Assembly (NCBI RefSeq): GCF_018070075.1
Contig: NZ_JAGPXE010000003.1
Span: 558,001-622,000 of the forward strand
DNA: 64,000 bases
From: Saccharopolyspora endophytica
GTDB lineage: Bacteria > Actinomycetota > Actinomycetes > Mycobacteriales > Pseudonocardiaceae
Direction: 5' to 3'
Shown here: positions 1 to 64,000 of the stretch, in pieces
Numbering within the stretch: the stretch's first letter is position 1
How the letters are laid out: the number at the start of each line of letters is the position of its first letter
The notes under the pieces: model-generated
Database searches by the model: none
What the model was told of the DNA's origin: nothing
Seen by the model: the letters and a program-made list of their open reading frames with translations, nothing else
Position numbers and translations under genes: made by a program

Positions 1-589
1 CGTGCGAGAGGTCGACGAGCATGCCCATCCGGTTCATCTCGCGCACGACCTCGACGCCGAAGGCGGTGAGCCCGTCGTGGGCGGGCTCGTCGGTGGCGGC
101 GTCGGCCCAGGGGGTGTTGTCGTTGTGCGTCAGCGTCAGGTACCGCACGCCCAGGTCGTAGAAGGCGCGCAGGGTGGCCAGCGAGCAGTTGATCGAGTGC
201 CCGCCTTCGGCGCCCATCAGCGAGGCGATCTTGCCGTCGGCGCGGGCGGCCTCGATCTCGTCGGCGGTGCGGACCAGGCGCAGCCGGTCCGGGTAGCGGG
301 CGGCGAGGGCCTTGACGCAGTCGATCTGCTCCAGCGTGGCGCTGACCGCGGCGTCGCCCTGCAGCTCGGTGGGCACGTAGACCGACCAGAACTGCCCGCC
401 GACTCCCCCGGCGTCCAGGCGCGCGAGGTCGGTGTGCAGCCGCCCGGTCTGGTCGGTGGCGATGTCGCGCTGGTCGAGGTCGTAGCGGACCTGCTCCCGC
501 AGCGCCCAGGGCAGGTCGTTGTGACCGTCGAGCACCGGCGTGGCCTCGAGCAGCTCTCGGGCCTGGGCCACCACGTCCGCGTCGCTCAT
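1..589 (-). CDS. Membrane dipeptidase (peptidase M19), 5' part only
   Basis: The N-terminal 196 codons of a renal-dipeptidase-type metallopeptidase (M19), cut off by the left window edge. Members hydrolyse dipeptides with a binuclear zinc centre. The start ATG is at 587-589 and the protein opens [10 protein letters not shown]. The first zinc ligands of the family are visible in DGHNDLPW (His23, Asp25). [13 protein letters not shown] and the MGAEGGHS segment, whose Glu bridges the metals, follow in family order, and the fragment reaches the DLSH region. The reading frame is intact throughout. The gene faces away from the small ORF at 718. Family assignment is firm; the substrate is unknown. 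Confidence 0.93.
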
Positions 590-717
590 CGCGCCTCCCC
601 AATTCACCCGGTCGGTTGTTGCTGGTGAGCATATCCGCTCGAGATCACCCGACCAGGGTCGTGTGGCACGCCGTAGATCGAATCGACGAATCGGACGTTC
701 GGCCGCACCATCGTGAT

Positions 718-915
718 ATGGAGCGAATTCCCAGGCAGCAGGACACCAGCAACCTCCCCACGGTGCTGGCCGAGTACGGGCACCTCGCCGCGCAGTTGCC
801 CGGTGCCTCGACGCAGCAGGCCGAGCGGTTGCGCGCCCGGCTGGCCGAGCTGGACGAGCAGATCGACGACTACGTCGCCCGCCTGACCGAGTACCACTCC
901 ATTGTGGATAGTTGA
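718..915 (+). CDS. Small hypothetical protein (65 aa)
   Basis: A 65-residue acidic, helix-prone protein opening [12 protein letters not shown], with a middle segment ([16 protein letters not shown]) that could form a short coiled coil. Third codon positions are strongly G/C over the whole length, as in neighbouring real genes. That is the main support, because no clear ribosome binding site precedes the ATG at 718. I recognise no family. It lies between the divergent dipeptidase gene and the remnant of a sugar ABC transporter. Confidence 0.45.
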
Positions 916-939
916 CGGACTCGGCCGTCGCGGCGGCGA

Positions 940-1300
940 GCACCTGAGACCTCGCGCAACGCTCCGTCCTGCCCTGCCTCCAACGCTCCGGTGATCAGCC
1001 CGACGACCTGGCTCATGTCGTGCGTGCGCGGCGAGACGACGCCCACGCGCCTGCCGAGCCGGTGCACGTGGATCCGATCGGCGATGTCGAACACGTGCGG
1101 CATGTTGTGGCTGATCAGCAAGACCGGCAGACCTCGCGCGCGGATCCGGTCGATGAGTTCGAGGACCTTGCCCGCCTCCGCCACGCCCTGGCGCTGGCGC
1201 TGGCGGGTGTCTCCACCGGCTGGGTAATCGACTTGACCCGGATCCCCAGCTCGTCGAGGACCCGCTGCTCCTCGGCCCGCATGGCCGCCCGGTCGTTGAT
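940..1300 (-). pseudogene. Remnant of a sugar ABC transporter ATP-binding protein
   Basis: Two out-of-frame pieces of one ATPase are visible on the minus strand. The first (about 1294-1208) reads MRAEEQRVLDELGIRVKS and ITQPVET, the stretch just before the ABC signature. The second (about 1223-945) reads GQGVAEAGKVLEL-like sequence, then LPVLLISHNMPHVFDIADR and LITGALEAG, the H-loop and C-terminal part of XylG/FrcA-type sugar importers. The signature is scrambled into TRQRQRQ, and the roughly 25 residues holding Walker B and the D-loop are missing between GVA and EAGKV. Walker A is absent too. A run of CGCTGG copies (about 1190-1205) sits at the deletion point and could have promoted slippage. 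The gene is dead. Confidence 0.75.
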
Positions 1301-1516
1301 TGCGCAGCACGCTCCCAACACGCCCGCATGCCGGCGAACTCCGCGGTTCGGCTGCCCTCGCCTCGCTCCTGGCAGTTCCGCTCGTGCCACCGGATCAATT
1401 TCATTCGACACTGAAGTTATCGACGCTGTTGACGCGTGAGTACGCTCGGGGACGTAGCCGGTGTGTCGGCACTGGGAGGACGCCCGAGCGCGGGCCGGTC
1501 GGCGAGACTGGTCGGC

Positions 1517-2611
1517 ATGAGTGTGTTGCGCCCTCGCATCGGCGACGTGGTCCTGGCGCTGCTGGTGACCGCGGTCGGGGTCGTCGGGACCCTCGCCGCC
1601 CACCGGTGGGCCGGGCACGGGATGCGCGGCCTGGACGGGCTCGCCATCGCGTTCGTCGTGGTCGCGGGGCTGACCTTGGCGTGGCGGCGCCGGATGCCGT
1701 TGGTGGTGCTCGGGGTCGTGGCCGTCGCGGTGTTCGGGTACCTAGTCGCCGGGTTCCGGTACGGGCCGATCCTGCTGGCTCTGCTGGTCGCGGTGTACTC
1801 GATCGCGCGCCACCGACCACCGCGCACGGCGGGCATCGCCGCCGGTGTCGCTCTTCTGCTGCTGTGGGCGCACACCTTCCTCACCGGCCCCGGCTGGGCC
1901 GGCATCATCCCGGCTGCGGCGTGGGTGCTGGTGCCCTTCGCCGCGGGCCTGGTGGCGCGCACGCAGTCGGAGGCCGCGGCCCGGCAGCGGTCCGAGGCGC
2001 TGCGGCGACGGGTCGACGACGAGCGGTTGCGCATCGCCCAGGAGGTGCACGACGTGGTCGGCCACGGGCTGGCCGCGATCAAGATGCAGGCCGACGTGGC
2101 GCTGCACGTGCTGCCGAAGAAACCCGACCAGGCCGAGATCGCCCTCAACGCGATCAGCCGCACCAGCAGCGACGCCCTCGACGAGCTCCGCGCGACGCTG
2201 GCCGTGGTCCGCGCCGGAACCGGCCAGGGCCCCGAACCCGGCCTGAGCCGCGCGCACGACCTCGTCAACCGCACCCGGGATGCCGGGGTGGACGTCTCGC
2301 TGCGCGTGCGCGGCGAGATGCCGGAGCTGCCGAAGTCCGTCGACCTCACCGGATACCGGATACTGCAGGAGTCCCTGACCAACGTGCTGCGCCACAGCCG
2401 GGAGCAGCGCGCGGAGATCACCGTCGACTACTCGCCGGAGGAGGTCACCATCGAGGTCACCAACCCCTCCCCCGCGACCACCGGCGGCGACGGCCTCGGC
2501 ATCCCGGGGATGCGACGCCGCGTGGAGGCGCTCGGGGGCGAGTTCAGCGCCGGAGCCTCCGGCGGCCGATTCCGGGTGCGCGCCCGGCTGCCGATCGGAG
2601 CGCAGCAGTGA
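1517..2611 (+). CDS. NarL-family sensor histidine kinase
   Basis: A membrane sensor kinase of the HisKA_3 type that phosphorylates the response regulator encoded directly after it. The first ~145 residues hold about five hydrophobic segments. They are followed by the dimerisation/phosphoacceptor helix with EVHDVVGHG (His178) and a HATPase domain ending in the G-box GDGLGIPGMRRRVEALGG. I chose the ATG at 1517. A GTG at 1436 would add 27 residues, and neither has a strong ribosome binding site. The stop codon overlaps the start of the next gene, so the pair is translationally coupled. The short membrane domain without an outer loop does not reveal the signal. Confidence 0.93.
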   Translation: MSVLRPRIGDVVLALLVTAVGVVGTLAAHRWAGHGMRGLDGLAIAFVVVAGLTLAWRRRMPLVVLGVVAVAVFGYLVAGFRYGPILLALLVAVYSIARHRPPRTAGIAAGVALLLLWAHTFLTGPGWAGIIPAAAWVLVPFAAGLVARTQSEAAARQRSEALRRRVDDERLRIAQEVHDVVGHGLAAIKMQADVALHVLPKKPDQAEIALNAISRTSSDALDELRATLAVVRAGTGQGPEPGLSRAHDLVNRTRDAGVDVSLRVRGEMPELPKSVDLTGYRILQESLTNVLRHSREQRAEITVDYSPEEVTIEVTNPSPATTGGDGLGIPGMRRRVEALGGEFSAGASGGRFRVRARLPIGAQQ

Positions 2612-3261
2612 TCACCGTGCTCATCGTCGACGACCAGGACCTGGTGCGCATCGGGTTGCGGACGCTCATCGAATCCGAGGACGACCTCGACTGCGCGGGC
2701 GAAGCCGCCGACGGGCTCGACGCCGTCCGCAAGGTGCGCGAGCACCACCCCGACGTGGTGCTCATGGACATCCGGATGTCCGGTGTGGACGGTCTGGAGG
2801 CGACCCGGCGCATCACCGCGGATGCGGATCTGGCCGGTACCAAGGTGATCGTGCTGACCACCTTCGAGATCGACGAGTACGTCTTCAGCGCGCTGCGCGC
2901 CGGTGCCAGCGGATTCCTGCTCAAGGACACCACCCCGGTGGACCTGCTCCGCGCCATCCGCCTGGTCGCGGGTGGCGAGGCGCTGCTCGCGCCGTCGGCG
3001 ACGCGGAAGCTGGTGCGCGAGTTCGTCCAGCTGGCACCGCGTTCCCGCGATCCGCACCCGCAGCTGCACACGCTCACCGACCGAGAGCGCGAGGTCCTGG
3101 CCCTGGTGGCGGAGGGGCTGAGCAACGAGGAGATCGCCGGACGTCTGGTGGTCAGCCCCGCCACGGCGCGCACGCACGTCAGCCGAGCGATGGTCAAGCT
3201 CGGTGCGCGCGACCGCGCCCAGCTGGTGGTGTTCGCCTACCAGTCCGGCATCGTCGACTGA
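2608..3261 (+). CDS. NarL/LuxR-family response regulator
   Basis: A 217-residue DNA-binding response regulator, partner of the kinase just upstream. The receiver domain has the acidic pair in VLIVDDQD and the phosphoacceptor Asp54 in LMDIRM. The conserved Lys lies in FLLKDTT. A linker of about 30 residues leads to a LuxR helix-turn-helix (TDREREVLALVAEGLSNEEI). The GTG start overlaps the kinase stop by four bases (GTGA). The stop lies one base from the end of the convergent kinase gene at 3263, leaving no room for a terminator between them. Target genes cannot be deduced from the neighbourhood. Confidence 0.94.
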   Translation: MITVLIVDDQDLVRIGLRTLIESEDDLDCAGEAADGLDAVRKVREHHPDVVLMDIRMSGVDGLEATRRITADADLAGTKVIVLTTFEIDEYVFSALRAGASGFLLKDTTPVDLLRAIRLVAGGEALLAPSATRKLVREFVQLAPRSRDPHPQLHTLTDREREVLALVAEGLSNEEIAGRLVVSPATARTHVSRAMVKLGARDRAQLVVFAYQSGIVD

Positions 3262-3262
3262 C

Positions 3263-4693
3263 TCACTTGCTGATCGGCGCGAAGTCCGACCAGGACGTGT
3301 GGGCGAGCATCTTGTTGGCGTCCCACAGCTCGACCGTCACCCGCACCGCGCCCTCGGGCCTGAGCTGGAGCTTGCACTCGACGTACTCGCCCTCGCTGCT
3401 GGTGTCCCGGCACTCGGCCGTGTGGTGGTAGTCGGTCTGCGAGCGGATCTTGACCCAGTACCCGTCCTTGTAGGTGTCCTTGATCCCGATGTGGTCGCGG
3501 TCGGCGTTGAAGCACCCGTTGCCGCGATCCTTGCCTTCGTAGGTGATGGTCTTGCAGGTCTTCGCCGCGTACGGCCGCCGCGAGGTCGTCGGCGTCGCGG
3601 TGGTGCTGCGCGGCGCGGACGTCGCCGAGGTCGGGGCGCTCGTCGGGGTGGCCGTGGCGCTGGTGACGGGCTGGCTCGCCGGGGCGCTCGTCACCGCGGG
3701 TGACGTGGGGACCGGGATCGGCATCGCCTGGCCGTCGGTGGGCTCGGGCTGCAGCGTCATGACCGCAGCGGCGACACCGGCCACCGCGGCGACCGCGCCG
3801 ATGCCGGCGAGCGCGATCGGCCACCGCGACTTGCGCCGCTCGGGCTCGACCCCGGACGCGGCGGCCCCGAGCGGCGAGGTGCTGCGCAGCGCCCGCCGGG
3901 CCGCTGCAGCGAGCTCACCCGCGCTGGAGTAGCGGTCGGCGGCGTTCTTGGCCATGCCGGTGGCCACCACCCGGTCGAACTCCGGCGACACGCCGGGCAT
4001 CGCGTCCGAGGGCTTCGGGGGCTCGCGGTTGAGGTGGGCGTAGATCAGCGCTTCGGTGCTGGTCACGCCGTAGGGCTTGGCGCCGGTGAGGCACTGGAAG
4101 AGCACGCAGGCCAGCGAGTACACGTCCACGCGGTGGTCGGACGGGGCGTCGCCGAAGCGCTCCGGCGCCATGTAGGCCAGCGTGCCCATGGTGACGCTGC
4201 CGGAGGTGCGGCTCGTGGCGTCCTGGATGGAGGCCGCGATGCCGAAGTCCACGAGGTAGGCGAAGCCGCCCGCGCCGAGCAGCACGTTGGAGGGCTTGAC
4301 GTCGCGGTGCACCACGCGCGCGGCGTGCGCGGCGTCGAGCGCCTGCGCGACCTGCTCGATCACGTGCACGACGTCCTGCGGGTGCATCGGGCCGTGAGCG
4401 GTGAGCCGCGCGCCGAGGTCTTCGCCCTCGACCAGGCGCATGTCCAGGTAGAGGCGGCCGTCGATCTCGCCGTAGCCGTGGATCGGGATGACGTGGGGCT
4501 CGTTGAGCCGCCCGGCGGCGTGCGCCTCGCGCTTGAAGCGCTCGCGGAACTCCTGGTCGGCCGCCAGGTGCGGGGCGAGCAGCTTGAGCGCGACGATGCG
4601 GTCGTGGCGGGTGTCGTAAGCGCGCAGGATCTCGCCCATTCCCCCGCGGGCGATGACGCCCTCCACCCGGTACGGGCCGAACTGCGACTGCAC
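3263..4693 (-). CDS. PknB-type Ser/Thr protein kinase with four-cysteine ectodomain
   Basis: A 476-residue receptor kinase. Residues 8-270 form a Hanks-type kinase with Gly-loop ARGGMGE, Lys37, the catalytic loop HRDVKPSN (Asp131), DFG at 149-151 and APE in YMAPERF, so all catalytic residues are present. A basic linker leads to one transmembrane helix (about 291-313). A Pro/Thr/Ser-rich stalk (about 320-372) follows, then a globular outer domain of about 100 residues with four cysteines (380, 394, 428, 440), enough for two disulphides. There are no PASTA repeats. I do not recognise the outer domain. The gene is divergent from the P450 gene at 4910. Confidence 0.93.
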   Translation of the reverse strand: MQSQFGPYRVEGVIARGGMGEILRAYDTRHDRIVALKLLAPHLAADQEFRERFKREAHAAGRLNEPHVIPIHGYGEIDGRLYLDMRLVEGEDLGARLTAHGPMHPQDVVHVIEQVAQALDAAHAARVVHRDVKPSNVLLGAGGFAYLVDFGIAASIQDATSRTSGSVTMGTLAYMAPERFGDAPSDHRVDVYSLACVLFQCLTGAKPYGVTSTEALIYAHLNREPPKPSDAMPGVSPEFDRVVATGMAKNAADRYSSAGELAAAARRALRSTSPLGAAASGVEPERRKSRWPIALAGIGAVAAVAGVAAAVMTLQPEPTDGQAMPIPVPTSPAVTSAPASQPVTSATATPTSAPTSATSAPRSTTATPTTSRRPYAAKTCKTITYEGKDRGNGCFNADRDHIGIKDTYKDGYWVKIRSQTDYHHTAECRDTSSEGEYVECKLQLRPEGAVRVTVELWDANKMLAHTSWSDFAPISK

Positions 4694-4909
4694 GACTGCT
4701 GCTCCTAGTCCGAAGTTGCGGCCATCCTATTGGGTTACGCAGAGCGCACAGCACGGCCCACTGCCCGCTCCCCTGAACGGCCGCTGCGCTCGGTGAAGTT
4801 TCCGCTACGAAGCGCCAGACCCGGCTGCGCCGACCATCGCGCGCCTGCTACCAAAGGCGAGGAAAGATCATGTTCCGCCACCGGCTTCGGGAAAGGACCG
4901 GTCCCACAG

Positions 4910-6106
4910 ATGTCGACGACCGACGACGGCACGGACGCACGCAAGATCGATCGCGGGGAGAGCACCGGTGGATGCCCGGTGAGCCGGGATGCCGACGGCG
5001 TGTGGCGAGTTCGCGGTCACGCCGCCGCCCGCGCGGCCCTGCGCAGCACCGACACGGTCCAGGCCGGTCTCGGCGTGGAGACCGTGGAGAAGATGCCCGC
5101 CAAGATCCGCCGCCCGGTCCTCTACCGGGACGGCCCGGAGCACCGCGAGCACCGCCGCCAGACGGCGAAGTACTTCACTCCCCGCAAGGTCGACGAGTCC
5201 TACCGGGGGATCATGGAGCGGGTCAGCGACGAGCAGCTGGCCAAGCTCACCGCCAACGGCTCCGCGGTGCTCTCGGAGCTGAGCTTCGAGCTGGCGATCG
5301 GCGTGGCGTGCGCGGTGATCGGGCTGACCGAGAGCCGTCCGGGACTGGCGGGACGCCTGGAGCGGTTCTTCCCGGAGGAGTTCGGCGAGCCGGGTTTCAC
5401 CAGCCTGCACGGCCTGTACTGGGTGTGGCGGCAGGCGGTGAACTGGGGCGGCATCTACTTCGCCGACGTGCTGCCCGCGGTGCGCGCACGGCGCAAGCAA
5501 CCGCAAGACGACCTCATCTCGCACCTGCTCGCCGACGGTTGCTCGTCGGCGGAGATCCTCGGCGAGTGCATCACGGTCGCGGCGGCGGGCATGGTCACGA
5601 CCCGCGAGTTCGTCAACCTGGCGGCCTGGCACCTGTTCACCGATGAGGCCCTGCGCGAGCGCTACGTCAACGCCGAGGAGTCCGAGCGGCTGGCGATCCT
5701 GCACGAGTTCCTGCGGCTGGAGCCGGTCGTCGCGCACCTGATGCGCCGCACCACCGCCCCGGTGGAGCTGCCCGGTGAGGACGGCCAGACCCACACCGTG
5801 CCGGCCGGCGAGGTCATCGACATCGACGTGACCAGCACCAACGCCGATGAGGCCGCGTTCGGCGAGAAGCCGCTGCAGGTGTGCCCGCACCGCGAGCTCA
5901 CCGACGCGACCGCGCCGGGGCTGTCGTTCAGCGACGGCCCGCACCGCTGCCCGGGCAACACCATCGCCATCCAGGAGACCGACGTCTTCCTGACGAGGCT
6001 GTTCGCCCTGCCCGGTGTGCGCTTGCAGACCCCGCCGAGGGTGTCGTTCAACGAGGCGATCGGCGGCTACGAGCTCCGCGGCATGGTCGTGGCCGTCGGC
6101 GAGTGA
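4910..6106 (+). CDS. Cytochrome P450
   Basis: A 398-residue soluble bacterial P450 monooxygenase. The haem-thiolate loop is FSDGPHRCPG with the proximal Cys347, and the ExxR pair is in HEFLRLEP. The I-helix reads AAAGMVTTRE, so valine stands where most P450s carry the acidic residue before the conserved threonine. The ATG at 4910 follows a GAAAGGA-like ribosome binding site. An in-frame extension back to 4730 has no P450 similarity. No ferredoxin or reductase gene is adjacent, and neither neighbour suggests a pathway. The substrate is unknown. Confidence 0.92.
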   Translation: MSTTDDGTDARKIDRGESTGGCPVSRDADGVWRVRGHAAARAALRSTDTVQAGLGVETVEKMPAKIRRPVLYRDGPEHREHRRQTAKYFTPRKVDESYRGIMERVSDEQLAKLTANGSAVLSELSFELAIGVACAVIGLTESRPGLAGRLERFFPEEFGEPGFTSLHGLYWVWRQAVNWGGIYFADVLPAVRARRKQPQDDLISHLLADGCSSAEILGECITVAAAGMVTTREFVNLAAWHLFTDEALRERYVNAEESERLAILHEFLRLEPVVAHLMRRTTAPVELPGEDGQTHTVPAGEVIDIDVTSTNADEAAFGEKPLQVCPHRELTDATAPGLSFSDGPHRCPGNTIAIQETDVFLTRLFALPGVRLQTPPRVSFNEAIGGYELRGMVVAVGE

Positions 6107-6112
6107 CGCTGC

Positions 6113-6146
6113 GGTGGGGGAAGTTCCCGGCGGCCCTTCCCCCGCC
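6113..6146. terminator. Hairpin between convergent P450 and GH30 genes
   Basis: GGGGGAAG (6116-6123) pairs with CTTCCCCC (6136-6143), with further G/C pairing outside. It lies in the 45-base gap between two convergent stop codons and could serve both. No clear U-run is present. Confidence 0.5.
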
Positions 6147-6151
6147 CAGCG

Positions 6152-7597
6152 TCAGGCCCCCTGCCAGGTGAAGGTCGTGACGGCCCCGGCCGGGAGGGTG
6201 TGCTCGAAGCTCTGACCGCCGCTGCGGACCTGGAAGGTCTGCTCGGAGTCCGAGGCGTTCAGCGCCAGCAGGGCGAGGGTGCCGTCGGCGTTGCGGAAGG
6301 CGACGGACTCGATGCCGTTGGGGTTGCTGGTCGATTCGACTCGCTGCGCACCGGGTTTCACGAACTTCGCGACGTGGCCGAGGACGTAGTACTCCTCGTT
6401 GTAGGTGACCTGCCCGTCGTCGGTGTTGACGGTGACCACGCCCCGGCAGTCGGAGCAACCGCCGTTGGTCGGGCCGTGGTTCTGGTCCAGCGCGACGTTC
6501 CACAGCGCGACGCCCTTGGCCCAGTTCCGGGTTCCGCCGATGACGAGGTTCTGGGTCTGCCACTTGAGGTTCTGGGCGAAGTCCGGCGACCAGTCACCAC
6601 CGGAGCACTCGGTCAGCCAGATGCCCTTGTCCGGGTGCGCCTGCTGGAACTCGCTCTGCCCGGACACATCACCTTCGTAGCAGTGGAAGGCCGCGCCCGG
6701 GACGTACTGGCCCGCTTCGGGGTCGTCGACGACGATGCCCGGGTACTCGGGGTGCGACCAGTTGTGGTCCCACGCGAGCAGCTGGGTCTTCAACCCGGAT
6801 TCGGCGAACTTCGGGCCGATCTCGTCGCCGATCGCCGCGGCCTGCTGCTCCGGGGACATGTGCATCGACGGGTAGCCGGAGGAGCCGTCACCGGATTCGG
6901 GGTGGTAGGGCTCGTTCTGGATGCTCAGGAAGTCCAGCGGCACACCGGCGTCGGAGTAGGCCTGGGCCGTCTTGACGAGGTAGTCGGCGAACACGCCGTG
7001 GTTCTCGGTCTTGAGCTCACCGCCGTCGACGTTGTCGTTGGTCTTCATCCACGCCGGAGCGCTCCACGGCGTGCCCATCACCTTCAGGTCCGGGTTGATC
7101 TGCTTGGCCTGCCGCAGGACCGGCAGGATGTAGCCCTCGTCGTGCCCGGTGGTGAAGTCGGAGAGGTCGCAGCAGGTGTCGTCGAAGGTGTAGTCGCCGG
7201 ACTCGGCGGTGGCGAAGTCGCTGGCGCCCAACGGCTGCCGCACCATGCTCAACCCGATGCCGTCGGCGCCGAAGAGGTTGTTCATCAGCTCGTCGCGCGC
7301 GCCCTGGTCGAGGCTGTTGGCGACCAGGGAGGCCGAGGAGTCGGTGAACGCGGCGCCGAACCCGTCGATGGTCTGGTAGGTCGTGGCCGGGTCCACGTCG
7401 ATGATGGTCTGCGCGCTGCCGCCGGACCCGAACTCCTCGTCCTCCTGGCGTTCGAGGAGCTTGCTCTTGTCGCCGGTGGTCTCCCACACCTGCACGACCG
7501 GCGCGGCACCGCCGGGCGCGGTGCCCGCCGCCGTTCCCAGCAGCAGGGTGCCGGCGAGCAGCGCGGCGCGCCTGCGCCAGGGTCGGGTTCGCTTCAT
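6152..7597 (-). CDS. Secreted glycoside hydrolase family 30 enzyme
   Basis: A 481-residue exported glycosidase of the GH30 (glucosylceramidase-like) family. A basic N-terminus and hydrophobic core (residues 1-31) form a signal peptide. The (beta/alpha)8 domain begins at QTIDGFGAAFTDSSA. The acid/base is Glu229 in SIQNEPYHPE and the nucleophile is Glu330 in WLTECSGGD, both intact. The C-terminal ~90 residues form the beta-sandwich usual in GH30. Likely substrates are beta-glucans or glucosylated lipids; the subfamily cannot be settled by eye. It is transcribed divergently from a secreted GH3 enzyme, which suggests joint control and complementary action on one polysaccharide. Confidence 0.92.
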   Translation of the reverse strand: MKRTRPWRRRAALLAGTLLLGTAAGTAPGGAAPVVQVWETTGDKSKLLERQEDEEFGSGGSAQTIIDVDPATTYQTIDGFGAAFTDSSASLVANSLDQGARDELMNNLFGADGIGLSMVRQPLGASDFATAESGDYTFDDTCCDLSDFTTGHDEGYILPVLRQAKQINPDLKVMGTPWSAPAWMKTNDNVDGGELKTENHGVFADYLVKTAQAYSDAGVPLDFLSIQNEPYHPESGDGSSGYPSMHMSPEQQAAAIGDEIGPKFAESGLKTQLLAWDHNWSHPEYPGIVVDDPEAGQYVPGAAFHCYEGDVSGQSEFQQAHPDKGIWLTECSGGDWSPDFAQNLKWQTQNLVIGGTRNWAKGVALWNVALDQNHGPTNGGCSDCRGVVTVNTDDGQVTYNEEYYVLGHVAKFVKPGAQRVESTSNPNGIESVAFRNADGTLALLALNASDSEQTFQVRSGGQSFEHTLPAGAVTTFTWQGA

Positions 7598-7936
7598 CGC
7601 GAGTTCCTCTCAACCGAGGGACGTGTGAACGACGGCATTGTTCGCCGAATTCCTCGTGAGCGCACATGGGAATTCCCATTTGCTCCGGCATTCCGGCGAA
7701 CGTGGCGCGGCCTTTCGGGTCACCGTGTCGAAATTTCGCCAACATTCCCGTGATTCGCGTTCCCGGTGCTAGGTTCGGCAATCGCGACAAACCCGACCAC
7801 ACTGCGACGTCCCAGGACTGTATCGGTTCGGAGGTGGTCGACCAGCGCGGGAATTCCGAAATCTTTCGGAATTCGACCCGCAGTCGAGCGAATGCCTTTC
7901 AGCACTGTGTTTTCTCAACGCGGAGGAGATGCGTTC
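7598..7936. promoter_or_regulatory. Shared control region of divergent GH30 and GH3 genes
   Basis: This 339-base gap holds both promoters and three palindromes. A perfect 14-mer ATGGGAATTCCCAT lies at 7666-7679. A 10-mer CGAAATTTCG lies at 7729-7738. The largest is a 24-base element at 7851-7874, with 11-base arms starting GAATTCCGAAA around a 2-base centre. The half-site TGGGA of the first resembles CebR/LacI-family operators of actinomycete sugar genes. The central element is 62 bases before the GH3 start. Function as operators is inference. Confidence 0.55.
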
Positions 7937-9760
<1,824 letters not shown>

Positions 9761-9767
9761 CGTTATC

Positions 9768-9802
9768 CGGGCGCTCACCCCAGCTCTCGGGGTGAGCGCC
9801 CG
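9768..9802. terminator. Bidirectional terminator hairpin between GH3 and DJ-1 genes
   Basis: CGGGCGCTCACCCC (9768-9781) and its exact complement (9789-9802) form a 14-base-pair stem with a 7-base loop. It sits between convergent genes. No U-run follows. Confidence 0.7.
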
Positions 9803-9809
9803 AACCCGC

Positions 9810-10502
9810 TCAGGAGAGAGCGGCGATCATGGCGTCGGCCAGCGGTCCGCTCGAAGCCGGGTTCTGCCCGGTGAACAGGTTGCCGTCGCGCGTGGTGTGG
9901 GCCTGGTAGGCCGGTCCGCCGGAGTGCTTCGCGCCCAGTTCGCGCAACCGGCTCGCCAGGAGCCACGGAGCTCCCTCGGCGGTGCCGAACAGCTGCTCCT
10001 CCTCGTCGGTGAACGCGGTCATCTCACGACCGGCGAACAACCACTTGCCGTCGGAGTCCACAGCGGACAGCAGCGCGGCGGGACCGTGGCAGACGGCGCC
10101 GATGAGCTTGCCCTCCCGGTCGGCCGCAGTCAGCAGGCGGCCGAGGTCGGCGTCCTGGAAGAGGTCGACGACCGGACCGTGCCCGCCCGGCAGCACGACG
10201 GCGACGTAGTCGTCGATGTCGACGTCGGTGAGCGCGAGCAGCGGACCGAACTCGCGCAGCGCCTTCTCGGCGTGCTCGACGTAGCGCCCGCAGTCCTCAC
10301 CGGCCACGGCCGGGTCGGCGCTGTGGGCGTCCACCGGCTGCAGGACGCCGCCGGGCGAGGCGAAGTCGACCTCGAAGCCGGCTCCGACGAACTTGTCGTG
10401 CGGCGCGGCGAGCTCCTCGGCCCAGTAGCCGGTGGGGTACGACGTGCCGTCGGTGCGTTCCCAGGCGTCGGCGGCGGACATGACGATCAGAATGCGGCTC
10501 AC
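9810..10502 (-). CDS. DJ-1/PfpI-family protein (HchA-like)
   Basis: A 230-residue member of the type-1 glutamine-amidotransferase-like DJ-1/PfpI superfamily, close in architecture to HchA-type glyoxalase/deglycase proteins. The nucleophile elbow AVCHGPAAL holds Cys138 and His139. Glu29 in YWAEELAAP is the usual third member of the active site, and VVLPGGHGPV is the oxyanion-forming turn. The length fits the family. It is divergent from an XRE regulator at 10659, a common arrangement for a regulator and its target. The likely role is detoxification of reactive carbonyls or redox stress response; the activity is inferred from family only. Confidence 0.9.
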   Translation of the reverse strand: MSRILIVMSAADAWERTDGTSYPTGYWAEELAAPHDKFVGAGFEVDFASPGGVLQPVDAHSADPAVAGEDCGRYVEHAEKALREFGPLLALTDVDIDDYVAVVLPGGHGPVVDLFQDADLGRLLTAADREGKLIGAVCHGPAALLSAVDSDGKWLFAGREMTAFTDEEEQLFGTAEGAPWLLASRLRELGAKHSGGPAYQAHTTRDGNLFTGQNPASSGPLADAMIAALS

Positions 10503-10658
10503 GGCGGTTTCCTCGCTCTCGGAGTTGCGGACGACTCCCAGCTTGGCCGACGAAACCGCACGTCAAGGCGCCATAGCGCGCCCTGCGAAGCCTCGGTCGC
10601 GGCAACCTAGGACGCTCAGACCCAGGCGCGCGGGTGCGTTGCCGGGAACAATGACGGC

Positions 10659-11510
10659 GTGGCCGACCTCAACCGCGAACTCGCCGACTTCCTGCGCCGC
10701 GCCCGAGCGCAGGTGGACCCGTCCCGCGCGGGCCTGCCGCCGGACGGACGTGTCCGCCGGGTTCCCGGACTGCGCCGCGAGGAGGTCGCCCGGCTGGCGG
10801 GCGTGTCCACCGACTACTACTCCCGCCTGGAGCAGGGCCGTCGCATCACGCCGTCCCCGTCGGTGATCGAGGCGATCGGCCGCGCCCTCGACCTCGACGC
10901 GGCCGGGCGCGCCCACCTGGACGACCTCATCGGACCGGCGACGAGCACGCGCCGTCCCACCGCGGTCCAACGTCTCCGCCCAGGTCTGCACCAGCTCCTG
11001 GCCGTCGTCGACGAACCCGCGCTGATCCTCGGGCGACGCCTCGACGTCCTCGCCGCCAACCGCATGGCCAAGGCGCTGTTCACCGACTTCGACGAGATGC
11101 CCGCCACCGAGCGCAACTACGCCCGCTGGATGTTCCTCGACGAGGCGGCCCGCTCCCTGTTCGTCGACTGGGAGCTCCAGGCCCGCAACACCGTGGAGAC
11201 CCTCCGCTTGGAGCTCGGCCGCGAACCTCACGACCGCGCCACGGCCCACCTGGTCGACGAACTGCGCCGGCAGAGCGCGGATGTCGACCGGTGGTGGGAG
11301 CAGCACCGGGTCCACCAGCGCACCCGCGGCTCGAAACGGCTCCGCCACCCCGTCGTCGGAGATCTCACGGTGGAGTTCGAAACCCTCACCCCACCCGGCG
11401 ACCCCGACACGACCCTGTTCCTCTACACGACGGAACCCCACTCACCGTCCCACCGAGCCCTCGACCTCCTCGCCAGCTGGGCAGCACCAGCAGCGCTGGA
11501 CCAGGACTGA
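10659..11510 (+). CDS. XRE-family regulator with MmyB-like ligand domain
   Basis: A 283-residue transcription factor. Residues about 8-80 form a Cro/CI-type helix-turn-helix containing REEVARLAGVSTDYYSRLEQGR. The rest is the MmyB-like domain of this very common actinomycete family, recognisable from ALILGRRLDVLAANRMAKAL and the later VVGDLTVEFETLTPPGDPD. That domain is thought to bind a fatty-acid-like ligand. The start is GTG at 10659. The gene lies head to head with the DJ-1/PfpI gene, so it may repress it; this is inference from position. Confidence 0.9.
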   Translation: MADLNRELADFLRRARAQVDPSRAGLPPDGRVRRVPGLRREEVARLAGVSTDYYSRLEQGRRITPSPSVIEAIGRALDLDAAGRAHLDDLIGPATSTRRPTAVQRLRPGLHQLLAVVDEPALILGRRLDVLAANRMAKALFTDFDEMPATERNYARWMFLDEAARSLFVDWELQARNTVETLRLELGREPHDRATAHLVDELRRQSADVDRWWEQHRVHQRTRGSKRLRHPVVGDLTVEFETLTPPGDPDTTLFLYTTEPHSPSHRALDLLASWAAPAALDQD

Positions 11511-11956
11511 CGGCCGACGAACGGTGTCGGTACGCCCGCGAACAGGCTGGTCAGCGTACGAAGGAGGTGAACAGTTGCAGCCAGGCTGCGCGGAGGAGGA
11601 GGCGGGCGGGGCTTGCGTTGTCGTCGGCGGTCTGCTGCCGGCGGTTGTGGCGCACCTGGAAGTCCTCTTCGAATCCGTCGGGCCGGGCGTCGTCGCACAG
11701 CGGCCCTGAACTTTCGACGCCTGGCAAGACTCCGTTGTCTCGCCAGGCCACACACCCGGCCGAAGCGCGGCGTGCGCTGGATACCTTGGCGGTTACCTCG
11801 CGTTTACGCAAGAGAGCATCACCGGCGAACACGCTCAGTTGATCGAAAATGCACGTCTGACCTGGGATGATCGATGGAGAGTTGAGCCGATCGGGTGGAG
11901 CAGCGGCTTATGCTGCGAACGGCGGCTTGCGCTTCGAGGCGACCAGGAGGACGCGA
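11511..11956. other. 446-base gap with a possible gene remnant
   Basis: Most of this gap is featureless. On the minus strand about 11551-11705 has strong G/C third-position bias and reads QQTADDNASPARLLLRAAW near its end, closing with a TGA at 11551. It could be the tail of a decayed regulator gene, but I cannot assign it. On the plus strand an AAGGAGGTGA motif at about 11560 precedes a TTG (11574) with a 44-codon frame; this may be chance. The last ~90 bases should carry the reductase promoter. Confidence 0.3.
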
Positions 11957-12958
11957 ATGCACTACCGGCATCTGGGCAGCAGCGGCTTGATCATCAGCGA
12001 GCTGGTGTACGGCAACTGGATCACGCACGGCTCCCAGGTCGAGGAGAACGCGGCCGTGGCCTGCGTGCGTGCTGCGCTGAACAACGGCATCACCAGCTTC
12101 GACACCGCCGACGTCTACGCAGGTGGACGCGCCGAGGAAGTCCTCGGGCGGGCGTTGAAGTCGGAGCGCCGCGAGGGGCTGGAGATCTTCACGAAGGTCT
12201 ACCACCCGATGGGCGAGGGCAAGAACGACCGCGGGCTGTCGCGCAAGCACATCATGGAGTCGATCGACAACTCGCTGCGCAGGCTGCAGACCGACTACGT
12301 CGACCTCTACCAGGCGCACCGCTACGACCCGGAGACTCCGCTGGAGGAGACGATGGAGGCCTTCGCCGACGTCGTCCGCAGCGGGAAGGCGCACTACATC
12401 GGGGTTTCCGAGTGGACCGCCGACCAGATCCGCGCGGGTCACGCGCTGGCTCGCGAGCTGCGGATCCCGCTGGTGTCCAACCAGCCGCAGTACTCGGCGC
12501 TGTGGCGGGTCATCGAGGGCGAGGTCGTGCCGGCGTCCCGCGAACTGGGAATCGGGCAGATCGTGTTCTCCCCCATCGCCCAGGGCGTGCTGACCGGGAA
12601 GTACCGGCCCGGTGCGGAGCCGCCTGCCGGTTCGCGCGCCACCGACGAGCGCGGGTCGACGTTCGTGGCCCGCTACCTGCGCGACGAGGTCCTGGACCGC
12701 GTCCAGCAGCTCACGCCGCTGGCCGAGGAAGCGGGCCTGTCGCTCGCGCAGCTGGCGGTGGCGTGGGTGCTGCAGAACGACAACGTCTCGGCGGCCATCA
12801 TCGGTGCCTCCCGGCCCGAGCAGGTGTCGGAGAACGCCGTCGCCGCAGGTGTGAAGCTGGACGGGGAGCTGGTGGCGAAGATGAACGAGATCCTCGCGCC
12901 GGTCGTGGTCACCGATCCGGGCAAGACCGCCGAGAACGCCCCGAAGTCCCGCAGCTGA
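11957..12958 (+). CDS. Aldo/keto reductase (potassium-channel beta-subunit-like)
   Basis: A 333-residue NADPH-dependent aldo/keto reductase. The catalytic tetrad is complete: Asp49 and Tyr54 in SFDTADVYAGG, Lys80 in IFTKVYHP, and His121 in LYQAHRYD. SPIAQGVLTGKY and the C-terminal AAIIGASRPEQV match the cofactor-binding segments of the YghZ/Kv-beta branch. I chose the ATG at 11957 because AGGAGG lies six bases upstream; an in-frame extension to 11867 lacks family similarity. No linked pathway genes are seen. The physiological substrate is unknown. Confidence 0.92.
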   Translation: MHYRHLGSSGLIISELVYGNWITHGSQVEENAAVACVRAALNNGITSFDTADVYAGGRAEEVLGRALKSERREGLEIFTKVYHPMGEGKNDRGLSRKHIMESIDNSLRRLQTDYVDLYQAHRYDPETPLEETMEAFADVVRSGKAHYIGVSEWTADQIRAGHALARELRIPLVSNQPQYSALWRVIEGEVVPASRELGIGQIVFSPIAQGVLTGKYRPGAEPPAGSRATDERGSTFVARYLRDEVLDRVQQLTPLAEEAGLSLAQLAVAWVLQNDNVSAAIIGASRPEQVSENAVAAGVKLDGELVAKMNEILAPVVVTDPGKTAENAPKSRS

Positions 12959-13034
12959 CCCACCACGTCGCCCTTCCGGGCGTGCCGACGAGCCCGTAAC
13001 CTGCGAGCGTTGGACACGACCCGGGAGGGCGACG

Positions 13035-13757
13035 ATGCGACCGGAACGCCTGGTGGACGCGGTGCTGTTCGACACCTTCGGCACCGTCGTCGACTGGAGG
13101 AGCGGCATCTCCCAGGCGGTGGCGGAGTTCTCCGGCGCCGTCGACCCGAATGAGTTCGCGCTGGCGTGGCGCGGTCGCTACCAGCCCTCGATGGCCCCGG
13201 TTCGCAGCGGTGAGCGGGAGTTCGTCGACCTCGACGTGCTGCACCACGAGAACCTCGAAGCAACCGCCGCCGAACTCGGAATCCCCCTCGACACCACCGA
13301 TCCGTCCGATGTGGACTGGCTCAACCGCGCGTGGCACCGGCTCCCCGCCTGGCCCGACAGCGTCCCCGGATTGACGGAGCTGAAGCGGCACTTCATCATC
13401 GGCCCGCTGTCCAACGGCCACACCGCCCTGCTGACCACCATGGCCAAGCACGCGGGCCTGCCGTGGGACGTGATCCTCGGGTCCGACCTGCTCGGCACCT
13501 ACAAGCCCGACCCCCGCGCCTACCTCGGCGCAGCCGAGATCCTCCGCCTCCCTCCGGAACGCGTCATGCTCTGCGCGGCCCACAACACCGACCTGGAAGC
13601 GGCCCAGCAGGCGGGCCTCCGGACGGCGTTCATCCCGCGCCCCACCGAGTACGGCCCGACCCAACGCCAAGACCTCCACGCCACGGGCCAGTGGGACGTC
13701 ATCGCCCACGACATCGTCGACCTCTCAGTCCAACTCCCCCAGCACGTCCCGGGCTGA
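13035..13757 (+). CDS. Haloacid dehalogenase type II (HAD superfamily)
   Basis: A 240-residue HAD hydrolase of the L-2-haloacid dehalogenase type. The nucleophile is Asp13 in VLFDTFGTVVDW, motif II is PLSNGH, and the motif III lysine is in GTYKPDPRAY. Cap-domain length fits the type II dehalogenases, which lack a Mg-dependent phosphatase signature. In actinomycetes many such proteins have no tested substrate, so dehalogenation is a family-level statement. The gene starts 76 bases after the reductase and may share its transcript. Confidence 0.88.
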   Translation: MRPERLVDAVLFDTFGTVVDWRSGISQAVAEFSGAVDPNEFALAWRGRYQPSMAPVRSGEREFVDLDVLHHENLEATAAELGIPLDTTDPSDVDWLNRAWHRLPAWPDSVPGLTELKRHFIIGPLSNGHTALLTTMAKHAGLPWDVILGSDLLGTYKPDPRAYLGAAEILRLPPERVMLCAAHNTDLEAAQQAGLRTAFIPRPTEYGPTQRQDLHATGQWDVIAHDIVDLSVQLPQHVPG

Positions 13758-13826
13758 GGGCTGTCCGGTGAAGGGCGGATCCGGCCGGAACCGTCGACCG
13801 ATGATCCGCCGGTCCTGTCCAGAGCA

Positions 13827-13957
13827 CCGGATTACGGCAGTAATCCGGTCCCTGATTACGGCGGTAATCGGGGTCGTAGACCGCCCGGGCACGCGGTGGT
13901 CGCCCGGCGTCCCGGATTTCAGTGGAAATCCGGGACCTGACTTCCACTGAAATCGGG
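13827..13957. repeat. Four related intergenic hairpins in two pairs
   Basis: Four short palindromes follow one another in a 471-base gap (13758-14228). Elements 1 (13827-13848) and 2 (13850-13873) share the arms GATTAC/GTAATC around GGCA or GGCG. Elements 3 (13911-13934) and 4 (13936-13957) share GATTTC/GAAATC around AGTG and its complement CACT, so element 4 is an inverted copy with one arm mismatch. Outer arms are CCGG- or CCC/GGG-rich. The rest of the gap shows nothing I can name. Confidence 0.75.
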
Positions 13958-14228
13958 AGTCCAGGTGGGGACGAGGCAGTCGGGCTGTTGGCCGGTTGAG
14001 GTCGGTGCCCCTGAGGCGCCGAGCATGTTCGGGGACGGTCGATAGGCCTTGTCTTCGGGGGCGCACTTGCACACGGCGCCACCGGCGCAGGTCGGGCGAC
14101 CTGGATCTGCGTTGGAACGGCCCCCTCAGCGCCGTCGCCGCCACGGTCGAAATCCCAACGTTGCCAGCATTTACCAGCTCGAGACCAACTCGCGCCAAGA
14201 ACCCGACGCTCCCCCGGGGGCTGACATC

Positions 14229-15104
14229 TCAGAGCAGGTCGAGCAAGGCGCGGAGGGCTGGGTTGTCGTTGGCGTGGCGCCAGAGGAGGTGGAGTTCGAC
14301 CGGTTCTGGTTCTGGGAGGTGGATCGGGCGGAAGGTCACGCCCTCCAAGCGGAGCCGGGCTGCGGTGGCGGGGACCAGGGCGGAGCCGAGTCCTACCTGG
14401 ACCAGGGCCAGGGCGGTGTGGATCTGGCTGACGTGCTGGACGTAGGTCGGTTGGACGTCGGCGTTGCCGAAGATCGTGACCAGCAGTTCGTGGAAGTAGC
14501 GGGCTTCTGTCGGTGAGTACATCACCATGTTCGCGCCGTGGAATCGCTTCAGCTCCAACGGTTCCGAGTCATCGGCCAGCGGATGTCCCTCGGGCAGGGC
14601 CGCCAGCAGCGGTTCGGCGCGCAAGCGGCGCGACGCCAGCTCGGGGCGTGCGGCCGGGGGTCTGGCCAGGCCGAGGTCCAGGGAACCGCCGGAGAGGCGT
14701 TCGACCTGGTCCCGGGTGACGAGCTCGTGCAGCACGACGTCCACGTGCGGCAGGTGTTCCCGAACCGTCGCCAGCACCCTGCCGAGCTCGCCGTAGGCCG
14801 ACGTCGCGGTGAAACCGACGCGGATCATCCCGGCCTGCCCGGCCGTCACCCGCCGCACCGACAGGGCCGCGTTCTCCGCTTCGCTGAGCAGCCGCCGCGC
14901 GTCCTGCAGGAAGGCGCGTCCGGCCGGGGTCAGGCGCACCGTGCGGCTGGTGCGGTCGAACAGCTGGACCTTCAGCTCCTTCTCCAGCTGCTGGATCTGC
15001 CGCGTCAGCGGTGGCTGGGTCATGCGGAGCCGCTGCGCGGCGCGGCCGAAGTGCTGCTCCTCGGCCACCGCGACGAAACCGGTCAGGTGGGTCAGGGTGA
15101 ACAT
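14229..15104 (-). CDS. LysR-family transcriptional regulator
   Basis: A 291-residue LysR regulator. The winged helix-turn-helix is at residues 1-60 (VAEEQHFGRAAQRLRMTQPPLTRQIQQ is the recognition region, with the usual LEKELKVQLFDR next). The effector-binding domain follows from about 90 to the end and includes IRVGFTATSAYGELG. It ends RHANDNPALRALLDLL, a typical LysR tail. It is not divergent from an obvious metabolic operon; the nearest gene upstream is the PrsW gene on the same strand. Its target is therefore unknown. Confidence 0.92.
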   Translation of the reverse strand: MFTLTHLTGFVAVAEEQHFGRAAQRLRMTQPPLTRQIQQLEKELKVQLFDRTSRTVRLTPAGRAFLQDARRLLSEAENAALSVRRVTAGQAGMIRVGFTATSAYGELGRVLATVREHLPHVDVVLHELVTRDQVERLSGGSLDLGLARPPAARPELASRRLRAEPLLAALPEGHPLADDSEPLELKRFHGANMVMYSPTEARYFHELLVTIFGNADVQPTYVQHVSQIHTALALVQVGLGSALVPATAARLRLEGVTFRPIHLPEPEPVELHLLWRHANDNPALRALLDLL

Positions 15105-15205
15105 CGATGCCGCCTCAGTATCGGTGGCCGCCTCAGCAGGTCCGGTCCTGCATCAGTGGCTCACCCTACTGGGGCCGCAGCCGGAATCCGACCGTCAGAC
15201 CGCCA

Positions 15206-16663
15206 CTACCGCGGCGGCCACGGTCCCTGCTGCCCCGGCGGAGGCCCCTGCTGACCCGGACCCGGCTGCCCTGGCCACTGCTGACCGGGCGGCATGTGCT
15301 GACCAGGCGGCATCGGCGGACCGGGCGGCATCTGCTGGCCTGGAGGCATCGGCGGCTGCGCCCCCGGGTGGGGCGGGTTGCCCGGTGCCTGACCAGGGTG
15401 CTGCGGCGGTGGGGGCTGCGACGGCGGCTGGACGCGCAGCTTGTGGGTCGGCATCTCGTTGAGCTGCTTGGGAAGCGTGAAGAAGCCGGACTGCTCGTTG
15501 CGGGCCCACGGTGCCGGTGCCGGCTGGGGCCTGCGGAGGAAGAAGGCGTCCCGGGCCACGCGCATCAGCGCGACGATCTGGTCCCGGCGGGTGAAGAACG
15601 CCTGCGGCTCGATCGTGCGGCGCTCGGCCTGGGAGTGCAGCAGCGCGAGTTCCGTCGCGGCGAGCTGGTAGTCGCCCATGGCCTGCGCTCCGACGTTGCC
15701 CGCCTGGGAGCGCGCCCAGTGCCGGGCCTGCCTGCGACCCCGCATGGTGCCGAGCATGTTCAGGTCGTTCGGGGCGACCAGGCCGCTGGGGATGTAGGCG
15801 GGCAGGTACCGGCCGATGAGGTGCACCAGGCGCCGGCGGTCGCGGATCAGGATGATCACCAGGATCAGCAGCACGACGGCTTCGACGATGTAGGCCAGGA
15901 TCAGGCCGCCGAGCCCGAACAGCACCGACCCGCCGTTCCACAGCGCGTGCAGGAACACCGCCGCGCACCAGCCGAAGAAGATCGCGAAGATCCGGCCGAA
16001 ACCTCGGTGCGTGGCCGCGTAGGCGATGCCGAGTCCGGTCATCGCCGTGTACATCGGGTGTCCCAGCGGGGCCACCACGCCCCGGATCAGGACCGTGCCC
16101 CAGATCTCGCCGGGAACCGAGGCCAGGCCCTGCATGTAGTAGAGGACGTTCTCGACCAGCGCGAAGCCCAGCCCGCACAGGCCCGCGTAGACGATGCCGT
16201 CGGTCGGGCCGTCGATCTCGTTGCGGCGGACCACCAGCAGGAACAGCAGCAGAGCGCCCTTGAAGCTCTCCTCCACGACCGGTGCGATCACCGAAACGGT
16301 CAGCACCGTCGCCGTTTCCGGGCCGAAGACCACGGCCAGCACCGACTCGCCGACGGTGTTGACGATCAAGGCGCCCAGCAGCGCCACTCCCGCGCCCCAG
16401 CCGAAGGCCACGAGCAGGTTCAGCCGCGGCTCCGGCTCCAGGCGGTCGACCAGCAGGAACAGCGCCACCAGCACGATCGCGGTCGGCAGCGCCAGCAGCA
16501 TGCCGAGCACGACGTTGCCCGGTGCGCCGGGGACCAGCAGGAAGTAGGACGCCAGGGCCAGCAGCATGCAGATGCCGGAGACCACCAGGCCGATGATCAG
16601 CGACACCGGCGCGCGGTTGGAGTTGCGGCCTTCCAGGACCGACTGCGGGCTCAGAGCGGGCAT
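15206..16663 (-). CDS. PrsW-family intramembrane metalloprotease with Pro/Gln-rich tail
   Basis: A 485-residue polytopic membrane protein. Residues about 20-300 carry eight or so hydrophobic segments with the PrsW motifs in order: APVVEESFKG (Glu131, Glu132), FALVEN (Glu171, Asn172), GHPMYT (His202) and FLHALWNG (His239). PrsW of Bacillus cleaves an anti-sigma factor; here the substrate is unknown. Beyond residue ~300 there is a cytosolic region. The last ~75 residues are low-complexity Pro/Gly/Gln repeats of the PPGQQMPPG kind, an addition common in actinomycete membrane proteins. No sigma or anti-sigma gene is adjacent. Confidence 0.92.
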   Translation of the reverse strand: MPALSPQSVLEGRNSNRAPVSLIIGLVVSGICMLLALASYFLLVPGAPGNVVLGMLLALPTAIVLVALFLLVDRLEPEPRLNLLVAFGWGAGVALLGALIVNTVGESVLAVVFGPETATVLTVSVIAPVVEESFKGALLLFLLVVRRNEIDGPTDGIVYAGLCGLGFALVENVLYYMQGLASVPGEIWGTVLIRGVVAPLGHPMYTAMTGLGIAYAATHRGFGRIFAIFFGWCAAVFLHALWNGGSVLFGLGGLILAYIVEAVVLLILVIILIRDRRRLVHLIGRYLPAYIPSGLVAPNDLNMLGTMRGRRQARHWARSQAGNVGAQAMGDYQLAATELALLHSQAERRTIEPQAFFTRRDQIVALMRVARDAFFLRRPQPAPAPWARNEQSGFFTLPKQLNEMPTHKLRVQPPSQPPPPQHPGQAPGNPPHPGAQPPMPPGQQMPPGPPMPPGQHMPPGQQWPGQPGPGQQGPPPGQQGPWPPR

Positions 16664-16692
16664 GCCCGGCAGCGTAGGAGATGAACCCCGAT

Positions 16693-16735
16693 CACGTCCG
16701 GTCAGCCCCGAAATTCACCGGGCCGACCGGACGTG
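16693..16735 (-). terminator. Terminator hairpin after the aminotransferase gene
   Basis: CACGTCCGGTC (16693-16703) pairs perfectly with GACCGGACGTG (16725-16735), with an inner GCCCCG/CGGGCC stem closing an 8-base loop. It lies 34 bases beyond the aminotransferase stop and before the PrsW start. Confidence 0.6.
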
Positions 16736-16769
16736 CTTCACCGCCTCGACGATGAGTCCACAGAGGACG

Positions 16770-18059
16770 TCACAGCTCGCGTTCGGCCTGCGAGATCGAG
16801 TCGGTCAGGATCCGCAGCGCGTCGGTCGCTTCGGACTCGGTGAGCGTCATCGGCGGTGCCAGGCGCAGCACGTTGCCGTGCAGCCCACCCTTGCCGATCA
16901 GCAGGCCGCGCTGCTTGGCCAGCTCCATCACCCGCGCGGCGGCCTCCGGCACCGGATTCTTCCCGCCCGGCGCCACCAGCTCGACACCGATCATCAGGCC
17001 CTTGCCGCGCACGTCGCCGATGAGCGCGCTGTCGTGCGAGCGAAGTCCTTGCAGCAGCTGGGAACCGAGCTTCGCGGCGTTGCCCTGCAGGTCGTGCGCG
17101 AGCAGGTACTCCAGCGCGGCGTGCGCACCACCGGTGGAGATCGGGTTGCCGCCGAAGGTGGAGATGGAGTTCGCGCCGATGTCGTCCATCAGCGAGGCCT
17201 CGGCGACCAGACCGCCGATCGCCAGGCCGTTGCCGAGCCCCTTGGCGAAGGTCATCGCGTCCGGCGTGACGCCGTGCGCCTGGATGCCCCAGAAGTGCTC
17301 GCCGGTGCGCCCCCAGCCGGTCTGCACCTCGTCGGAGATGAGCAGGATGCCGTACTCGTCGAGCACCTCGGCGAACGCGCCGAGCAAACCGTCCGGCGGG
17401 GTGGCGAAGCCGCCGACGCCCTGGATCGGTTCGGCGATCATGCAGGCCACGTCACCGGCGGTGGTGGTCTCGATGACCTCGCGCAGGTCGTCGACGCAGG
17501 CGGCGATGTAGTCGGCGTCGGAGAACTCCGAGAACGGGCTGCGGTACCGGTAGCCGCCGTGCACGTAGCTGACCTTCACCGGCGACAGCGACGTCGCCGA
17601 CCAGCCCCGGTTTCCGGTCACGGCCAGCGTCGCGAACGCCCTCCCGTGGTAGGAGTTGCGCAGCGCCAGCACCTGGTTGCTGCGGCGCTTCTGCGTCGCC
17701 AGCATCAGCGCGGTCTCGTTGGCCTCGGTGCCGGAGTTGGTGAAGAACACCTTCGGCTCGCGCAGCCCGGACAGCTCGGCGATGCGCTCGGCCAGTTCCA
17801 CCTGCTGCCTGATCAGGTACAGCGTCGAGGTGTGCAGGACTCCCGTGTCGACCTGGCGGCGGATCGCATCGCTGATCTCGTCGATGTCGTAGCCGATGGC
17901 GTTGGTGAGGATGCCGGCGAAGAAGTCCAGGTAGGTGTTGCCGTCGGCGTCGGTGACGTGCCGTCCCGAGCCGCTGACGATCTCGATCGGCTCCTGGTAG
18001 TACAGCGACAGCCAGTCCGGCAGCACGGCTTTGTGCCGAGCCAGCAGCGAATCCGACAT
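16770..18059 (-). CDS. Class-III aminotransferase
   Basis: A 429-residue PLP-dependent aminotransferase of fold type I, class III (4-aminobutyrate/alanine-glyoxylate 2-like branch). FFTNSGTEANETAL binds the cofactor phosphate, LLISDEVQTGWGRTG holds the PLP-ring aspartate, and the Schiff-base lysine is in TFAKGLGNG. The start ATG at 18057-18059 follows AGGAGGAAG. It is monocistronic by appearance, with a hairpin after the stop. An omega-amino acid or alanine donor and a 2-oxo acid acceptor are likely; the exact pair cannot be read from sequence. Confidence 0.9.
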   Translation of the reverse strand: MSDSLLARHKAVLPDWLSLYYQEPIEIVSGSGRHVTDADGNTYLDFFAGILTNAIGYDIDEISDAIRRQVDTGVLHTSTLYLIRQQVELAERIAELSGLREPKVFFTNSGTEANETALMLATQKRRSNQVLALRNSYHGRAFATLAVTGNRGWSATSLSPVKVSYVHGGYRYRSPFSEFSDADYIAACVDDLREVIETTTAGDVACMIAEPIQGVGGFATPPDGLLGAFAEVLDEYGILLISDEVQTGWGRTGEHFWGIQAHGVTPDAMTFAKGLGNGLAIGGLVAEASLMDDIGANSISTFGGNPISTGGAHAALEYLLAHDLQGNAAKLGSQLLQGLRSHDSALIGDVRGKGLMIGVELVAPGGKNPVPEAAARVMELAKQRGLLIGKGGLHGNVLRLAPPMTLTESEATDALRILTDSISQAEREL

Positions 18060-18414
18060 GCTTCCTCCTGCTCTTGCGACCACGTTGCGGTCAGGCCAGT
18101 GTCGCGCGTCGAAGGCCTGCGGGCCATGACCCGACCGCTGACCGGCTACCCCCGATGACGGCTCGCGCACCGGGTGTAGCCTGTGCCCCGCCGGTCACGC
18201 CGCACCAGCACCTCCCCCCAGTAGCTGGCGCCGCGTGGCCGGCCCTATCAGCTCCACTCCCCGTGCTCAGCAGTCCGGACAGCCGCACTCGGGCAATCCC
18301 TTCGGGTGATCAGTTGGTCGTTCTCGCGCAACGTCACTAGGCCGAACGGGTCAACACGCCTAGCCTCGCGTCACGTGCTTCCGGCGGACGAGTCCCGTCC
18401 GCAGGAGGTGGCAG
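18060..18414. promoter_or_regulatory. 355-base divergent gap before the micro-ORF pair
   Basis: This gap separates the leftward aminotransferase from the rightward pair of small ORFs. It should hold both promoters. A possible -10 (TAGCCT, 18360-18365) lies about 50 bases before the first small ORF, within a G/C-rich context. No repeat or operator stands out. Confidence 0.3.
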
Positions 18415-18522
18415 ATGATCAACCGAGTCCACATCGCCCTGCCCGCCCGCGGTCTGCCGGGAGACCCGGTGGACACCAGCCTGCGGCCGGGCCGGGCACA
18501 ACCACCGGGGGCGGCACTATGA
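18415..18522 (+). CDS. 35-aa micro-ORF coupled to the next small gene
   Basis: A 35-codon frame from ATG 18415 to TGA 18520-18522, opening MINRVHIALPARG. The ribosome binding site GCAGGAGGTGGCAG is one of the strongest in the window. Its stop overlaps the start of the next small gene in an ATGA junction, the classic sign of translational coupling. The peptide is basic and proline-rich, and I recognise no family. It may be a leader peptide, or simply a device for loading ribosomes onto the second ORF. Confidence 0.5.
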   Translation: MINRVHIALPARGLPGDPVDTSLRPGRAQPPGAAL

Positions 18523-18749
18523 GCTCAGTGGTCGCGGTGAGGTTCGCCGCGGGCGTGGTCGCCGAGTCGCGTCGCCAAACGCACCTCGCGGCCCAACCGG
18601 AAGGACCGTTCCCAGCCGCGTGGCGCACGTTGTGCGGCATCCAGATCCCCTCGTACGTCGCCGAGGTGTCCGACCACCCGGCCGGGATGCCCTGCGTGCG
18701 GTGCATGTCGCGGCTGCCCGGCTCCTCCGAGCCGGAGCTCGAGCGGTGA
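18519..18749 (+). CDS. 76-aa small protein with CxxC motif
   Basis: A 76-residue protein opening MSSVVAVRFAAGVVAES. Cysteines at 39, 59 and 62 (TLCG, then MPCVRC) plus nearby histidines suggest a small zinc- or redox-active site. Short proteins with this LCG...PCxxC pattern are frequent in Pseudonocardiaceae, but none I know has a function. It is translated by coupling from the 35-aa ORF. It ends one base before the convergent egtD stop, so it is adjacent to the ergothioneine operon though not part of it. Confidence 0.6.
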   Translation: MSSVVAVRFAAGVVAESRRQTHLAAQPEGPFPAAWRTLCGIQIPSYVAEVSDHPAGMPCVRCMSRLPGSSEPELER

Positions 18750-18750
18750 G

Positions 18751-19716
18751 TCAGCGCGCGATCGACAGCGACAGCGCGAACTCCGACGCGTCGTCCAGCC
18801 ACCAGCTCCCCAGGTCGAAACCGGCGACCGCCAGCTCGTCGGCGATGCGATTACGCCGGAACTTCGCCGAGATCTCGGTGCGGATCTCCTCGCCCTCGGC
18901 GAAGTCGACGTCCAGCGCGAGCTCGCGCACCCGCACGTGCATCGCCCGCGTGGCGCGCAGCCGCATCTCGATCCACTCCTGATCGGTGTTCCAGCGCGCC
19001 ACGTGCTCGAAGGCGTCCGCGTCGAAGTCCGCGCCGAGCCGGTGGTTGAGCACCTTGAGCACGTTGCGGTTGAACTCGGCCGTCACGCCCCGGGCGTCGT
19101 CGTAGGCGCGGATCACCCGCGACGGCTCCTTGACCAGGTCGGTTCCCAGCAGCAGCCACTCCCCCGGTCGCATCGCGGCGTGCAGGGCGGCGAAGAACCC
19201 GGCGCGCTCCTCCGGCAGGAGGTTGCCGATCGTGCCGCCCAGGAACGCCACCAGCCGGTCCTCGCCGTGGTCGAGGCGGCCGGTGGTGAAGTCGTCGACG
19301 ACCCCGGAGACCTCCAGGTCCGGGTAGTCGGCCTCGATGGCGGCGACCGCCGACCGCAGTGCCGATTCGGAGACGTCCAGCGGCACGAACCGGCGCAGCG
19401 TGCCGTGCTTGCTCAGCGCGTCCAGCAGCAGCCGGGTCTTCTCCGACGAGCCGGAGCCGAGCTCGACCAGCGTGGCGGCGTTGGTGAGCTCGGCGATGGT
19501 CAGCGCCGTCCGCCGCAGGATCTGGTGCTCGGCGCGGGTCTGGTAGTACTCGTCGAGCTCGGTGATGCGCTCGAAGAGCTCGCTGCCCGCTGCGTCGTAG
19601 AACCACTTGGGCGACAGCCACTTCGGGTGGTCGGTGAGTCCTTCGCGGACCTCGGCCCGCAGCTCGCGATCGGCGTCGGCTTCGGTGAAGCGCACGGTCA
19701 GCTCGGGAATTCGCAC
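18751..19716 (-). CDS. egtD: L-histidine N-alpha-methyltransferase EgtD
   Basis: The 321-residue SAM-dependent enzyme that trimethylates histidine to hercynine, the first committed step of ergothioneine synthesis. The length equals that of mycobacterial EgtD. The SAM-binding segment LVELGSGSSEKTRLLL, the histidine-binding YYQTRAEHQIL region and AFLGGTIGNLLP are all present. The GTG start at 19716 follows GGGGGAGGATTC. The start lies inside the last 19 bases of egtC, so the two are coupled. It is the last gene of a leftward egtA-egtB-egtC-egtD operon. Confidence 0.96.
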   Translation of the reverse strand: MRIPELTVRFTEADADRELRAEVREGLTDHPKWLSPKWFYDAAGSELFERITELDEYYQTRAEHQILRRTALTIAELTNAATLVELGSGSSEKTRLLLDALSKHGTLRRFVPLDVSESALRSAVAAIEADYPDLEVSGVVDDFTTGRLDHGEDRLVAFLGGTIGNLLPEERAGFFAALHAAMRPGEWLLLGTDLVKEPSRVIRAYDDARGVTAEFNRNVLKVLNHRLGADFDADAFEHVARWNTDQEWIEMRLRATRAMHVRVRELALDVDFAEGEEIRTEISAKFRRNRIADELAVAGFDLGSWWLDDASEFALSLSIAR

Positions 19717-20474
19717 GAATCCTCCCCCAGGGAAACGACCTCGGTGTGTTCGGTGTCGGCGACCATCAAGCAGCGGTCGGGGATCTCGACCCATCGGGTT
19801 CCGCCGGGCTCAGCGGCCTGGCCGAACGGTTCGGAGGCGACGGTCACCGCATCGGGGTCCCGGCGCACCCACAGCGAGTGCGTCCAGGTGGTGGCCACGA
19901 TCCGGGCGCCGTCGCCGAGCAGCAGGTTCAGCCGCGAGTCGGGTGCGGCGGCGTGCACGTCGCGGACCAGTTCCGCCATCGCGGTCTCGGGCTCGGCGCC
20001 GTCGGCGAGGCGCCGGCGCAGCAGCGCCCACAGCACGGCGGAGTCGGTGGGCTGGGCGGTGAGCAGCTCCGCCGGGTCCAGCCGCGCGGCGAGCTTGGCC
20101 AGCGAGTCCGGCCAGCCGCCGACCTTGCCGTTGTGGCTGAACAGCCACCGGCCGTCGGTCAGCGGCGCGCACAGCTCGGGTCCCACCGGCATGCCGACGG
20201 TCGCCGACCGCACGGCCGCCACCACCGCCGACGCCCGCAGGTCCCGGGCCAGCCGCGGGAACGACGTGTCGGTCCACATCGCCGCGCCGTTGCGGTAGAC
20301 GCCGGTGGTGCCGTCATCGCGGAACCAACCCGCGCCGAAGCCGTCGGCGTTGACGGTCCCGCCGCCGCGCATGTCGTTCGGCGCCCAGGACTGCTCCAGC
20401 AGCGAGTGCGCCGGGTCGAGCAGCAGCTCGGCCAGCGGAACGGGTGCTCCGAGGTAAGCCAGATGCCTGCACAT
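19698..20474 (-). CDS. egtC: Ergothioneine biosynthesis amidohydrolase EgtC
   Basis: A 258-residue class-II (Ntn) glutamine amidohydrolase that removes glutamate from gamma-glutamyl hercynylcysteine sulphoxide. After removal of the initiator Met the protein begins CRHLAYLGAP, giving the N-terminal cysteine nucleophile at position 2. WAPNDMRGGGTVNADGFG and FSHNGKVGGW are the substrate and oxyanion segments of the family. The start ATG (20474) is two bases after the egtB stop, and the 3' end overlaps egtD by 19 bases. Assignment is secure from sequence and operon order. Confidence 0.95.
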   Translation of the reverse strand: MCRHLAYLGAPVPLAELLLDPAHSLLEQSWAPNDMRGGGTVNADGFGAGWFRDDGTTGVYRNGAAMWTDTSFPRLARDLRASAVVAAVRSATVGMPVGPELCAPLTDGRWLFSHNGKVGGWPDSLAKLAARLDPAELLTAQPTDSAVLWALLRRRLADGAEPETAMAELVRDVHAAAPDSRLNLLLGDGARIVATTWTHSLWVRRDPDAVTVASEPFGQAAEPGGTRWVEIPDRCLMVADTEHTEVVSLGEDSCEFPS

Positions 20475-20476
20475 GC

Positions 20477-21802
20477 TCAGCGCTCGTCCCCGCTCGGGGT
20501 GCGGGCGCAGCGGAAACCCGCGAAGATCTGCCGCCGGATCGGGAAGTCCCAGTTGCGGAAGGTGCCCCGGCAGGCCGACCGGTCGGTGCCGAACGAGCCG
20601 CCGCGCAGCACCTTGTGGTCGGAGCCGAAGAACACCTCGGAGTACTCGCGGTACGGGAACGCCGCGAATCCCGGGTACGGCAGGAAGTCGCTGGAGGTCC
20701 ACTCCCACACGTCACCGATGAGCTGCCGCGCACCGCAGGGCGCCTCGCCCAGCGGGTAGGCCCCGGCGGGCGCGGGTTGGAGGTGCTGCTGACCGAGGTT
20801 GGCGTGCTCGGGCGTCGGGTCCTCGTCGCCCCACGGGTACCGGCGGGAACGTCCGGTGCCGGGGTCGTAGCGGGCCGCCTTCTCCCACTCGGACTCGGTG
20901 GGCAGCCGCTTGCCCGCCCAGGCGGCGTAGGCCTCGGCCTCGTAGAAGCTGACGTGCATCACGGGTTCGTCGCCGGGCACCTCTTCGACGTGGCCGAAGC
21001 GCCGGCGCATCCAGCGCTGTCCGTCGCGGAACCAGAACCGGGGCGCCTCCAGGGAGGCCTTGTGCCGGTAGCGCTGTCCGGCCTCGCTCCACCACCGCGG
21101 ATCGTGGTAACCACCGGCGTCGATGAAGCGGGCGAACTCGGCGTTGGTGACCGGTGCGGTGTCCAGGTGGAAGGCGTCCACGTGCACTTCGTGGGCGGGG
21201 CGTTCGTTGTCCAGCGCCCACGCCTCGGTGGAGGTGCCCATGGTGAACGGCCCACCCGGCACGAACACCTCGGCGGGCAGCGCGCCGGAGGAGCGCGGCG
21301 GCGGTTCGGCAGTGAGCGCGGGCGGGCCGTCGCGGAGCTGGTGGGTGGCCAGCATCGTCTCGTCGTGCTGCTGCTCGTGCTGCACGATCATGCCGAAGGC
21401 GAAGGCGCGCTCGACGAGCCTGCGGCCTTCCATCGGTGTCTCGTCGAGCAGGTCGAAGACCTTGTCGCGCACCGTGGCGATGTAGTCGCGGGCCTCGCGC
21501 GGGCCGAGCAGCGGCAGCTCGGGCCGGTCGGCGCGGCGGTGCTGGAAGGCGTCGTAGAGGTCGTCGATGTCGGGCCGGACGGCCTCGCGCCCGCCGACGT
21601 CGCGGACCAGCCACAGCTCCTCCTGGCTGCCGACGTGCGCGAGGTCCCAGACCAGCGGCGACATCAGCGGTGAGTGCTGCTTGACGAGCTCCTCGTCGTC
21701 GACGGCGTCGGTGAGCTGCGCGCTGCGCTGCCGCGTGCGCGCCAGTTCGGCGGCGACGTGCTCGCGCAAGTCCTCGGTTCCCAGTTCTTGAAGGTCTTTC
21801 AC
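20477..21802 (-). CDS. egtB: Hercynine oxygenase / sulphoxide synthase EgtB
   Basis: A 441-residue non-haem iron enzyme that joins gamma-glutamylcysteine (or cysteine) to hercynine with O2, giving the sulphoxide. The N-terminal DinB-like domain supplies the iron ligands: His56 in WDLAHVGSQEE and the HxxxHxE motif HEQQHDE (His142, His146). The C-terminal formylglycine-generating-enzyme-like (SUMF1) domain starts near VFVPGGPFTMGT and includes DVWEWTSSDFLPYPGF. The GTG start at 21802 follows GGAGGGG. It lies 26 bases after egtA and two before egtC. Confidence 0.96.
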   Translation of the reverse strand: MKDLQELGTEDLREHVAAELARTRQRSAQLTDAVDDEELVKQHSPLMSPLVWDLAHVGSQEELWLVRDVGGREAVRPDIDDLYDAFQHRRADRPELPLLGPREARDYIATVRDKVFDLLDETPMEGRRLVERAFAFGMIVQHEQQHDETMLATHQLRDGPPALTAEPPPRSSGALPAEVFVPGGPFTMGTSTEAWALDNERPAHEVHVDAFHLDTAPVTNAEFARFIDAGGYHDPRWWSEAGQRYRHKASLEAPRFWFRDGQRWMRRRFGHVEEVPGDEPVMHVSFYEAEAYAAWAGKRLPTESEWEKAARYDPGTGRSRRYPWGDEDPTPEHANLGQQHLQPAPAGAYPLGEAPCGARQLIGDVWEWTSSDFLPYPGFAAFPYREYSEVFFGSDHKVLRGGSFGTDRSACRGTFRNWDFPIRRQIFAGFRCARTPSGDER

Positions 21803-21828
21803 CGTGCACCCCTCCGGTCGTGACGGGT

Positions 21829-23046
21829 TCAGCTCAGGCGCCGGGCGATGTGCTCGGCGAGTCGGTCGGACAGTCCGTCGCCCGTGCCGCCCAGCAGTCG
21901 GCAGGCCAGGTCGAAGATGTCGCGGGCGCAGCGGGCCAGCACGGGGTCGGCGAGGCCGAAGCGGGCGGCGTGCACCCACCGCCGGGCGGCGGGCGCGGCC
22001 ATCACGGCCACCTTGTCCACGATGGACTCGTCGCCGAAGAGCACGGCGAGCGCGGCGGTGGGCAGCATCCAGTCGGTTCCGGATTGCGCGTCGAGGTAGC
22101 GCACCTCCAGGTAGCCGTGGGCGCGGACCGGCGGGAACACCGTGGTCAGGTGGTAGTCCAGGTCTTCGCGGGTGGGCGGTTCGGGCAGCCCGCCGTGGAT
22201 CCACTCGGCGAAGCTCAGGCCGCTGGGCGCCGACCAGTCCTCGCCCTCCCGACGCCGGCAGACGACCGCCATGTCGAGCATCCGTCGCGCCCATCCGCTG
22301 ACCGGGTCGCCCTTGGTGGGGCCGGGTCTGGTGCGCGGCGGATCGGTGTCGAGCAGCACGCGCGTGCGGGTGGAGGCCCAGCCGGTCTCCTCGCCGAACA
22401 ACCGGGGCGAGTTGGCGAAGGCGGCGATCATGACCGGTCCGAGGGCGTGCAGCGCGTTCCAGCGCGCGGCGATCCGGTCCGGCTCACCGGCGTCGAGGCA
22501 CACCTGCACGCCGGCGGTGCTGCACATCATCAGCCTGCCGTCCAGGCCGATGCGGTCGAACGCGGTCTCCATGGCTTGGTAGCGCGGCACGCGCAGGATC
22601 CGGTTCGGATGACGGTAGGGATCGGTTCCGCTGTCGCCCAGCGCCAGGTCCGCTCTGTCCAGCAGGCGGTGCAGGTGGTCGGCGTCGGCGGCCACGACGC
22701 TCAGCAGGGAGCGCAGCGATGTGGTGGGAAGACTGGAGATCTCGACCTGGCCACCAGGCTCAACGGTGAGCACGGAGCCGTTCGGCAGCGGTTGTTGCGG
22801 GCTGTCGGGAACCAGGGAGCGGGGTGCGTGCGGGCCGAGCGCGGCGCTGAGCGTCGCGGCGTCGAGGGCACGTCCCGGATCAGATCGGTGGTGCACGGTC
22901 CATTCGAGTTCGACACCCAGCAGCCGGGGAGGTCCGTGCTTGAAGCACACCGACGCGACGTAGGCTTCCGCCTCCGCCCTGGTCCGCACTCGTGAGGTCG
23001 GGAACTCGCCGGTTGCAGGATCGGTCGATATCGCCAAGATGATCAC
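21829..23046 (-). CDS. egtA: Glutamate-cysteine ligase EgtA
   Basis: A 405-residue ATP-dependent ligase making gamma-glutamylcysteine, the sulphur donor used by EgtB in the mycobacterial type of ergothioneine route. The GVELEWTVHH segment near the start carries metal-binding glutamate, GGQVEISSLPT is the second acidic motif, and RYLDAQSGTDWMLP lies near the end as in other EgtA proteins. I chose GTG 23046 as the first start with sensible homology; a TTG nine bases later is also possible, and neither has a strong ribosome binding site. It heads the egtABCD operon and is divergent from a TetR gene. Confidence 0.92.
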   Translation of the reverse strand: MIILAISTDPATGEFPTSRVRTRAEAEAYVASVCFKHGPPRLLGVELEWTVHHRSDPGRALDAATLSAALGPHAPRSLVPDSPQQPLPNGSVLTVEPGGQVEISSLPTTSLRSLLSVVAADADHLHRLLDRADLALGDSGTDPYRHPNRILRVPRYQAMETAFDRIGLDGRLMMCSTAGVQVCLDAGEPDRIAARWNALHALGPVMIAAFANSPRLFGEETGWASTRTRVLLDTDPPRTRPGPTKGDPVSGWARRMLDMAVVCRRREGEDWSAPSGLSFAEWIHGGLPEPPTREDLDYHLTTVFPPVRAHGYLEVRYLDAQSGTDWMLPTAALAVLFGDESIVDKVAVMAAPAARRWVHAARFGLADPVLARCARDIFDLACRLLGGTGDGLSDRLAEHIARRLS

Positions 23047-23193
23047 CGCCCGTGATTGGCCGGTTACCGACGCTACCGGCAGCCCCCGACAGTCGCGACC
23101 CTTGTTCTGCGCTCGGGCACCTGTTAGAAGCGGCGCGAAACACCGCCCGATCCGGTGCAGTTGCGCGGGAATCAGCTCGAAAAGCCAACAAAA

Positions 23194-23203
23194 CGTACGT
23201 ACG
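23194..23203. promoter_or_regulatory. Candidate TetR-type operator CGTACGTACG
   Basis: A perfect 10-base palindrome CGTACGTACG in the 196-base gap between egtA and the divergent TetR gene, 39 bases before the TetR start. CGTACG cores are typical of TetR-family autoregulatory sites. A single bound repressor could act on both genes; this is inference. Confidence 0.45.
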
Positions 23204-23242
23204 GATTGCAATGGCGACGACTGTCCTGCCAGGATTCACGCC

Positions 23243-23836
23243 ATGCCCCGGGTCAGCCAGGACCACTTGGACGCGCGACGCCGTCAGATCCTCGACGGTT
23301 CGCGGTCCTGCTTCGCGCGCTTCGGGTACGAGGGTGCCACCGTGCGACGCCTCGAAGAAGCCACCGGCCTGTCCCGCGGCGCGATCTTCCACCACTTCAA
23401 GGACAAGGAATCGCTGTTCCTCGCCTTGGCCGAGGACGACGCCGCGCGGATGGCCGACGTGGTTGCCGAGCAGGGCCTGGTGCAGGTGATGCGCAACCTG
23501 CTCGACGCCCCCTCCGGTGTCGAGGCGAGGGCGCTCGGCGCCGACTGGCTGGGTACCAGGCTGGAGGTCTCCCGCAGGCTGCGCACCGACACCGAGTTCC
23601 GGGACCGCTGGGCGCAGCGCTCCGAGCTGCTCACGGCCGCCACCCGGGCGCGCCTGCAGTGGCAGCACCGGGCCGGGAACCTGCGCGACGACGTCGACGT
23701 CGACGTGCTGACGGCCTACCTCGAGCTGGTCCTGGAAGGACTGGTCTCGCACCTGGCGATGGGACTCCCGGCCAAGCACCTGACCTCGGTGCTCGACGTC
23801 GTCGAGGAGAGCGTGCGACGGCACCGCGGCCGGTGA
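23243..23836 (+). CDS. AcnR-like TetR-family regulator
   Basis: A 197-residue TetR regulator. The DNA-binding domain reads FGYEGATVRRLEEATGL then SRGAIFHHFKDKESLF, closely like AcnR, the repressor of aconitase in mycobacteria and corynebacteria. In those genera acnR sits next to acn; no aconitase gene is in this window. The ATG at 23243 is internal to a longer open frame, but the homology begins exactly at MPRVSQDHLDARRRQIL. It faces egtA across 196 bases and has a candidate operator there. It may be a true AcnR displaced from acn or a paralogue with other targets. Confidence 0.88.
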   Translation: MPRVSQDHLDARRRQILDGSRSCFARFGYEGATVRRLEEATGLSRGAIFHHFKDKESLFLALAEDDAARMADVVAEQGLVQVMRNLLDAPSGVEARALGADWLGTRLEVSRRLRTDTEFRDRWAQRSELLTAATRARLQWQHRAGNLRDDVDVDVLTAYLELVLEGLVSHLAMGLPAKHLTSVLDVVEESVRRHRGR

Positions 23837-23906
23837 TCCAACAGCACGGGCACCGTTCGGCGTAATCTCACGCCAACGACAGCTGAGGCGAAGGAGAACG
23901 CGCGGC

Positions 23907-25988
23907 ATGGGCAGCGAGTGGTGGAACCGCTTCCTCGCTTCCGATCCGTCGTTGCGGAGATTGCGCACCGCCGTGCGCGTCACCCTCGCCGTGGCGCTGA
24001 CGCTGGCCACCGCGGTGCCGCTGCTCGCCTGGTGGGGGCAGCCGCTGCCGAGCGCCATGATCGGCGCGGTGGTGGCCATCAACGGCTCGCTCGGCGTCAA
24101 CGATCCGGACCGGCGCGGCCAGGCCATCACCTACGCGCTGCTGCCGCTTCCGGCGCTGGCGGCCCTCGGCCTGGCGATCGCCACCGAGTTCTCGCCGCCG
24201 CTGCACAGCGGGGTCTTCCTGCTGGTCATCTTCGTGGCCGTGTACGTGCGCAGGTTCGGCCCGCGGTACTTCCCGCTGGGCATGGTCGCGTTCATGGGCT
24301 ACTTCTTCGCGATGTTCCTGCGCCCGCAGGTCGCGCAGTTCCCGGCGCTGATCGCGGCGGTGCTCATCGGCACGATCATGGCCGCCGGCCTGCGGTTCCT
24401 GGTGCTGCGCGACGATCCCGAGGGGGTGTTGGCGCGCGGTCGCCGCACGCTGCGCGCCCAGGTGCACGGCCTGCTGCACGCGGTGCGCGACGTCGCCGAC
24501 CAGCCGACGTCCGCGCGGCGGCGGCGCAAGCTGCACAACCGCTCGGCGCGGCTGAACGAGACCGCGCTGATGCTGGAGACCACGGTCGGCCGGATGGACG
24601 AGCTCTCCGAGTCCGGCCGCGACGTGCTCCGGCAGCGGATCCTGGACGTGGAGCTGGCCGCGGAGAACCTGGTGACGCGGCTGCTGCGGCTGGTCGACCA
24701 CCCCAGCGGTGGTGGTGCCGTGCCGCACGCGGTCGGCGCGCTGCTGTCGGTGCTGGAGAGCCGCCCGCGCGAGATCCGGGAGGCCACCCGGCGGGTGTCC
24801 GAGCAGATCGAGGACCGGGGGTCGGTCGACCTCGCGATGGCGGTCCGCAGGCTCGGCACCGAACTGGCCGAGCTCGCCGAAGCGGCCGGTGAGCTCGGCG
24901 AGCAGCGGGACGAAACAGACAGCGCGGCCGAGGAGGACACCGAGGAGTCCGGCGAGGAGCAGACCGGGCTGGCACGACCGGAGCTGCGCACCGCCATCCA
25001 GGTCACCGTGGCCGCGGGCCTGGCGATCGTGCTCGGACAGCTCGTCTCGCCGAACCGCTGGTACTGGGCGGTGATCACCGCGTTCGTGGTGTTCATCAGC
25101 GCCAACAGCCGCGGCGAGCTGCTGGTGCGCGCCTGGCAGCGCACGGCGGGCACCATCCTCGGCGTGCTGGCCGGCATCGTGGTCGCCGCGCAGGTCGGCG
25201 GGGACCTCACCGCCGAGCTGTCGGTGATCCTGCTGTGCGTGTTCCTGGCGTTCTACTTCGTCGGCTACTCCTACGCCGCGATGACCTTCTTCATCACCAC
25301 CCTGCTCGGGGCGCTGTACGGGATGCTCGGCACCTTCGACGCCTCGGTGCTGGAGACGCGCCTGGCCGAGACCGCGGTCGGGGCGCTGGCCGGGGTGCTG
25401 GCGGCGGTGTTCGTGCTGCCCACCCGCACCCGCGAGCTGGTCCGCACCAACACCGGCGAGTTCCTCAAGGCGTTGCGGGACTTCCTGCGCAGCACCGGGA
25501 CCGAGCTCAGCGAGCAGGGCACGGCCTCGGGCCTGCAGGAACCCACGCGCGCGCTCGACGACGCGCTGCAGCAGGTGCTCGTCAGCGCGAACCCGCTGAC
25601 GGCCTACCGGTTCCGGTCCCGGCGCAGCCAGGTGCAGCGCACGGCCACCAAGCTCAGCGGCTGCGCCTACTACGTCCGCAACCTCTCGGTGGCCCTCGGC
25701 GACACCGCCGAGATGGTCGACGCCGACACCCGGGAGCGGCTGGCCGAGCAGCTGTGGGCGCTGGCCGACGCCGCCGAGTCCCTCACCGACGAGGGGCAGG
25801 TGCCGTTCGAGGAGGCGATCGCGGCGGCGCACCGACGTTCCGACGAGCTCCACGACCTGGCCGAATCGCTCACCGACGGACCGACGTCGTTGCACCGCAG
25901 CATCCGGTGGCTGGACCGCACGACGCAGGTCCTCGACGAGCTGCCGCGCGAGCTCGGCACCGACGCTCACCTGGCCGGGCGAAGCTGA
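23907..25988 (+). CDS. FUSC-family inner-membrane protein
   Basis: A 693-residue membrane protein of the fusaric acid resistance / aromatic acid exporter superfamily (YccS-like). It has two similar halves. Transmembrane clusters lie at about residues 22-165 and 355-500, each followed by a long charged helical cytosolic region. The second cluster contains the family's RAWQRTAGTILGVLAGI. The ATG follows GAAGGAGAA. Substrate and direction of transport are not deducible. It starts 70 bases after the AcnR-like gene and may be cotranscribed. Confidence 0.87.
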   Translation: MGSEWWNRFLASDPSLRRLRTAVRVTLAVALTLATAVPLLAWWGQPLPSAMIGAVVAINGSLGVNDPDRRGQAITYALLPLPALAALGLAIATEFSPPLHSGVFLLVIFVAVYVRRFGPRYFPLGMVAFMGYFFAMFLRPQVAQFPALIAAVLIGTIMAAGLRFLVLRDDPEGVLARGRRTLRAQVHGLLHAVRDVADQPTSARRRRKLHNRSARLNETALMLETTVGRMDELSESGRDVLRQRILDVELAAENLVTRLLRLVDHPSGGGAVPHAVGALLSVLESRPREIREATRRVSEQIEDRGSVDLAMAVRRLGTELAELAEAAGELGEQRDETDSAAEEDTEESGEEQTGLARPELRTAIQVTVAAGLAIVLGQLVSPNRWYWAVITAFVVFISANSRGELLVRAWQRTAGTILGVLAGIVVAAQVGGDLTAELSVILLCVFLAFYFVGYSYAAMTFFITTLLGALYGMLGTFDASVLETRLAETAVGALAGVLAAVFVLPTRTRELVRTNTGEFLKALRDFLRSTGTELSEQGTASGLQEPTRALDDALQQVLVSANPLTAYRFRSRRSQVQRTATKLSGCAYYVRNLSVALGDTAEMVDADTRERLAEQLWALADAAESLTDEGQVPFEEAIAAAHRRSDELHDLAESLTDGPTSLHRSIRWLDRTTQVLDELPRELGTDAHLAGRS

Positions 25989-26088
25989 CACCCCCTTCCG
26001 GCGACACGGCACCGAGTCCGTAGGTCGCCACCGCCCCCGCTCCTACGCTGCGAGATCAACTGCCTCCACGCGTCTGAGGAGCCCCCAC

Positions 26089-27606
26089 GTGAAGCGTTCG
26101 ATCGCGCTCGGTCTGGCTGCGGTCGCGGCACTGGCCGTCGCGCCACCCGCGGCGAGCATCGCGGCGCCCCGGCCTGCCCTGCAGTTCGGGCCGTGCCCGC
26201 AGGACATCGCCACGCCGTACCCGCAGCTGAGCTGCGCGACCGTCGAGGTCCCGCTCGATCACGCCCATCCCGGCGGTGAGCGGGTGCAGATCCTGGTCTC
26301 CAAGCTGCCCGCGCGGAACCCGCAGGCGCGGCGCGGCTCGCTGCTGGTCAACCCCGGCGGTCCCGGAGGTCCCGGAGCCGACTTCGCCGGCACGCTGGGC
26401 GGTCTGGTGCCGCCGCAGGTGCGCGACTCCTACGACCTGATCGGCTTCGACACCCGCAACACCGCGCACAGCACCCCGATCAGCTGCGTGGACCCGGCGA
26501 CCTACTGGGCCAACCCGCTTCCCGACCCGGACTCCCCCGCCGCCCGCGAGACCAACTGGCAGCGCGCGCAGGCCTACGCCGACGGCTGCGCGCAGCGCGC
26601 CGGGAAGTACCTGCCGCACCTGAACACGCCCACCAACGCCCGCGACATGGACCTCATCCGGGCCGCGCTGGGCGAGCAGAAGATCAGCTTCCTCGGCTAC
26701 TCCTACGGCACCTACCTCGGCGCGGTCTACGGGCAGCTGTTCCCGGAACGGGTGGACCGGATGGTCCTGGACAGCTCGGTCAACCCCGACGTCTCGGAGA
26801 TCTGGTACGGCAACAACCTCGCCCAGGACGTGGCCGCGCAGCAGCGGCTCGACCACTTCTTCGACTGGGTCGCCCGGCACGACCGGGTCTTCCACCTCGG
26901 CACCGAGGGGCTGGCCGTGAAGGCCGCGTGGCAGCGCACGCAGGAGGAGCTGCGGAAGGCACCGCGCGGACCGCTGGGGCCCTCGGAGCTGATCGAGATC
27001 AGCTTCAACGCGCTCTACGGCGAGTCCGACTGGCAGCCGCTGGCGCAGGGGCTCGCCGACTTCCAGCTGCGGGGCGACGACCGCGCGCTGGCGGCGATGG
27101 TCACGCCGAAGGACGCGCTGGCCGAGAACGGCAACGCGATCTACAACGCCGTGGAGTGCGCCGACGCGCCCTGGCCGACCCGCCGCGCGGAGTGGGAGCG
27201 CGACTCCCGCCGGATGGCCAGCGGGCACCCGTTCGCCGCGTGGTTCAACAGCTGGACCGTCGCGCCGTGCCGCACCTGGCACGCGCCCCGGCAGCAGCCC
27301 ACGAAGATCACCGGCGAGAAGCTGCCGCCGGTGCTGATGTTCAACTCCGAGCACGACGTGGCGACCCCGTACGCGGGTGCCGTCGAGATGCACCACTCGC
27401 TGCCGTCGTCGGTGCTGGTCACCGAGCGCGACGCGGGCAAGCACGGGGTCTGGGCGCTGTCCGGCAACGCCGAGGCGGACCGGATCGGCGCGGACTACCT
27501 GGTGCACGGCGCCCTACCGGCCGAGGACGTCGCCATCCCGGGCCATCCCGAGCCGGACCCGTCGGCGTCGGACACGCGGGATTCCCGCACCTTCGACCTG
27601 CGCTGA
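26089..27606 (+). CDS. Exported alpha/beta hydrolase, TAP/SlpD-type peptidase
   Basis: A 505-residue secreted serine hydrolase of the actinomycete tripeptidyl aminopeptidase group. A signal peptide covers residues 1-26. The oxyanion segment is NPGGPGGPG (88-96) and the nucleophile elbow GYSYG holds Ser205. The acid is in FNSEHDVATPY and the catalytic histidine in GKHGVW, within the C-terminal TAP-like domain. Four or more cysteines suggest disulphides. The start is GTG 26089. Likely role: cleavage of N-terminal peptides outside the cell. The convergent downstream gene encodes a peptide importer, which fits peptide scavenging. Confidence 0.9.
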   Translation: MKRSIALGLAAVAALAVAPPAASIAAPRPALQFGPCPQDIATPYPQLSCATVEVPLDHAHPGGERVQILVSKLPARNPQARRGSLLVNPGGPGGPGADFAGTLGGLVPPQVRDSYDLIGFDTRNTAHSTPISCVDPATYWANPLPDPDSPAARETNWQRAQAYADGCAQRAGKYLPHLNTPTNARDMDLIRAALGEQKISFLGYSYGTYLGAVYGQLFPERVDRMVLDSSVNPDVSEIWYGNNLAQDVAAQQRLDHFFDWVARHDRVFHLGTEGLAVKAAWQRTQEELRKAPRGPLGPSELIEISFNALYGESDWQPLAQGLADFQLRGDDRALAAMVTPKDALAENGNAIYNAVECADAPWPTRRAEWERDSRRMASGHPFAAWFNSWTVAPCRTWHAPRQQPTKITGEKLPPVLMFNSEHDVATPYAGAVEMHHSLPSSVLVTERDAGKHGVWALSGNAEADRIGADYLVHGALPAEDVAIPGHPEPDPSASDTRDSRTFDLR

Positions 27607-27620
27607 TCCTCGCCACGACG

Positions 27621-27662
27621 ACGAAGAAGGCCGGCCCCGGGAACGGGACCGGCCTTCTTCGT
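27621..27662. terminator. Bidirectional terminator between hydrolase and peptide transporter
   Basis: ACGAAGAAGGCCGGCCCCG pairs with the complement ending at 27662 with a single mismatch and a short loop. The stem carries A-rich and T-rich ends, so it works in either direction between two convergent genes. Confidence 0.85.
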
Positions 27663-27673
27663 GCGCTGAACCG

Positions 27674-29152
27674 TCAGTTCACGCCGTGCATGTAGCGCTT
27701 GATGACGCGCGCCGAGACCAGCAGCAGGACCGCGCACCCGATCGTGGCGATGCCGACGATCGAGAAGTACAGCTGCTGGTTCTCCACCGAGTACAGCTTC
27801 ACCGCCTGGGCGCCCAGGCCCTGGCCCATCGCCGGGGCCAGGAAGTACAGGCCCATCATCTGCGAGGTGAAGACCTTCGGCGCGAGCTTCGTGGTCGCCG
27901 ACAGGCCGACCGGCGAGAGCATCAGCTCACCCACGGTCATGATCACGAACACCAGCGCGAGCATGATCGGCAGGTGCTTGCCGTCGTCATTGGCGGCGAA
28001 CTTCGACAGCACGACCCACAGGAACGACACGCCGACGAAGAACAGACCGCCGACGAACTTCTGCGGGGTCGACGGCTGCCGCGAGCCCAGCTTCATCCAC
28101 AGCGCGGCCATGACCGGCGCCAGGATGATGATCGCCAGCGGGTTGACCGACTGGAACCAGGACGCCGGGATGGCGAAGCCGAACACGTTGAGGTCGGTGT
28201 CGGCCTCGGCCAGGTTCGCCAGCGTGTTCGGCTGCTGCTCGAACAGCAGGAAGAACAGCGCGGTGGCCAGGAACAGCGGGATGTAGGCGATCAGCCGGTC
28301 GCGCTCCACCTTGGTGATCTCCTTGCTGGAGAGCATCACCACGAAGTAGATGATCGGCAGCACCGCGGAGATGATGCTGATCAGGTTGACCAGGCCGTCG
28401 AGCCCCATCACACCGGTCGCCGAGAGCGCGACCAGCACCACGACGAAGCCCAGCGCGATGCCGCCCGCGCGACCCAGGACGCGTCCCTTGTGCTCGGCGG
28501 GCAGCGGGTTGACCGGGACGAGGCCCGCGCTGCCGAGGTTCTTGCGACCCAGGGTGTACTGGACCAGGCCCAGCGCCATGCCGACCGCGGCCGCGCCGAA
28601 GCCCAGGTGCCAGTTGACCTTCTCGCCGAGGGTGCCCACGACGAAGGGCGCGATGAAGGCACCCAGGTTGATGCCCATGTAGTAGATCGAGAAACCGGCG
28701 TCGCGGCGGTTGTCCTGCTCGTCGTAGAGGCCGCCGACCAGTCCGGAGACGTTCGGCTTGAGCAGGCCGGTGCCGATGACCAGCAGCACCAGGCCGATCA
28801 GCACGGTGGTCATGCCACCTGGCAGGGCCAGCGCGATGTGGCCGAGCATGATGATCACGCCGCCGTAGAGGACCGCGCGCTGGGCTCCGACGACCCGGTC
28901 GGCCAGCCAGCCGCCGAGGACGCCGGTCATGTAGACCGAGGCGCCGTAGACGCCGACCACCGACAGCGCGGTCGATTCGGGGATTCCCAGGCCGCCTTCG
29001 GACACGGCGTAGTAGAGGTAGTACGCCAGAATGGCGCGCATGCCGTAGTAGGAGAACCGCTCCCACATCTCGGTGAAGAACAGCGTCAACAAACCGCGCG
29101 GGTGCCCGAAGAAACCCTTCTGCGGCGCGTCCGCAACCGTGGGTGTGCTCAC
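27674..29152 (-). CDS. POT/PTR-family proton-coupled oligopeptide transporter
   Basis: A 492-residue major-facilitator protein of the proton-dependent oligopeptide transporter family (DtpT-like), importing di- and tripeptides. The ExxER proton-coupling motif is in TEMWERFSYYG and the PTR2 signature in IYYMGINLGAF. About 14 hydrophobic segments fit the bacterial POT pattern. Two GTG codons can start it, at 29158 and 29152. The second is better spaced from GAGAGGA. It converges with an exported peptidase and probably imports its products. Confidence 0.93.
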   Translation of the reverse strand: MSTPTVADAPQKGFFGHPRGLLTLFFTEMWERFSYYGMRAILAYYLYYAVSEGGLGIPESTALSVVGVYGASVYMTGVLGGWLADRVVGAQRAVLYGGVIIMLGHIALALPGGMTTVLIGLVLLVIGTGLLKPNVSGLVGGLYDEQDNRRDAGFSIYYMGINLGAFIAPFVVGTLGEKVNWHLGFGAAAVGMALGLVQYTLGRKNLGSAGLVPVNPLPAEHKGRVLGRAGGIALGFVVVLVALSATGVMGLDGLVNLISIISAVLPIIYFVVMLSSKEITKVERDRLIAYIPLFLATALFFLLFEQQPNTLANLAEADTDLNVFGFAIPASWFQSVNPLAIIILAPVMAALWMKLGSRQPSTPQKFVGGLFFVGVSFLWVVLSKFAANDDGKHLPIMLALVFVIMTVGELMLSPVGLSATTKLAPKVFTSQMMGLYFLAPAMGQGLGAQAVKLYSVENQQLYFSIVGIATIGCAVLLLVSARVIKRYMHGVN

Positions 29153-29158
29153 GATCAC

Positions 29159-29455
29159 GTCCTCTCGTGATTGTTCAGCGCGGCGGTGACCGCGACAACT
29201 TTGTCGCAGGTTACTTCTAGGTAGACAGGATCAGACCATCGGGGCGAGAAGCAGCCAACGACCGGCCACAACGGACTCCCCTCCGCCCCAACGCAGCTGG
29301 TGGGAGCAGGCCGCGAGGAGCACCCGCGCGCGCACCCGGCCGACGCCGAACTCCGGGAAACCCGGGAATCGTGATCGCGCCGCTACCGATTGCATCGCAT
29401 CAGCGCCGGTATACTCGGTATGACCTTTTCCAACTGGTCCATTCAATTCACGGGA
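29159..29455. promoter_or_regulatory. Divergent gap between peptide transporter and CNNM genes
   Basis: This gap carries the transporter promoter on one side and that of the CNNM pair on the other. GGTATACTCGGTATGACC (29408-29425) contains -10-like TATACT and TATGAC hexamers. A minus-strand frame at 29231-29446 has no recognisable protein and no ribosome binding site. Confidence 0.3.
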
Positions 29456-29569
29456 GTGAGCACTTCAGTGCCAGCGGCACAATCCCCAGAGGGAAGCAGT
29501 ACCGAGCCGGGCAGTAGACCCGGCTATCTCCGATCGTCGGTCACTCACACGAGGCGGGCCGAGGGTTGA
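29456..29569 (+). CDS. Possible 37-aa leader ORF coupled to the CNNM gene
   Basis: A GTG-initiated frame opening MSTSVPAAQSPEG, whose TGA at 29567-29569 overlaps the TTG start of the next gene (TTGA). The overlap and position suggest coupling. The ribosome binding site is poor and the peptide is unrecognised. It may be a leader or chance. Confidence 0.3.
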   Translation: MSTSVPAAQSPEGSSTEPGSRPGYLRSSVTHTRRAEG

Positions 29570-30906
29570 TCGAAATCCTGCTGGCCGTTGTCGGCCTTCT
29601 GTTCATCGCAGTGCTCACGCTGGGCACCGGTCTCGCGGTGGCAGCGGAGTTCTCATTGACCTCGCTGGAACGCTCCACGGTGGACGCGCACGTGCACTCC
29701 GTGGACGACAAGCGGGCCCGCGCCGTGCAGCGCGCGCACCGCACGCTGTCGTTCCAGCTCTCAGGCGCGCAGGTCGCGATCACCCTGACCACTCTGATCA
29801 CCGGTTACGTGGCCGAGCCGCTCATCGGTGACCTGATCCAGCCGGTGCTGACGGCCCTGGGCATGCCGCTGGGCGTGGCCGGGGGCGTGTCCTTGGCGCT
29901 GGCGATCCTGCTGGCGACGGCGCTGTCGATGGTCTTCGGCGAGATGGTGCCGAAGAACCTCGCCATCGCCCGCCCGCTGCCCACGGCGCGCGCCGTGTCC
30001 GGCTACCACGCTCGGTTCTCGCAGGTGTTCAAGTGGCTGATCGACGCCATGAACAACAGCGCGAACTGGGTGGTGCGCAGGTTCGGCATCGAGCCCCAGG
30101 AGGAGCTGCGCTCGGCGCGCTCCCCCGACGAGCTCGGCTCGATCGTGCGCTCCAGCGCCGCGCACGGCACGCTCGACGAGTCCACGGCCCGGCTGATGGA
30201 CCGCTCGTTGCGCTTCGGCGACCGCAGCGCGGAAGAGCTGATGACCCCGCGCGTGCGGGTGGCGTCGCTGCAGGTCGGCGAGACCCTCGTGGACCTGCTA
30301 GACCTCGCCCGCCGGACCGGGTTCTCCCGGTTCCCGGTGCACGGCGGCGACCTCGACGAGGTCCAGGGCGTCGTGCACGTCAAGCAGGCGTTCGGCGTCC
30401 CGGCCTCGCGCCGGGAGTCCACCCGCGTGGAGACGCTGACCCGCCCGGTGCCGACGGTGCCGGCCACGCTGGACGGGGACGCGCTGCTCAACCGGCTGCG
30501 CGGATCGGGCCTCCAGCTGGCGGTCGTCGTCGACGAGTACGGCGGCACCGCAGGCATCGTGAGCCTGGAAGACGTGGTCGAGGAGATCATCGGCGACGTG
30601 CGCGACGAGCACGACCGGCTGGAGATCTCCGCCGTGCGCAGGCTCGGCGAGGACTCGTGGCTGATCTCCGGCCTGCTGCGCCCCGACGAGCTCGCCGAGG
30701 CCACCGGTTTCGAGATGCCCGAGGGCGACTACGAGACCGTGGCCGGCCTGCTGCTGTGGCGGCTGGGCCGGATCCCGTCGGTCGGTGACCAGCTCGAACT
30801 GGAGGACTGGCGGCTGACCGTCATGCGCATGGACAAGCACCGCATCGCCGAGCTGCGCCTCACCAAGCAGCCGGCCCAGGCCGAGTCGATGGAGGCGGCC
30901 CGATGA
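29566..30906 (+). CDS. CNNM/CorC-type hemolysin-family membrane protein (first of two)
   Basis: A 446-residue protein with an N-terminal DUF21/CNNM membrane domain (residues about 1-190, three to four helices, VFGEMVPKNLAIA motif). A CBS-pair follows (about 205-335, with SRFPVHGGDLDEVQG and VVDEYGGTAGIVSLEDVVEEI). The C-terminal CorC_HlyC domain covers about 350-430. Relatives export or sense Mg2+/Co2+ rather than lyse cells. The start is a rare TTG at 29566. The stop overlaps the next gene by four bases, giving a coupled pair of paralogues likely to act together. Confidence 0.92.
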   Translation: MIEILLAVVGLLFIAVLTLGTGLAVAAEFSLTSLERSTVDAHVHSVDDKRARAVQRAHRTLSFQLSGAQVAITLTTLITGYVAEPLIGDLIQPVLTALGMPLGVAGGVSLALAILLATALSMVFGEMVPKNLAIARPLPTARAVSGYHARFSQVFKWLIDAMNNSANWVVRRFGIEPQEELRSARSPDELGSIVRSSAAHGTLDESTARLMDRSLRFGDRSAEELMTPRVRVASLQVGETLVDLLDLARRTGFSRFPVHGGDLDEVQGVVHVKQAFGVPASRRESTRVETLTRPVPTVPATLDGDALLNRLRGSGLQLAVVVDEYGGTAGIVSLEDVVEEIIGDVRDEHDRLEISAVRRLGEDSWLISGLLRPDELAEATGFEMPEGDYETVAGLLLWRLGRIPSVGDQLELEDWRLTVMRMDKHRIAELRLTKQPAQAESMEAAR

Positions 30907-31943
30907 GCGACTCCTACGCGCTGCTGCTCGGCGTCCTCCTGCTGCTGCTCAACGCGCTGTTCGTGGGCGCGGAGTTCTCCCTGCTGTCCTCCCGCCGCGA
31001 CCGGCTGGAGGCCCTGCTGGCCCAAGGGGTCGGCCGGGCGCGCACGGTGATCAAGGCGAGCCAGGAAGGTTCGCTGATGCTCACCAGCGCGCAGCTGGGC
31101 ATCACGCTGTGCTCGCTGGGTCTGGGACGGCTGGGCGAGCCCGCCGTCGCGCACACCCTGGAAGCGCCGTTCAGCGCTCTGGGCATCCCGGAGCCGGTGA
31201 CGCACGCCGTGGCGTTCACGATCGCCCTGACGATCGTGGTGATCCTGCACGTGCTGGTCGGCGAGATGGTGCCCAAGAACCTGGCGCTGGCCGAGCCGGA
31301 GCGCATGGCGCTGTGGCTGGTGCCCGCGCTGGTCGGGTTCGTGCAGCTGGCGCGCCCGTTCATCGCGCTGTTCAACATGATGGCCAACGCGGTGCTCAAG
31401 CTGCTGCGGATCGAGCCGAAGGACGAGCTGGAGACCGCCTACACCTCGGCCGAGCTGGCCGAGCTGCTGGTGGAGTCGCGGCGCGAGGGGCTGCTGGAGC
31501 ACTCCGAGCACCGCAGGCTCGCCCAGACGCTGTCGTCGGTGGAGCACACCGTCGCCGACGTCCTGGTCCCGCTCCCGGAGGTCACGACGCTGCCGGGCCG
31601 TCCGACGCTGGGCGACGTGGAGCGGCTGGTGGCCGACACCGGCTTCTCCCGGTTCCCGGTGCGCGACGACGACGGCAGGCTGCTGGGCTACCTGCACATC
31701 AAGGACGTGCTCGACCAGGCGGGCGACGATCCGCAGACGCCGATCTCCGACGCCCGCAGGCGCGACCTGCCGACGGTGCCGGTGACCGCGCGCCTGGACG
31801 AGGCCATGACGTCGCTGCGCCGGGCGGGAAGCCACCTGGCCGCGGCGGTGGACGCCGGTGGCGCGGCGGTCGGCGTGGTGGCCCTGGAGGACCTCGTCGA
31901 GGAGTACGTGGGCACCGTCCGCGACGGCACGCACGTCCACTGA
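30903..31943 (+). CDS. CNNM/CorC-type hemolysin-family membrane protein (second of two)
   Basis: A 346-residue paralogue of the preceding protein, starting at ATG 30903 in an ATGA overlap. It has the DUF21/CNNM domain with VGEMVPKNLALAEP, and a CBS pair with FSRFPVRDDDGRLLGYLHIKDVLDQ and GVVALEDLVEEYVG. It lacks the C-terminal CorC_HlyC domain of its partner. This long-form/short-form tandem is common in actinobacteria and may form a hetero-oligomer for divalent cation handling. Confidence 0.92.
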   Translation: MSDSYALLLGVLLLLLNALFVGAEFSLLSSRRDRLEALLAQGVGRARTVIKASQEGSLMLTSAQLGITLCSLGLGRLGEPAVAHTLEAPFSALGIPEPVTHAVAFTIALTIVVILHVLVGEMVPKNLALAEPERMALWLVPALVGFVQLARPFIALFNMMANAVLKLLRIEPKDELETAYTSAELAELLVESRREGLLEHSEHRRLAQTLSSVEHTVADVLVPLPEVTTLPGRPTLGDVERLVADTGFSRFPVRDDDGRLLGYLHIKDVLDQAGDDPQTPISDARRRDLPTVPVTARLDEAMTSLRRAGSHLAAAVDAGGAAVGVVALEDLVEEYVGTVRDGTHVH

Positions 31944-32102
31944 CCGGATGCGCGGGCGGACGCGCCTCCTCCAGATGGCGCAACTTCACCCGAAACCGCG
32001 GGTGCACGGGAGTGCCCGAACGGCCGCAAAATCCCGTTTTCCCAGTTCGCGCCGGGGATGCCCCCGGCGCGAACCAGGAACTCCGCTCGGTAGTGTCCAT
32101 GC

Positions 32103-33800
32103 GTGCGAGATGATCAGCTCTCGCCGTCCCACGCGGACACATCTTCCTCGGGCCGCGTGATCGGCGGCAGGTACCGGCTGGACCGCACCATCGGCAAGGG
32201 CGGGATGGGCTACGTCTGGTCCGGGACGGACGAGGTCCTGGAGCGCCCGGTGGCGGTCAAGGAGCTCCACCTGCCCGCCGACCTGCCCGAAGAAGGGGCC
32301 GCTGACCTGCGCGAACGAGCCCTGCGCGAAGCGCGGGCGATGGCGACCCTCAGCCACCCCAACACCGTGATGCTCTACGACGTGGTCCGGGAGGACGCCT
32401 CCGGTCCGTTCGTGGTCATGGAACTGGTGCCGGGGCGGAGCCTGTCGGCGATCCTGAAGAAGCACCGCGCGCTCAACCACTACCAGCTGGCCGTCATGAT
32501 CGACGGCGTTGCCGCGGCGCTGGACGCCGCGCACCGGGTCGGCATCGTGCACCGCGACGTCAAGCCGGGCAACGTGCTGCTCGGCCCGCGCGGGCAGGTC
32601 AAGCTCGCCGACTTCGGGCTCTCCCGCAACATCGCCGAGACCACCATGACCCGATCCGAGATGCTGCTGGGCACGCCCGCGTACCTGCCGCCGGAGATCG
32701 CGCGCCGGGGCGCCCTCGACTCGCGGGCCGATCTGTGGAGCCTCGGCGCCACGCTCTACTCGGCCGCCGAGGGCCGCCCGCCGTACGACAAGACCAGCGA
32801 TCCGCTGGTCATCATCAGCGCGATCGTGCACGGGCCGATCCCCCGCCACCACCAGACCGGACCGATCGGCGAGGTCCTCGGCGGGCTCCTGGTCAAGGAG
32901 CCGGACCGGCGGATGCCGCTGGTGGAGGTGCGCCGCAGGCTGCACGAGATCGTCAGGTCCGCCGGTGACGAGCCGTTCGAGCCCCTGCTGGACCCCAACG
33001 CTCCGGAAGCCACCGAGCGCATCCCGAGCCGGCGTCCGATGCCGTCGGTCTCCGCGCACCCGCTGCCGCCGGTGTCCACGCCGCGCGAGTCCCGGGTCGC
33101 CGAGCGCCGCCAACCGGTCCCGCGGGTCGCGCCGCCGTCGCACCCGCGCCCGCCGGTCCCGCCACAGCAGGTGCGCGCCGCGCGGCCCGTCTCGCCCGCG
33201 CAGTCCGAGCGCCCGCACGAGCCAGAACCCCCGGCGCCGCGCCGCAGCCGGCGGCGGATCGTCATCGCTGCGACGGCGCTGGTAGTCGTGGCCGGACTGG
33301 CGCTCGGCTACGCGATGGTCACCGAGGACTCGTCCGAGAACGGGAACGAGAACCAGAACCAGAAAACGGAGATCAAGCCCAGCGAGCCGATCGGCAGCGC
33401 CTTCGAGGTGATCGAGGCCGAGAGGTCCGGTTGGATCGGTCGCCCGCTGCACACCGTGTCCTCGAACGGTGCCACCTACGCCGCCCCGCTGAGATCGGGT
33501 GACGTGATGCGGTTCGACGGGGTCGATTTCGGCGCCAGCCCCGCCAACGGGATGGTCCTCCGATTCCGCACCGCGCGGTCGGTGTCCGACGGCGGCAGGA
33601 TCACCCTGCGGTTGGACAGCCCCACGGGCGAGTACATCAGCGAGCTCAGAATCGGTCGTCCCGACGAAACCCCCACGCCGATGACCTCGAGAGCACCGCT
33701 TTTCCGAGGCATCACCGGTACGCACACGGTCTACCTGGTCGTCAGCGGGACCGTCCCCAGCGAGATCCTCCAGCTTGACTGGGTGCAGTTCCGCCACTGA
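32103..33800 (+). CDS. Receptor Ser/Thr kinase with extracellular CBM6-like module
   Basis: A 565-residue membrane kinase. Residues 24-285 are a complete Hanks kinase: IGKGGMGYV (30-38), Lys53, HRDVKPGN with Asp152, DFG 170-172, and PPE in the activation segment. A Pro-rich juxtamembrane stretch (about 310-380) leads to one transmembrane helix (386-406). Residues about 434-565 then read like a family 6 carbohydrate-binding module: EVIEAERSGW at the start, RSGDVMRFDGVDFG, RITLRLDSPTGE, GITGTHTVYLVVSG and the terminal ILQLDWVQF. No PASTA repeats are present. The module should face the cell wall, so the kinase may sense a surface or environmental glycan. The start is GTG 32103. It lies upstream of a glycan locus. 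Confidence 0.9.
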   Translation: MRDDQLSPSHADTSSSGRVIGGRYRLDRTIGKGGMGYVWSGTDEVLERPVAVKELHLPADLPEEGAADLRERALREARAMATLSHPNTVMLYDVVREDASGPFVVMELVPGRSLSAILKKHRALNHYQLAVMIDGVAAALDAAHRVGIVHRDVKPGNVLLGPRGQVKLADFGLSRNIAETTMTRSEMLLGTPAYLPPEIARRGALDSRADLWSLGATLYSAAEGRPPYDKTSDPLVIISAIVHGPIPRHHQTGPIGEVLGGLLVKEPDRRMPLVEVRRRLHEIVRSAGDEPFEPLLDPNAPEATERIPSRRPMPSVSAHPLPPVSTPRESRVAERRQPVPRVAPPSHPRPPVPPQQVRAARPVSPAQSERPHEPEPPAPRRSRRRIVIAATALVVVAGLALGYAMVTEDSSENGNENQNQKTEIKPSEPIGSAFEVIEAERSGWIGRPLHTVSSNGATYAAPLRSGDVMRFDGVDFGASPANGMVLRFRTARSVSDGGRITLRLDSPTGEYISELRIGRPDETPTPMTSRAPLFRGITGTHTVYLVVSGTVPSEILQLDWVQFRH

Positions 33801-33814
33801 TACCCTGACCAGCG

Positions 33815-34693
33815 ATGTTGGTGTTGAGCAAGCAGGAGTGGCGCGAGCGGCGAACCGCGCACCGGGAACGGGTCGCCCAGTGGACCGAGCCCCACCGCCG
33901 ACGTCAGCACCAGCACCGCGCACACCCGGTGCTGGACTTCCTGTTCACGTACTACTCGTTCCGCCCGGCCCGCCTGGAGCGGTGGCAGCCCGGCGTCGGC
34001 GTGGTGCTGGAGAACGGTCAGGAGTTCCTGTCCCGCAAGGGCTTCACCGAAGTGCCCGGCGGTGTCGCGCTGGAACCGGCGGCGCTGACCGACAAGCGGC
34101 GCGACTCGGCGGAGTTCATCCTCGGCCTGCTCAGCGCGACCGCCTCCCGCCCGGCCCGGCTGGGCTGCTTCGGGCTGCACGAGTGGGCGATGGTCTACCG
34201 CACCGAGCCGGGCGACGTCCGGCACAGCGGCTGGCCGCTGCGGCTGGGGCACGACGGCACCGACGAGGTCGTGGAGTCGATGCCGATCAGCTGCACCCAC
34301 CACGACGCGTTCCGGTTCTTCACCCCGCAGGCCCGCCCGCTCAACGAGCTGCAACCGTCCCGAGCCGACCAGGTCAGGCTGGAGCAGCCGGGCTGCCTCC
34401 ACGCGAACATGGACCTGTTCAAGTGGGCTTACAAGCTCGACCCGTTCGTGCCCGGCGAGCTCATCGCCGACTGCTTCGAGCTGGCGGTGCGGGTGCGCGA
34501 GCTGGACATGTGCGCCAGCCCCTACGACCTCTCCGAGCTCGGGTACGAGCCGGTGCCGATCGAGACACCGCAGGGGCGCGCCGACTACGTCCGGCGGCAG
34601 CGCGAGTTCGCCGAGGAGGCCGCGGGGCTGCGGCAACGGCTCATCGACACCTGCCGCGACATCCTGGCCTGGGCCGCGCCGAGTTCGGTCTGA
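33815..34693 (+). CDS. Conserved actinobacterial protein of unknown function
   Basis: A 292-residue soluble protein opening MLVLSKQEWRERRTAH, with the phrases HPVLDFLFTYYSFRPARLERWQPG and PISCTHHDAFRFFTPQARP. Similar proteins occur widely in actinomycetes, and some databases label them 3-methyladenine DNA glycosylase, a label I cannot support from any motif here. Several conserved histidines and cysteines (GCFGLHEW, CTHHDA, PGCLHANMDL) could bind a metal. It begins 14 bases after the CBM6 kinase, so the two are probably cotranscribed. Function unknown. Confidence 0.8.
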   Translation: MLVLSKQEWRERRTAHRERVAQWTEPHRRRQHQHRAHPVLDFLFTYYSFRPARLERWQPGVGVVLENGQEFLSRKGFTEVPGGVALEPAALTDKRRDSAEFILGLLSATASRPARLGCFGLHEWAMVYRTEPGDVRHSGWPLRLGHDGTDEVVESMPISCTHHDAFRFFTPQARPLNELQPSRADQVRLEQPGCLHANMDLFKWAYKLDPFVPGELIADCFELAVRVRELDMCASPYDLSELGYEPVPIETPQGRADYVRRQREFAEEAAGLRQRLIDTCRDILAWAAPSSV

Positions 34694-34727
34694 ACGCTCT
34701 CCTGCGGACCGGGTTCCCGCCCGGCCG

Positions 34728-36128
34728 CTAGTGCTCGGCCGCCAGGGTGCCGACGGCGCCCGCCGGTGTTCCCGCGTTCCCGGGTGCCGCGGAGGACCGG
34801 CTCAGCGCCCACGCCATGCCGACCGCCACCGTCAGCGCCGCGAGCGCCTGCGCGGCGACCGCGGCGGCCACCGGCTCCCCCGGTGATGTCAGCACCGCCA
34901 CCAGGACCACGGCTCCCGCCAGCCAGGACACCGCGACCTTGCGGTGCCGACCGCGCGCGACCAGCGCCGCGTGCAGCACCTGCGCTCCCATCAGCAGCAC
35001 CGTGCTGCCCACCAGGCACACCAGGGTCAGCGTCGACAGGGCGACCCGCGTTCCGAACAGCTCCCGCAGAGCCCAACCGCCGAGGCCGAGAACGCCCAGG
35101 AGCCCGGCGGCTCCGAACGCCAGAGCCACCGCCATGCCGTTCCTGATCGTCGCCCGGAAGCGACGTCGTTCCGCGCGCGCCTGAGCGTCGGTCAGCGCTG
35201 TCAGCAGGAACGCCTGCACCGGGGAGAACACGAACATCGGCATCCTCGCCAGCAGCAGTCCGGCAGCGAAAGCCGCTGCCAGCGCGGCGTCCTGCAGCCG
35301 GGTCGTCACGATCACGACCGAGAGGTTGGCGATCACGTAGGTCAGCAGCGTCGCCACCGCCAGCGACGGCAACCCGCCGGACGCGGCCGGCCGGGAACCG
35401 CCGTTCGCGACGGCATCCCCGAGACCAGGGCGCACGAGCGAACGTCGCCGCCTCGACGCGCACAGCGCGCCGACGAGCGCGCTGCACCCGGTGCCGGCCG
35501 CGAACGTGGCCGCGTACCACGTCACCGGAACCGGACCCGCGAACCACGCGGAGCCGACGAGCAGGAGCCGTCCGATCCCCTCCGCGCCCAACGACGCCGC
35601 GTACCCGCCGAAATCGTCCATGCCTGCCAGCACTCCCCGCACCAGCGACATCATCGCGGCGAGCGCGGTGTTGGCCGCGACCACGACCAGCAGCCCGCAG
35701 TGGCCCGCGAGCGCGTCGTCGACCAGGAACGGCGCGCACGCCACGAGCGCGAGCAACCCTGCGGCGAGCAACCCCGCTCCGCGAATCGCCGTTCGCACCA
35801 CCGCTTCTCGCACCGAACGTCCCAGCGCGACCGCGTGCGCGGTGCGGCGGCTCACCTCCTGCTCCAAGGCGAGGAAGACGCCCGGACCGAGGATGTTGAC
35901 GACCATGTACACCGTGGACACCGCAGCCGCCTCGGACGGGGCGAACAGGTGTCCCGCCAACGCGACGAACGCGTAGCCCGCCGCTCCGACCAGAACGGTT
36001 CCCACCGCGAGCGCCACTGCCCCCGACTGCGCACCTCCGGTCACGGAATCGCACGCTACGCGCGCCGGAACACCCCCGCAGAACGCACGAGCTCCGCCAC
36101 GGCTGCGGTGTCCCCAAAGGACGAACAT
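34728..36128 (-). CDS. Wzx/MATE-like polysaccharide flippase
   Basis: A membrane protein of about 466 residues with twelve or more hydrophobic segments, resembling oligosaccharide flippases that move lipid-linked glycans across the membrane. GPGVFLALEQEVSRRTAHA and the later PVQAFLLTALTDAQAR match actinomycete members of the polysaccharide biosynthesis transporter group. The start is uncertain: ATG 36128 is used here, GTG 36044 sits closer to the first helix, and the frame stays open to 36323. No clear ribosome binding site decides it. It faces the epimerase across a divergent gap and belongs with the glycan genes that follow. Confidence 0.8.
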   Translation of the reverse strand: MFVLWGHRSRGGARAFCGGVPARVACDSVTGGAQSGAVALAVGTVLVGAAGYAFVALAGHLFAPSEAAAVSTVYMVVNILGPGVFLALEQEVSRRTAHAVALGRSVREAVVRTAIRGAGLLAAGLLALVACAPFLVDDALAGHCGLLVVVAANTALAAMMSLVRGVLAGMDDFGGYAASLGAEGIGRLLLVGSAWFAGPVPVTWYAATFAAGTGCSALVGALCASRRRRSLVRPGLGDAVANGGSRPAASGGLPSLAVATLLTYVIANLSVVIVTTRLQDAALAAAFAAGLLLARMPMFVFSPVQAFLLTALTDAQARAERRRFRATIRNGMAVALAFGAAGLLGVLGLGGWALRELFGTRVALSTLTLVCLVGSTVLLMGAQVLHAALVARGRHRKVAVSWLAGAVVLVAVLTSPGEPVAAAVAAQALAALTVAVGMAWALSRSSAAPGNAGTPAGAVGTLAAEH

Positions 36129-36326
36129 CACCGCGGAACCGCGCCGCTCAGAGCCTTCCCGTTCGAGGAGCTGCGCGGTCGTCGGGAGCATCACGTGTGA
36201 GTGGTGTGCCACCTCCCGGTTTGCGGCTCTCGCTCCGCGCAACACACGCTCGCAGGTATCAGGTGGCAGCGAGCGGACGCAAAAACCTGAATTCAGAATC
36301 GTTTTCGCCATTTCAGGAGGCAACTT

Positions 36327-37388
36327 GTGCGCGCTTTGGTGACGGGCGGGGCCGGATTCATCGGCTCACACCTCGTGGATCAGCTCGTTCGTGATGGTGA
36401 TGAGGTGTGCGTGGTCGACGACCTCAGCCGGGGAAGCGCGGCCAACCTGGCGGAGTCGCTCGACACCGGAAGGATCAGCCTGCACCGCGTCGACGCCTGC
36501 TCTTCCGAACTCGTTGCCCTGGCGAGAGAACACCGACCAGAGGTCGTCTACCACCTCGCCGCGCAGATCGACGTCCGCGCCAGCGTCGCCGACCCGCTCG
36601 CCGACGCGCGCTCCAACGTCCTCGGCGTCGTCAACGTCGCCGAGGCGGCACGGGCATCAGGCGCCCGCAAGGTCGTCTACGCCACCTCCGGAGGCTCCAT
36701 CTACGGGCACGCCACGACCATTCCGACCGACGAATCCGCACCTGTGCAGCCGTTCTCGCCGTACGCGGCGTCGAAGTTCGCGGGCGAGATCTACTTCGAC
36801 ACCTACCGGCGACTGCACGCCTTGGAGTGCACGCACCTGGCGATGGCCAACGTCTACGGTCCCCGCCAGCTCTCGCTCGGCGAGGCGGGTGTCGTGTCCG
36901 TGTTCGCCGGCGCGATGCTCGACGGATCGCCGACCTCGATCTACGGCGACGGCCGCAACACCCGCGACTACGTGCACGTGCACGACGTCATCGCCGCGTT
37001 CATCGCGGCCTCGGGAGCACGGGGTTCCGGCAAGCGCTACAACGTGAGCACCGGCGTGCCGACCTCCGACCGGGAGCTGCACTCCATCGTCGCCGAGGCG
37101 ACCGGTGCGCCCGACGAACCGGCGTTCCTGCCCGCGCGGCAGGGCGACGTGCGGGACTCCGTGCTCGACTGGTCCCGCATCGGCCGCGAACTCGGCTGGA
37201 AGCCGCAGATCGACCTCGTCACCGGCATCGGCACCGTCGTGGAGCACCTGCTGTCGCAGAGCGGCATCCCGGTTCCAGGCCCCCGACGCCACCGATCCGA
37301 AGACGTCTCGCGAGAAGGTTCAGGAGGTCCGGTCACGCTCTTCGTCGAGGGCGACCGCGCGCGCCAGCCGCGAGAACCGCACCCGTAG
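36327..37388 (+). CDS. NAD-dependent sugar epimerase/dehydratase (GalE-like)
   Basis: A 353-residue extended SDR enzyme acting on nucleotide sugars. The NAD site is VTGGAGFIGSHL near the N-terminus. DVRASVADPLADARSNVLG and the catalytic YAASKFAGE (Tyr-x3-Lys) follow, then NVYGPRQ and RDYVHVHDV as in GalE-type epimerases. The GTG at 36327 is six bases after AGGAGG. The last ~35 residues run beyond the usual fold end, and the final 69 bases overlap the convergent DUF2304 gene. It likely makes a UDP-sugar for the surface glycan assembled by its neighbours. Confidence 0.92.
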   Translation: MRALVTGGAGFIGSHLVDQLVRDGDEVCVVDDLSRGSAANLAESLDTGRISLHRVDACSSELVALAREHRPEVVYHLAAQIDVRASVADPLADARSNVLGVVNVAEAARASGARKVVYATSGGSIYGHATTIPTDESAPVQPFSPYAASKFAGEIYFDTYRRLHALECTHLAMANVYGPRQLSLGEAGVVSVFAGAMLDGSPTSIYGDGRNTRDYVHVHDVIAAFIAASGARGSGKRYNVSTGVPTSDRELHSIVAEATGAPDEPAFLPARQGDVRDSVLDWSRIGRELGWKPQIDLVTGIGTVVEHLLSQSGIPVPGPRRHRSEDVSREGSGGPVTLFVEGDRARQPREPHP

Positions 37389-37655
37389 TTCCTTGAACCG
37401 CAGGTAGGTGTTGAGCGAGAAGAACGCGAACGCCGTCACCAGCCCGTACAGCAGCAGGTCCGAGCCCCGGCCCACGCCGACGGCGGCTGCCAGCACCGTC
37501 AGCGTGTCGGGGCGCAACACGGCGAACACGCCGAACGCCAGGAACATGATGAATCCGATTCGGACCGCGGCCGTCACGTACGTCGTGCCGTGGTGCCGGA
37601 GGAAGAACACCAGCAGCGCCGTCACGGCGGCGACGAGGATCACCTGAATTGTCAT
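37320..37655 (-). CDS. DUF2304 small membrane protein
   Basis: A 111-residue protein with three hydrophobic segments and the DUF2304 pattern (FAVLRPDTL, GRGSDLLLYGLVTAF and FRFKELRV-like YLRFKELRVRFSRLA). Such proteins are regularly encoded beside dolichyl-phosphate-type GT2 transferases, probably as a membrane partner. Here the ATG overlaps the stop of the GT2 gene by four bases. The 3' end overlaps the convergent epimerase by 69 bases. Confidence 0.9.
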   Translation of the reverse strand: MTIQVILVAAVTALLVFFLRHHGTTYVTAAVRIGFIMFLAFGVFAVLRPDTLTVLAAAVGVGRGSDLLLYGLVTAFAFFSLNTYLRFKELRVRFSRLARAVALDEERDRTS

Positions 37656-38347
37656 CTGATGTGCTCCGTCTTGGTCCGCACCACCGTCTCGAACGCGATG
37701 TTGACCGCGTTGAGCAGTGACTGTCCCTTGGCCATGGAATAGGCGGTGTACCGAATCGTCACCGGGCTCTCGGCGACCCGCCAGCCCAGACACCGGATCA
37801 TGCCGATGATCTCGGAGGCGTGACCCATGCCGTCGCAGGTGATCTCCATCGTGTCGGCGACCGATCGGTTGAACGCCCGCAACCCGTTGTGCGCGTCGGA
37901 GAGCTGCAGGCGCCGCAGGCTCGGACTGCACCGCACCACCGTGCGCAGGACCACTCGTTTGAGGATCGGCACGGACGCTGAGCCATCGCCGAACCGGGTG
38001 CCGATGACGATGTCCCGATCGCCGGTCGCCAGCTCGTCGAGCAACCGGACGGCGTCGGACACCTGGTGCTGGCCGTCGGCGTCGAAGGTCAGGAACCACC
38101 GGGTGCCCGGGCGCGTTCGCGCGAACTCGACCCCGGTCTGCAGCGCGGCGCCCTGCCCGAGGTTCACCGGATGCCGCACCACCACGGCGCCGGCCTGGCG
38201 CGCCAGGGCGGCGGAATCGTCGGCGCTCCCGTCGTCGACGCACACCACGTTCGGGAACGTCTGCCTGAGCTCGGTGACCACCTCGTGGATGACCGTCGCC
38301 TCGTTGTACATCGGAATGATCACCCAGATGTCGTCCCGTGCAGTCAT
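37652..38347 (-). CDS. GT2 glycosyltransferase (polyprenyl-phosphate sugar synthase type)
   Basis: A 231-residue GT-A fold transferase of family 2. It opens with IWVIIPMYNEATVIHEVV, has the first acidic motif VDDGSADDS and the metal-binding LTFDADGQHQ, and HNGLRAFNRS follows. The absence of C-terminal membrane helices, and the DUF2304 partner, fit a dolichyl-/polyprenyl-phosphate mannose or glucose synthase. The product would be the donor for GT-C enzymes encoded nearby. It overlaps by four bases with both neighbours (ATGA junctions), placing it in the middle of a four-gene leftward operon. Confidence 0.92.
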   Translation of the reverse strand: MTARDDIWVIIPMYNEATVIHEVVTELRQTFPNVVCVDDGSADDSAALARQAGAVVVRHPVNLGQGAALQTGVEFARTRPGTRWFLTFDADGQHQVSDAVRLLDELATGDRDIVIGTRFGDGSASVPILKRVVLRTVVRCSPSLRRLQLSDAHNGLRAFNRSVADTMEITCDGMGHASEIIGMIRCLGWRVAESPVTIRYTAYSMAKGQSLLNAVNIAFETVVRTKTEHIR

Positions 38348-40347
38348 CGCGTTCCCCTCCGTCGGTCGGGCGTTGGCGCCGACGAATCCAGGTTGGGGGT
38401 CTCGGAGCAGGAGGACAGCGCGAACAAGGCCAGTTCACCCTGCCGTTCGACCAGCCGAAAACCGTGAAGTGCTCCCGGATCGCGCACACCGGGGTAGTCA
38501 TCGACCCTGGGGTCGGTCGGCCAGAAGTGCACCTCGCCCACGAGCAGGTAGCGCACGCCCATCTTCGCCGCGAGCCGGCACGCGCGGGGGTCGGTGGCGG
38601 CGAACACGAGGTTCTGGGCCAGGTAGTCCTGCTCGGCGGTCTGCTTCCGGCCGTCCAGCTGTCCGAACAGGACGCGGCGGCCCTGCAGCGGCCACAGCAG
38701 GGCGCTGCCGTCCCACGGGTTGTTGGCGACCACGGCGTCCGGTTCGATGCGGTCGCGGATCCGCGCGAAGAACTCCGCTTCGTCCGGGCTGACCATGTTG
38801 GTCGCCGGGGCGTCCTCGGCGGCGAAGGAGCTGTGCACGGCCAGCGCGGTGCGGCCCAGGTGCAGGCCCTTGGTGGCGCCCGCGAGGATCAGCGCGATCA
38901 GCAGCGTGGTCGCGCCGACCGGTACCGCGACCCGCAGGTCGATCCGCGCCCGGAGCCACTCGGCGATCGCGACGGTGCCCAGCACGGCCAGCGGCACCCC
39001 GGTGATCGGCAGCATCGCCGCGATCCGCCACGAGTCGCTGTACCAGAAGCCGGTCAGCACCATCGTCCACGGCGACTGGATCGACGCGGCCATCACGAAC
39101 AGCGCGGCAGACACCGCGTGGGCGGCCGCGAGCCACCGCAGCGCCGGGTCGCGGAGCGATCGCACGACTCCCACCAGGACGACCGCCGCCAGCAGCCACT
39201 CCGCGCGACGTCCGTGCGTGGCGTGCAGCAGTACCTCGCCGACGGCTCCGGCAGCGGTGGTGGTCGGCGCCCACCACACGGCCGCGACCTCCCGCATCAG
39301 CGACGTCGTGCGCAACGCGGCCAGCAGCGCCAGCGGCACGACCACCGCCGCGGCCACGGTCCACCCGGCGCGACCGACGCGGCCGTCGGCCACGTGCTCG
39401 CGCGCCCGCTGCGCGGTCGTCACCAGGATCAGGACCGAGGCCAGCACCACCAGGCACACCACCGTGTTCGGGTGGGCGAGCGCCATCCCCACGAGCGTCA
39501 CGGCGAGCAGCACGAGCGCGCGAGGCCGGCCGACCGCGTCGTCGACGGCTCGGCCCGTCACCGCCAGCACCAGGCCCAGCGCCACGGGAACGAGGCTCAT
39601 CCCCAGCAGGTTCGGCCACAGCACGCCCCACTTGAGCAAACCCCACGGGAACGCGGTGAACCCGACCGAGTAGAGCCCGGTGACGGCCAACGTCCCCGGC
39701 CGCGGACCGAACACCTGGCGCGCCAGGAAGACGCACGCCAGCGGCCACACCAGGACGGCGATCACCCCGGCGACCGCGTTCGCCCCGGCCGGGATCGCTC
39801 CTCCGACGGTGGCGAGCACCAGCGCGGTGACGTCGTGCCACGCTGCCGGGTAGAACCGGGCCGGCGCCCCCGGCACGTCCAGCGCGCCCAACGTCAGCGA
39901 CGACGCATCACCGGAGTCCCGGATCGCGGCGAGCGCCGAGTAGTGGAACACCGCGTCGAAGCTCTGCGACAGGGCCGCCGGTGTCCGCAGCGCCAGCACG
40001 AGCGCGGCCACCCCCAGCAGGGCCCCGACCAGCACACCGCCGGCGGCGCAGGCCCGCACCGTTCCCCGGTCACGCGCGGGGCGTCCGCCGACCAGCGAGT
40101 TCACCGCGATCGCGAGCAACGTCGCGAGAACGACCGCGGCCAGCGCCACGATCGGCGACCACCGCACCGACGCGGCTCCGGCGACGACCGCGGCCATCGA
40201 CAGCGTCGCCACCGCCAGCGCCGGAGCCGCGGCCCACGCCGCGCATCCCCGCAGTCCCATCGCCGACGCGATCGGCAACCCCGACAGCACCAACCACACC
40301 ACCGCCGCTGCCCACAGCGGAACCGCGTGCACCCAAGCGTCGGCCAT
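38344..40347 (-). CDS. Large polytopic membrane protein, GT-C/DUF6541-like (667 aa)
   Basis: A 667-residue protein with about 14 hydrophobic segments and a C-terminal soluble part. The luminal-type loop after the first helices contains SQSFDAVFHYSALAA, with an Asp typical of GT-C active sites. FYPAAWHDVTALVLA and a C-terminal block with DAVVANNPWDGSALLWPLQG resemble actinomycete DUF6541 membrane proteins. I read it as a polyprenyl-phosphate-sugar-dependent transferase; this is inference. ATG 40347 is two bases after the upstream stop. A frame running on to 41199 is only the shadow of that gene. Confidence 0.78.
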   Translation of the reverse strand: MADAWVHAVPLWAAAVVWLVLSGLPIASAMGLRGCAAWAAAPALAVATLSMAAVVAGAASVRWSPIVALAAVVLATLLAIAVNSLVGGRPARDRGTVRACAAGGVLVGALLGVAALVLALRTPAALSQSFDAVFHYSALAAIRDSGDASSLTLGALDVPGAPARFYPAAWHDVTALVLATVGGAIPAGANAVAGVIAVLVWPLACVFLARQVFGPRPGTLAVTGLYSVGFTAFPWGLLKWGVLWPNLLGMSLVPVALGLVLAVTGRAVDDAVGRPRALVLLAVTLVGMALAHPNTVVCLVVLASVLILVTTAQRAREHVADGRVGRAGWTVAAAVVVPLALLAALRTTSLMREVAAVWWAPTTTAAGAVGEVLLHATHGRRAEWLLAAVVLVGVVRSLRDPALRWLAAAHAVSAALFVMAASIQSPWTMVLTGFWYSDSWRIAAMLPITGVPLAVLGTVAIAEWLRARIDLRVAVPVGATTLLIALILAGATKGLHLGRTALAVHSSFAAEDAPATNMVSPDEAEFFARIRDRIEPDAVVANNPWDGSALLWPLQGRRVLFGQLDGRKQTAEQDYLAQNLVFAATDPRACRLAAKMGVRYLLVGEVHFWPTDPRVDDYPGVRDPGALHGFRLVERQGELALFALSSCSETPNLDSSAPTPDRRRGTR

Positions 40348-40349
40348 CG

Positions 40350-42431
40350 TCACCTCGTCGAGTTCACGACGACGGGAGGTCGTCCGGCCGGCGGACCCGC
40401 GTCGAGGGCGCGAATCGCGTTCAGGTCCACCGAGTACACCGCGACCGTGCCGCTGCGGAACGCGGGACGGACCTCGGGCAGCGCTTCCAGGTTCAGCAGG
40501 CCCGGTGCCAGCCCGAACGACGGCGCGGAGACCCAGTTCTCGGGCGCTCCCGCCGAGCTGATGGTCGGGGTCTTGGTGTCCACGTAGATCCAGGCGACGT
40601 CGAGATCGGTCAGGGCGCGCCGGATGTCGCTCTCGGTTCGATACCGGTTGAAGTCCTCCAGCAGCGCGTAGCTCGGCGGCCAGGCGGCGGCGCCCAGCGT
40701 CAGCACGTTCACCACCGGCACCCCGCCCAGGACGTAGAGGTAGGTCGACCCGTCGTTCGCGGAGTTCAGCACGCGCTGGCCGGGGAGCACGCGGGGAGCG
40801 AGCCACCGGATCGCGGCGAGGTCGTCGGGCGACACGCGCACGTACGGCGTCGGACTGCTGAACCGGCTGGCGACCGTGGACTGCGCGATGCGCAGGTATC
40901 CCGGCAGGACGGCCATCCCGTAGACCGCGGCCAGCACCATCACCAGCCCGACCGCGGCCCACCGGCCCGCCGAGGGGCGCAGCGACGGCAGCCGAGGCAG
41001 CCTCCGCGCCACCACCGCAGCCGTGAACACGACTCCCAACGCCGCGATGACCGGCACGAACAGGTTCAGGTGGCTGGAGATCCGGAAGGTCGCGTTGTAG
41101 AAGTAGCGGGTGATCCCGGCTTCCCAGCCACGGCCCGGGCTGACGTACATGGCCACGACGACTACCGCCCACGCGCCCCACGCCGCGACCAACCCCCACG
41201 GCCCTCCTCTGACCAAGATCGCCACCAGACCCGCCAGCAACAGCAGCATCACCGCGAACTGCCCGGAACCGAGCGGCACCACGTCACCGGGGAACCCGTC
41301 GTAGGGAACCGCGAACACCCGGCCCATCGCCTGCGTCACCGACTCGGGCGGTTTCTCCGACGGGAACGTGGTCACGGTCGCGCGTTGCGACAGCACCGCG
41401 GCGAGTCCCGGCAGCGACATCACCGCCGCCACCACGACGGCAGCGCCCACCGCGCGCACCCGGTCCTTGGCGAAACCCGCTCCACCCCGGGTGAACAACT
41501 CGCCCGCGCACCAGGCCACCACGCTCACCCCCACGGTCACCCCTGCGCTCGGGTGCACCGCCACCGCGCCCGCGCACGCGAGACCGGCCACGAGCACCGG
41601 CCCCACGGCCGGTGCCATCGTCACGAGGACCGTCAGGATGCCCGGCGCCATCGCCAGCGCGGTCGCGTTCGGCAGCATCCCGCCCACGTGGTTGAGCAGG
41701 AACATGGGCTGCTGCAGGCCGATCGCCACCACAGCGGCCATCCCGCCGGCGACCATCGCGATTCCGAAGCCCATTCGCGCCCGCCGGGCCGCCATGACGC
41801 CCAGGGTCGCCACCGACACCGGCCACACGACCGCGCAGACCACGACGGCCACCGCGTTCAACCCGACCACGGCGTCCCCGGCGCACCGGGCCACGATCGC
41901 CGAAAGCAGGTGCAATCCTGCCGGATACGGCTGGGCAGGTGCTCCGGTGAGCAGGTCGGCCGGCAGCAGCTGCCAGGGTGCGCCCCGCCCGGTGCGTTCG
42001 ATGAACGCCGTCAACGTCGTGTGCACGACCATGTCGTGCTCCTGCGGCACGGTGCGGAGCGAACCCATGCCCGCCAACCACGACCGCGTCCCCGCCGCGA
42101 TCGCACCCACGACCAGCACGACACCGCAGACGGCTCCGACCAGCTCGACCGGTCGACGCCGCGGCCCGGTCGACGGTTCGCGGGGGCTACGCCACCACAC
42201 CCCGACGCCGACCAGCGCCACCAGCCCGACGACCACGCAGAGCGGAACAGGTCCGAACGGCACGCCGATCAACGCGCAGCCCATCGCGGTCAGCGAGGCG
42301 ATTCCGCACGAGATCGGCGGCGCGACTCCCGCGATCCAGCTCGCCCGTCTCACCCGGGCCGCCAGCAGCACGATCGCGCCGGGGACGAACAGCACCAACG
42401 TCGCGATCGCGAGCACCCACAAGCTCTCCAC
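40350..42431 (-). CDS. Large polytopic membrane protein, GT-C/DUF6541-like (693 aa)
   Basis: A 693-residue relative of the downstream membrane protein, with the same plan. The early acidic loop is VPQEHDMVVHTTLTAFIERT, the segment PYPAGLHLLSAIVAR corresponds to the FYPAAWHD block of the neighbour, and the C-terminal part includes NSANDGSTYLYVLGG. The start is probably GTG 42431, after GTGGGGCAC; the frame extends back to 42518. It heads the leftward operon of two membrane proteins, GT2 and DUF2304. Two such paralogues side by side suggest two successive sugar additions. Confidence 0.78.
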   Translation of the reverse strand: MESLWVLAIATLVLFVPGAIVLLAARVRRASWIAGVAPPISCGIASLTAMGCALIGVPFGPVPLCVVVGLVALVGVGVWWRSPREPSTGPRRRPVELVGAVCGVVLVVGAIAAGTRSWLAGMGSLRTVPQEHDMVVHTTLTAFIERTGRGAPWQLLPADLLTGAPAQPYPAGLHLLSAIVARCAGDAVVGLNAVAVVVCAVVWPVSVATLGVMAARRARMGFGIAMVAGGMAAVVAIGLQQPMFLLNHVGGMLPNATALAMAPGILTVLVTMAPAVGPVLVAGLACAGAVAVHPSAGVTVGVSVVAWCAGELFTRGGAGFAKDRVRAVGAAVVVAAVMSLPGLAAVLSQRATVTTFPSEKPPESVTQAMGRVFAVPYDGFPGDVVPLGSGQFAVMLLLLAGLVAILVRGGPWGLVAAWGAWAVVVVAMYVSPGRGWEAGITRYFYNATFRISSHLNLFVPVIAALGVVFTAAVVARRLPRLPSLRPSAGRWAAVGLVMVLAAVYGMAVLPGYLRIAQSTVASRFSSPTPYVRVSPDDLAAIRWLAPRVLPGQRVLNSANDGSTYLYVLGGVPVVNVLTLGAAAWPPSYALLEDFNRYRTESDIRRALTDLDVAWIYVDTKTPTISSAGAPENWVSAPSFGLAPGLLNLEALPEVRPAFRSGTVAVYSVDLNAIRALDAGPPAGRPPVVVNSTR

Positions 42432-42674
42432 CGTGCCCCACTTGCGTTGACTGCGTCGCCGGGTGATTTCCGGCGACGTACGTCGCACGTCACCGCAATC
42501 GATGACGGCTCTGATCACGGCACAGGCAAGCTAAATCAGAGCACTCATGATCGCAGTCCCAGAACCGGTGCCCGGACGAGTGATCGAGCGTTCGCGCGCA
42601 CCCCGCTTCGAAACTAGCGTCGCGACGAAGCCGCCGCGCAGAAACATCCGTTCACTACTCAAAAGAGGGTATCG

Positions 42675-44363
42675 ATGGCCGAGACGCTGGCCGATCGCTC
42701 CGCACCGGCACGCTCGCTCCGCACGACGCTGCGGCACCGATCGGCGTGGGCCCCGATCCTCTCCGTCGGCTGCGGCACCGCGTTGATCGCCGTGCACGCG
42801 CGCGCCTACGGTTCCTGGCTCATCGACGACGCGGCCATCACCTTCGCCTACGCGCGAAACCTCGGGAGCGGAGCGGGACTCGTCCTGCAGCCGGGCGCGA
42901 TGTCGGTCGAGGGCTACTCCAACCCGACGTGGCTGGTCCTGCTGGCCCTCGGTCGGGCACTGGGCCTGTTCGATTCCGGAACACTCTTCGGAATTCCCGA
43001 TTACGTCGTCTACCCGAAGTTGCTGGCGCTGATCTGCTGCGCGGGAGTGCTCGTCTGCACCTACCTCGCCGCCCGGCCGCTGACTTCTCGAGCGGCGTGG
43101 GCTCCGCTGGTCGCCGGTGCGGTGCTCGCGGCCCTGCCGTCGTTCGTGATCTGGAATTTCTCGGGCCTGGAGAACCCGCTCTACGCGCTCATCACCGCGG
43201 CGCTCGCCGTGCTGCTGCTGCGAGCGAGACTGGCCGGAACCCTGCTGCACCCGGGCGTCGCGGCGGCGTCGGGAGCGCTGGCGGTGCTGGCCGCGATGAC
43301 GCGGCCCGACGGCGCCGTGCTCGCCGCCGCGTTCCCCTTGCTCGCCGCGTGTTCCGCGCGCAGCGGGACGATTCGCGCGATCTCGGTCTCGTGCGCGTCG
43401 TTCATGGTCCCCTTCGGACTCTTCGCCGCGTGGAGATTCGTCCACTTCGGACTGCTGGTGCCCAACACCGCTGTCGCCAAGGGAGGGATCGCGCTCGGTG
43501 CGCCTCAGCTGGAACGGCTGGGCGAACTCCTCGCCTACCCCGGATGGCCGGCGACCGCCGCGTTCCTCCTCGGCGTGGTCTCGCTGGTGCTCCGCCGCGA
43601 CCAGCGCGCCGCGCTTCCCGCGCTGCTGATCCCGCTCGCGCTGGCGGTCGTCGCCTACACGCTGCTCCCCGAGGATTGGATGAGCCAGCACCGCTTCGCC
43701 ACCCCGGTGTGGACGCTCGCCGCGCTGACCACCGCACTCGTCGTCACAGCAGGCCTAGCCGGCCACCGCAGACGATGGCGCGTCGCGCTGGTGCTGGCCG
43801 TCGTGGTCGCCGGACTGGTCGGCGCACCCCGACTGCATCGCGATGCCGCGGCGTTCCGCGCCGCTCCCGACGTTCCGCTCTGCTCGGTCGCCGAGCGCTA
43901 CGGTCACGTGCCCGACCGCTACGCCGATCTCCTGGGCCTGCGCAGCGGAACCCTGCTCGTCCCCGACGTCGGCGGCACGGCGTTGACCAGCCGACTCCGC
44001 ATCGTCGACCTCGCCGGGCTCACCGACCCGGCGATCGCCGAGCACCACCGCCACGGCGACATGCGCGGACTGCGCGACCACGTCTTCGACCGCGCGCGCC
44101 CGACGATCATCCACGCGCACGGGCACTGGAGCGCGGCCACCGGCATCCTCGGCGACCCGCGACTGGCCCGCGACTACGTGCTCGTCCACGCCGACCAGGT
44201 CCTGGCCCCCAACCAGGACTGGATCCGCCGGGAAGCCGTTCCGGATCCCGGACTGCTCGCGGCGCTGCGCGCCGAGGCCGGTCGTCGCATCGACGAGATC
44301 AACCACCGCGACGCCACCGCCCCCGACCGCACCTGCGGACCCGTGCTCCGGGTCGGCCGCTGA
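42675..44363 (+). CDS. AftB-like GT-C membrane glycosyltransferase
   Basis: A 562-residue membrane protein with about ten helices and a soluble C-terminal domain. The segment WLIDDAAITFAYARNLGSG, then VEGYSNPTWLVLL, matches the active-site loop of AftB and related mycobacterial arabinofuranosyl/mannosyl transferases (double Asp in the first loop). MTRPDGA and WRFVHFGLLVPNT follow as in that family. It probably transfers a sugar from a polyprenyl-phosphate donor to a cell-wall glycan. It faces away from the DUF6541-like operon. The exact sugar is unknown. Confidence 0.85.
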   Translation: MAETLADRSAPARSLRTTLRHRSAWAPILSVGCGTALIAVHARAYGSWLIDDAAITFAYARNLGSGAGLVLQPGAMSVEGYSNPTWLVLLALGRALGLFDSGTLFGIPDYVVYPKLLALICCAGVLVCTYLAARPLTSRAAWAPLVAGAVLAALPSFVIWNFSGLENPLYALITAALAVLLLRARLAGTLLHPGVAAASGALAVLAAMTRPDGAVLAAAFPLLAACSARSGTIRAISVSCASFMVPFGLFAAWRFVHFGLLVPNTAVAKGGIALGAPQLERLGELLAYPGWPATAAFLLGVVSLVLRRDQRAALPALLIPLALAVVAYTLLPEDWMSQHRFATPVWTLAALTTALVVTAGLAGHRRRWRVALVLAVVVAGLVGAPRLHRDAAAFRAAPDVPLCSVAERYGHVPDRYADLLGLRSGTLLVPDVGGTALTSRLRIVDLAGLTDPAIAEHHRHGDMRGLRDHVFDRARPTIIHAHGHWSAATGILGDPRLARDYVLVHADQVLAPNQDWIRREAVPDPGLLAALRAEAGRRIDEINHRDATAPDRTCGPVLRVGR

Positions 44364-44381
44364 CGCCGTCGGCGCGAGCGG

Positions 44382-45578
44382 TCACCGCCGCTCGGGTTCG
44401 GCGCGGCGCCTGGTCAGGACCGCGAACACCACGACCGCCGAGGCCGACAGCGCGCCCATCACCAGGCCCATCGGCACCGCGGTGTCCGAGCCGGCGATGC
44501 CGACCAGCGGGGAGACCAGCCCGCCGATCATGAACTGCAGCACGCCCAGCAGCGCCGAGGCGCTCCCGGCCGTCTCGCGGTGCCCGGACAGGGCGAGGGC
44601 GGTGGCGTTCGGGAACACCAGGCCGATGCTGGCCACGGTCACGAACAGGGCGGGCAGCAGCGCGAACAGCCCCAGGCCCAGCACCGTCGAGGCCGCCACG
44701 GAGAGGCCGCCGAGGGCGTTGCCACCCAGCCCGATCGCCAGCAGCCGCCGCGAGTCGACCTTGCCGACCAGCAGTCCGTTGATCTGACCCATCGCCACGA
44801 TGCCGATCGAGTTCACGCCGAAGACCACGCTGAACATCTGCGGCGAGAGGTGGTGGACGTCCTGCAGCACGAACGAGGAACCGGAGATGTAGGCGAACAT
44901 CGCGGCGAAGGCCAGCGCCGCCGACAGCGCGAAACCGGTGAACATCCGGTCGCGCAGCAGTCCGCCGAAGGTGCGCAGGGTCTGCGGCAGGCTGCCGGGA
45001 CGCCGCTGCTCCGGCGGCAAGGTCTCGGGGAGCGCCAGCAGCGCGGCGACCAGCAGCGCGGCACCGATCGCGCACAGCGTCACGAACACCCCGCGCCACG
45101 AGGTGACCCGCAGCAGCTGACCTCCCAGCACCGGCGCGAGCACCGGGACCACGCCGTTGACCAGCATCAGCAGGGAGAAGAACTTCGCCAGGGCGACGCC
45201 CGAGAACAGGTCGCGCACGACGGCTCGCGCGATCACGATGCCGGCCGCTCCGCCGAAGCCCTGCACCAGCCGCAGCGCGGCCAGCGCGTAGGCGGAGGGC
45301 GCGAGCGCGCAGGCCAGCGAGGCGAGGGCGAAGACGACGACACCGATGAGCAGCGGGCGGCGACGGCCGTAGGTGTCCGACAGCGGGCCCATCACCAGTT
45401 GCCCCAGCGCGAGCCCGATCGTGCAGGCCATCAGCGACAGCTGCACCTGGGACGCGCCCGCGTTCAGCTCGCCGGAGATCGCCGGGAGGGCGGGGAGGTA
45501 CATGTCCATCGACAGCGGCCCGAACGCCGACATCCCGCCCAGGATCAGCGCGTACTTCCCGCGCGACTGCTCTGACAT
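44382..45578 (-). CDS. Bcr/CflA-family multidrug efflux MFS transporter
   Basis: A 398-residue major facilitator with 12 hydrophobic segments. PLSMDMYLPALPAIS in helix 1 and GPLSDTYGRRRPLL between helices 2 and 3 are the Bcr/CflA signature, and ALRLVQGFGGAAGIVIARA is the family's helix 4 motif. The length is typical. It would export drugs or dipeptides using the proton gradient. It converges with the AftB-like gene (gap 18 bases) but does not appear part of the glycan locus. Confidence 0.93.
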   Translation of the reverse strand: MSEQSRGKYALILGGMSAFGPLSMDMYLPALPAISGELNAGASQVQLSLMACTIGLALGQLVMGPLSDTYGRRRPLLIGVVVFALASLACALAPSAYALAALRLVQGFGGAAGIVIARAVVRDLFSGVALAKFFSLLMLVNGVVPVLAPVLGGQLLRVTSWRGVFVTLCAIGAALLVAALLALPETLPPEQRRPGSLPQTLRTFGGLLRDRMFTGFALSAALAFAAMFAYISGSSFVLQDVHHLSPQMFSVVFGVNSIGIVAMGQINGLLVGKVDSRRLLAIGLGGNALGGLSVAASTVLGLGLFALLPALFVTVASIGLVFPNATALALSGHRETAGSASALLGVLQFMIGGLVSPLVGIAGSDTAVPMGLVMGALSASAVVVFAVLTRRRAEPERR

Positions 45579-45713
45579 CCACCCTCGATCGTTCGCACCG
45601 CAAATCAGTTCGGCTCAACGGTAACCCGCGGCGGAGCGCCCTCGCGATGAGTCGTTCATCGCACCAGCTGGCGGTTTTGGTCCGAACCGACCGGACGAAA
45701 AGGACTTCGATCA

Positions 45714-45739
45714 CGGGCGGTTCGGGCCAGAACCGCCCG
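45714..45739 (-). terminator. Terminator hairpin after the acyl-CoA synthetase gene
   Basis: A 10-base-pair perfect stem (CGGGCGGTTC with GAACCGCCCG) and a six-base loop lie five bases beyond the stop on the minus strand, followed by a moderately T-rich stretch. Confidence 0.65.
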
Positions 45740-45744
45740 GTGCC

Positions 45745-47244
45745 TCACCGACCCCAGAGCGGCCCTCGCCAGGTGGAGGTGGAGCGCAGGTCGCGTTTGA
45801 GGAGCTTGCCGCCGGGGTTGCGCGGCAGCGGCCGCTCGCTGAGGTGCAAGAACTGCGGGATCTTGAAGTCGGCCAGGTGGTCCGCGAGATGAGCCAGCAG
45901 CTGTTCGGCGTCGAAGTCGTCGTCGGCGACGATGACCGCGCCGACCTTCTCCCCCATCACGTCGTCCGGCACGCCGACGACCGCCGCCTCCACCACGCCC
46001 GGCGCGGCGGCCAGCGCGTTCTCGACCTCCACGGAGTAGACGTTCTCGCCACCCCGGTTGATCACGTCCTTGGCCCGGTCGACGATGTAGACCAACCCGG
46101 ACTCGTCGACGCGGGCGAGATCACCGGTGCGCAGCCAGCCGTCGACGAACGTCGAGGCCGTGGCCTCGGGCTTGTTCCAGTAGCCGGCGACGACGTTGGG
46201 CCCGCGGATCAGCAGTTCGCCGACGCCCGTGCCCGGGTCGGGCTCGTCCACCGCCACGTCGACCACGGGCGCGGGGAACCCGACCGAGTCGGCGTGGGCG
46301 ACAGAGTGCTCGTGCGGCAGGAACGTGGAGATCGAGGAGGTCTCGGTCAACCCGAAGCTGTTGCCCACCCGCGCCCGCGGGAACGCCGCCTTGATGCGCT
46401 CGACCAGCGCGGGCGCCATGGGAGCACCGCCGTAGGAGACGTGCTCGACCGAGGACGTGTCGAACTCCGAGAAGTCCGGTTGCTTGAGCGCGAGCGCGTA
46501 GATCGCGGGCACCGTGGTGAACAGGTTGATCCGCTCCTCGGCGATGACCCGCAGGAACCGCCGCACGTCGAAGGACGGCATCACCACGGTCGATCCGCCG
46601 TAGGAGATCTGCAGCAGCAGCTGCGTGTTGCAGCCGGTGACGTGGAACAGCGGAACGGATACGAGATTGCGCGTCCGCCAGCCGTTCTCGACGTCGATGC
46701 CCTTCACCCGGCAGACGTTCTCCACATTGGACAGGAAGTTCTCGTGGGTGGTCATCGCGCCCTTGGGGCGCCCGGTGGTGCCGCTGGTGTAGAAGATCGC
46801 CGCCACCTCGTCCCGGGCGAGGTCGTCGACGGCGAAGGGTGATCCGTCCGGCAGCGGTTCGCCGGGGTGGAAGGTGAACGCCGCGCCGGAATCGCCCAGC
46901 ACGTAGTCGACCTCGGGCTTGGCGAAGCGGGTGTTGACCGGGACCGCGATCGCTCCGGCCAGCTGGGTGCCGAAGAACCCCAGCACCCAGTCGACGCCGG
47001 CGGGCAGCAGGTTGGCGACGCGGTCGCCGCGGGAGATCCCGGCCTCGCGCAGCCCACCGGCGACCCGGGCGGCCCGGTCCCACAGCTCCCGGTAGGTCAG
47101 GCGACCGCCGCCGACCTCCACCAGCGCTTCGCGGTCGCCGAACCGCTCGACCGTGCCTCGCAGCACGTCCACCAGGGACTCGGCCAGCCCGGTGTAGTGG
47201 GCGGTGCCCCGCTCGTCGCGTTCGATGCCGGACCTGTCGAACAT
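45745..47244 (-). CDS. AMP-dependent acyl-CoA synthetase (FadD-like)
   Basis: A 499-residue ANL-superfamily ligase that activates a carboxylic acid as acyl-AMP and transfers it to CoA. The P-loop is FYTSGTTGRPKGAM, the adenine-binding motif NSFGLTETSS, the hinge WLRTGDLARVDESG, and the catalytic lysine is in PRNPGGKLLKRDL. It also has the family's DRAKDVINRGGENVYSVEVE. The substrate may be a fatty or aryl acid. It is monocistronic, with a terminator beyond the stop. It reads convergently with nothing and lies beside the cobalt transporter operon. Confidence 0.93.
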   Translation of the reverse strand: MFDRSGIERDERGTAHYTGLAESLVDVLRGTVERFGDREALVEVGGGRLTYRELWDRAARVAGGLREAGISRGDRVANLLPAGVDWVLGFFGTQLAGAIAVPVNTRFAKPEVDYVLGDSGAAFTFHPGEPLPDGSPFAVDDLARDEVAAIFYTSGTTGRPKGAMTTHENFLSNVENVCRVKGIDVENGWRTRNLVSVPLFHVTGCNTQLLLQISYGGSTVVMPSFDVRRFLRVIAEERINLFTTVPAIYALALKQPDFSEFDTSSVEHVSYGGAPMAPALVERIKAAFPRARVGNSFGLTETSSISTFLPHEHSVAHADSVGFPAPVVDVAVDEPDPGTGVGELLIRGPNVVAGYWNKPEATASTFVDGWLRTGDLARVDESGLVYIVDRAKDVINRGGENVYSVEVENALAAAPGVVEAAVVGVPDDVMGEKVGAVIVADDDFDAEQLLAHLADHLADFKIPQFLHLSERPLPRNPGGKLLKRDLRSTSTWRGPLWGR

Positions 47245-47309
47245 CGCCTGACCTCCCCGTCGCGCGGACCGTGATCACGGTCACTCGCCGGATGGCGGGG
47301 GTCAAGCCG

Positions 47310-48077
47310 TCACGGCACGCGGAACCCGAACGGAAGCTCCAGCCGGTGCGCGGCGAGCAGCTCCTCGTCGGCGAGCAGCTCGGCGGTGGACCCGTCCGCG
47401 ACCACCCTGCCGTCGTCGATGATCACGCTGCGCGGGCACAGCTGAAGCGCGTAGGGCAGGTCGTGGGTGACCATCAGCGTCGTCCCGCCCACGGCGAGCA
47501 GCACCTCCGCGAGCTCGCGGCGCGCGACCGGTTCGAGGTTCGCCGAGGGCTCGTCGAGCACCAGCAGTTCCGGGCGGCACGCCAGCACCGCGGCCAGCGC
47601 GACGCGCTTGCGCTGGCCGCCGGACAGGTGCAGCGGTGAGCGGTGGGCGTGCTCGGTCATCCCGACCGCGTCCAGCGCCTCCTGGACACGCTGCTCGAGC
47701 TCGGCGCCGCGCGCCCCGAAGTTGGCCGGTCCGAACGCGACGTCCTCCCGGACGGTCGGCATGAACAGCTGGTCGTCGGGGTCCTGGAAGACCAGGCCGA
47801 CGCGGCGGCGGATCTCCTTCAGATGCCGGGTCTCCACCGGCAGCCCGCCCACGGTGATGCTGCCCGCCGTGGGCCGCAGCACGCCGTTGAGGTGCAGGGT
47901 CAGCGTCGTCTTGCCCGCACCGTTGGGGCCGAGCACGGCGACCCGCTCCCCCGGCTCGACCCGCAGGTCGACGTGGTGCAGCGCGCGATGCCCGTCCGGG
48001 TAGGCGTGCGCCAGACCGGAGATCTCCAGCGCGGGCGCGCTCACCGCTTCGCGGACCCCGGCGGGCTGCTCGGTCAC
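47310..48077 (-). CDS. cbiO: Cobalt ECF transporter ATP-binding protein CbiO
   Basis: A 255-residue ABC ATPase. Walker A is GPNGAGKTT, the Q-loop VFQDPDDQLF is the typical ECF/CbiO variant, the signature is LSGGQRKRVA, Walker B is LLVLDEPSANL and the H-loop MVTHDLPYA. It powers metal uptake with CbiQ and CbiM. I chose GTG 48077, which overlaps the cbiQ stop as GTGA. GTG 48086, preceded by a GGGGGTG, and GTG 48044 are alternatives. Last gene of the cbiM-PDGLE-cbiQ-cbiO operon. Confidence 0.93.
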   Translation of the reverse strand: MTEQPAGVREAVSAPALEISGLAHAYPDGHRALHHVDLRVEPGERVAVLGPNGAGKTTLTLHLNGVLRPTAGSITVGGLPVETRHLKEIRRRVGLVFQDPDDQLFMPTVREDVAFGPANFGARGAELEQRVQEALDAVGMTEHAHRSPLHLSGGQRKRVALAAVLACRPELLVLDEPSANLEPVARRELAEVLLAVGGTTLMVTHDLPYALQLCPRSVIIDDGRVVADGSTAELLADEELLAAHRLELPFGFRVP

Positions 48078-48841
48078 GCGGTCCACAACGACACCCCCAG
48101 TACGACGGCCGCTGCGGCGGGCGCGGCCAAGCCCGTGCTCCAGGTCTTCCACGAGGTGCGGCGAGCCGGTTCCAACTCGGGCATCTCGCCTTCCCAACCG
48201 CGCGAGAGCATCGCCAGGTGCACGCGCTCGCCGCGCTCGTAGGAGCGGATGAACAGGCTGCCGACGCCGCGCGCGGTCGCCCCGACCTGCCACAGGAACC
48301 TCGGGTCGTGACCCCGGGAGATCCGCGCGATCCGCATCCGGCCGGCTTCGGCGACGATCACCTCGGCGTAGCGCAGCATCAGGGTGATGATGGTGATCAC
48401 CAGCTTCGGCGCGCGCAGCCGCTGCAGGCCGAGCACGATCTCGCGCGGCGCGGTGGTGGCCGCCAGCAGCAGCGAGGTCCCGAGGCCGAGCGTGCCCTTG
48501 GCCATGATGTTGAACCCGGCCAGCAGTCCTTCGGTGGACAGCGCGACACCCGCGACCTCGGTGCTCGGGCCGCCCGCGGTGAACGGCAGCAGGAGCGCCA
48601 GCACCACGAACGGCACCTCGATCAGCAGCCGCGCGGCCAGCCAGCGCGGCGGGATGCGCGCGATCGCGGCCAGCGCGGCGAGCAGCACCGCGTAGCCGCC
48701 GAAGGCCCAGAAGATCTCGCGCGGCGTGGCCACCACGCACAGCACCAGCAGGAACGCGGCGGTGATCTTCACCTGCGGGTCGAGCCGGTGCACCGCCGTG
48801 TCGCCGGGCAGGTGCAGGGCGTCGGCGTGCCCGGTGCCCAC
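48074..48841 (-). CDS. cbiQ: Cobalt ECF transporter T-component CbiQ
   Basis: A 255-residue membrane protein linking the ATPase to the substrate-specific subunit. Five or so helices are followed by the coupling-helix region with the ARG-type motifs seen as EAGRMRIARISRG and MLSRGWEGEMP. The N-terminal HRLDPQVKI is characteristic of CbiQ. The GTG start immediately follows the TAG of the PDGLE gene, and the 3' end overlaps cbiO by four bases. Confidence 0.93.
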   Translation of the reverse strand: MGTGHADALHLPGDTAVHRLDPQVKITAAFLLVLCVVATPREIFWAFGGYAVLLAALAAIARIPPRWLAARLLIEVPFVVLALLLPFTAGGPSTEVAGVALSTEGLLAGFNIMAKGTLGLGTSLLLAATTAPREIVLGLQRLRAPKLVITIITLMLRYAEVIVAEAGRMRIARISRGHDPRFLWQVGATARGVGSLFIRSYERGERVHLAMLSRGWEGEMPELEPARRTSWKTWSTGLAAPAAAAVVLGVSLWTA

Positions 48842-49177
48842 CTACCGCTCCTCTGAACCGGAGCGGCGACGCAGTCCCCAGAACAGCCCGCCCGCCGCGA
48901 GGAGGGTGACCACCGCGCCGAGGACCCCGGCGACACCGGTGAATCTCTCGTCACCGCCGACGGCGTAGTCCGCCAGCGGGCCGTCGGACAAGGCGTGGTC
49001 GCCTGCGTGCTGGGCGATGCAGTTGCCCTCCAGCGACTCGCCGCGCTCGGTCTGCACGACCGAGCAGCCCTGCTGGGTGACGGCGTCGAGACCGTCCGGA
49101 TCGGAGTCGGCGAAGTAGGCGACTCCACCGGCGACGGCGAGCACGACCAAGGCGAAGATCAGCAGAAAGCGCTTCAT
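48842..49177 (-). CDS. PDGLE-domain protein (CbiN-like accessory)
   Basis: A 111-residue protein with one helix at each end (residues about 3-22 and 82-103) and an outer loop that includes SDPDGLDAV, the PDGLE motif (here PDGLD). Such proteins replace or resemble CbiN in Co/Ni ECF transporters and help load metal into CbiM. ATG 49177 overlaps the cbiM stop (ATGA). Two cysteines in the outer loop (GCSVVQ, GNCIAQ) could form a disulphide. Confidence 0.88.
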   Translation of the reverse strand: MKRFLLIFALVVLAVAGGVAYFADSDPDGLDAVTQQGCSVVQTERGESLEGNCIAQHAGDHALSDGPLADYAVGGDERFTGVAGVLGAVVTLLAAGGLFWGLRRRSGSEER

Positions 49178-49863
49178 CGGGCGACCTCCTCGCGCCGGGC
49201 ACCGCGCAACAGGTGGACCAGGTCCGGCCGGGCCGAGGCGACGGCGCCGACCGTGGCGGCGGTGATCAGGCCCTCGCCGAGCCCGATCAGGCAGTGCACG
49301 CCGATCATCGCCACCGACACCGTGGCCAGGCCGAACCCGGCGGCGCCACCGATGGCGTACTCGAGCAGGAACCCGCAGGAGGCGAGCACGGTGTTGACCC
49401 ATCCCGCGATGAACGCGGTGGCCAGCAGGCCGGCGCGGCTGCGGGTGGCCGGCTTCCGCAGCGCCAGCGCCACCAGGTAGCCGACGGCGGTGCCGATCAG
49501 CGCCATGTTCGTGATGTTCGCGCCGAGCATCGTCAGGCCGCCGTCGGCGAACAGCAGCGACTGCACGACCAGCACGATCGCCACGCACAGCGCCCCGACC
49601 CACGGGCCCGCCAGGATCGCGGCCAGCGCACCGCCGAGCAGGTGCCCGCTCACACCGGGCAGCACCGGAAAGTTGATCATCTGCGCGGCGAAGACGAACG
49701 CCGCGACCAGACCCGCCATCGGGGCCGTGCGGTCGTCCAGATCGGCCCTCGCGCGCACCAGCGCCACCGCCAGGCCGGCTATCGCCACGACGGCGAACAG
49801 GACCGCCGTGCGGGCGTCGAGCAGCCCGTCGCTCATGTGCATGGCGAGCGTCGTGGTCGGCAC
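49174..49863 (-). CDS. cbiM: Cobalt ECF transporter substrate-specific subunit CbiM
   Basis: The metal-binding membrane subunit, about 229 residues with six to seven helices. MHMSDGLLDARTA, FAAQMINFPVLPGVSGHLLGG and GANITNMALIGTAVG are the CbiM/NikM motifs, including the His in SGHLLGG. Two starts compete: GTG 49863, six bases after AGGAGAGGAAG, and ATG 49842, which would place the conserved His at position 2, where the family uses the N-terminus to bind metal. It heads a four-gene operon. I see no cobalamin riboswitch upstream, only a hairpin at about 49884-49912. Confidence 0.91.
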   Translation of the reverse strand: MPTTTLAMHMSDGLLDARTAVLFAVVAIAGLAVALVRARADLDDRTAPMAGLVAAFVFAAQMINFPVLPGVSGHLLGGALAAILAGPWVGALCVAIVLVVQSLLFADGGLTMLGANITNMALIGTAVGYLVALALRKPATRSRAGLLATAFIAGWVNTVLASCGFLLEYAIGGAAGFGLATVSVAMIGVHCLIGLGEGLITAATVGAVASARPDLVHLLRGARREEVAR

Positions 49864-49986
49864 TGGACTTCCTCTCCTGCGAGCCGGTGCTCCCGGGTGG
49901 AGCAACCGCCGGTCAAGGGTAGTTGCCGATCACCCGCTATCACCAGGTCCTGGCAAGAGGTGCTCGTCGCAATCAGGCCCGAAAAA

Positions 49987-50023
49987 AGCCGTCGACCCGG
50001 GTGCAACACCCGGGTCGACGGCT
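49987..50023 (-). terminator. Rho-independent terminator after the HesB-like gene
   Basis: A perfect 17-base-pair stem with a 3-base loop (CAA), followed on the minus strand by TTTTTTC. It is the clearest intrinsic terminator in the window, 108 bases beyond the HesB-like stop. Confidence 0.92.
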
Positions 50024-50130
50024 CAAGAGCCCGCTCTGAGGTTGTGCGAGCGGCGAAGCCGCGAGGCGTGAAGACCGCCCTCGCAACCCGCACCGCCAAT
50101 CAACCGGCCACGCGGAATCACCTGCAGAGG

Positions 50131-50400
50131 TCAGTCCCGCACGGCCAGTGCGAGTTCGCCGTTGCTGTCCTTCTCGGCGTCCAGGGTCTTGTCACCCAGG
50201 AGCTCCGAGACCTCCTTCTCCAGGAAGATCCGGACGCCGTTCTCCTCGATCACCTCGTCGCCCTCCTGGGGTTCCTCGGCGATCGACGCCTGCAGCCCCT
50301 GTCCGGCCGGCGCGATGCGCAAGCCCGAGCTGGCCGGAGAGTCGCCGCCGACGAGGACGAGCTTGATGACCTCAACGGCGCTCTCACTGATGGTGAGCAT
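50131..50400 (-). CDS. HesB/IscA-like protein lacking cysteines
   Basis: An 89-residue protein with the HesB/IscA (Fe-S biogenesis) fold pattern: MLTISESAVEVIKLV, then GLRIAPAG and VRIFLEKEVSELLGD. A-type carriers use three conserved cysteines to bind a cluster, but this protein has none at all. Cysteine-free versions are known as HesB-like proteins in actinobacteria. Their role is undefined, and cluster carriage by cysteine is ruled out. The ATG at 50400 follows GAGAGGAG. It is monocistronic, with a strong terminator. Confidence 0.82.
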   Translation of the reverse strand: MLTISESAVEVIKLVLVGGDSPASSGLRIAPAGQGLQASIAEEPQEGDEVIEENGVRIFLEKEVSELLGDKTLDAEKDSNGELALAVRD

Positions 50401-50484
50401 GGTGCTCAACTCCTCTCGGAGCCGGTCGGTTGAAGGGGCCACCGTGTCATCGTCGCGACCGGACGCGCAAACCGACCCGCCGAC

Positions 50485-53373
<2,889 letters not shown>

Positions 53374-53440
53374 CGCCAAAACCTCACTCATCGCGGCGAA
53401 CAAAGGGCGGCAGCGGATGCTGCTCTCCCCCTCTGTCCCC

Positions 53441-53632
53441 GTTCGCGGAGCGAACGCCTGAGAGCTTCACCCGGCGGACCGGGCTTGCACCGTCGGCGGG
53501 GCCCACTCATCAGGTGTGCCCGCTTTCCAGAGGTATCTCGCCCGTGCGGTCCAGGTGGCCTGAGAGGTTGTCGGGGAGAGTTGCTCCTTCGGCGCCTGCC
53601 CTGGCAGGACCAGGACCGGACTCTCCCGCACG
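53441..53632 (-). ncRNA. Tandem glycine riboswitch upstream of gcvP
   Basis: Read on the minus strand, aptamer 1 starts at GGGAGAGTCC (near 53628), contains GCGCCGAAGGAGCAA (about 53581-53595) and closes at CCTCTCAGGCCACC (about 53555-53568). A linker with GAGATACCTCTGGAAAGCG leads to aptamer 2, which contains GCCGACGGTGCAAGCC and closes at AAGCTCTCAGGC near 53457. These are the conserved glycine aptamer cores. A CGTTCG/CGAACG hairpin (about 53440-53456) follows and may be part of the expression platform. Glycine binding should switch on gcvP. Confidence 0.9.
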
Positions 53633-53721
53633 GGGTCGGCGATGGCGCTCAGAGTACCCGATCAACGCGGTTTATCAGACCATCAATGTCGGCTACCGCA
53701 CACATGGACGATGCCGATCGT

Positions 53722-54294
53722 TCAGCCGGTCTCCGCCTGGCGGTCGCGACGGCGGGCCGCGAGCTCGTCGTTGATCGCCGACTCGATGTTCTCGCCACCG
53801 TCGGCCCGCTCGGCCGGGAACTCGTGGATGGTCCCGCTGATCTCGCGCATCGCACCGCTGACGGCGATGCCGAACACTCCCTGGCCGCCCTGCAGCAGAT
53901 CGACCACCTCCTCCGCGGAGGTGCACTCGTAGACCGTGGTGCCGTCGCTGAACAGCGTCAGCTTCGCCAGGTCCTGAACGCCGCGCTTGCGCAGGTGCTC
54001 CACCGCGACCCGGATGTTGTGCAGCGACACCCCGGTGTCCAGCAGGCGCTTGACGACCTTGAGCACCAGGATGTCCTTGAACGAGTACAACCGCTGCGAG
54101 CCCGACCCGGCTGCGCCGCGGATGGACGGCCCGACCAGCTTGGTGCGAGCCCAGTAGTCGAGCTGCCGGTAGGTGATGCCCGCGATCTGGCAGGCCGCCG
54201 GCCCGCGGTAACCGACCAGCTCGTCCGGGGCAGAGGCGTCGGGGAACAGCTCACCCTGCTCCGCAGCATCCGAGGTCGCTGCTTCCTCCACCAC
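53722..54294 (-). CDS. MerR-family regulator (Rv1830-type)
   Basis: A 190-residue MerR-type regulator. The winged helix is VAGITYRQLDYWART-like (here AGITYRQLDYWARTKLVGPS), followed by GSGSQRLYSFKDILVLKVV. The C-terminal half, TLFSDGTTVYECTSAEEV and GGQGVFGIAVSGAM, is highly characteristic of the mycobacterial Rv1830 group. There too it lies between the DUF151 nuclease and gcvB. It is not the FtsR/Rv1828 type, which has a different N-terminus. Target unknown. Confidence 0.92.
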   Translation of the reverse strand: MVEEAATSDAAEQGELFPDASAPDELVGYRGPAACQIAGITYRQLDYWARTKLVGPSIRGAAGSGSQRLYSFKDILVLKVVKRLLDTGVSLHNIRVAVEHLRKRGVQDLAKLTLFSDGTTVYECTSAEEVVDLLQGGQGVFGIAVSGAMREISGTIHEFPAERADGGENIESAINDELAARRRDRQAETG

Positions 54295-54492
54295 GCCTGC
54301 CTCCCCTCGTCCGGCCCGAAGCCGACGACGACGATCACCAGCGCCCGGACCGTTTGCGGTCCAGGGCCGCGAAGCCGTACACCGGCTGAATCACACCGGG
54401 GCAATTCGCGTAAGTCCGACGGTATGCCCGCTCAGCAGGCGGGTCAACGCGACGCGCGGGCCGCGCGCGCTCTCGTTCGCCGGAGCAAGAAC

Positions 54493-54528
54493 CCGGCCCC
54501 CGGGCTGCTGCTGCAACCCGGGGGCCGG
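54493..54528 (-). terminator. Terminator hairpin after the DUF151 gene
   Basis: CCGGCCCCCGGG (54493-54504) pairs exactly with CCCGGGGGCCGG (54517-54528) around a 12-base loop, 33 bases past the stop on the minus strand. Confidence 0.7.
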
Positions 54529-54561
54529 TGTGGTCTGTTCGGACTAGATCAGCGCCGGTCC

Positions 54562-55038
54562 TCAGGTGTCGGCACCGCGGAAGTCCTCCGGGGAGACGGA
54601 GTCGAGGAACTCGCGGAACTTCTCGACCTCATCCTCCTGCTCGTCCGGAATGATCAACCCGGCCTCGTCGAGCACCGACTCGTCGGCGTGGATCGGAACT
54701 CCGATGCGCAGCGCCAGCGCCACCGAGTCGCTCGGCCGCGCGGACACCCGCACATCACCGTCGAACACCAGCTCCGCGAAGAAGGTGCCCTCCTGCAGGT
54801 CGGTGATCCGCACCTGCTCCAGATCGCGTCCCAGGGCTCCGATGACGTCCTTGAGCAGGTCGTGCGTGAGCGGCCGCTGGGGCCGCACGCCCTGCTGCTC
54901 CAGGGCGATGGCCGTCGCTTCGACCGACCCGATCCAGATCGGCAGGTAGCGCTCGCCCTGAGCCTCGCGCAACAGCAGGATCGGCTGGTTGGCTGGTAGT
55001 TCAACTCGCACGCCGACGACGCGCATCTCGCTGCTCAT
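54562..55038 (-). CDS. DUF151 bifunctional nuclease-family protein
   Basis: A 158-residue protein of the DUF151/BFN family, ortholog of mycobacterial Rv1829. It opens with MSSEMRVVGVRVELP; LREAQGERYLPIWIGSVEA and RPSDSVALALRIGVPI are the family motifs. Plant relatives were reported as bifunctional nucleases, while the bacterial role is unclear. ATG 55038 lies ten bases after GGAGG; a GTG at 55044 is only four bases away. It lies between GarA and the MerR gene. Confidence 0.9.
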   Translation of the reverse strand: MSSEMRVVGVRVELPANQPILLLREAQGERYLPIWIGSVEATAIALEQQGVRPQRPLTHDLLKDVIGALGRDLEQVRITDLQEGTFFAELVFDGDVRVSARPSDSVALALRIGVPIHADESVLDEAGLIIPDEQEDEVEKFREFLDSVSPEDFRGADT

Positions 55039-55305
55039 CGTCACATCGCCTCCTCCAGCGCGCCGAAGCGTGACATCCCCGTCGAGGGTCCCGCACCGAC
55101 GCCTCCGACGCTACCCGCGATACGGCGGACACGCCCTTCCATCGGTGGTCCCGGCGGACCACCACCGTCGCGGTCGTTGTTGTCGGGGCCCACGGCCCGG
55201 ACCGCTGGCGAGCTCGTCGTTGAGCAATACCCAGCACGATACACCGCGCAGAGCCCGGTCGAAGCCGCCGGAAATACCCTGCTGCGCTGTGAAAACCGCT
55301 CGTGG

Positions 55306-55324
55306 CGCCGGGAAATTCCCGGCG
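55306..55324. repeat. 19-base palindrome upstream of the DUF151 gene
   Basis: CGCCGGGAA-A-TTCCCGGCG, perfect arms of nine around one base, in the 395-base gap between garA and the DUF151 gene. It could be an operator or a hairpin. Apart from this and the terminator at 55368-55407 the gap holds nothing I recognise. Confidence 0.5.
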
Positions 55325-55367
55325 AAGGGGACGACATCCGCGCGCGGGCGGCGCAGCTGCCTCATGC

Positions 55368-55407
55368 GTCAGCGGGGCGACGCCTCGTGTGGCGTCGCCC
55401 CGCTGAC
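55368..55407 (-). terminator. Terminator hairpin after garA
   Basis: GTCAGCGGGGCGACGCC and its exact complement form a 17-base-pair stem with a 6-base loop, 27 bases after the garA stop on the minus strand. Confidence 0.8.
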
Positions 55408-55433
55408 GGGTTGAAAAGCCCTGTTCGACGGCC

Positions 55434-55901
55434 TCAGCGGCCGCCCTGGCCCCCATCGATCGGCCCGGTCAGGAACACCAGGCGGAACTTACCGATCTGG
55501 ACCTCGTCGCCGTTGGCGAGCACCGAGGTGTCCACCGGCTCCCGGTTCACGTAGGTGCCGTTGAGGCTGCCCACGTCGACCACCACGAAGTCGTTGCCCT
55601 CGCGGCGGAACTCGGCGTGCCGCCGGGAAACCGTCACGTCATCGAGGAAGATGTCGCTGTCCGGGTGCCGGCCGGCGCTGGTGGTCTCCCGGTCCAGCAG
55701 GAACCGCGAACCCGCGTTGGGGCCGCGCTTGACCACCAGCAGGGCGGAACCCGCCGGCAGCGCATCGACCCCGGACGCGGGGGCAGGTTCCGGGGCCGCG
55801 CTCTCGGTGCTTTCCGGCTCCGAGAGGAAGGGCCTGAAGACCGAGGTGGTCTCCGGTGACTGCTCCGGCGGAACGTCGCCGAAGCCGCTGTTTTGGCTCA
55901 C
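55434..55901 (-). CDS. garA: FHA-domain regulator GarA
   Basis: A 155-residue ortholog of mycobacterial GarA / corynebacterial OdhI. The N-terminal tail carries the kinase target SPETTSVF (Thr18, Thr19), phosphorylated by PknB or PknG in relatives. The C-terminal FHA domain contains SAGRHPDSDIFLDDVTVSRRHAEF and VGSLNGTYVNRE. Unphosphorylated GarA inhibits 2-oxoglutarate dehydrogenase and glutamate dehydrogenase, linking kinase signalling to nitrogen and TCA metabolism. It sits between gcvH and the DUF151/MerR genes as in mycobacteria. Confidence 0.94.
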   Translation of the reverse strand: MSQNSGFGDVPPEQSPETTSVFRPFLSEPESTESAAPEPAPASGVDALPAGSALLVVKRGPNAGSRFLLDRETTSAGRHPDSDIFLDDVTVSRRHAEFRREGNDFVVVDVGSLNGTYVNREPVDTSVLANGDEVQIGKFRLVFLTGPIDGGQGGR

Positions 55902-56019
55902 CTGAGCTCTCCTCTACGCGGATAGATCGTGCCAAGTATGCGCCCAACGTACCGTGCCTGGACAGCCTCGGAACGAGCGACTCCCGTCATCATCCCACGG
56001 ATGCCTCCGGGCAGGACGA

Positions 56020-56403
56020 TCATGCCTGGTCGATCAGCTTCTGGTAACCCTCGGCGTCGAGCAGACCGGACAGCTGCTCCGGGTCGGCCAGCCGGATCTC
56101 CACCATCCAGCCCTCGCCCGCGGCGTCCGAGTTGACCAGCTCCGGCTGGTCCTCCAGCGCGGAGTTGCCGGCGGTGATCTCACCGGTCACCGGGGCGTAG
56201 ATGTCGGAGACGCTCTTGGTCGACTCCACCTCGCCCATCGAGTCCCCGGCGGCGACCTGCTGCCCCACCTCGGGGAGCTGGACGAACACCACGTCGCCGA
56301 GCTGCTGCTGGGCGTAGTCGGTGATGCCGATGCGCACGGTGTCCTCGCTGACGCGCTGGACCCATTCGTGCTCTTCGGTGTACTTGATCTCCGGGGCCGC
56401 CAC
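56020..56403 (-). CDS. gcvH: Glycine cleavage system H protein GcvH
   Basis: A 127-residue lipoyl carrier that shuttles the aminomethyl group between GcvP and GcvT. The lipoylated residue is Lys63 in VESTKSVSDIYAP. YTEEHEWV near the start and GWMVEIRLADP near the end complete the family pattern. The GTG start at 56403 follows AAAGGCGGG. It is near gcvP but separated from it by garA, DUF151 and MerR genes, an arrangement shared with mycobacteria. Confidence 0.95.
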   Translation of the reverse strand: MAAPEIKYTEEHEWVQRVSEDTVRIGITDYAQQQLGDVVFVQLPEVGQQVAAGDSMGEVESTKSVSDIYAPVTGEITAGNSALEDQPELVNSDAAGEGWMVEIRLADPEQLSGLLDAEGYQKLIDQA

Positions 56404-56505
56404 GATGGTCCCGCCTTTCATCCGCTGTTGCAACGTGCCGAGTGATCGGCGCGGCGAGCGTATTCACCGGCCACCGCGGGCCGCAAGGCGACGCGCAGCC
56501 GCCGA

Positions 56506-57198
56506 TCAGGCGCGGGCTCTGGCTCCGCGCACGGCGGCGATGACCTGCCCGAGGTAGAGGATGCCGGCCCACAGGTACAGCGCCCCGCCCCAGGCGGTGA
56601 AGGCGTAGGCGATCGGGCGGACCACGTCGGACCCGGTGAAGTCGTCCTGCACCAGCAGCAACAGCGGGAACGCGTACATCAGGCAGAACGTGGCGGCCTT
56701 GCCCAGGTAGTGCACCTCGGGCGGCTCGTAGCCGTGCCAGCGGAGCACCGGCAGGCACAGGGTGAGCACGACGTCGCGGCCGACGAGGGCGACCGCCACC
56801 CACCACGGGATGACGTCGCGCAGCACGAAGGCGATCAGGGTCGCGACGATGTAGAGGCGGTCGGCCGCGGGGTCGAGCAGCTCGCCGATGCGGCTGTACT
56901 GGTTGAGCCAGCGGGCGAGCTTGCCGTCGAGCCAGTCAGTTGCCCCGCTGATCACCAGGACCAGCAGCGCGAGCAGGTCGGCCTGCGGGCCGAGCAGCAA
57001 CCAGAGGAAGACCGGCACGCCGGCCAGGCGGATCACGCTGAGCAGGTTGGGCAGCGTCCACCAGGGATCCGCCCACACGTCTCGCGCGACCTCGCGGATC
57101 CTGTCCAGACCGGGGTCGCCCGGCCCCGAGTGGTCCTGCCCCGCTTCGGCACGAGGGCCGCTCGTGGTGTTTTCCGTGGTGCGCTCGGCGTCCTGCAC
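56506..57198 (-). CDS. CDP-alcohol phosphatidyltransferase (PgsA2-like)
   Basis: A 230-residue membrane enzyme transferring a phosphatidyl group from CDP-diacylglycerol to an alcohol. The signature is spread over DWLDGKLARWLNQYSRIGELLDPAADR, with the Asp/Gly/Ala-Arg...Gly...Asp...Asp spacing intact. It has five to six hydrophobic segments. The position near gcvH and garA matches mycobacterial pgsA2 (Rv1822). The alcohol could be glycerol phosphate, or cardiolipin synthesis may be involved. GTG 57198 lies six bases from GGAGG; GTG 57201 is an alternative. Confidence 0.88.
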   Translation of the reverse strand: MQDAERTTENTTSGPRAEAGQDHSGPGDPGLDRIREVARDVWADPWWTLPNLLSVIRLAGVPVFLWLLLGPQADLLALLVLVISGATDWLDGKLARWLNQYSRIGELLDPAADRLYIVATLIAFVLRDVIPWWVAVALVGRDVVLTLCLPVLRWHGYEPPEVHYLGKAATFCLMYAFPLLLLVQDDFTGSDVVRPIAYAFTAWGGALYLWAGILYLGQVIAAVRGARARA

Positions 57199-57352
57199 CA
57201 CGAGCCTCCCCTGAATGGTTGTGCGCACCGCCCCGCAACGGGTGCACACCTGTGCATCCTTACCCGATCAGGGTCTCATATGGCCAGCGCAACCCACTTG
57301 GCGGCCAGCCGGAGGCGGGACGGCCTGCGGCGCGGGAAGAACCACCGCGGAT

Positions 57353-57577
57353 TCAGCCGCGAGTGCGGCTCCAACCCCGGCGGCGCAACTCGGCATCGGT
57401 GAGGAACCGGGCTCTGCCGCGATCGTCCACGCCCGCCCAGCGGGCGCCCGCGGTTCCCTCTCGGACGTAGGAGTGGCCGCCGCTCCAGACCACGCTGCAC
57501 GGCGCGGTCGGTAGGTCGTTCGGCTCGTCGACGGTCGCTGTGGCCCTGGGAGGCTCTGCCGGTTCCATCGTGCTCAT
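57353..57577 (-). CDS. Small hypothetical protein (74 aa)
   Basis: A 74-residue protein opening MSTMEPAEPPRATAT, with a more conserved-looking second half (GGHSYVREGTAGARW, then RARFLTDAELRRRGW). GGAGG lies 12 bases before ATG 57577; the frame stays open to 57601. G/C bias at third positions supports coding. It lies alone between the phosphatidyltransferase and the prpE promoter region. I do not recognise the family. Confidence 0.5.
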   Translation of the reverse strand: MSTMEPAEPPRATATVDEPNDLPTAPCSVVWSGGHSYVREGTAGARWAGVDDRGRARFLTDAELRRRGWSRTRG

Positions 57578-57601
57578 CAGTTCGTAGCACCTCCGATTCA
57601 T

Positions 57602-57900
57602 TTGTCGGCGCGGGACACCTCGGTGTTAGCCCGGCCATCGGCTCGTGGCCGATTGTGGGGCCTGCGAGTCGCACTGTCGCGCCGGAAGCGCACCCCCAGC
57701 GCCCAGCGGCGCGGCGGCGTCGCCGAATCGCATCAGGTGGGAGCGCGACCGAATTCCGTTCCCCCGTTCGTCCGAACGCCGATGTTTCGCTCGTGACGAA
57801 CGCGTTTCGGCCGAACGGCCGCGCGAGCCCCTGGCGCCGAGATCCGATCTGGGGTACTACACAGGCGGTGTCACAGCGGACGCGGGAGGTAGTCGCAGCG
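57602..57900. promoter_or_regulatory. Upstream region of the propionyl-CoA synthetase gene
   Basis: A gap of about 300 bases between divergent genes. ATCGG/CCGAT form a small hairpin near 57638-57655. GGGTACTAC (57852-57860) is a possible -10. The open frame extending from prpE back through this region has no recognisable protein similarity. Confidence 0.3.
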
Positions 57901-59777
<1,877 letters not shown>

Positions 59778-59781
<4 letters not shown>

Positions 59782-60371
59782 GTCCGGCGGGATCGCCCGC
59801 GGATCCCGTCGAGCAGGAAGGTGGTGCGGCGGTCGTAGTCCTCCCGACGAGGGCGGGTTCCGTGCTTGAGGGCGAGCGCGTTGTCGTGCAGGAGCGCGTG
59901 GAGGTCGTCCGCGGAGAACTCGTCCCGCAGCGCGCCCGCAGCGCGGCTCATCTCGATGAGCTCCTCGTTGATCTCGCCGGCGACCCTGCAGATCTCCAGC
60001 AGGCTCTGCGCGTCGGGGTACACCTGCAGCATCGCGTCGTTGGCGGCGGGCTGGCGGTACTGCAGGTCGCGGATCGCGGTGACGTAGTGCGCGAGCCGTT
60101 CCCAGGGGTCACCGATGGCGCGGGTGCGGTCGATGATGCCGTGCAGCTCGACCGCGACGACCTCTTCGATGACGGCGTCGATGAGGCCGATCCGTCCGCC
60201 GAACCGGTTGAAGATCGTCGCCTTGCTCACCCCTGCCGCCTGGGCGACCTCCTCCAGCGGCACGGTGAGACCCCGCCCGCGAAAGGCGTCGATCGCGGCG
60301 CGCCGGATCTGGTCGGCGTTGCGCTTGGCGTCCGCGCGCAGGCGTGATCCCACAGCTGCTCCACCGCTCAT
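59778..60371 (-). CDS. TetR-family regulator divergent from an NmrA-like gene
   Basis: A 197-residue TetR repressor. The helix-turn-helix is VPLEEVAQAAGVSKATIFNRFGG; the C-terminal ligand domain is unassigned. ATG 60371 is used; a GTG at 60389 would add six residues. It shares four bases at its stop with prpE. The 115-base divergent gap to the NmrA-like gene holds two matching inverted repeats, so it very probably represses itself and that gene. Confidence 0.9.
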
Positions 60372-60397
60372 TCCCGCACCGTCCCTCACCCCGCCAT

Positions 60398-60466
60398 AAG
60401 TTGACTCGACCAGTCAGCTTACCTACGGTGGCGAGGCAGGACAAACCTGACCAATGCGGTCAACTT
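60398..60466. promoter_or_regulatory. Paired TetR operators over the divergent promoter
   Basis: Operator 1 (60398-60420) has half-sites AAGTTGACT and AGTCAGCTT five bases apart. Operator 2 (60444-60466) has AACCTGACC and GGTCAACTT with the same spacing. Both fit TTGACY-N5-RGTCAA. In addition CATAAGTTGAC (60395) is repeated inverted at 60459-60469. Operator 1 contains a -35-like TTGACT (60401-60406); TACGGT lies 17 bases on, a rightward promoter. Confidence 0.65.
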
Positions 60467-60486
60467 ATGAGCGGAAGGGCGCGAAC

Positions 60487-61341
60487 ATGATCGTTGTCAC
60501 CGGCGCGACCGGCGGGCTGGGCGGCGCCACCGTCGAGCACCTCCTCCAGCGCGTGCCTGCCGAGCGGATCGGCGTCAGCGTCCGCGACGTCGGCAGAGCT
60601 CGCCACCTCGCCGACCGCGGAGTGCGCGTGAGGCAGGGCTCCTACGAGGATCCGGCCGGGTTGCGCGAATCGTTCGAGGGCGCCGAGCAAGTGCTGCTGG
60701 TGTCCGGCAACGACCCCACGGCCGACATCGTCCGCCTGCACGGCAACGCGATCGAGGCCGCCGCGGCAGCGGGTGTCCAGCGGATCGTCTACACGAGCCA
60801 GCACGGCGCCACCCCCGACAACCCGTACCCGCCAGCGCGGATGCACCTCTCCACGGAGGCGATGCTCGCCGACTCCGGGATCGCCTGGACCTCGCTGCGC
60901 AACGCCGCCTACGGCCCGCTCGACGAGGTGCTCGGCCCGTGGCGGCGAACCGGCAAGATCGCTCAGCCGGCCGACGGCCCCGTTCCCTACACCGACCGCG
61001 CGGACGTGGCCGAAGGCACCGCGGTCGTCCTGGCAGCCGGCCACCACCACGACGGCCCGGTCACCCTCAGCGCCCCGACCGCCGTCACCTTCGACCATCT
61101 CGCCGAGACCGCCTCCCGCCTCATCGGCCGCACCGTCGAGCGCGTCGTCGTGGACGACGAGCGGTGGATCGCCGACCAGGTCGCGAGCGGCGTGCCGCCG
61201 GAGGCAGCCGGATTCATTCTCACCTGGTACCAGGCCGCCCGCGCCGGCCACTTCGCCGAAGCCGACCCGCTCCTGTCCGAACTCCTCGGACGCGAACCCC
61301 GGAACGTCGCCGAGCGGCTCGCGGACGGCATCGCCGGATGA
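60487..61341 (+). CDS. NmrA-like NAD(P)-binding atypical SDR
   Basis: A 284-residue atypical short-chain dehydrogenase of the NmrA/quinone-oxidoreductase-2 (YtfG) type. It opens MIVVTGATGGLGG, the dinucleotide-binding loop. VQRIVYTSQHGA and WTSLRNAAYG are family segments, and the classical Tyr-x3-Lys is absent as expected. It may be an NADPH sensor or a quinone reductase. ATG 60487 follows GGAAGGG. The divergent TetR with two operators suggests induction by a small electrophile or quinone. Confidence 0.88.
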   Translation: MIVVTGATGGLGGATVEHLLQRVPAERIGVSVRDVGRARHLADRGVRVRQGSYEDPAGLRESFEGAEQVLLVSGNDPTADIVRLHGNAIEAAAAAGVQRIVYTSQHGATPDNPYPPARMHLSTEAMLADSGIAWTSLRNAAYGPLDEVLGPWRRTGKIAQPADGPVPYTDRADVAEGTAVVLAAGHHHDGPVTLSAPTAVTFDHLAETASRLIGRTVERVVVDDERWIADQVASGVPPEAAGFILTWYQAARAGHFAEADPLLSELLGREPRNVAERLADGIAG

Positions 61342-61388
61342 ACCGCAGCGGTCCGATACGTCCGTTCGGAGGCTTCCGGGTTCCGTTT

Positions 61389-61400
61389 TGGTCTATACCT
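61389..61400. promoter_or_regulatory. DasR-like site upstream of the hexosaminidase
   Basis: TGGTCTATACCT matches 10 of 12 bases of the known actinomycete DasR element (TGGTCTAGACCA) and lies 36 bases before the hexosaminidase start. DasR represses N-acetylglucosamine and chitin genes and is released by glucosamine-6-phosphate. Confidence 0.6.
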
Positions 61401-61436
61401 TTGTTGGCACCGTTCCCCCGAGGATGGAGCCGAACG

Positions 61437-63023
61437 ATGAGCGCACGACCCCGATCGAGGGCGGCGAAGGCCGGACTGGCCGTCGTCGCCGGAGCCCTGC
61501 TGGCCGCCGGGACCGCGGTTCCGGCCGGCGGTGATCCCGCCCCCGCGGCCTCCGCGATGGACACCATCGTGCCCGCGCCGGAGTCGGTGACGCCGAACCC
61601 GGCGGCCGACTTCGAGCTGTCCGAGCAGACCGCGATCCTGGCGCCCGGCGAGGCGGCCGGGGTCGGCGAGTACCTGGCGGGCGTGGTGCGGCCCTCGACC
61701 GGCTTCCCCGTGCCGGTCAACCCCGCGCTGCCCGGAACCGGCGACATCGCGCTGGCGCTGGACGGAGATCCCGCGCTGGGCCCGGAGGGCTACCGCCTGC
61801 AGGTCGCCGACGACGCGGTGCGGGTGCACGCGACCAGCACCGACGGCCTGTTCAACGGCGTGCAGACGCTGCGCCAGCTGCTGCCCGCGGGCATCGAGAG
61901 CCCGACGGCGCAGCCGGGGCCGTGGACGATGCCCGGTGGCGAGATCACCGACAAGCCGCGCTTCGGGCACCGGTCCGCGCAGCTGGACCCGGCGCGGCAC
62001 TTCTTCACCGTCGACATGGTCAAGCGCTACATCGACCAGGTCGCCAAGTACAAGATCAACAAGCTGCACCTGCACCTGACCGACGACCAGGGCTGGCGGC
62101 TCCAGATCAACAGCTGGCCGCGGCTGACCGAGTTCGGCGCGCAGACCGAGGTCGGCGGCACGCCGGGCGGGTTCTACACGCAGCAGGACTACGCCGAGAT
62201 CGTCGACTACGCCGCGTCCCGGCACATGACGGTCATCCCCGAGATCGACATGCCGGGGCACACCAACGCCGCGCTGTCGTCCTACGCCGAGCTCAACTGC
62301 GACGGCGTGGCACCGCCGCCCTACACCGGCATCGACGTCGGGTTCAGCTCGCTGTGCGTCAACAAGGACATCACCTACCGCTTCGTCGAGGACGTCATCC
62401 GCGAGGTGGCGGCGCTGACCCCCGGCCCGTACCTGCACATCGGCGGCGACGAGGCGCACTCCACCACCGACGAGGACTACGTGGCCTTCATGTCGAAGGT
62501 GCTGCCGCTGGTGGAGAAGTACGGCAAGAAGCCGCTCGGCTGGCACGAGTACGGCAAGGCCGCCCCGCAGGGCGACGCGGTGCTGCAGTTCTGGGGCACC
62601 ACGAACGGCGATCCGCTGCTCACCGAAGCCGTGGCGCGCGGCAACAAGGTCCTGGCCTCGCCGGCGAACAAGTCCTACCTGGACATGAAGTACGACGAGA
62701 ACACGCCGCTGGGCCTGCAGTGGGCCGGGTTCATCGAGGTCGCCGACGCCTACGGCTGGGACCCGGGCAGTTACCTGCAGGGCGTGCCGGAGGAATCGGT
62801 GCTCGGCGTCGAGGCGCCGATGTTCAGCGAGACGCTGGAGACCTCGCAGCACATCGAGTTCATGGCGTTCCCGCGGTTGCCGGCCATCGCCGAACTCGGC
62901 TGGTCGGCGAAGGGCGCGCTGAACTGGGAGTCGTTCAAGAACCGCCTGGCCACCCAAGGCCCCCGCTGGCAAGCCGCGGGCCAGGACTTCTACCGAAGCC
63001 CCCAAATCCCCTGGACCCCATGA
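61437..63023 (+). CDS. Secreted beta-N-acetylhexosaminidase (GH20)
   Basis: A 528-residue exported hexosaminidase that removes N-acetylglucosamine from chitin oligomers or glycans. A signal peptide covers residues 1-30. A GH20b-type N-terminal domain (about 42-170) precedes the catalytic barrel, with LHLHLTDDQGWRL, IPEIDMPGHTNAAL and the catalytic pair Asp338-Glu339 in HIGGDEAH. Substrate-assisted catalysis is the family mechanism. ATG 61437 follows GGATGGAG. A DasR-like site upstream fits control by amino-sugar supply. Confidence 0.94.
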   Translation: MSARPRSRAAKAGLAVVAGALLAAGTAVPAGGDPAPAASAMDTIVPAPESVTPNPAADFELSEQTAILAPGEAAGVGEYLAGVVRPSTGFPVPVNPALPGTGDIALALDGDPALGPEGYRLQVADDAVRVHATSTDGLFNGVQTLRQLLPAGIESPTAQPGPWTMPGGEITDKPRFGHRSAQLDPARHFFTVDMVKRYIDQVAKYKINKLHLHLTDDQGWRLQINSWPRLTEFGAQTEVGGTPGGFYTQQDYAEIVDYAASRHMTVIPEIDMPGHTNAALSSYAELNCDGVAPPPYTGIDVGFSSLCVNKDITYRFVEDVIREVAALTPGPYLHIGGDEAHSTTDEDYVAFMSKVLPLVEKYGKKPLGWHEYGKAAPQGDAVLQFWGTTNGDPLLTEAVARGNKVLASPANKSYLDMKYDENTPLGLQWAGFIEVADAYGWDPGSYLQGVPEESVLGVEAPMFSETLETSQHIEFMAFPRLPAIAELGWSAKGALNWESFKNRLATQGPRWQAAGQDFYRSPQIPWTP

Positions 63024-63032
63024 CCACCACCA

Positions 63033-63083
63033 CCCAGCGGGAGCCGACGGCCTTGAACCGAACCGTCGTCGGCTCCCGCTGGG
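63033..63083. terminator. Long terminator hairpin after the hexosaminidase
   Basis: CCCAGCGGGAGCCGACG (63033-63049) and its exact complement (63067-63083) form a 17-base-pair stem with a 17-base loop, ten bases after the stop. Confidence 0.75.
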
Positions 63084-63089
63084 CGGGGG

Positions 63090-63119
63090 CGATTCGAATT
63101 TCGCGCGAAATTCGAATCG
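63090..63119. repeat. Perfect 30-base palindrome between convergent genes
   Basis: The 15 bases CGATTCGAATTTCGC (63090-63104) are followed immediately by their exact reverse complement, without spacer. It lies 19 bases from the end of the aryl carrier gene and just after the hexosaminidase terminator. It may terminate the siderophore transcript or be a protein site. Confidence 0.7.
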
Positions 63120-63138
63120 TGCGGGTCCGGGGGCCGTG

Positions 63139-63375
63139 TCAGGGGAGCTTGGGTTCGAGGACCTTCCACCAGTCGGCGAGGGTCGGGCGTTCGGCGAGGT
63201 CAGCGAAGCTGATCTGGACGCCTTGCTTGCGCCACTGCTCGACGAGGGTCATGATCCGCACCGAGTCCAGGCCCCAGTCGATGAGGTCCTCGTCGTCGGT
63301 GAGCTCCGAGGGGTCTTCGTAGAGCAGTTCGGCGACCTGCTCGCGGACCGCTTCGAGGGTGAGATTCTCAGCCAT
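63139..63375 (-). CDS. Stand-alone aryl carrier protein
   Basis: A 78-residue phosphopantetheine-binding carrier. The attachment serine is in DWGLDSVRIM, and the C-terminal FADLAERPTLADWWK is typical of aryl carrier domains of the EntB/DhbB/VibB type, which hold 2,3-dihydroxybenzoate during siderophore assembly. In EntB this domain is fused to isochorismatase. Here it is a separate gene 31 bases downstream of one, in the same direction. The rest of the cluster would lie beyond the right edge. Confidence 0.9.
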   Translation of the reverse strand: MAENLTLEAVREQVAELLYEDPSELTDDEDLIDWGLDSVRIMTLVEQWRKQGVQISFADLAERPTLADWWKVLEPKLP

Positions 63376-63406
63376 GGTTCGGGATTCTCCTGGAAGGTGT
63401 TCCGGC

Positions 63407-64000
63407 TCAGGCGACTTCGGATTCGTGGGCGACGAGGTCGCGGGACAGGTTGCGGGTGGTGTCGACGACGCCGCAGTTGCGGGCGGCGTAGGAGACGGCC
63501 ATGTCGTGGTCGGCTCGCGAGAAGTCGGCGACCGCGTCGGCGACGAAGAACGCCTGGACCTCCTGCTGGAACGCCTCCGCAGCGGTCATCAGGCAGCCGA
63601 TGTGGGCGTAGATGCCGGTGATGATCAGCTGGTCCCGTCCCCACTCCTGCATCCGGCGACGCAGGTCCGTGCGCTGGAACGCGCTGTAGCGCCACTTGGT
63701 CAGCTGGACGTCACCCGCTCCGGGCGCCAGCTCGTCGATGATCGCCTCCATGGCCGGGTCGGCGACCCCCGGGCCCCACCACTCCAGCTGCAGTCCGCGC
63801 TGCTCCGGGGTCTGTCCGCCCGGCTGGGCGCAGTAGACCACCGGAACGCCTGCGGCGCGGGCCCGTTCGCGCAGCAGCGCGATGTTGGGCACGACCTGGT
63901 TCAGCGGTTCGGCGCCGGGGGTGAAGGCGTTGACGAAGTGCCGCTCCATGTCGTGGATCAGCAGCACCGCGCGTTCCGGGTCGGGCCGCCAGGAGACCTT
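63407..64000 (-). CDS. Isochorismatase, 3' part (truncated by window edge)
   Basis: The C-terminal 197 residues of an isochorismatase that hydrolyses isochorismate to 2,3-dihydro-2,3-dihydroxybenzoate. The nucleophile-side Asp is in LLIHDMERHFVNAF, the lysine in QLTKWRYSAFQRTDL, and the active-site Cys-containing loop in ITGIYAHIGCLMTAAEAF. The frame stays open to the window edge (KVSWRPDPERA upstream), so the start lies outside. Together with the aryl carrier gene it marks a catecholate siderophore cluster. Confidence 0.92.
   Translation of the reverse strand, partial: KVSWRPDPERAVLLIHDMERHFVNAFTPGAEPLNQVVPNIALLRERARAAGVPVVYCAQPGGQTPEQRGLQLEWWGPGVADPAMEAIIDELAPGAGDVQLTKWRYSAFQRTDLRRRMQEWGRDQLIITGIYAHIGCLMTAAEAFQQEVQAFFVADAVADFSRADHDMAVSYAARNCGVVDTTRNLSRDLVAHESEVA

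Follow-up and report, generated by a model that had tools for sequence, protein, structure and literature searches.

What does a bacterial receptor kinase sense when its extracellular head is of a sugar-binding module family whose members usually accompany secreted enzymes? The question is raised by a gene in a 64,000-nucleotide stretch of the Saccharopolyspora endophytica genome (hereafter the window), at positions 32103..33800 of the forward strand. The gene starts with GTG and encodes a receptor Ser/Thr kinase of 565 amino acids, as judged from the open reading frame and its orthologues. An initial annotation, made from the letters alone, had read the product as a kinase in which a CBM6-like ectodomain replaces PASTA repeats, and had proposed that it acts as a direct sugar sensor. 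To our knowledge, few ligands of bacterial receptor kinases have been established.

Layout of the kinase and family of its ectodomain

The protein opens with a Hanks-type kinase domain at about residues 24-292 (32172..32978, + strand, as are the other parts of the gene and its conserved neighbours below), matched by Pfam Pkinase at residues 24-233 (E 8.4e-45), the far end near residue 292 having been placed by eye. It carries the motifs GKGGMG, VAVKE, HRDVKPGN and DFG, with invariant residues in an 11-row alignment, and the catalytic motifs are found in all 14 single-frame relatives. A proline-rich cytoplasmic linker follows (about residues 293-385, 32979..33257), ending in RRSRRR and differing among the aligned relatives. 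One membrane helix, located by hydropathy alone (residues 386-404, 33258..33314; Kyte-Doolittle maximum 2.38 over 19 residues), separates kinase from ectodomain. A short extracellular stalk, taken as the span from the helix to the start of the CBM6 match (residues 405-430, 33315..33392), leads to the ectodomain itself (residues 431-565, 33393..33797), which was assigned to CBM6 from Pfam and Foldseek and combines a fast-diverging surface with a kept core.

The match to Pfam CBM_6 (PF03422) has an E of 4.3e-12 for the whole protein and 2.6e-13 for the ectodomain alone, the latter scoring 50.8 bits against a family cut-off of 28.9. The motif reading of the initial annotation was thus borne out by the profile search. 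All 15 ectodomains compared, the window copy included, match CBM_6 at E up to 0.01, the curated cut-off having been compared for the window copy only. A single-sequence fold prediction was weak, and the VIA list gave the same Z to jelly rolls of other kinds and to chains of phage tails. Ten columns of a 15-row alignment are invariant (A35, E36, G62, F72, R99, G135, V139, D155, W156 and F159), and these look structural. With the CBM6 modules of glycosidases (CtCBM6, 1gmm/1uxx; 2v4v; BhCBM6, 1w9s) the ectodomain has in common the family, a terminal DWxxF-type motif and the core columns. It differs from them in being carried by a kinase instead of a secreted enzyme, in missing the cleft-A residues and in the faster divergence of its surface.

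No PASTA repeat was matched in the 565-residue protein by Pfam at E up to 10, and the NCBIfam model PknB_PASTA, which matches residues 17-411, reaches 246 bits, its cut-off being 450. The idea that this is the PASTA kinase of the cell, its sensor exchanged for another, was rejected, since two other kinases of the genome (L007 and L008), among the 10 scanned of its 15 other kinase matches, carry PASTA repeats. It has the layout of the PASTA kinases PknB, PrkC and Stk1, in which a single membrane helix joins a Hanks kinase in the cytoplasm to an extracellular sensor at the C terminus, the PASTA repeats being theirs. The lectin receptor-like kinases of plants are of another fold and another organism. 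They offer an analogy of layout only, a lectin-type ectodomain on a receptor kinase, as presented in PMC5485988. PknD of Mycobacterium tuberculosis, as described in PMC6213207, is likewise a receptor kinase whose ectodomain is built of beta-sheet and is not of the PASTA type; there it is a six-bladed propeller and here a CBM6-family head.

Distribution and genomic place

The gene with its CBM6 ectodomain is present in 15 of the 22 genomes of the genus that were searched, its own included, and always at one syntenic place. Thirteen of these copies are single frames; one (G091) is split by a contig end, and in another (G129, L180 5152-7756) the kinase is encoded in one frame and the CBM6 part in a second that overlaps it, so that the gene is broken or the sequence contains an error. 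In the remaining seven genomes no orthologue was found at E up to 1e-80; six of them hold a paralogous kinase alone and one neither, and a weak match to CBM6 lies elsewhere in the genome of one of the seven, G153. Across a family sample of 297 genomes, matches above 170 bits are confined to this genus and to two genomes of one other genus (G012 and G052), both of which have the kinase. A sample of the weaker family matches comprised 24 distinct CBM6 proteins, and a kinase domain was matched in none of them. All ten of those scanned are GH16, GH3 or GH64 enzymes, two of the GH16 matches falling just below the Pfam cut-off. In a phylum sample of 396 genomes nine matched at E up to 1e-30, the kinase's own genome among them, and the matches in the other eight are not kinases. 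A scan of named genomes, in which kinase motifs were sought as patterns, covered at least 80 kinase loci and gave no CBM6 match among the matches listed; near relatives may be missing from it and its weight is low. The survey of actinomycetes that had been called for thus found the same architecture in 15 of 22 genomes of the genus and in two of a second. No bacterial kinase with a CBM6 ectodomain appeared among the matches listed from the titles and abstract starts of open-licence PMC articles, although one may be published; independent fusions of kinase and CBM6 may also have arisen outside the two genera.

Two genes for CNNM/CBS membrane proteins lie upstream of the kinase, the first of CNNM/CBS/CorC_HlyC type (29566..30906) and the second at 30903..31943, and a gene for a 292-residue protein follows 14 bases downstream (33815..34693). 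Pfam matched nothing in the latter protein at E up to 1e-5. Each of the 16 relatives examined (14 from the genus and two from the other genus) has the second CNNM gene and the 292-residue gene on either side of the kinase, with the locus of G091 lying on two contigs. The 292-residue gene is itself widespread: 85 of the 100 genomes sampled from the family have it, and the CNNM pair is often its neighbour. From these 85, 20 loci of 19 other genera were inspected over 6-8 kb each, and a kinase frame was found in none of them. Both flanking genes were found in 17 of the 20, less than 200 bases apart in nine, and no CNNM gene was found in the other three. As the kinase occupies the same place in two genera and no kinase frame was found in the 20 other loci, it looks as though the kinase was gained between the CNNM and 292-residue genes in an ancestor of the two genera. 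By position only, the CNNM pair and the 292-residue protein are candidate substrates of the kinase.

The initial annotation had also pointed to a surface-glycan locus beside the kinase. A glycan-type block is indeed present in the window at 34728-42518, encoding a membrane-like protein without Pfam match, an epimerase, DUF2304 and DUF6541. It follows the 292-residue gene, however, in only two of the 16 relatives (G025 and G091), at least 5 kb of downstream DNA having been covered in the others. A link between the kinase and the adjoining glycan genes was therefore rejected, its constant neighbours being the CNNM pair and the 292-residue gene. Further upstream, the window holds genes for a histidine-specific methyltransferase and a glutamate-cysteine ligase of family 2 (18751-19794 and 21829-23211), which we take to be an ergothioneine gene pair.

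The existence of a kinase with a CBM6-like ectodomain is thus confirmed by Pfam and by the conserved layout, which both genera keep at the same syntenic place.

Divergence of the ectodomain

What is new at this locus is an ectodomain that diverges far faster than its surroundings. Between the window copy and its nearest relative, G091, 261 of 270 kinase residues are identical (97%), against 61 of 133 in the ectodomain (46%). The neighbouring proteins are 95-99% identical in the same comparison (341 of 346 residues for the second CNNM gene, 276 of 292 for the downstream protein). Divergence was followed through 17 species pairs, hand-chosen out of the 105 possible among 15 rows. Thirteen of these have kinase domains at least 90% identical, and their ectodomains are 39-76% identical in 12 cases and 95% in one. 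Among the non-kinase CBM6 proteins, by contrast, pairs with an upstream catalytic slice at least 90% identical keep the CBM6 at 88-96% in ten of ten usable pairs. At 85-89% catalytic identity the enzyme CBM6 modules drop to 54-85% (10 usable pairs), so the contrast is partly one of degree. Two of the 22 pairs in this control were dropped, their CBM6 pieces having 16 and 18 aligned residues. A simple count of dN/dS, rough at these distances and made on a set in which two of the 17 pairs differ from those used for identity, gave 0.46-1.62 for the ectodomain (over 1 in three of 17 pairs) and 0.10-0.39 for the kinase. Tree tips tell the same story for individual copies, with ectodomain against kinase lengths of 1.11 and 0.009 changes per site for the window copy, 0.64 and 0.013 for G156, and 0.73 and 0.016 for G155.

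A six-row and a five-row group agree between the kinase and ectodomain trees. The grouping of the window copy with G091 has weak support in the ectodomain tree (56/12), and the group of G150, G155 and G157 is missing from it, yet is not rejected (p 0.31). The trees therefore do not reject a shared history of kinase and ectodomain. Fourfold-site divergence, counted at identical codons, is higher in the ectodomain than in the flanks in nine of 17 pairs, no different in seven and lower in one; p ranges from 0.018 to 1e-10 in the raised pairs, which are dependent on one another, and is uncorrected. For part of the tree, alleles that are old or were imported are suggested by this pattern. A domain swap between species is not shown by these data, fourfold divergence being raised in nine of the 17 pairs and a shared history not being rejected. 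Within the window, the ectodomain DNA has no repeats beyond chance matches of 14-17 bases, although a retroelement or a template may lie in another part of the genome.

The change is not spread evenly over the domain. Core and surface were assigned from sequence rather than structure, the core as the 40 columns in which at least 80% of enzyme CBM6 modules have a hydrophobic residue and the surface as 97 mostly polar columns. In each of the 16 kinase ectodomains the core columns are 80-95% hydrophobic. The window copy has the fewest core hydrophobics (0.80), and carries Pro526 where nearly all others have Trp. Identity in the core is 0.61 among kinase copies and 0.64 among enzymes, whilst on the surface it is 0.34 among kinase copies and 0.57 among enzymes. 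The fold thus seems to be constrained while the surface changes. A kept core and a changing surface favour a functional head whose target keeps moving, although a weakly constrained surface would give much the same picture.

The paralogous kinase provides a control. It is 58% identical to the present protein in the kinase part (L002, G000:C30:99116-100060), and its ectodomain, taken as 156-160 residues, is unrelated to the CBM6 ectodomain and gave no hit in Pfam at E up to 1e-4. The window genome's paralogue is 95% identical over 578 residues to a kinase of Saccharopolyspora aridisoli (L085). The paralogue ectodomain also diverges faster than its own kinase, which argues that receptor heads in these organisms evolve fast in general. 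Of nine pairs compared, five show higher identity in the paralogue ectodomain than in the CBM6 ectodomain (for example, 69% versus 39%) and four show lower; the CBM6 ectodomain changes in bursts.

Cleft A and the nature of the ligand

According to the account in PMC10284105, three residues of CtCBM6 hold the ligand in cleft A: the aromatic Tyr34, Trp92, which stacks, and Asn120, which forms hydrogen bonds. Their places in the window copy are taken by P462 (33486..33488), T523 (33669..33671) and Q557 (33771..33773). The Tyr34 and Trp92 columns were set by alignment with 1gmm, which is loose at Trp92, and that of Asn120 by the terminal motif, the 1gmm piece ending there. The window copy therefore has no cleft A with an aromatic pair and Asn. 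The comparison was extended to the 24 non-kinase CBM6 proteins and to 16 kinase ectodomains, comprising those of the 13 genus copies in a single frame, the G091 and G129 pieces and that of G012, with G052 left out. Trp occupies the Trp92 column in 24 of 24 non-kinase proteins and in none of the 16 kinase copies, eight of which have a gap there; an aromatic residue within one column of it is likewise found in 24/24 and 0/16. Within one column of Tyr34, an aromatic residue occurs in 11 of the 24 non-kinase proteins and again in no kinase copy, the other 13 enzyme modules also lacking one. Asn stands at the Asn120 place in 15/24 non-kinase proteins, with Ser in the rest, and in 2/16 kinase ectodomains, with Gln, Asp, Glu or Lys in the others. 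Since enzyme CBM6 modules vary in cleft A too, its loss says more about function than about whether the domain belongs to the family. The atypical CBM6 of HhXyn5A, as presented in PMC10284105, likewise has neither the aromatic pair nor Asn120, albeit on a secreted xylanase.

These residues weigh most directly on the proposal of the initial annotation, that the kinase senses polysaccharide directly through cleft A in the canonical manner. The CBM6 half of that proposal stands, and the ten of ten scanned non-kinase relatives that bear CBM6 on GH16, GH3 or GH64 enzymes lend the proposal some colour. The sugar-binding half is weak, as a cleft without plausible sugar-binding residues had been named as the observation that would count against it, and for cleft A this is largely what is seen: neither the Trp nor the second aromatic residue is found in any of the 16 kinase copies. 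Because the cleft-A residues are missing, a canonical polysaccharide sensor of this kind is very improbable, and binding of xylan- or laminarin-type chains at cleft A in the canonical way is unlikely. Somewhat better placed, though still rather unlikely, is a glycan sensor that uses a non-canonical face (cleft B, or cleft A in a polar form devoid of aromatics) to read the organism's own envelope or capsule glycan. Fast change would then arise as the ectodomain tracks species-specific glycans; family membership and the glycan-type block adjoining the kinase in the window are consistent with this, and PMC10284105 describes cleft B as a second site of CBM6 and a model of a CBM6 without the cleft-A aromatic pair. 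The structural look of the ten invariant columns and the presence of the glycan block in two of 16 relatives tell against it.

The ectodomain might instead be a structural spacer, a loosened CBM6 that holds the kinase at the wall or in dimeric form and whose surface is nearly free to drift. An ectodomain dN/dS of 0.46-1.62, uneven tip lengths (1.11 changes per site in the window copy against 0.21 in G091) and the separate frames of the G129 gene would fit such a spacer. Thirteen of 15 genus copies, however, are full-length single frames, and the core columns keep the 80-95% hydrophobic pattern that free drift would wipe out. Moreover, the ectodomains of G150/G155 and G155/G157 are 54-55% identical with fourfold-site divergence not above that of the flanks, which argues for more than drift and leaves the spacer unlikely. 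The reading we prefer, tentatively and at somewhat short of even confidence, is that a CBM6 scaffold has been repurposed to sense a lineage-specific extracellular ligand; against it, fast change can also reflect weak constraint.

On this preferred reading, the CBM6 jelly roll would have been turned into a receptor head whose ligand differs between species. Candidate ligands are the organism's own envelope glycan, bound through another face, or a protein or other surface molecule of another cell or a phage. By analogy with the PASTA kinases, for which activation by dimerisation is described in PMC6213207, ligand binding would alter the dimer state of the head, and the changed dimer state would trigger autophosphorylation by the cytoplasmic kinase. 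It is a good deal less probable that the diversifying head serves as a receptor for recognition of self and foe, discriminating strain- or species-specific surface molecules of kin, competitors or phage. Such a receptor would be, at similarly long odds, a jelly-roll counterpart of the diversified sensors proposed for other multicellular bacteria. The latter have a different genetic basis in the account of PMC10907252, which supplies the idea rather than a match.

The CBM6 kinases provide a compact receptor, the sensor of which belongs to a family with many solved structures and has lost the usual binding site of that family. Its surface shifts among close relatives and its kinase does not. Several heads used in parallel as bait would offer a direct path to ligand discovery.
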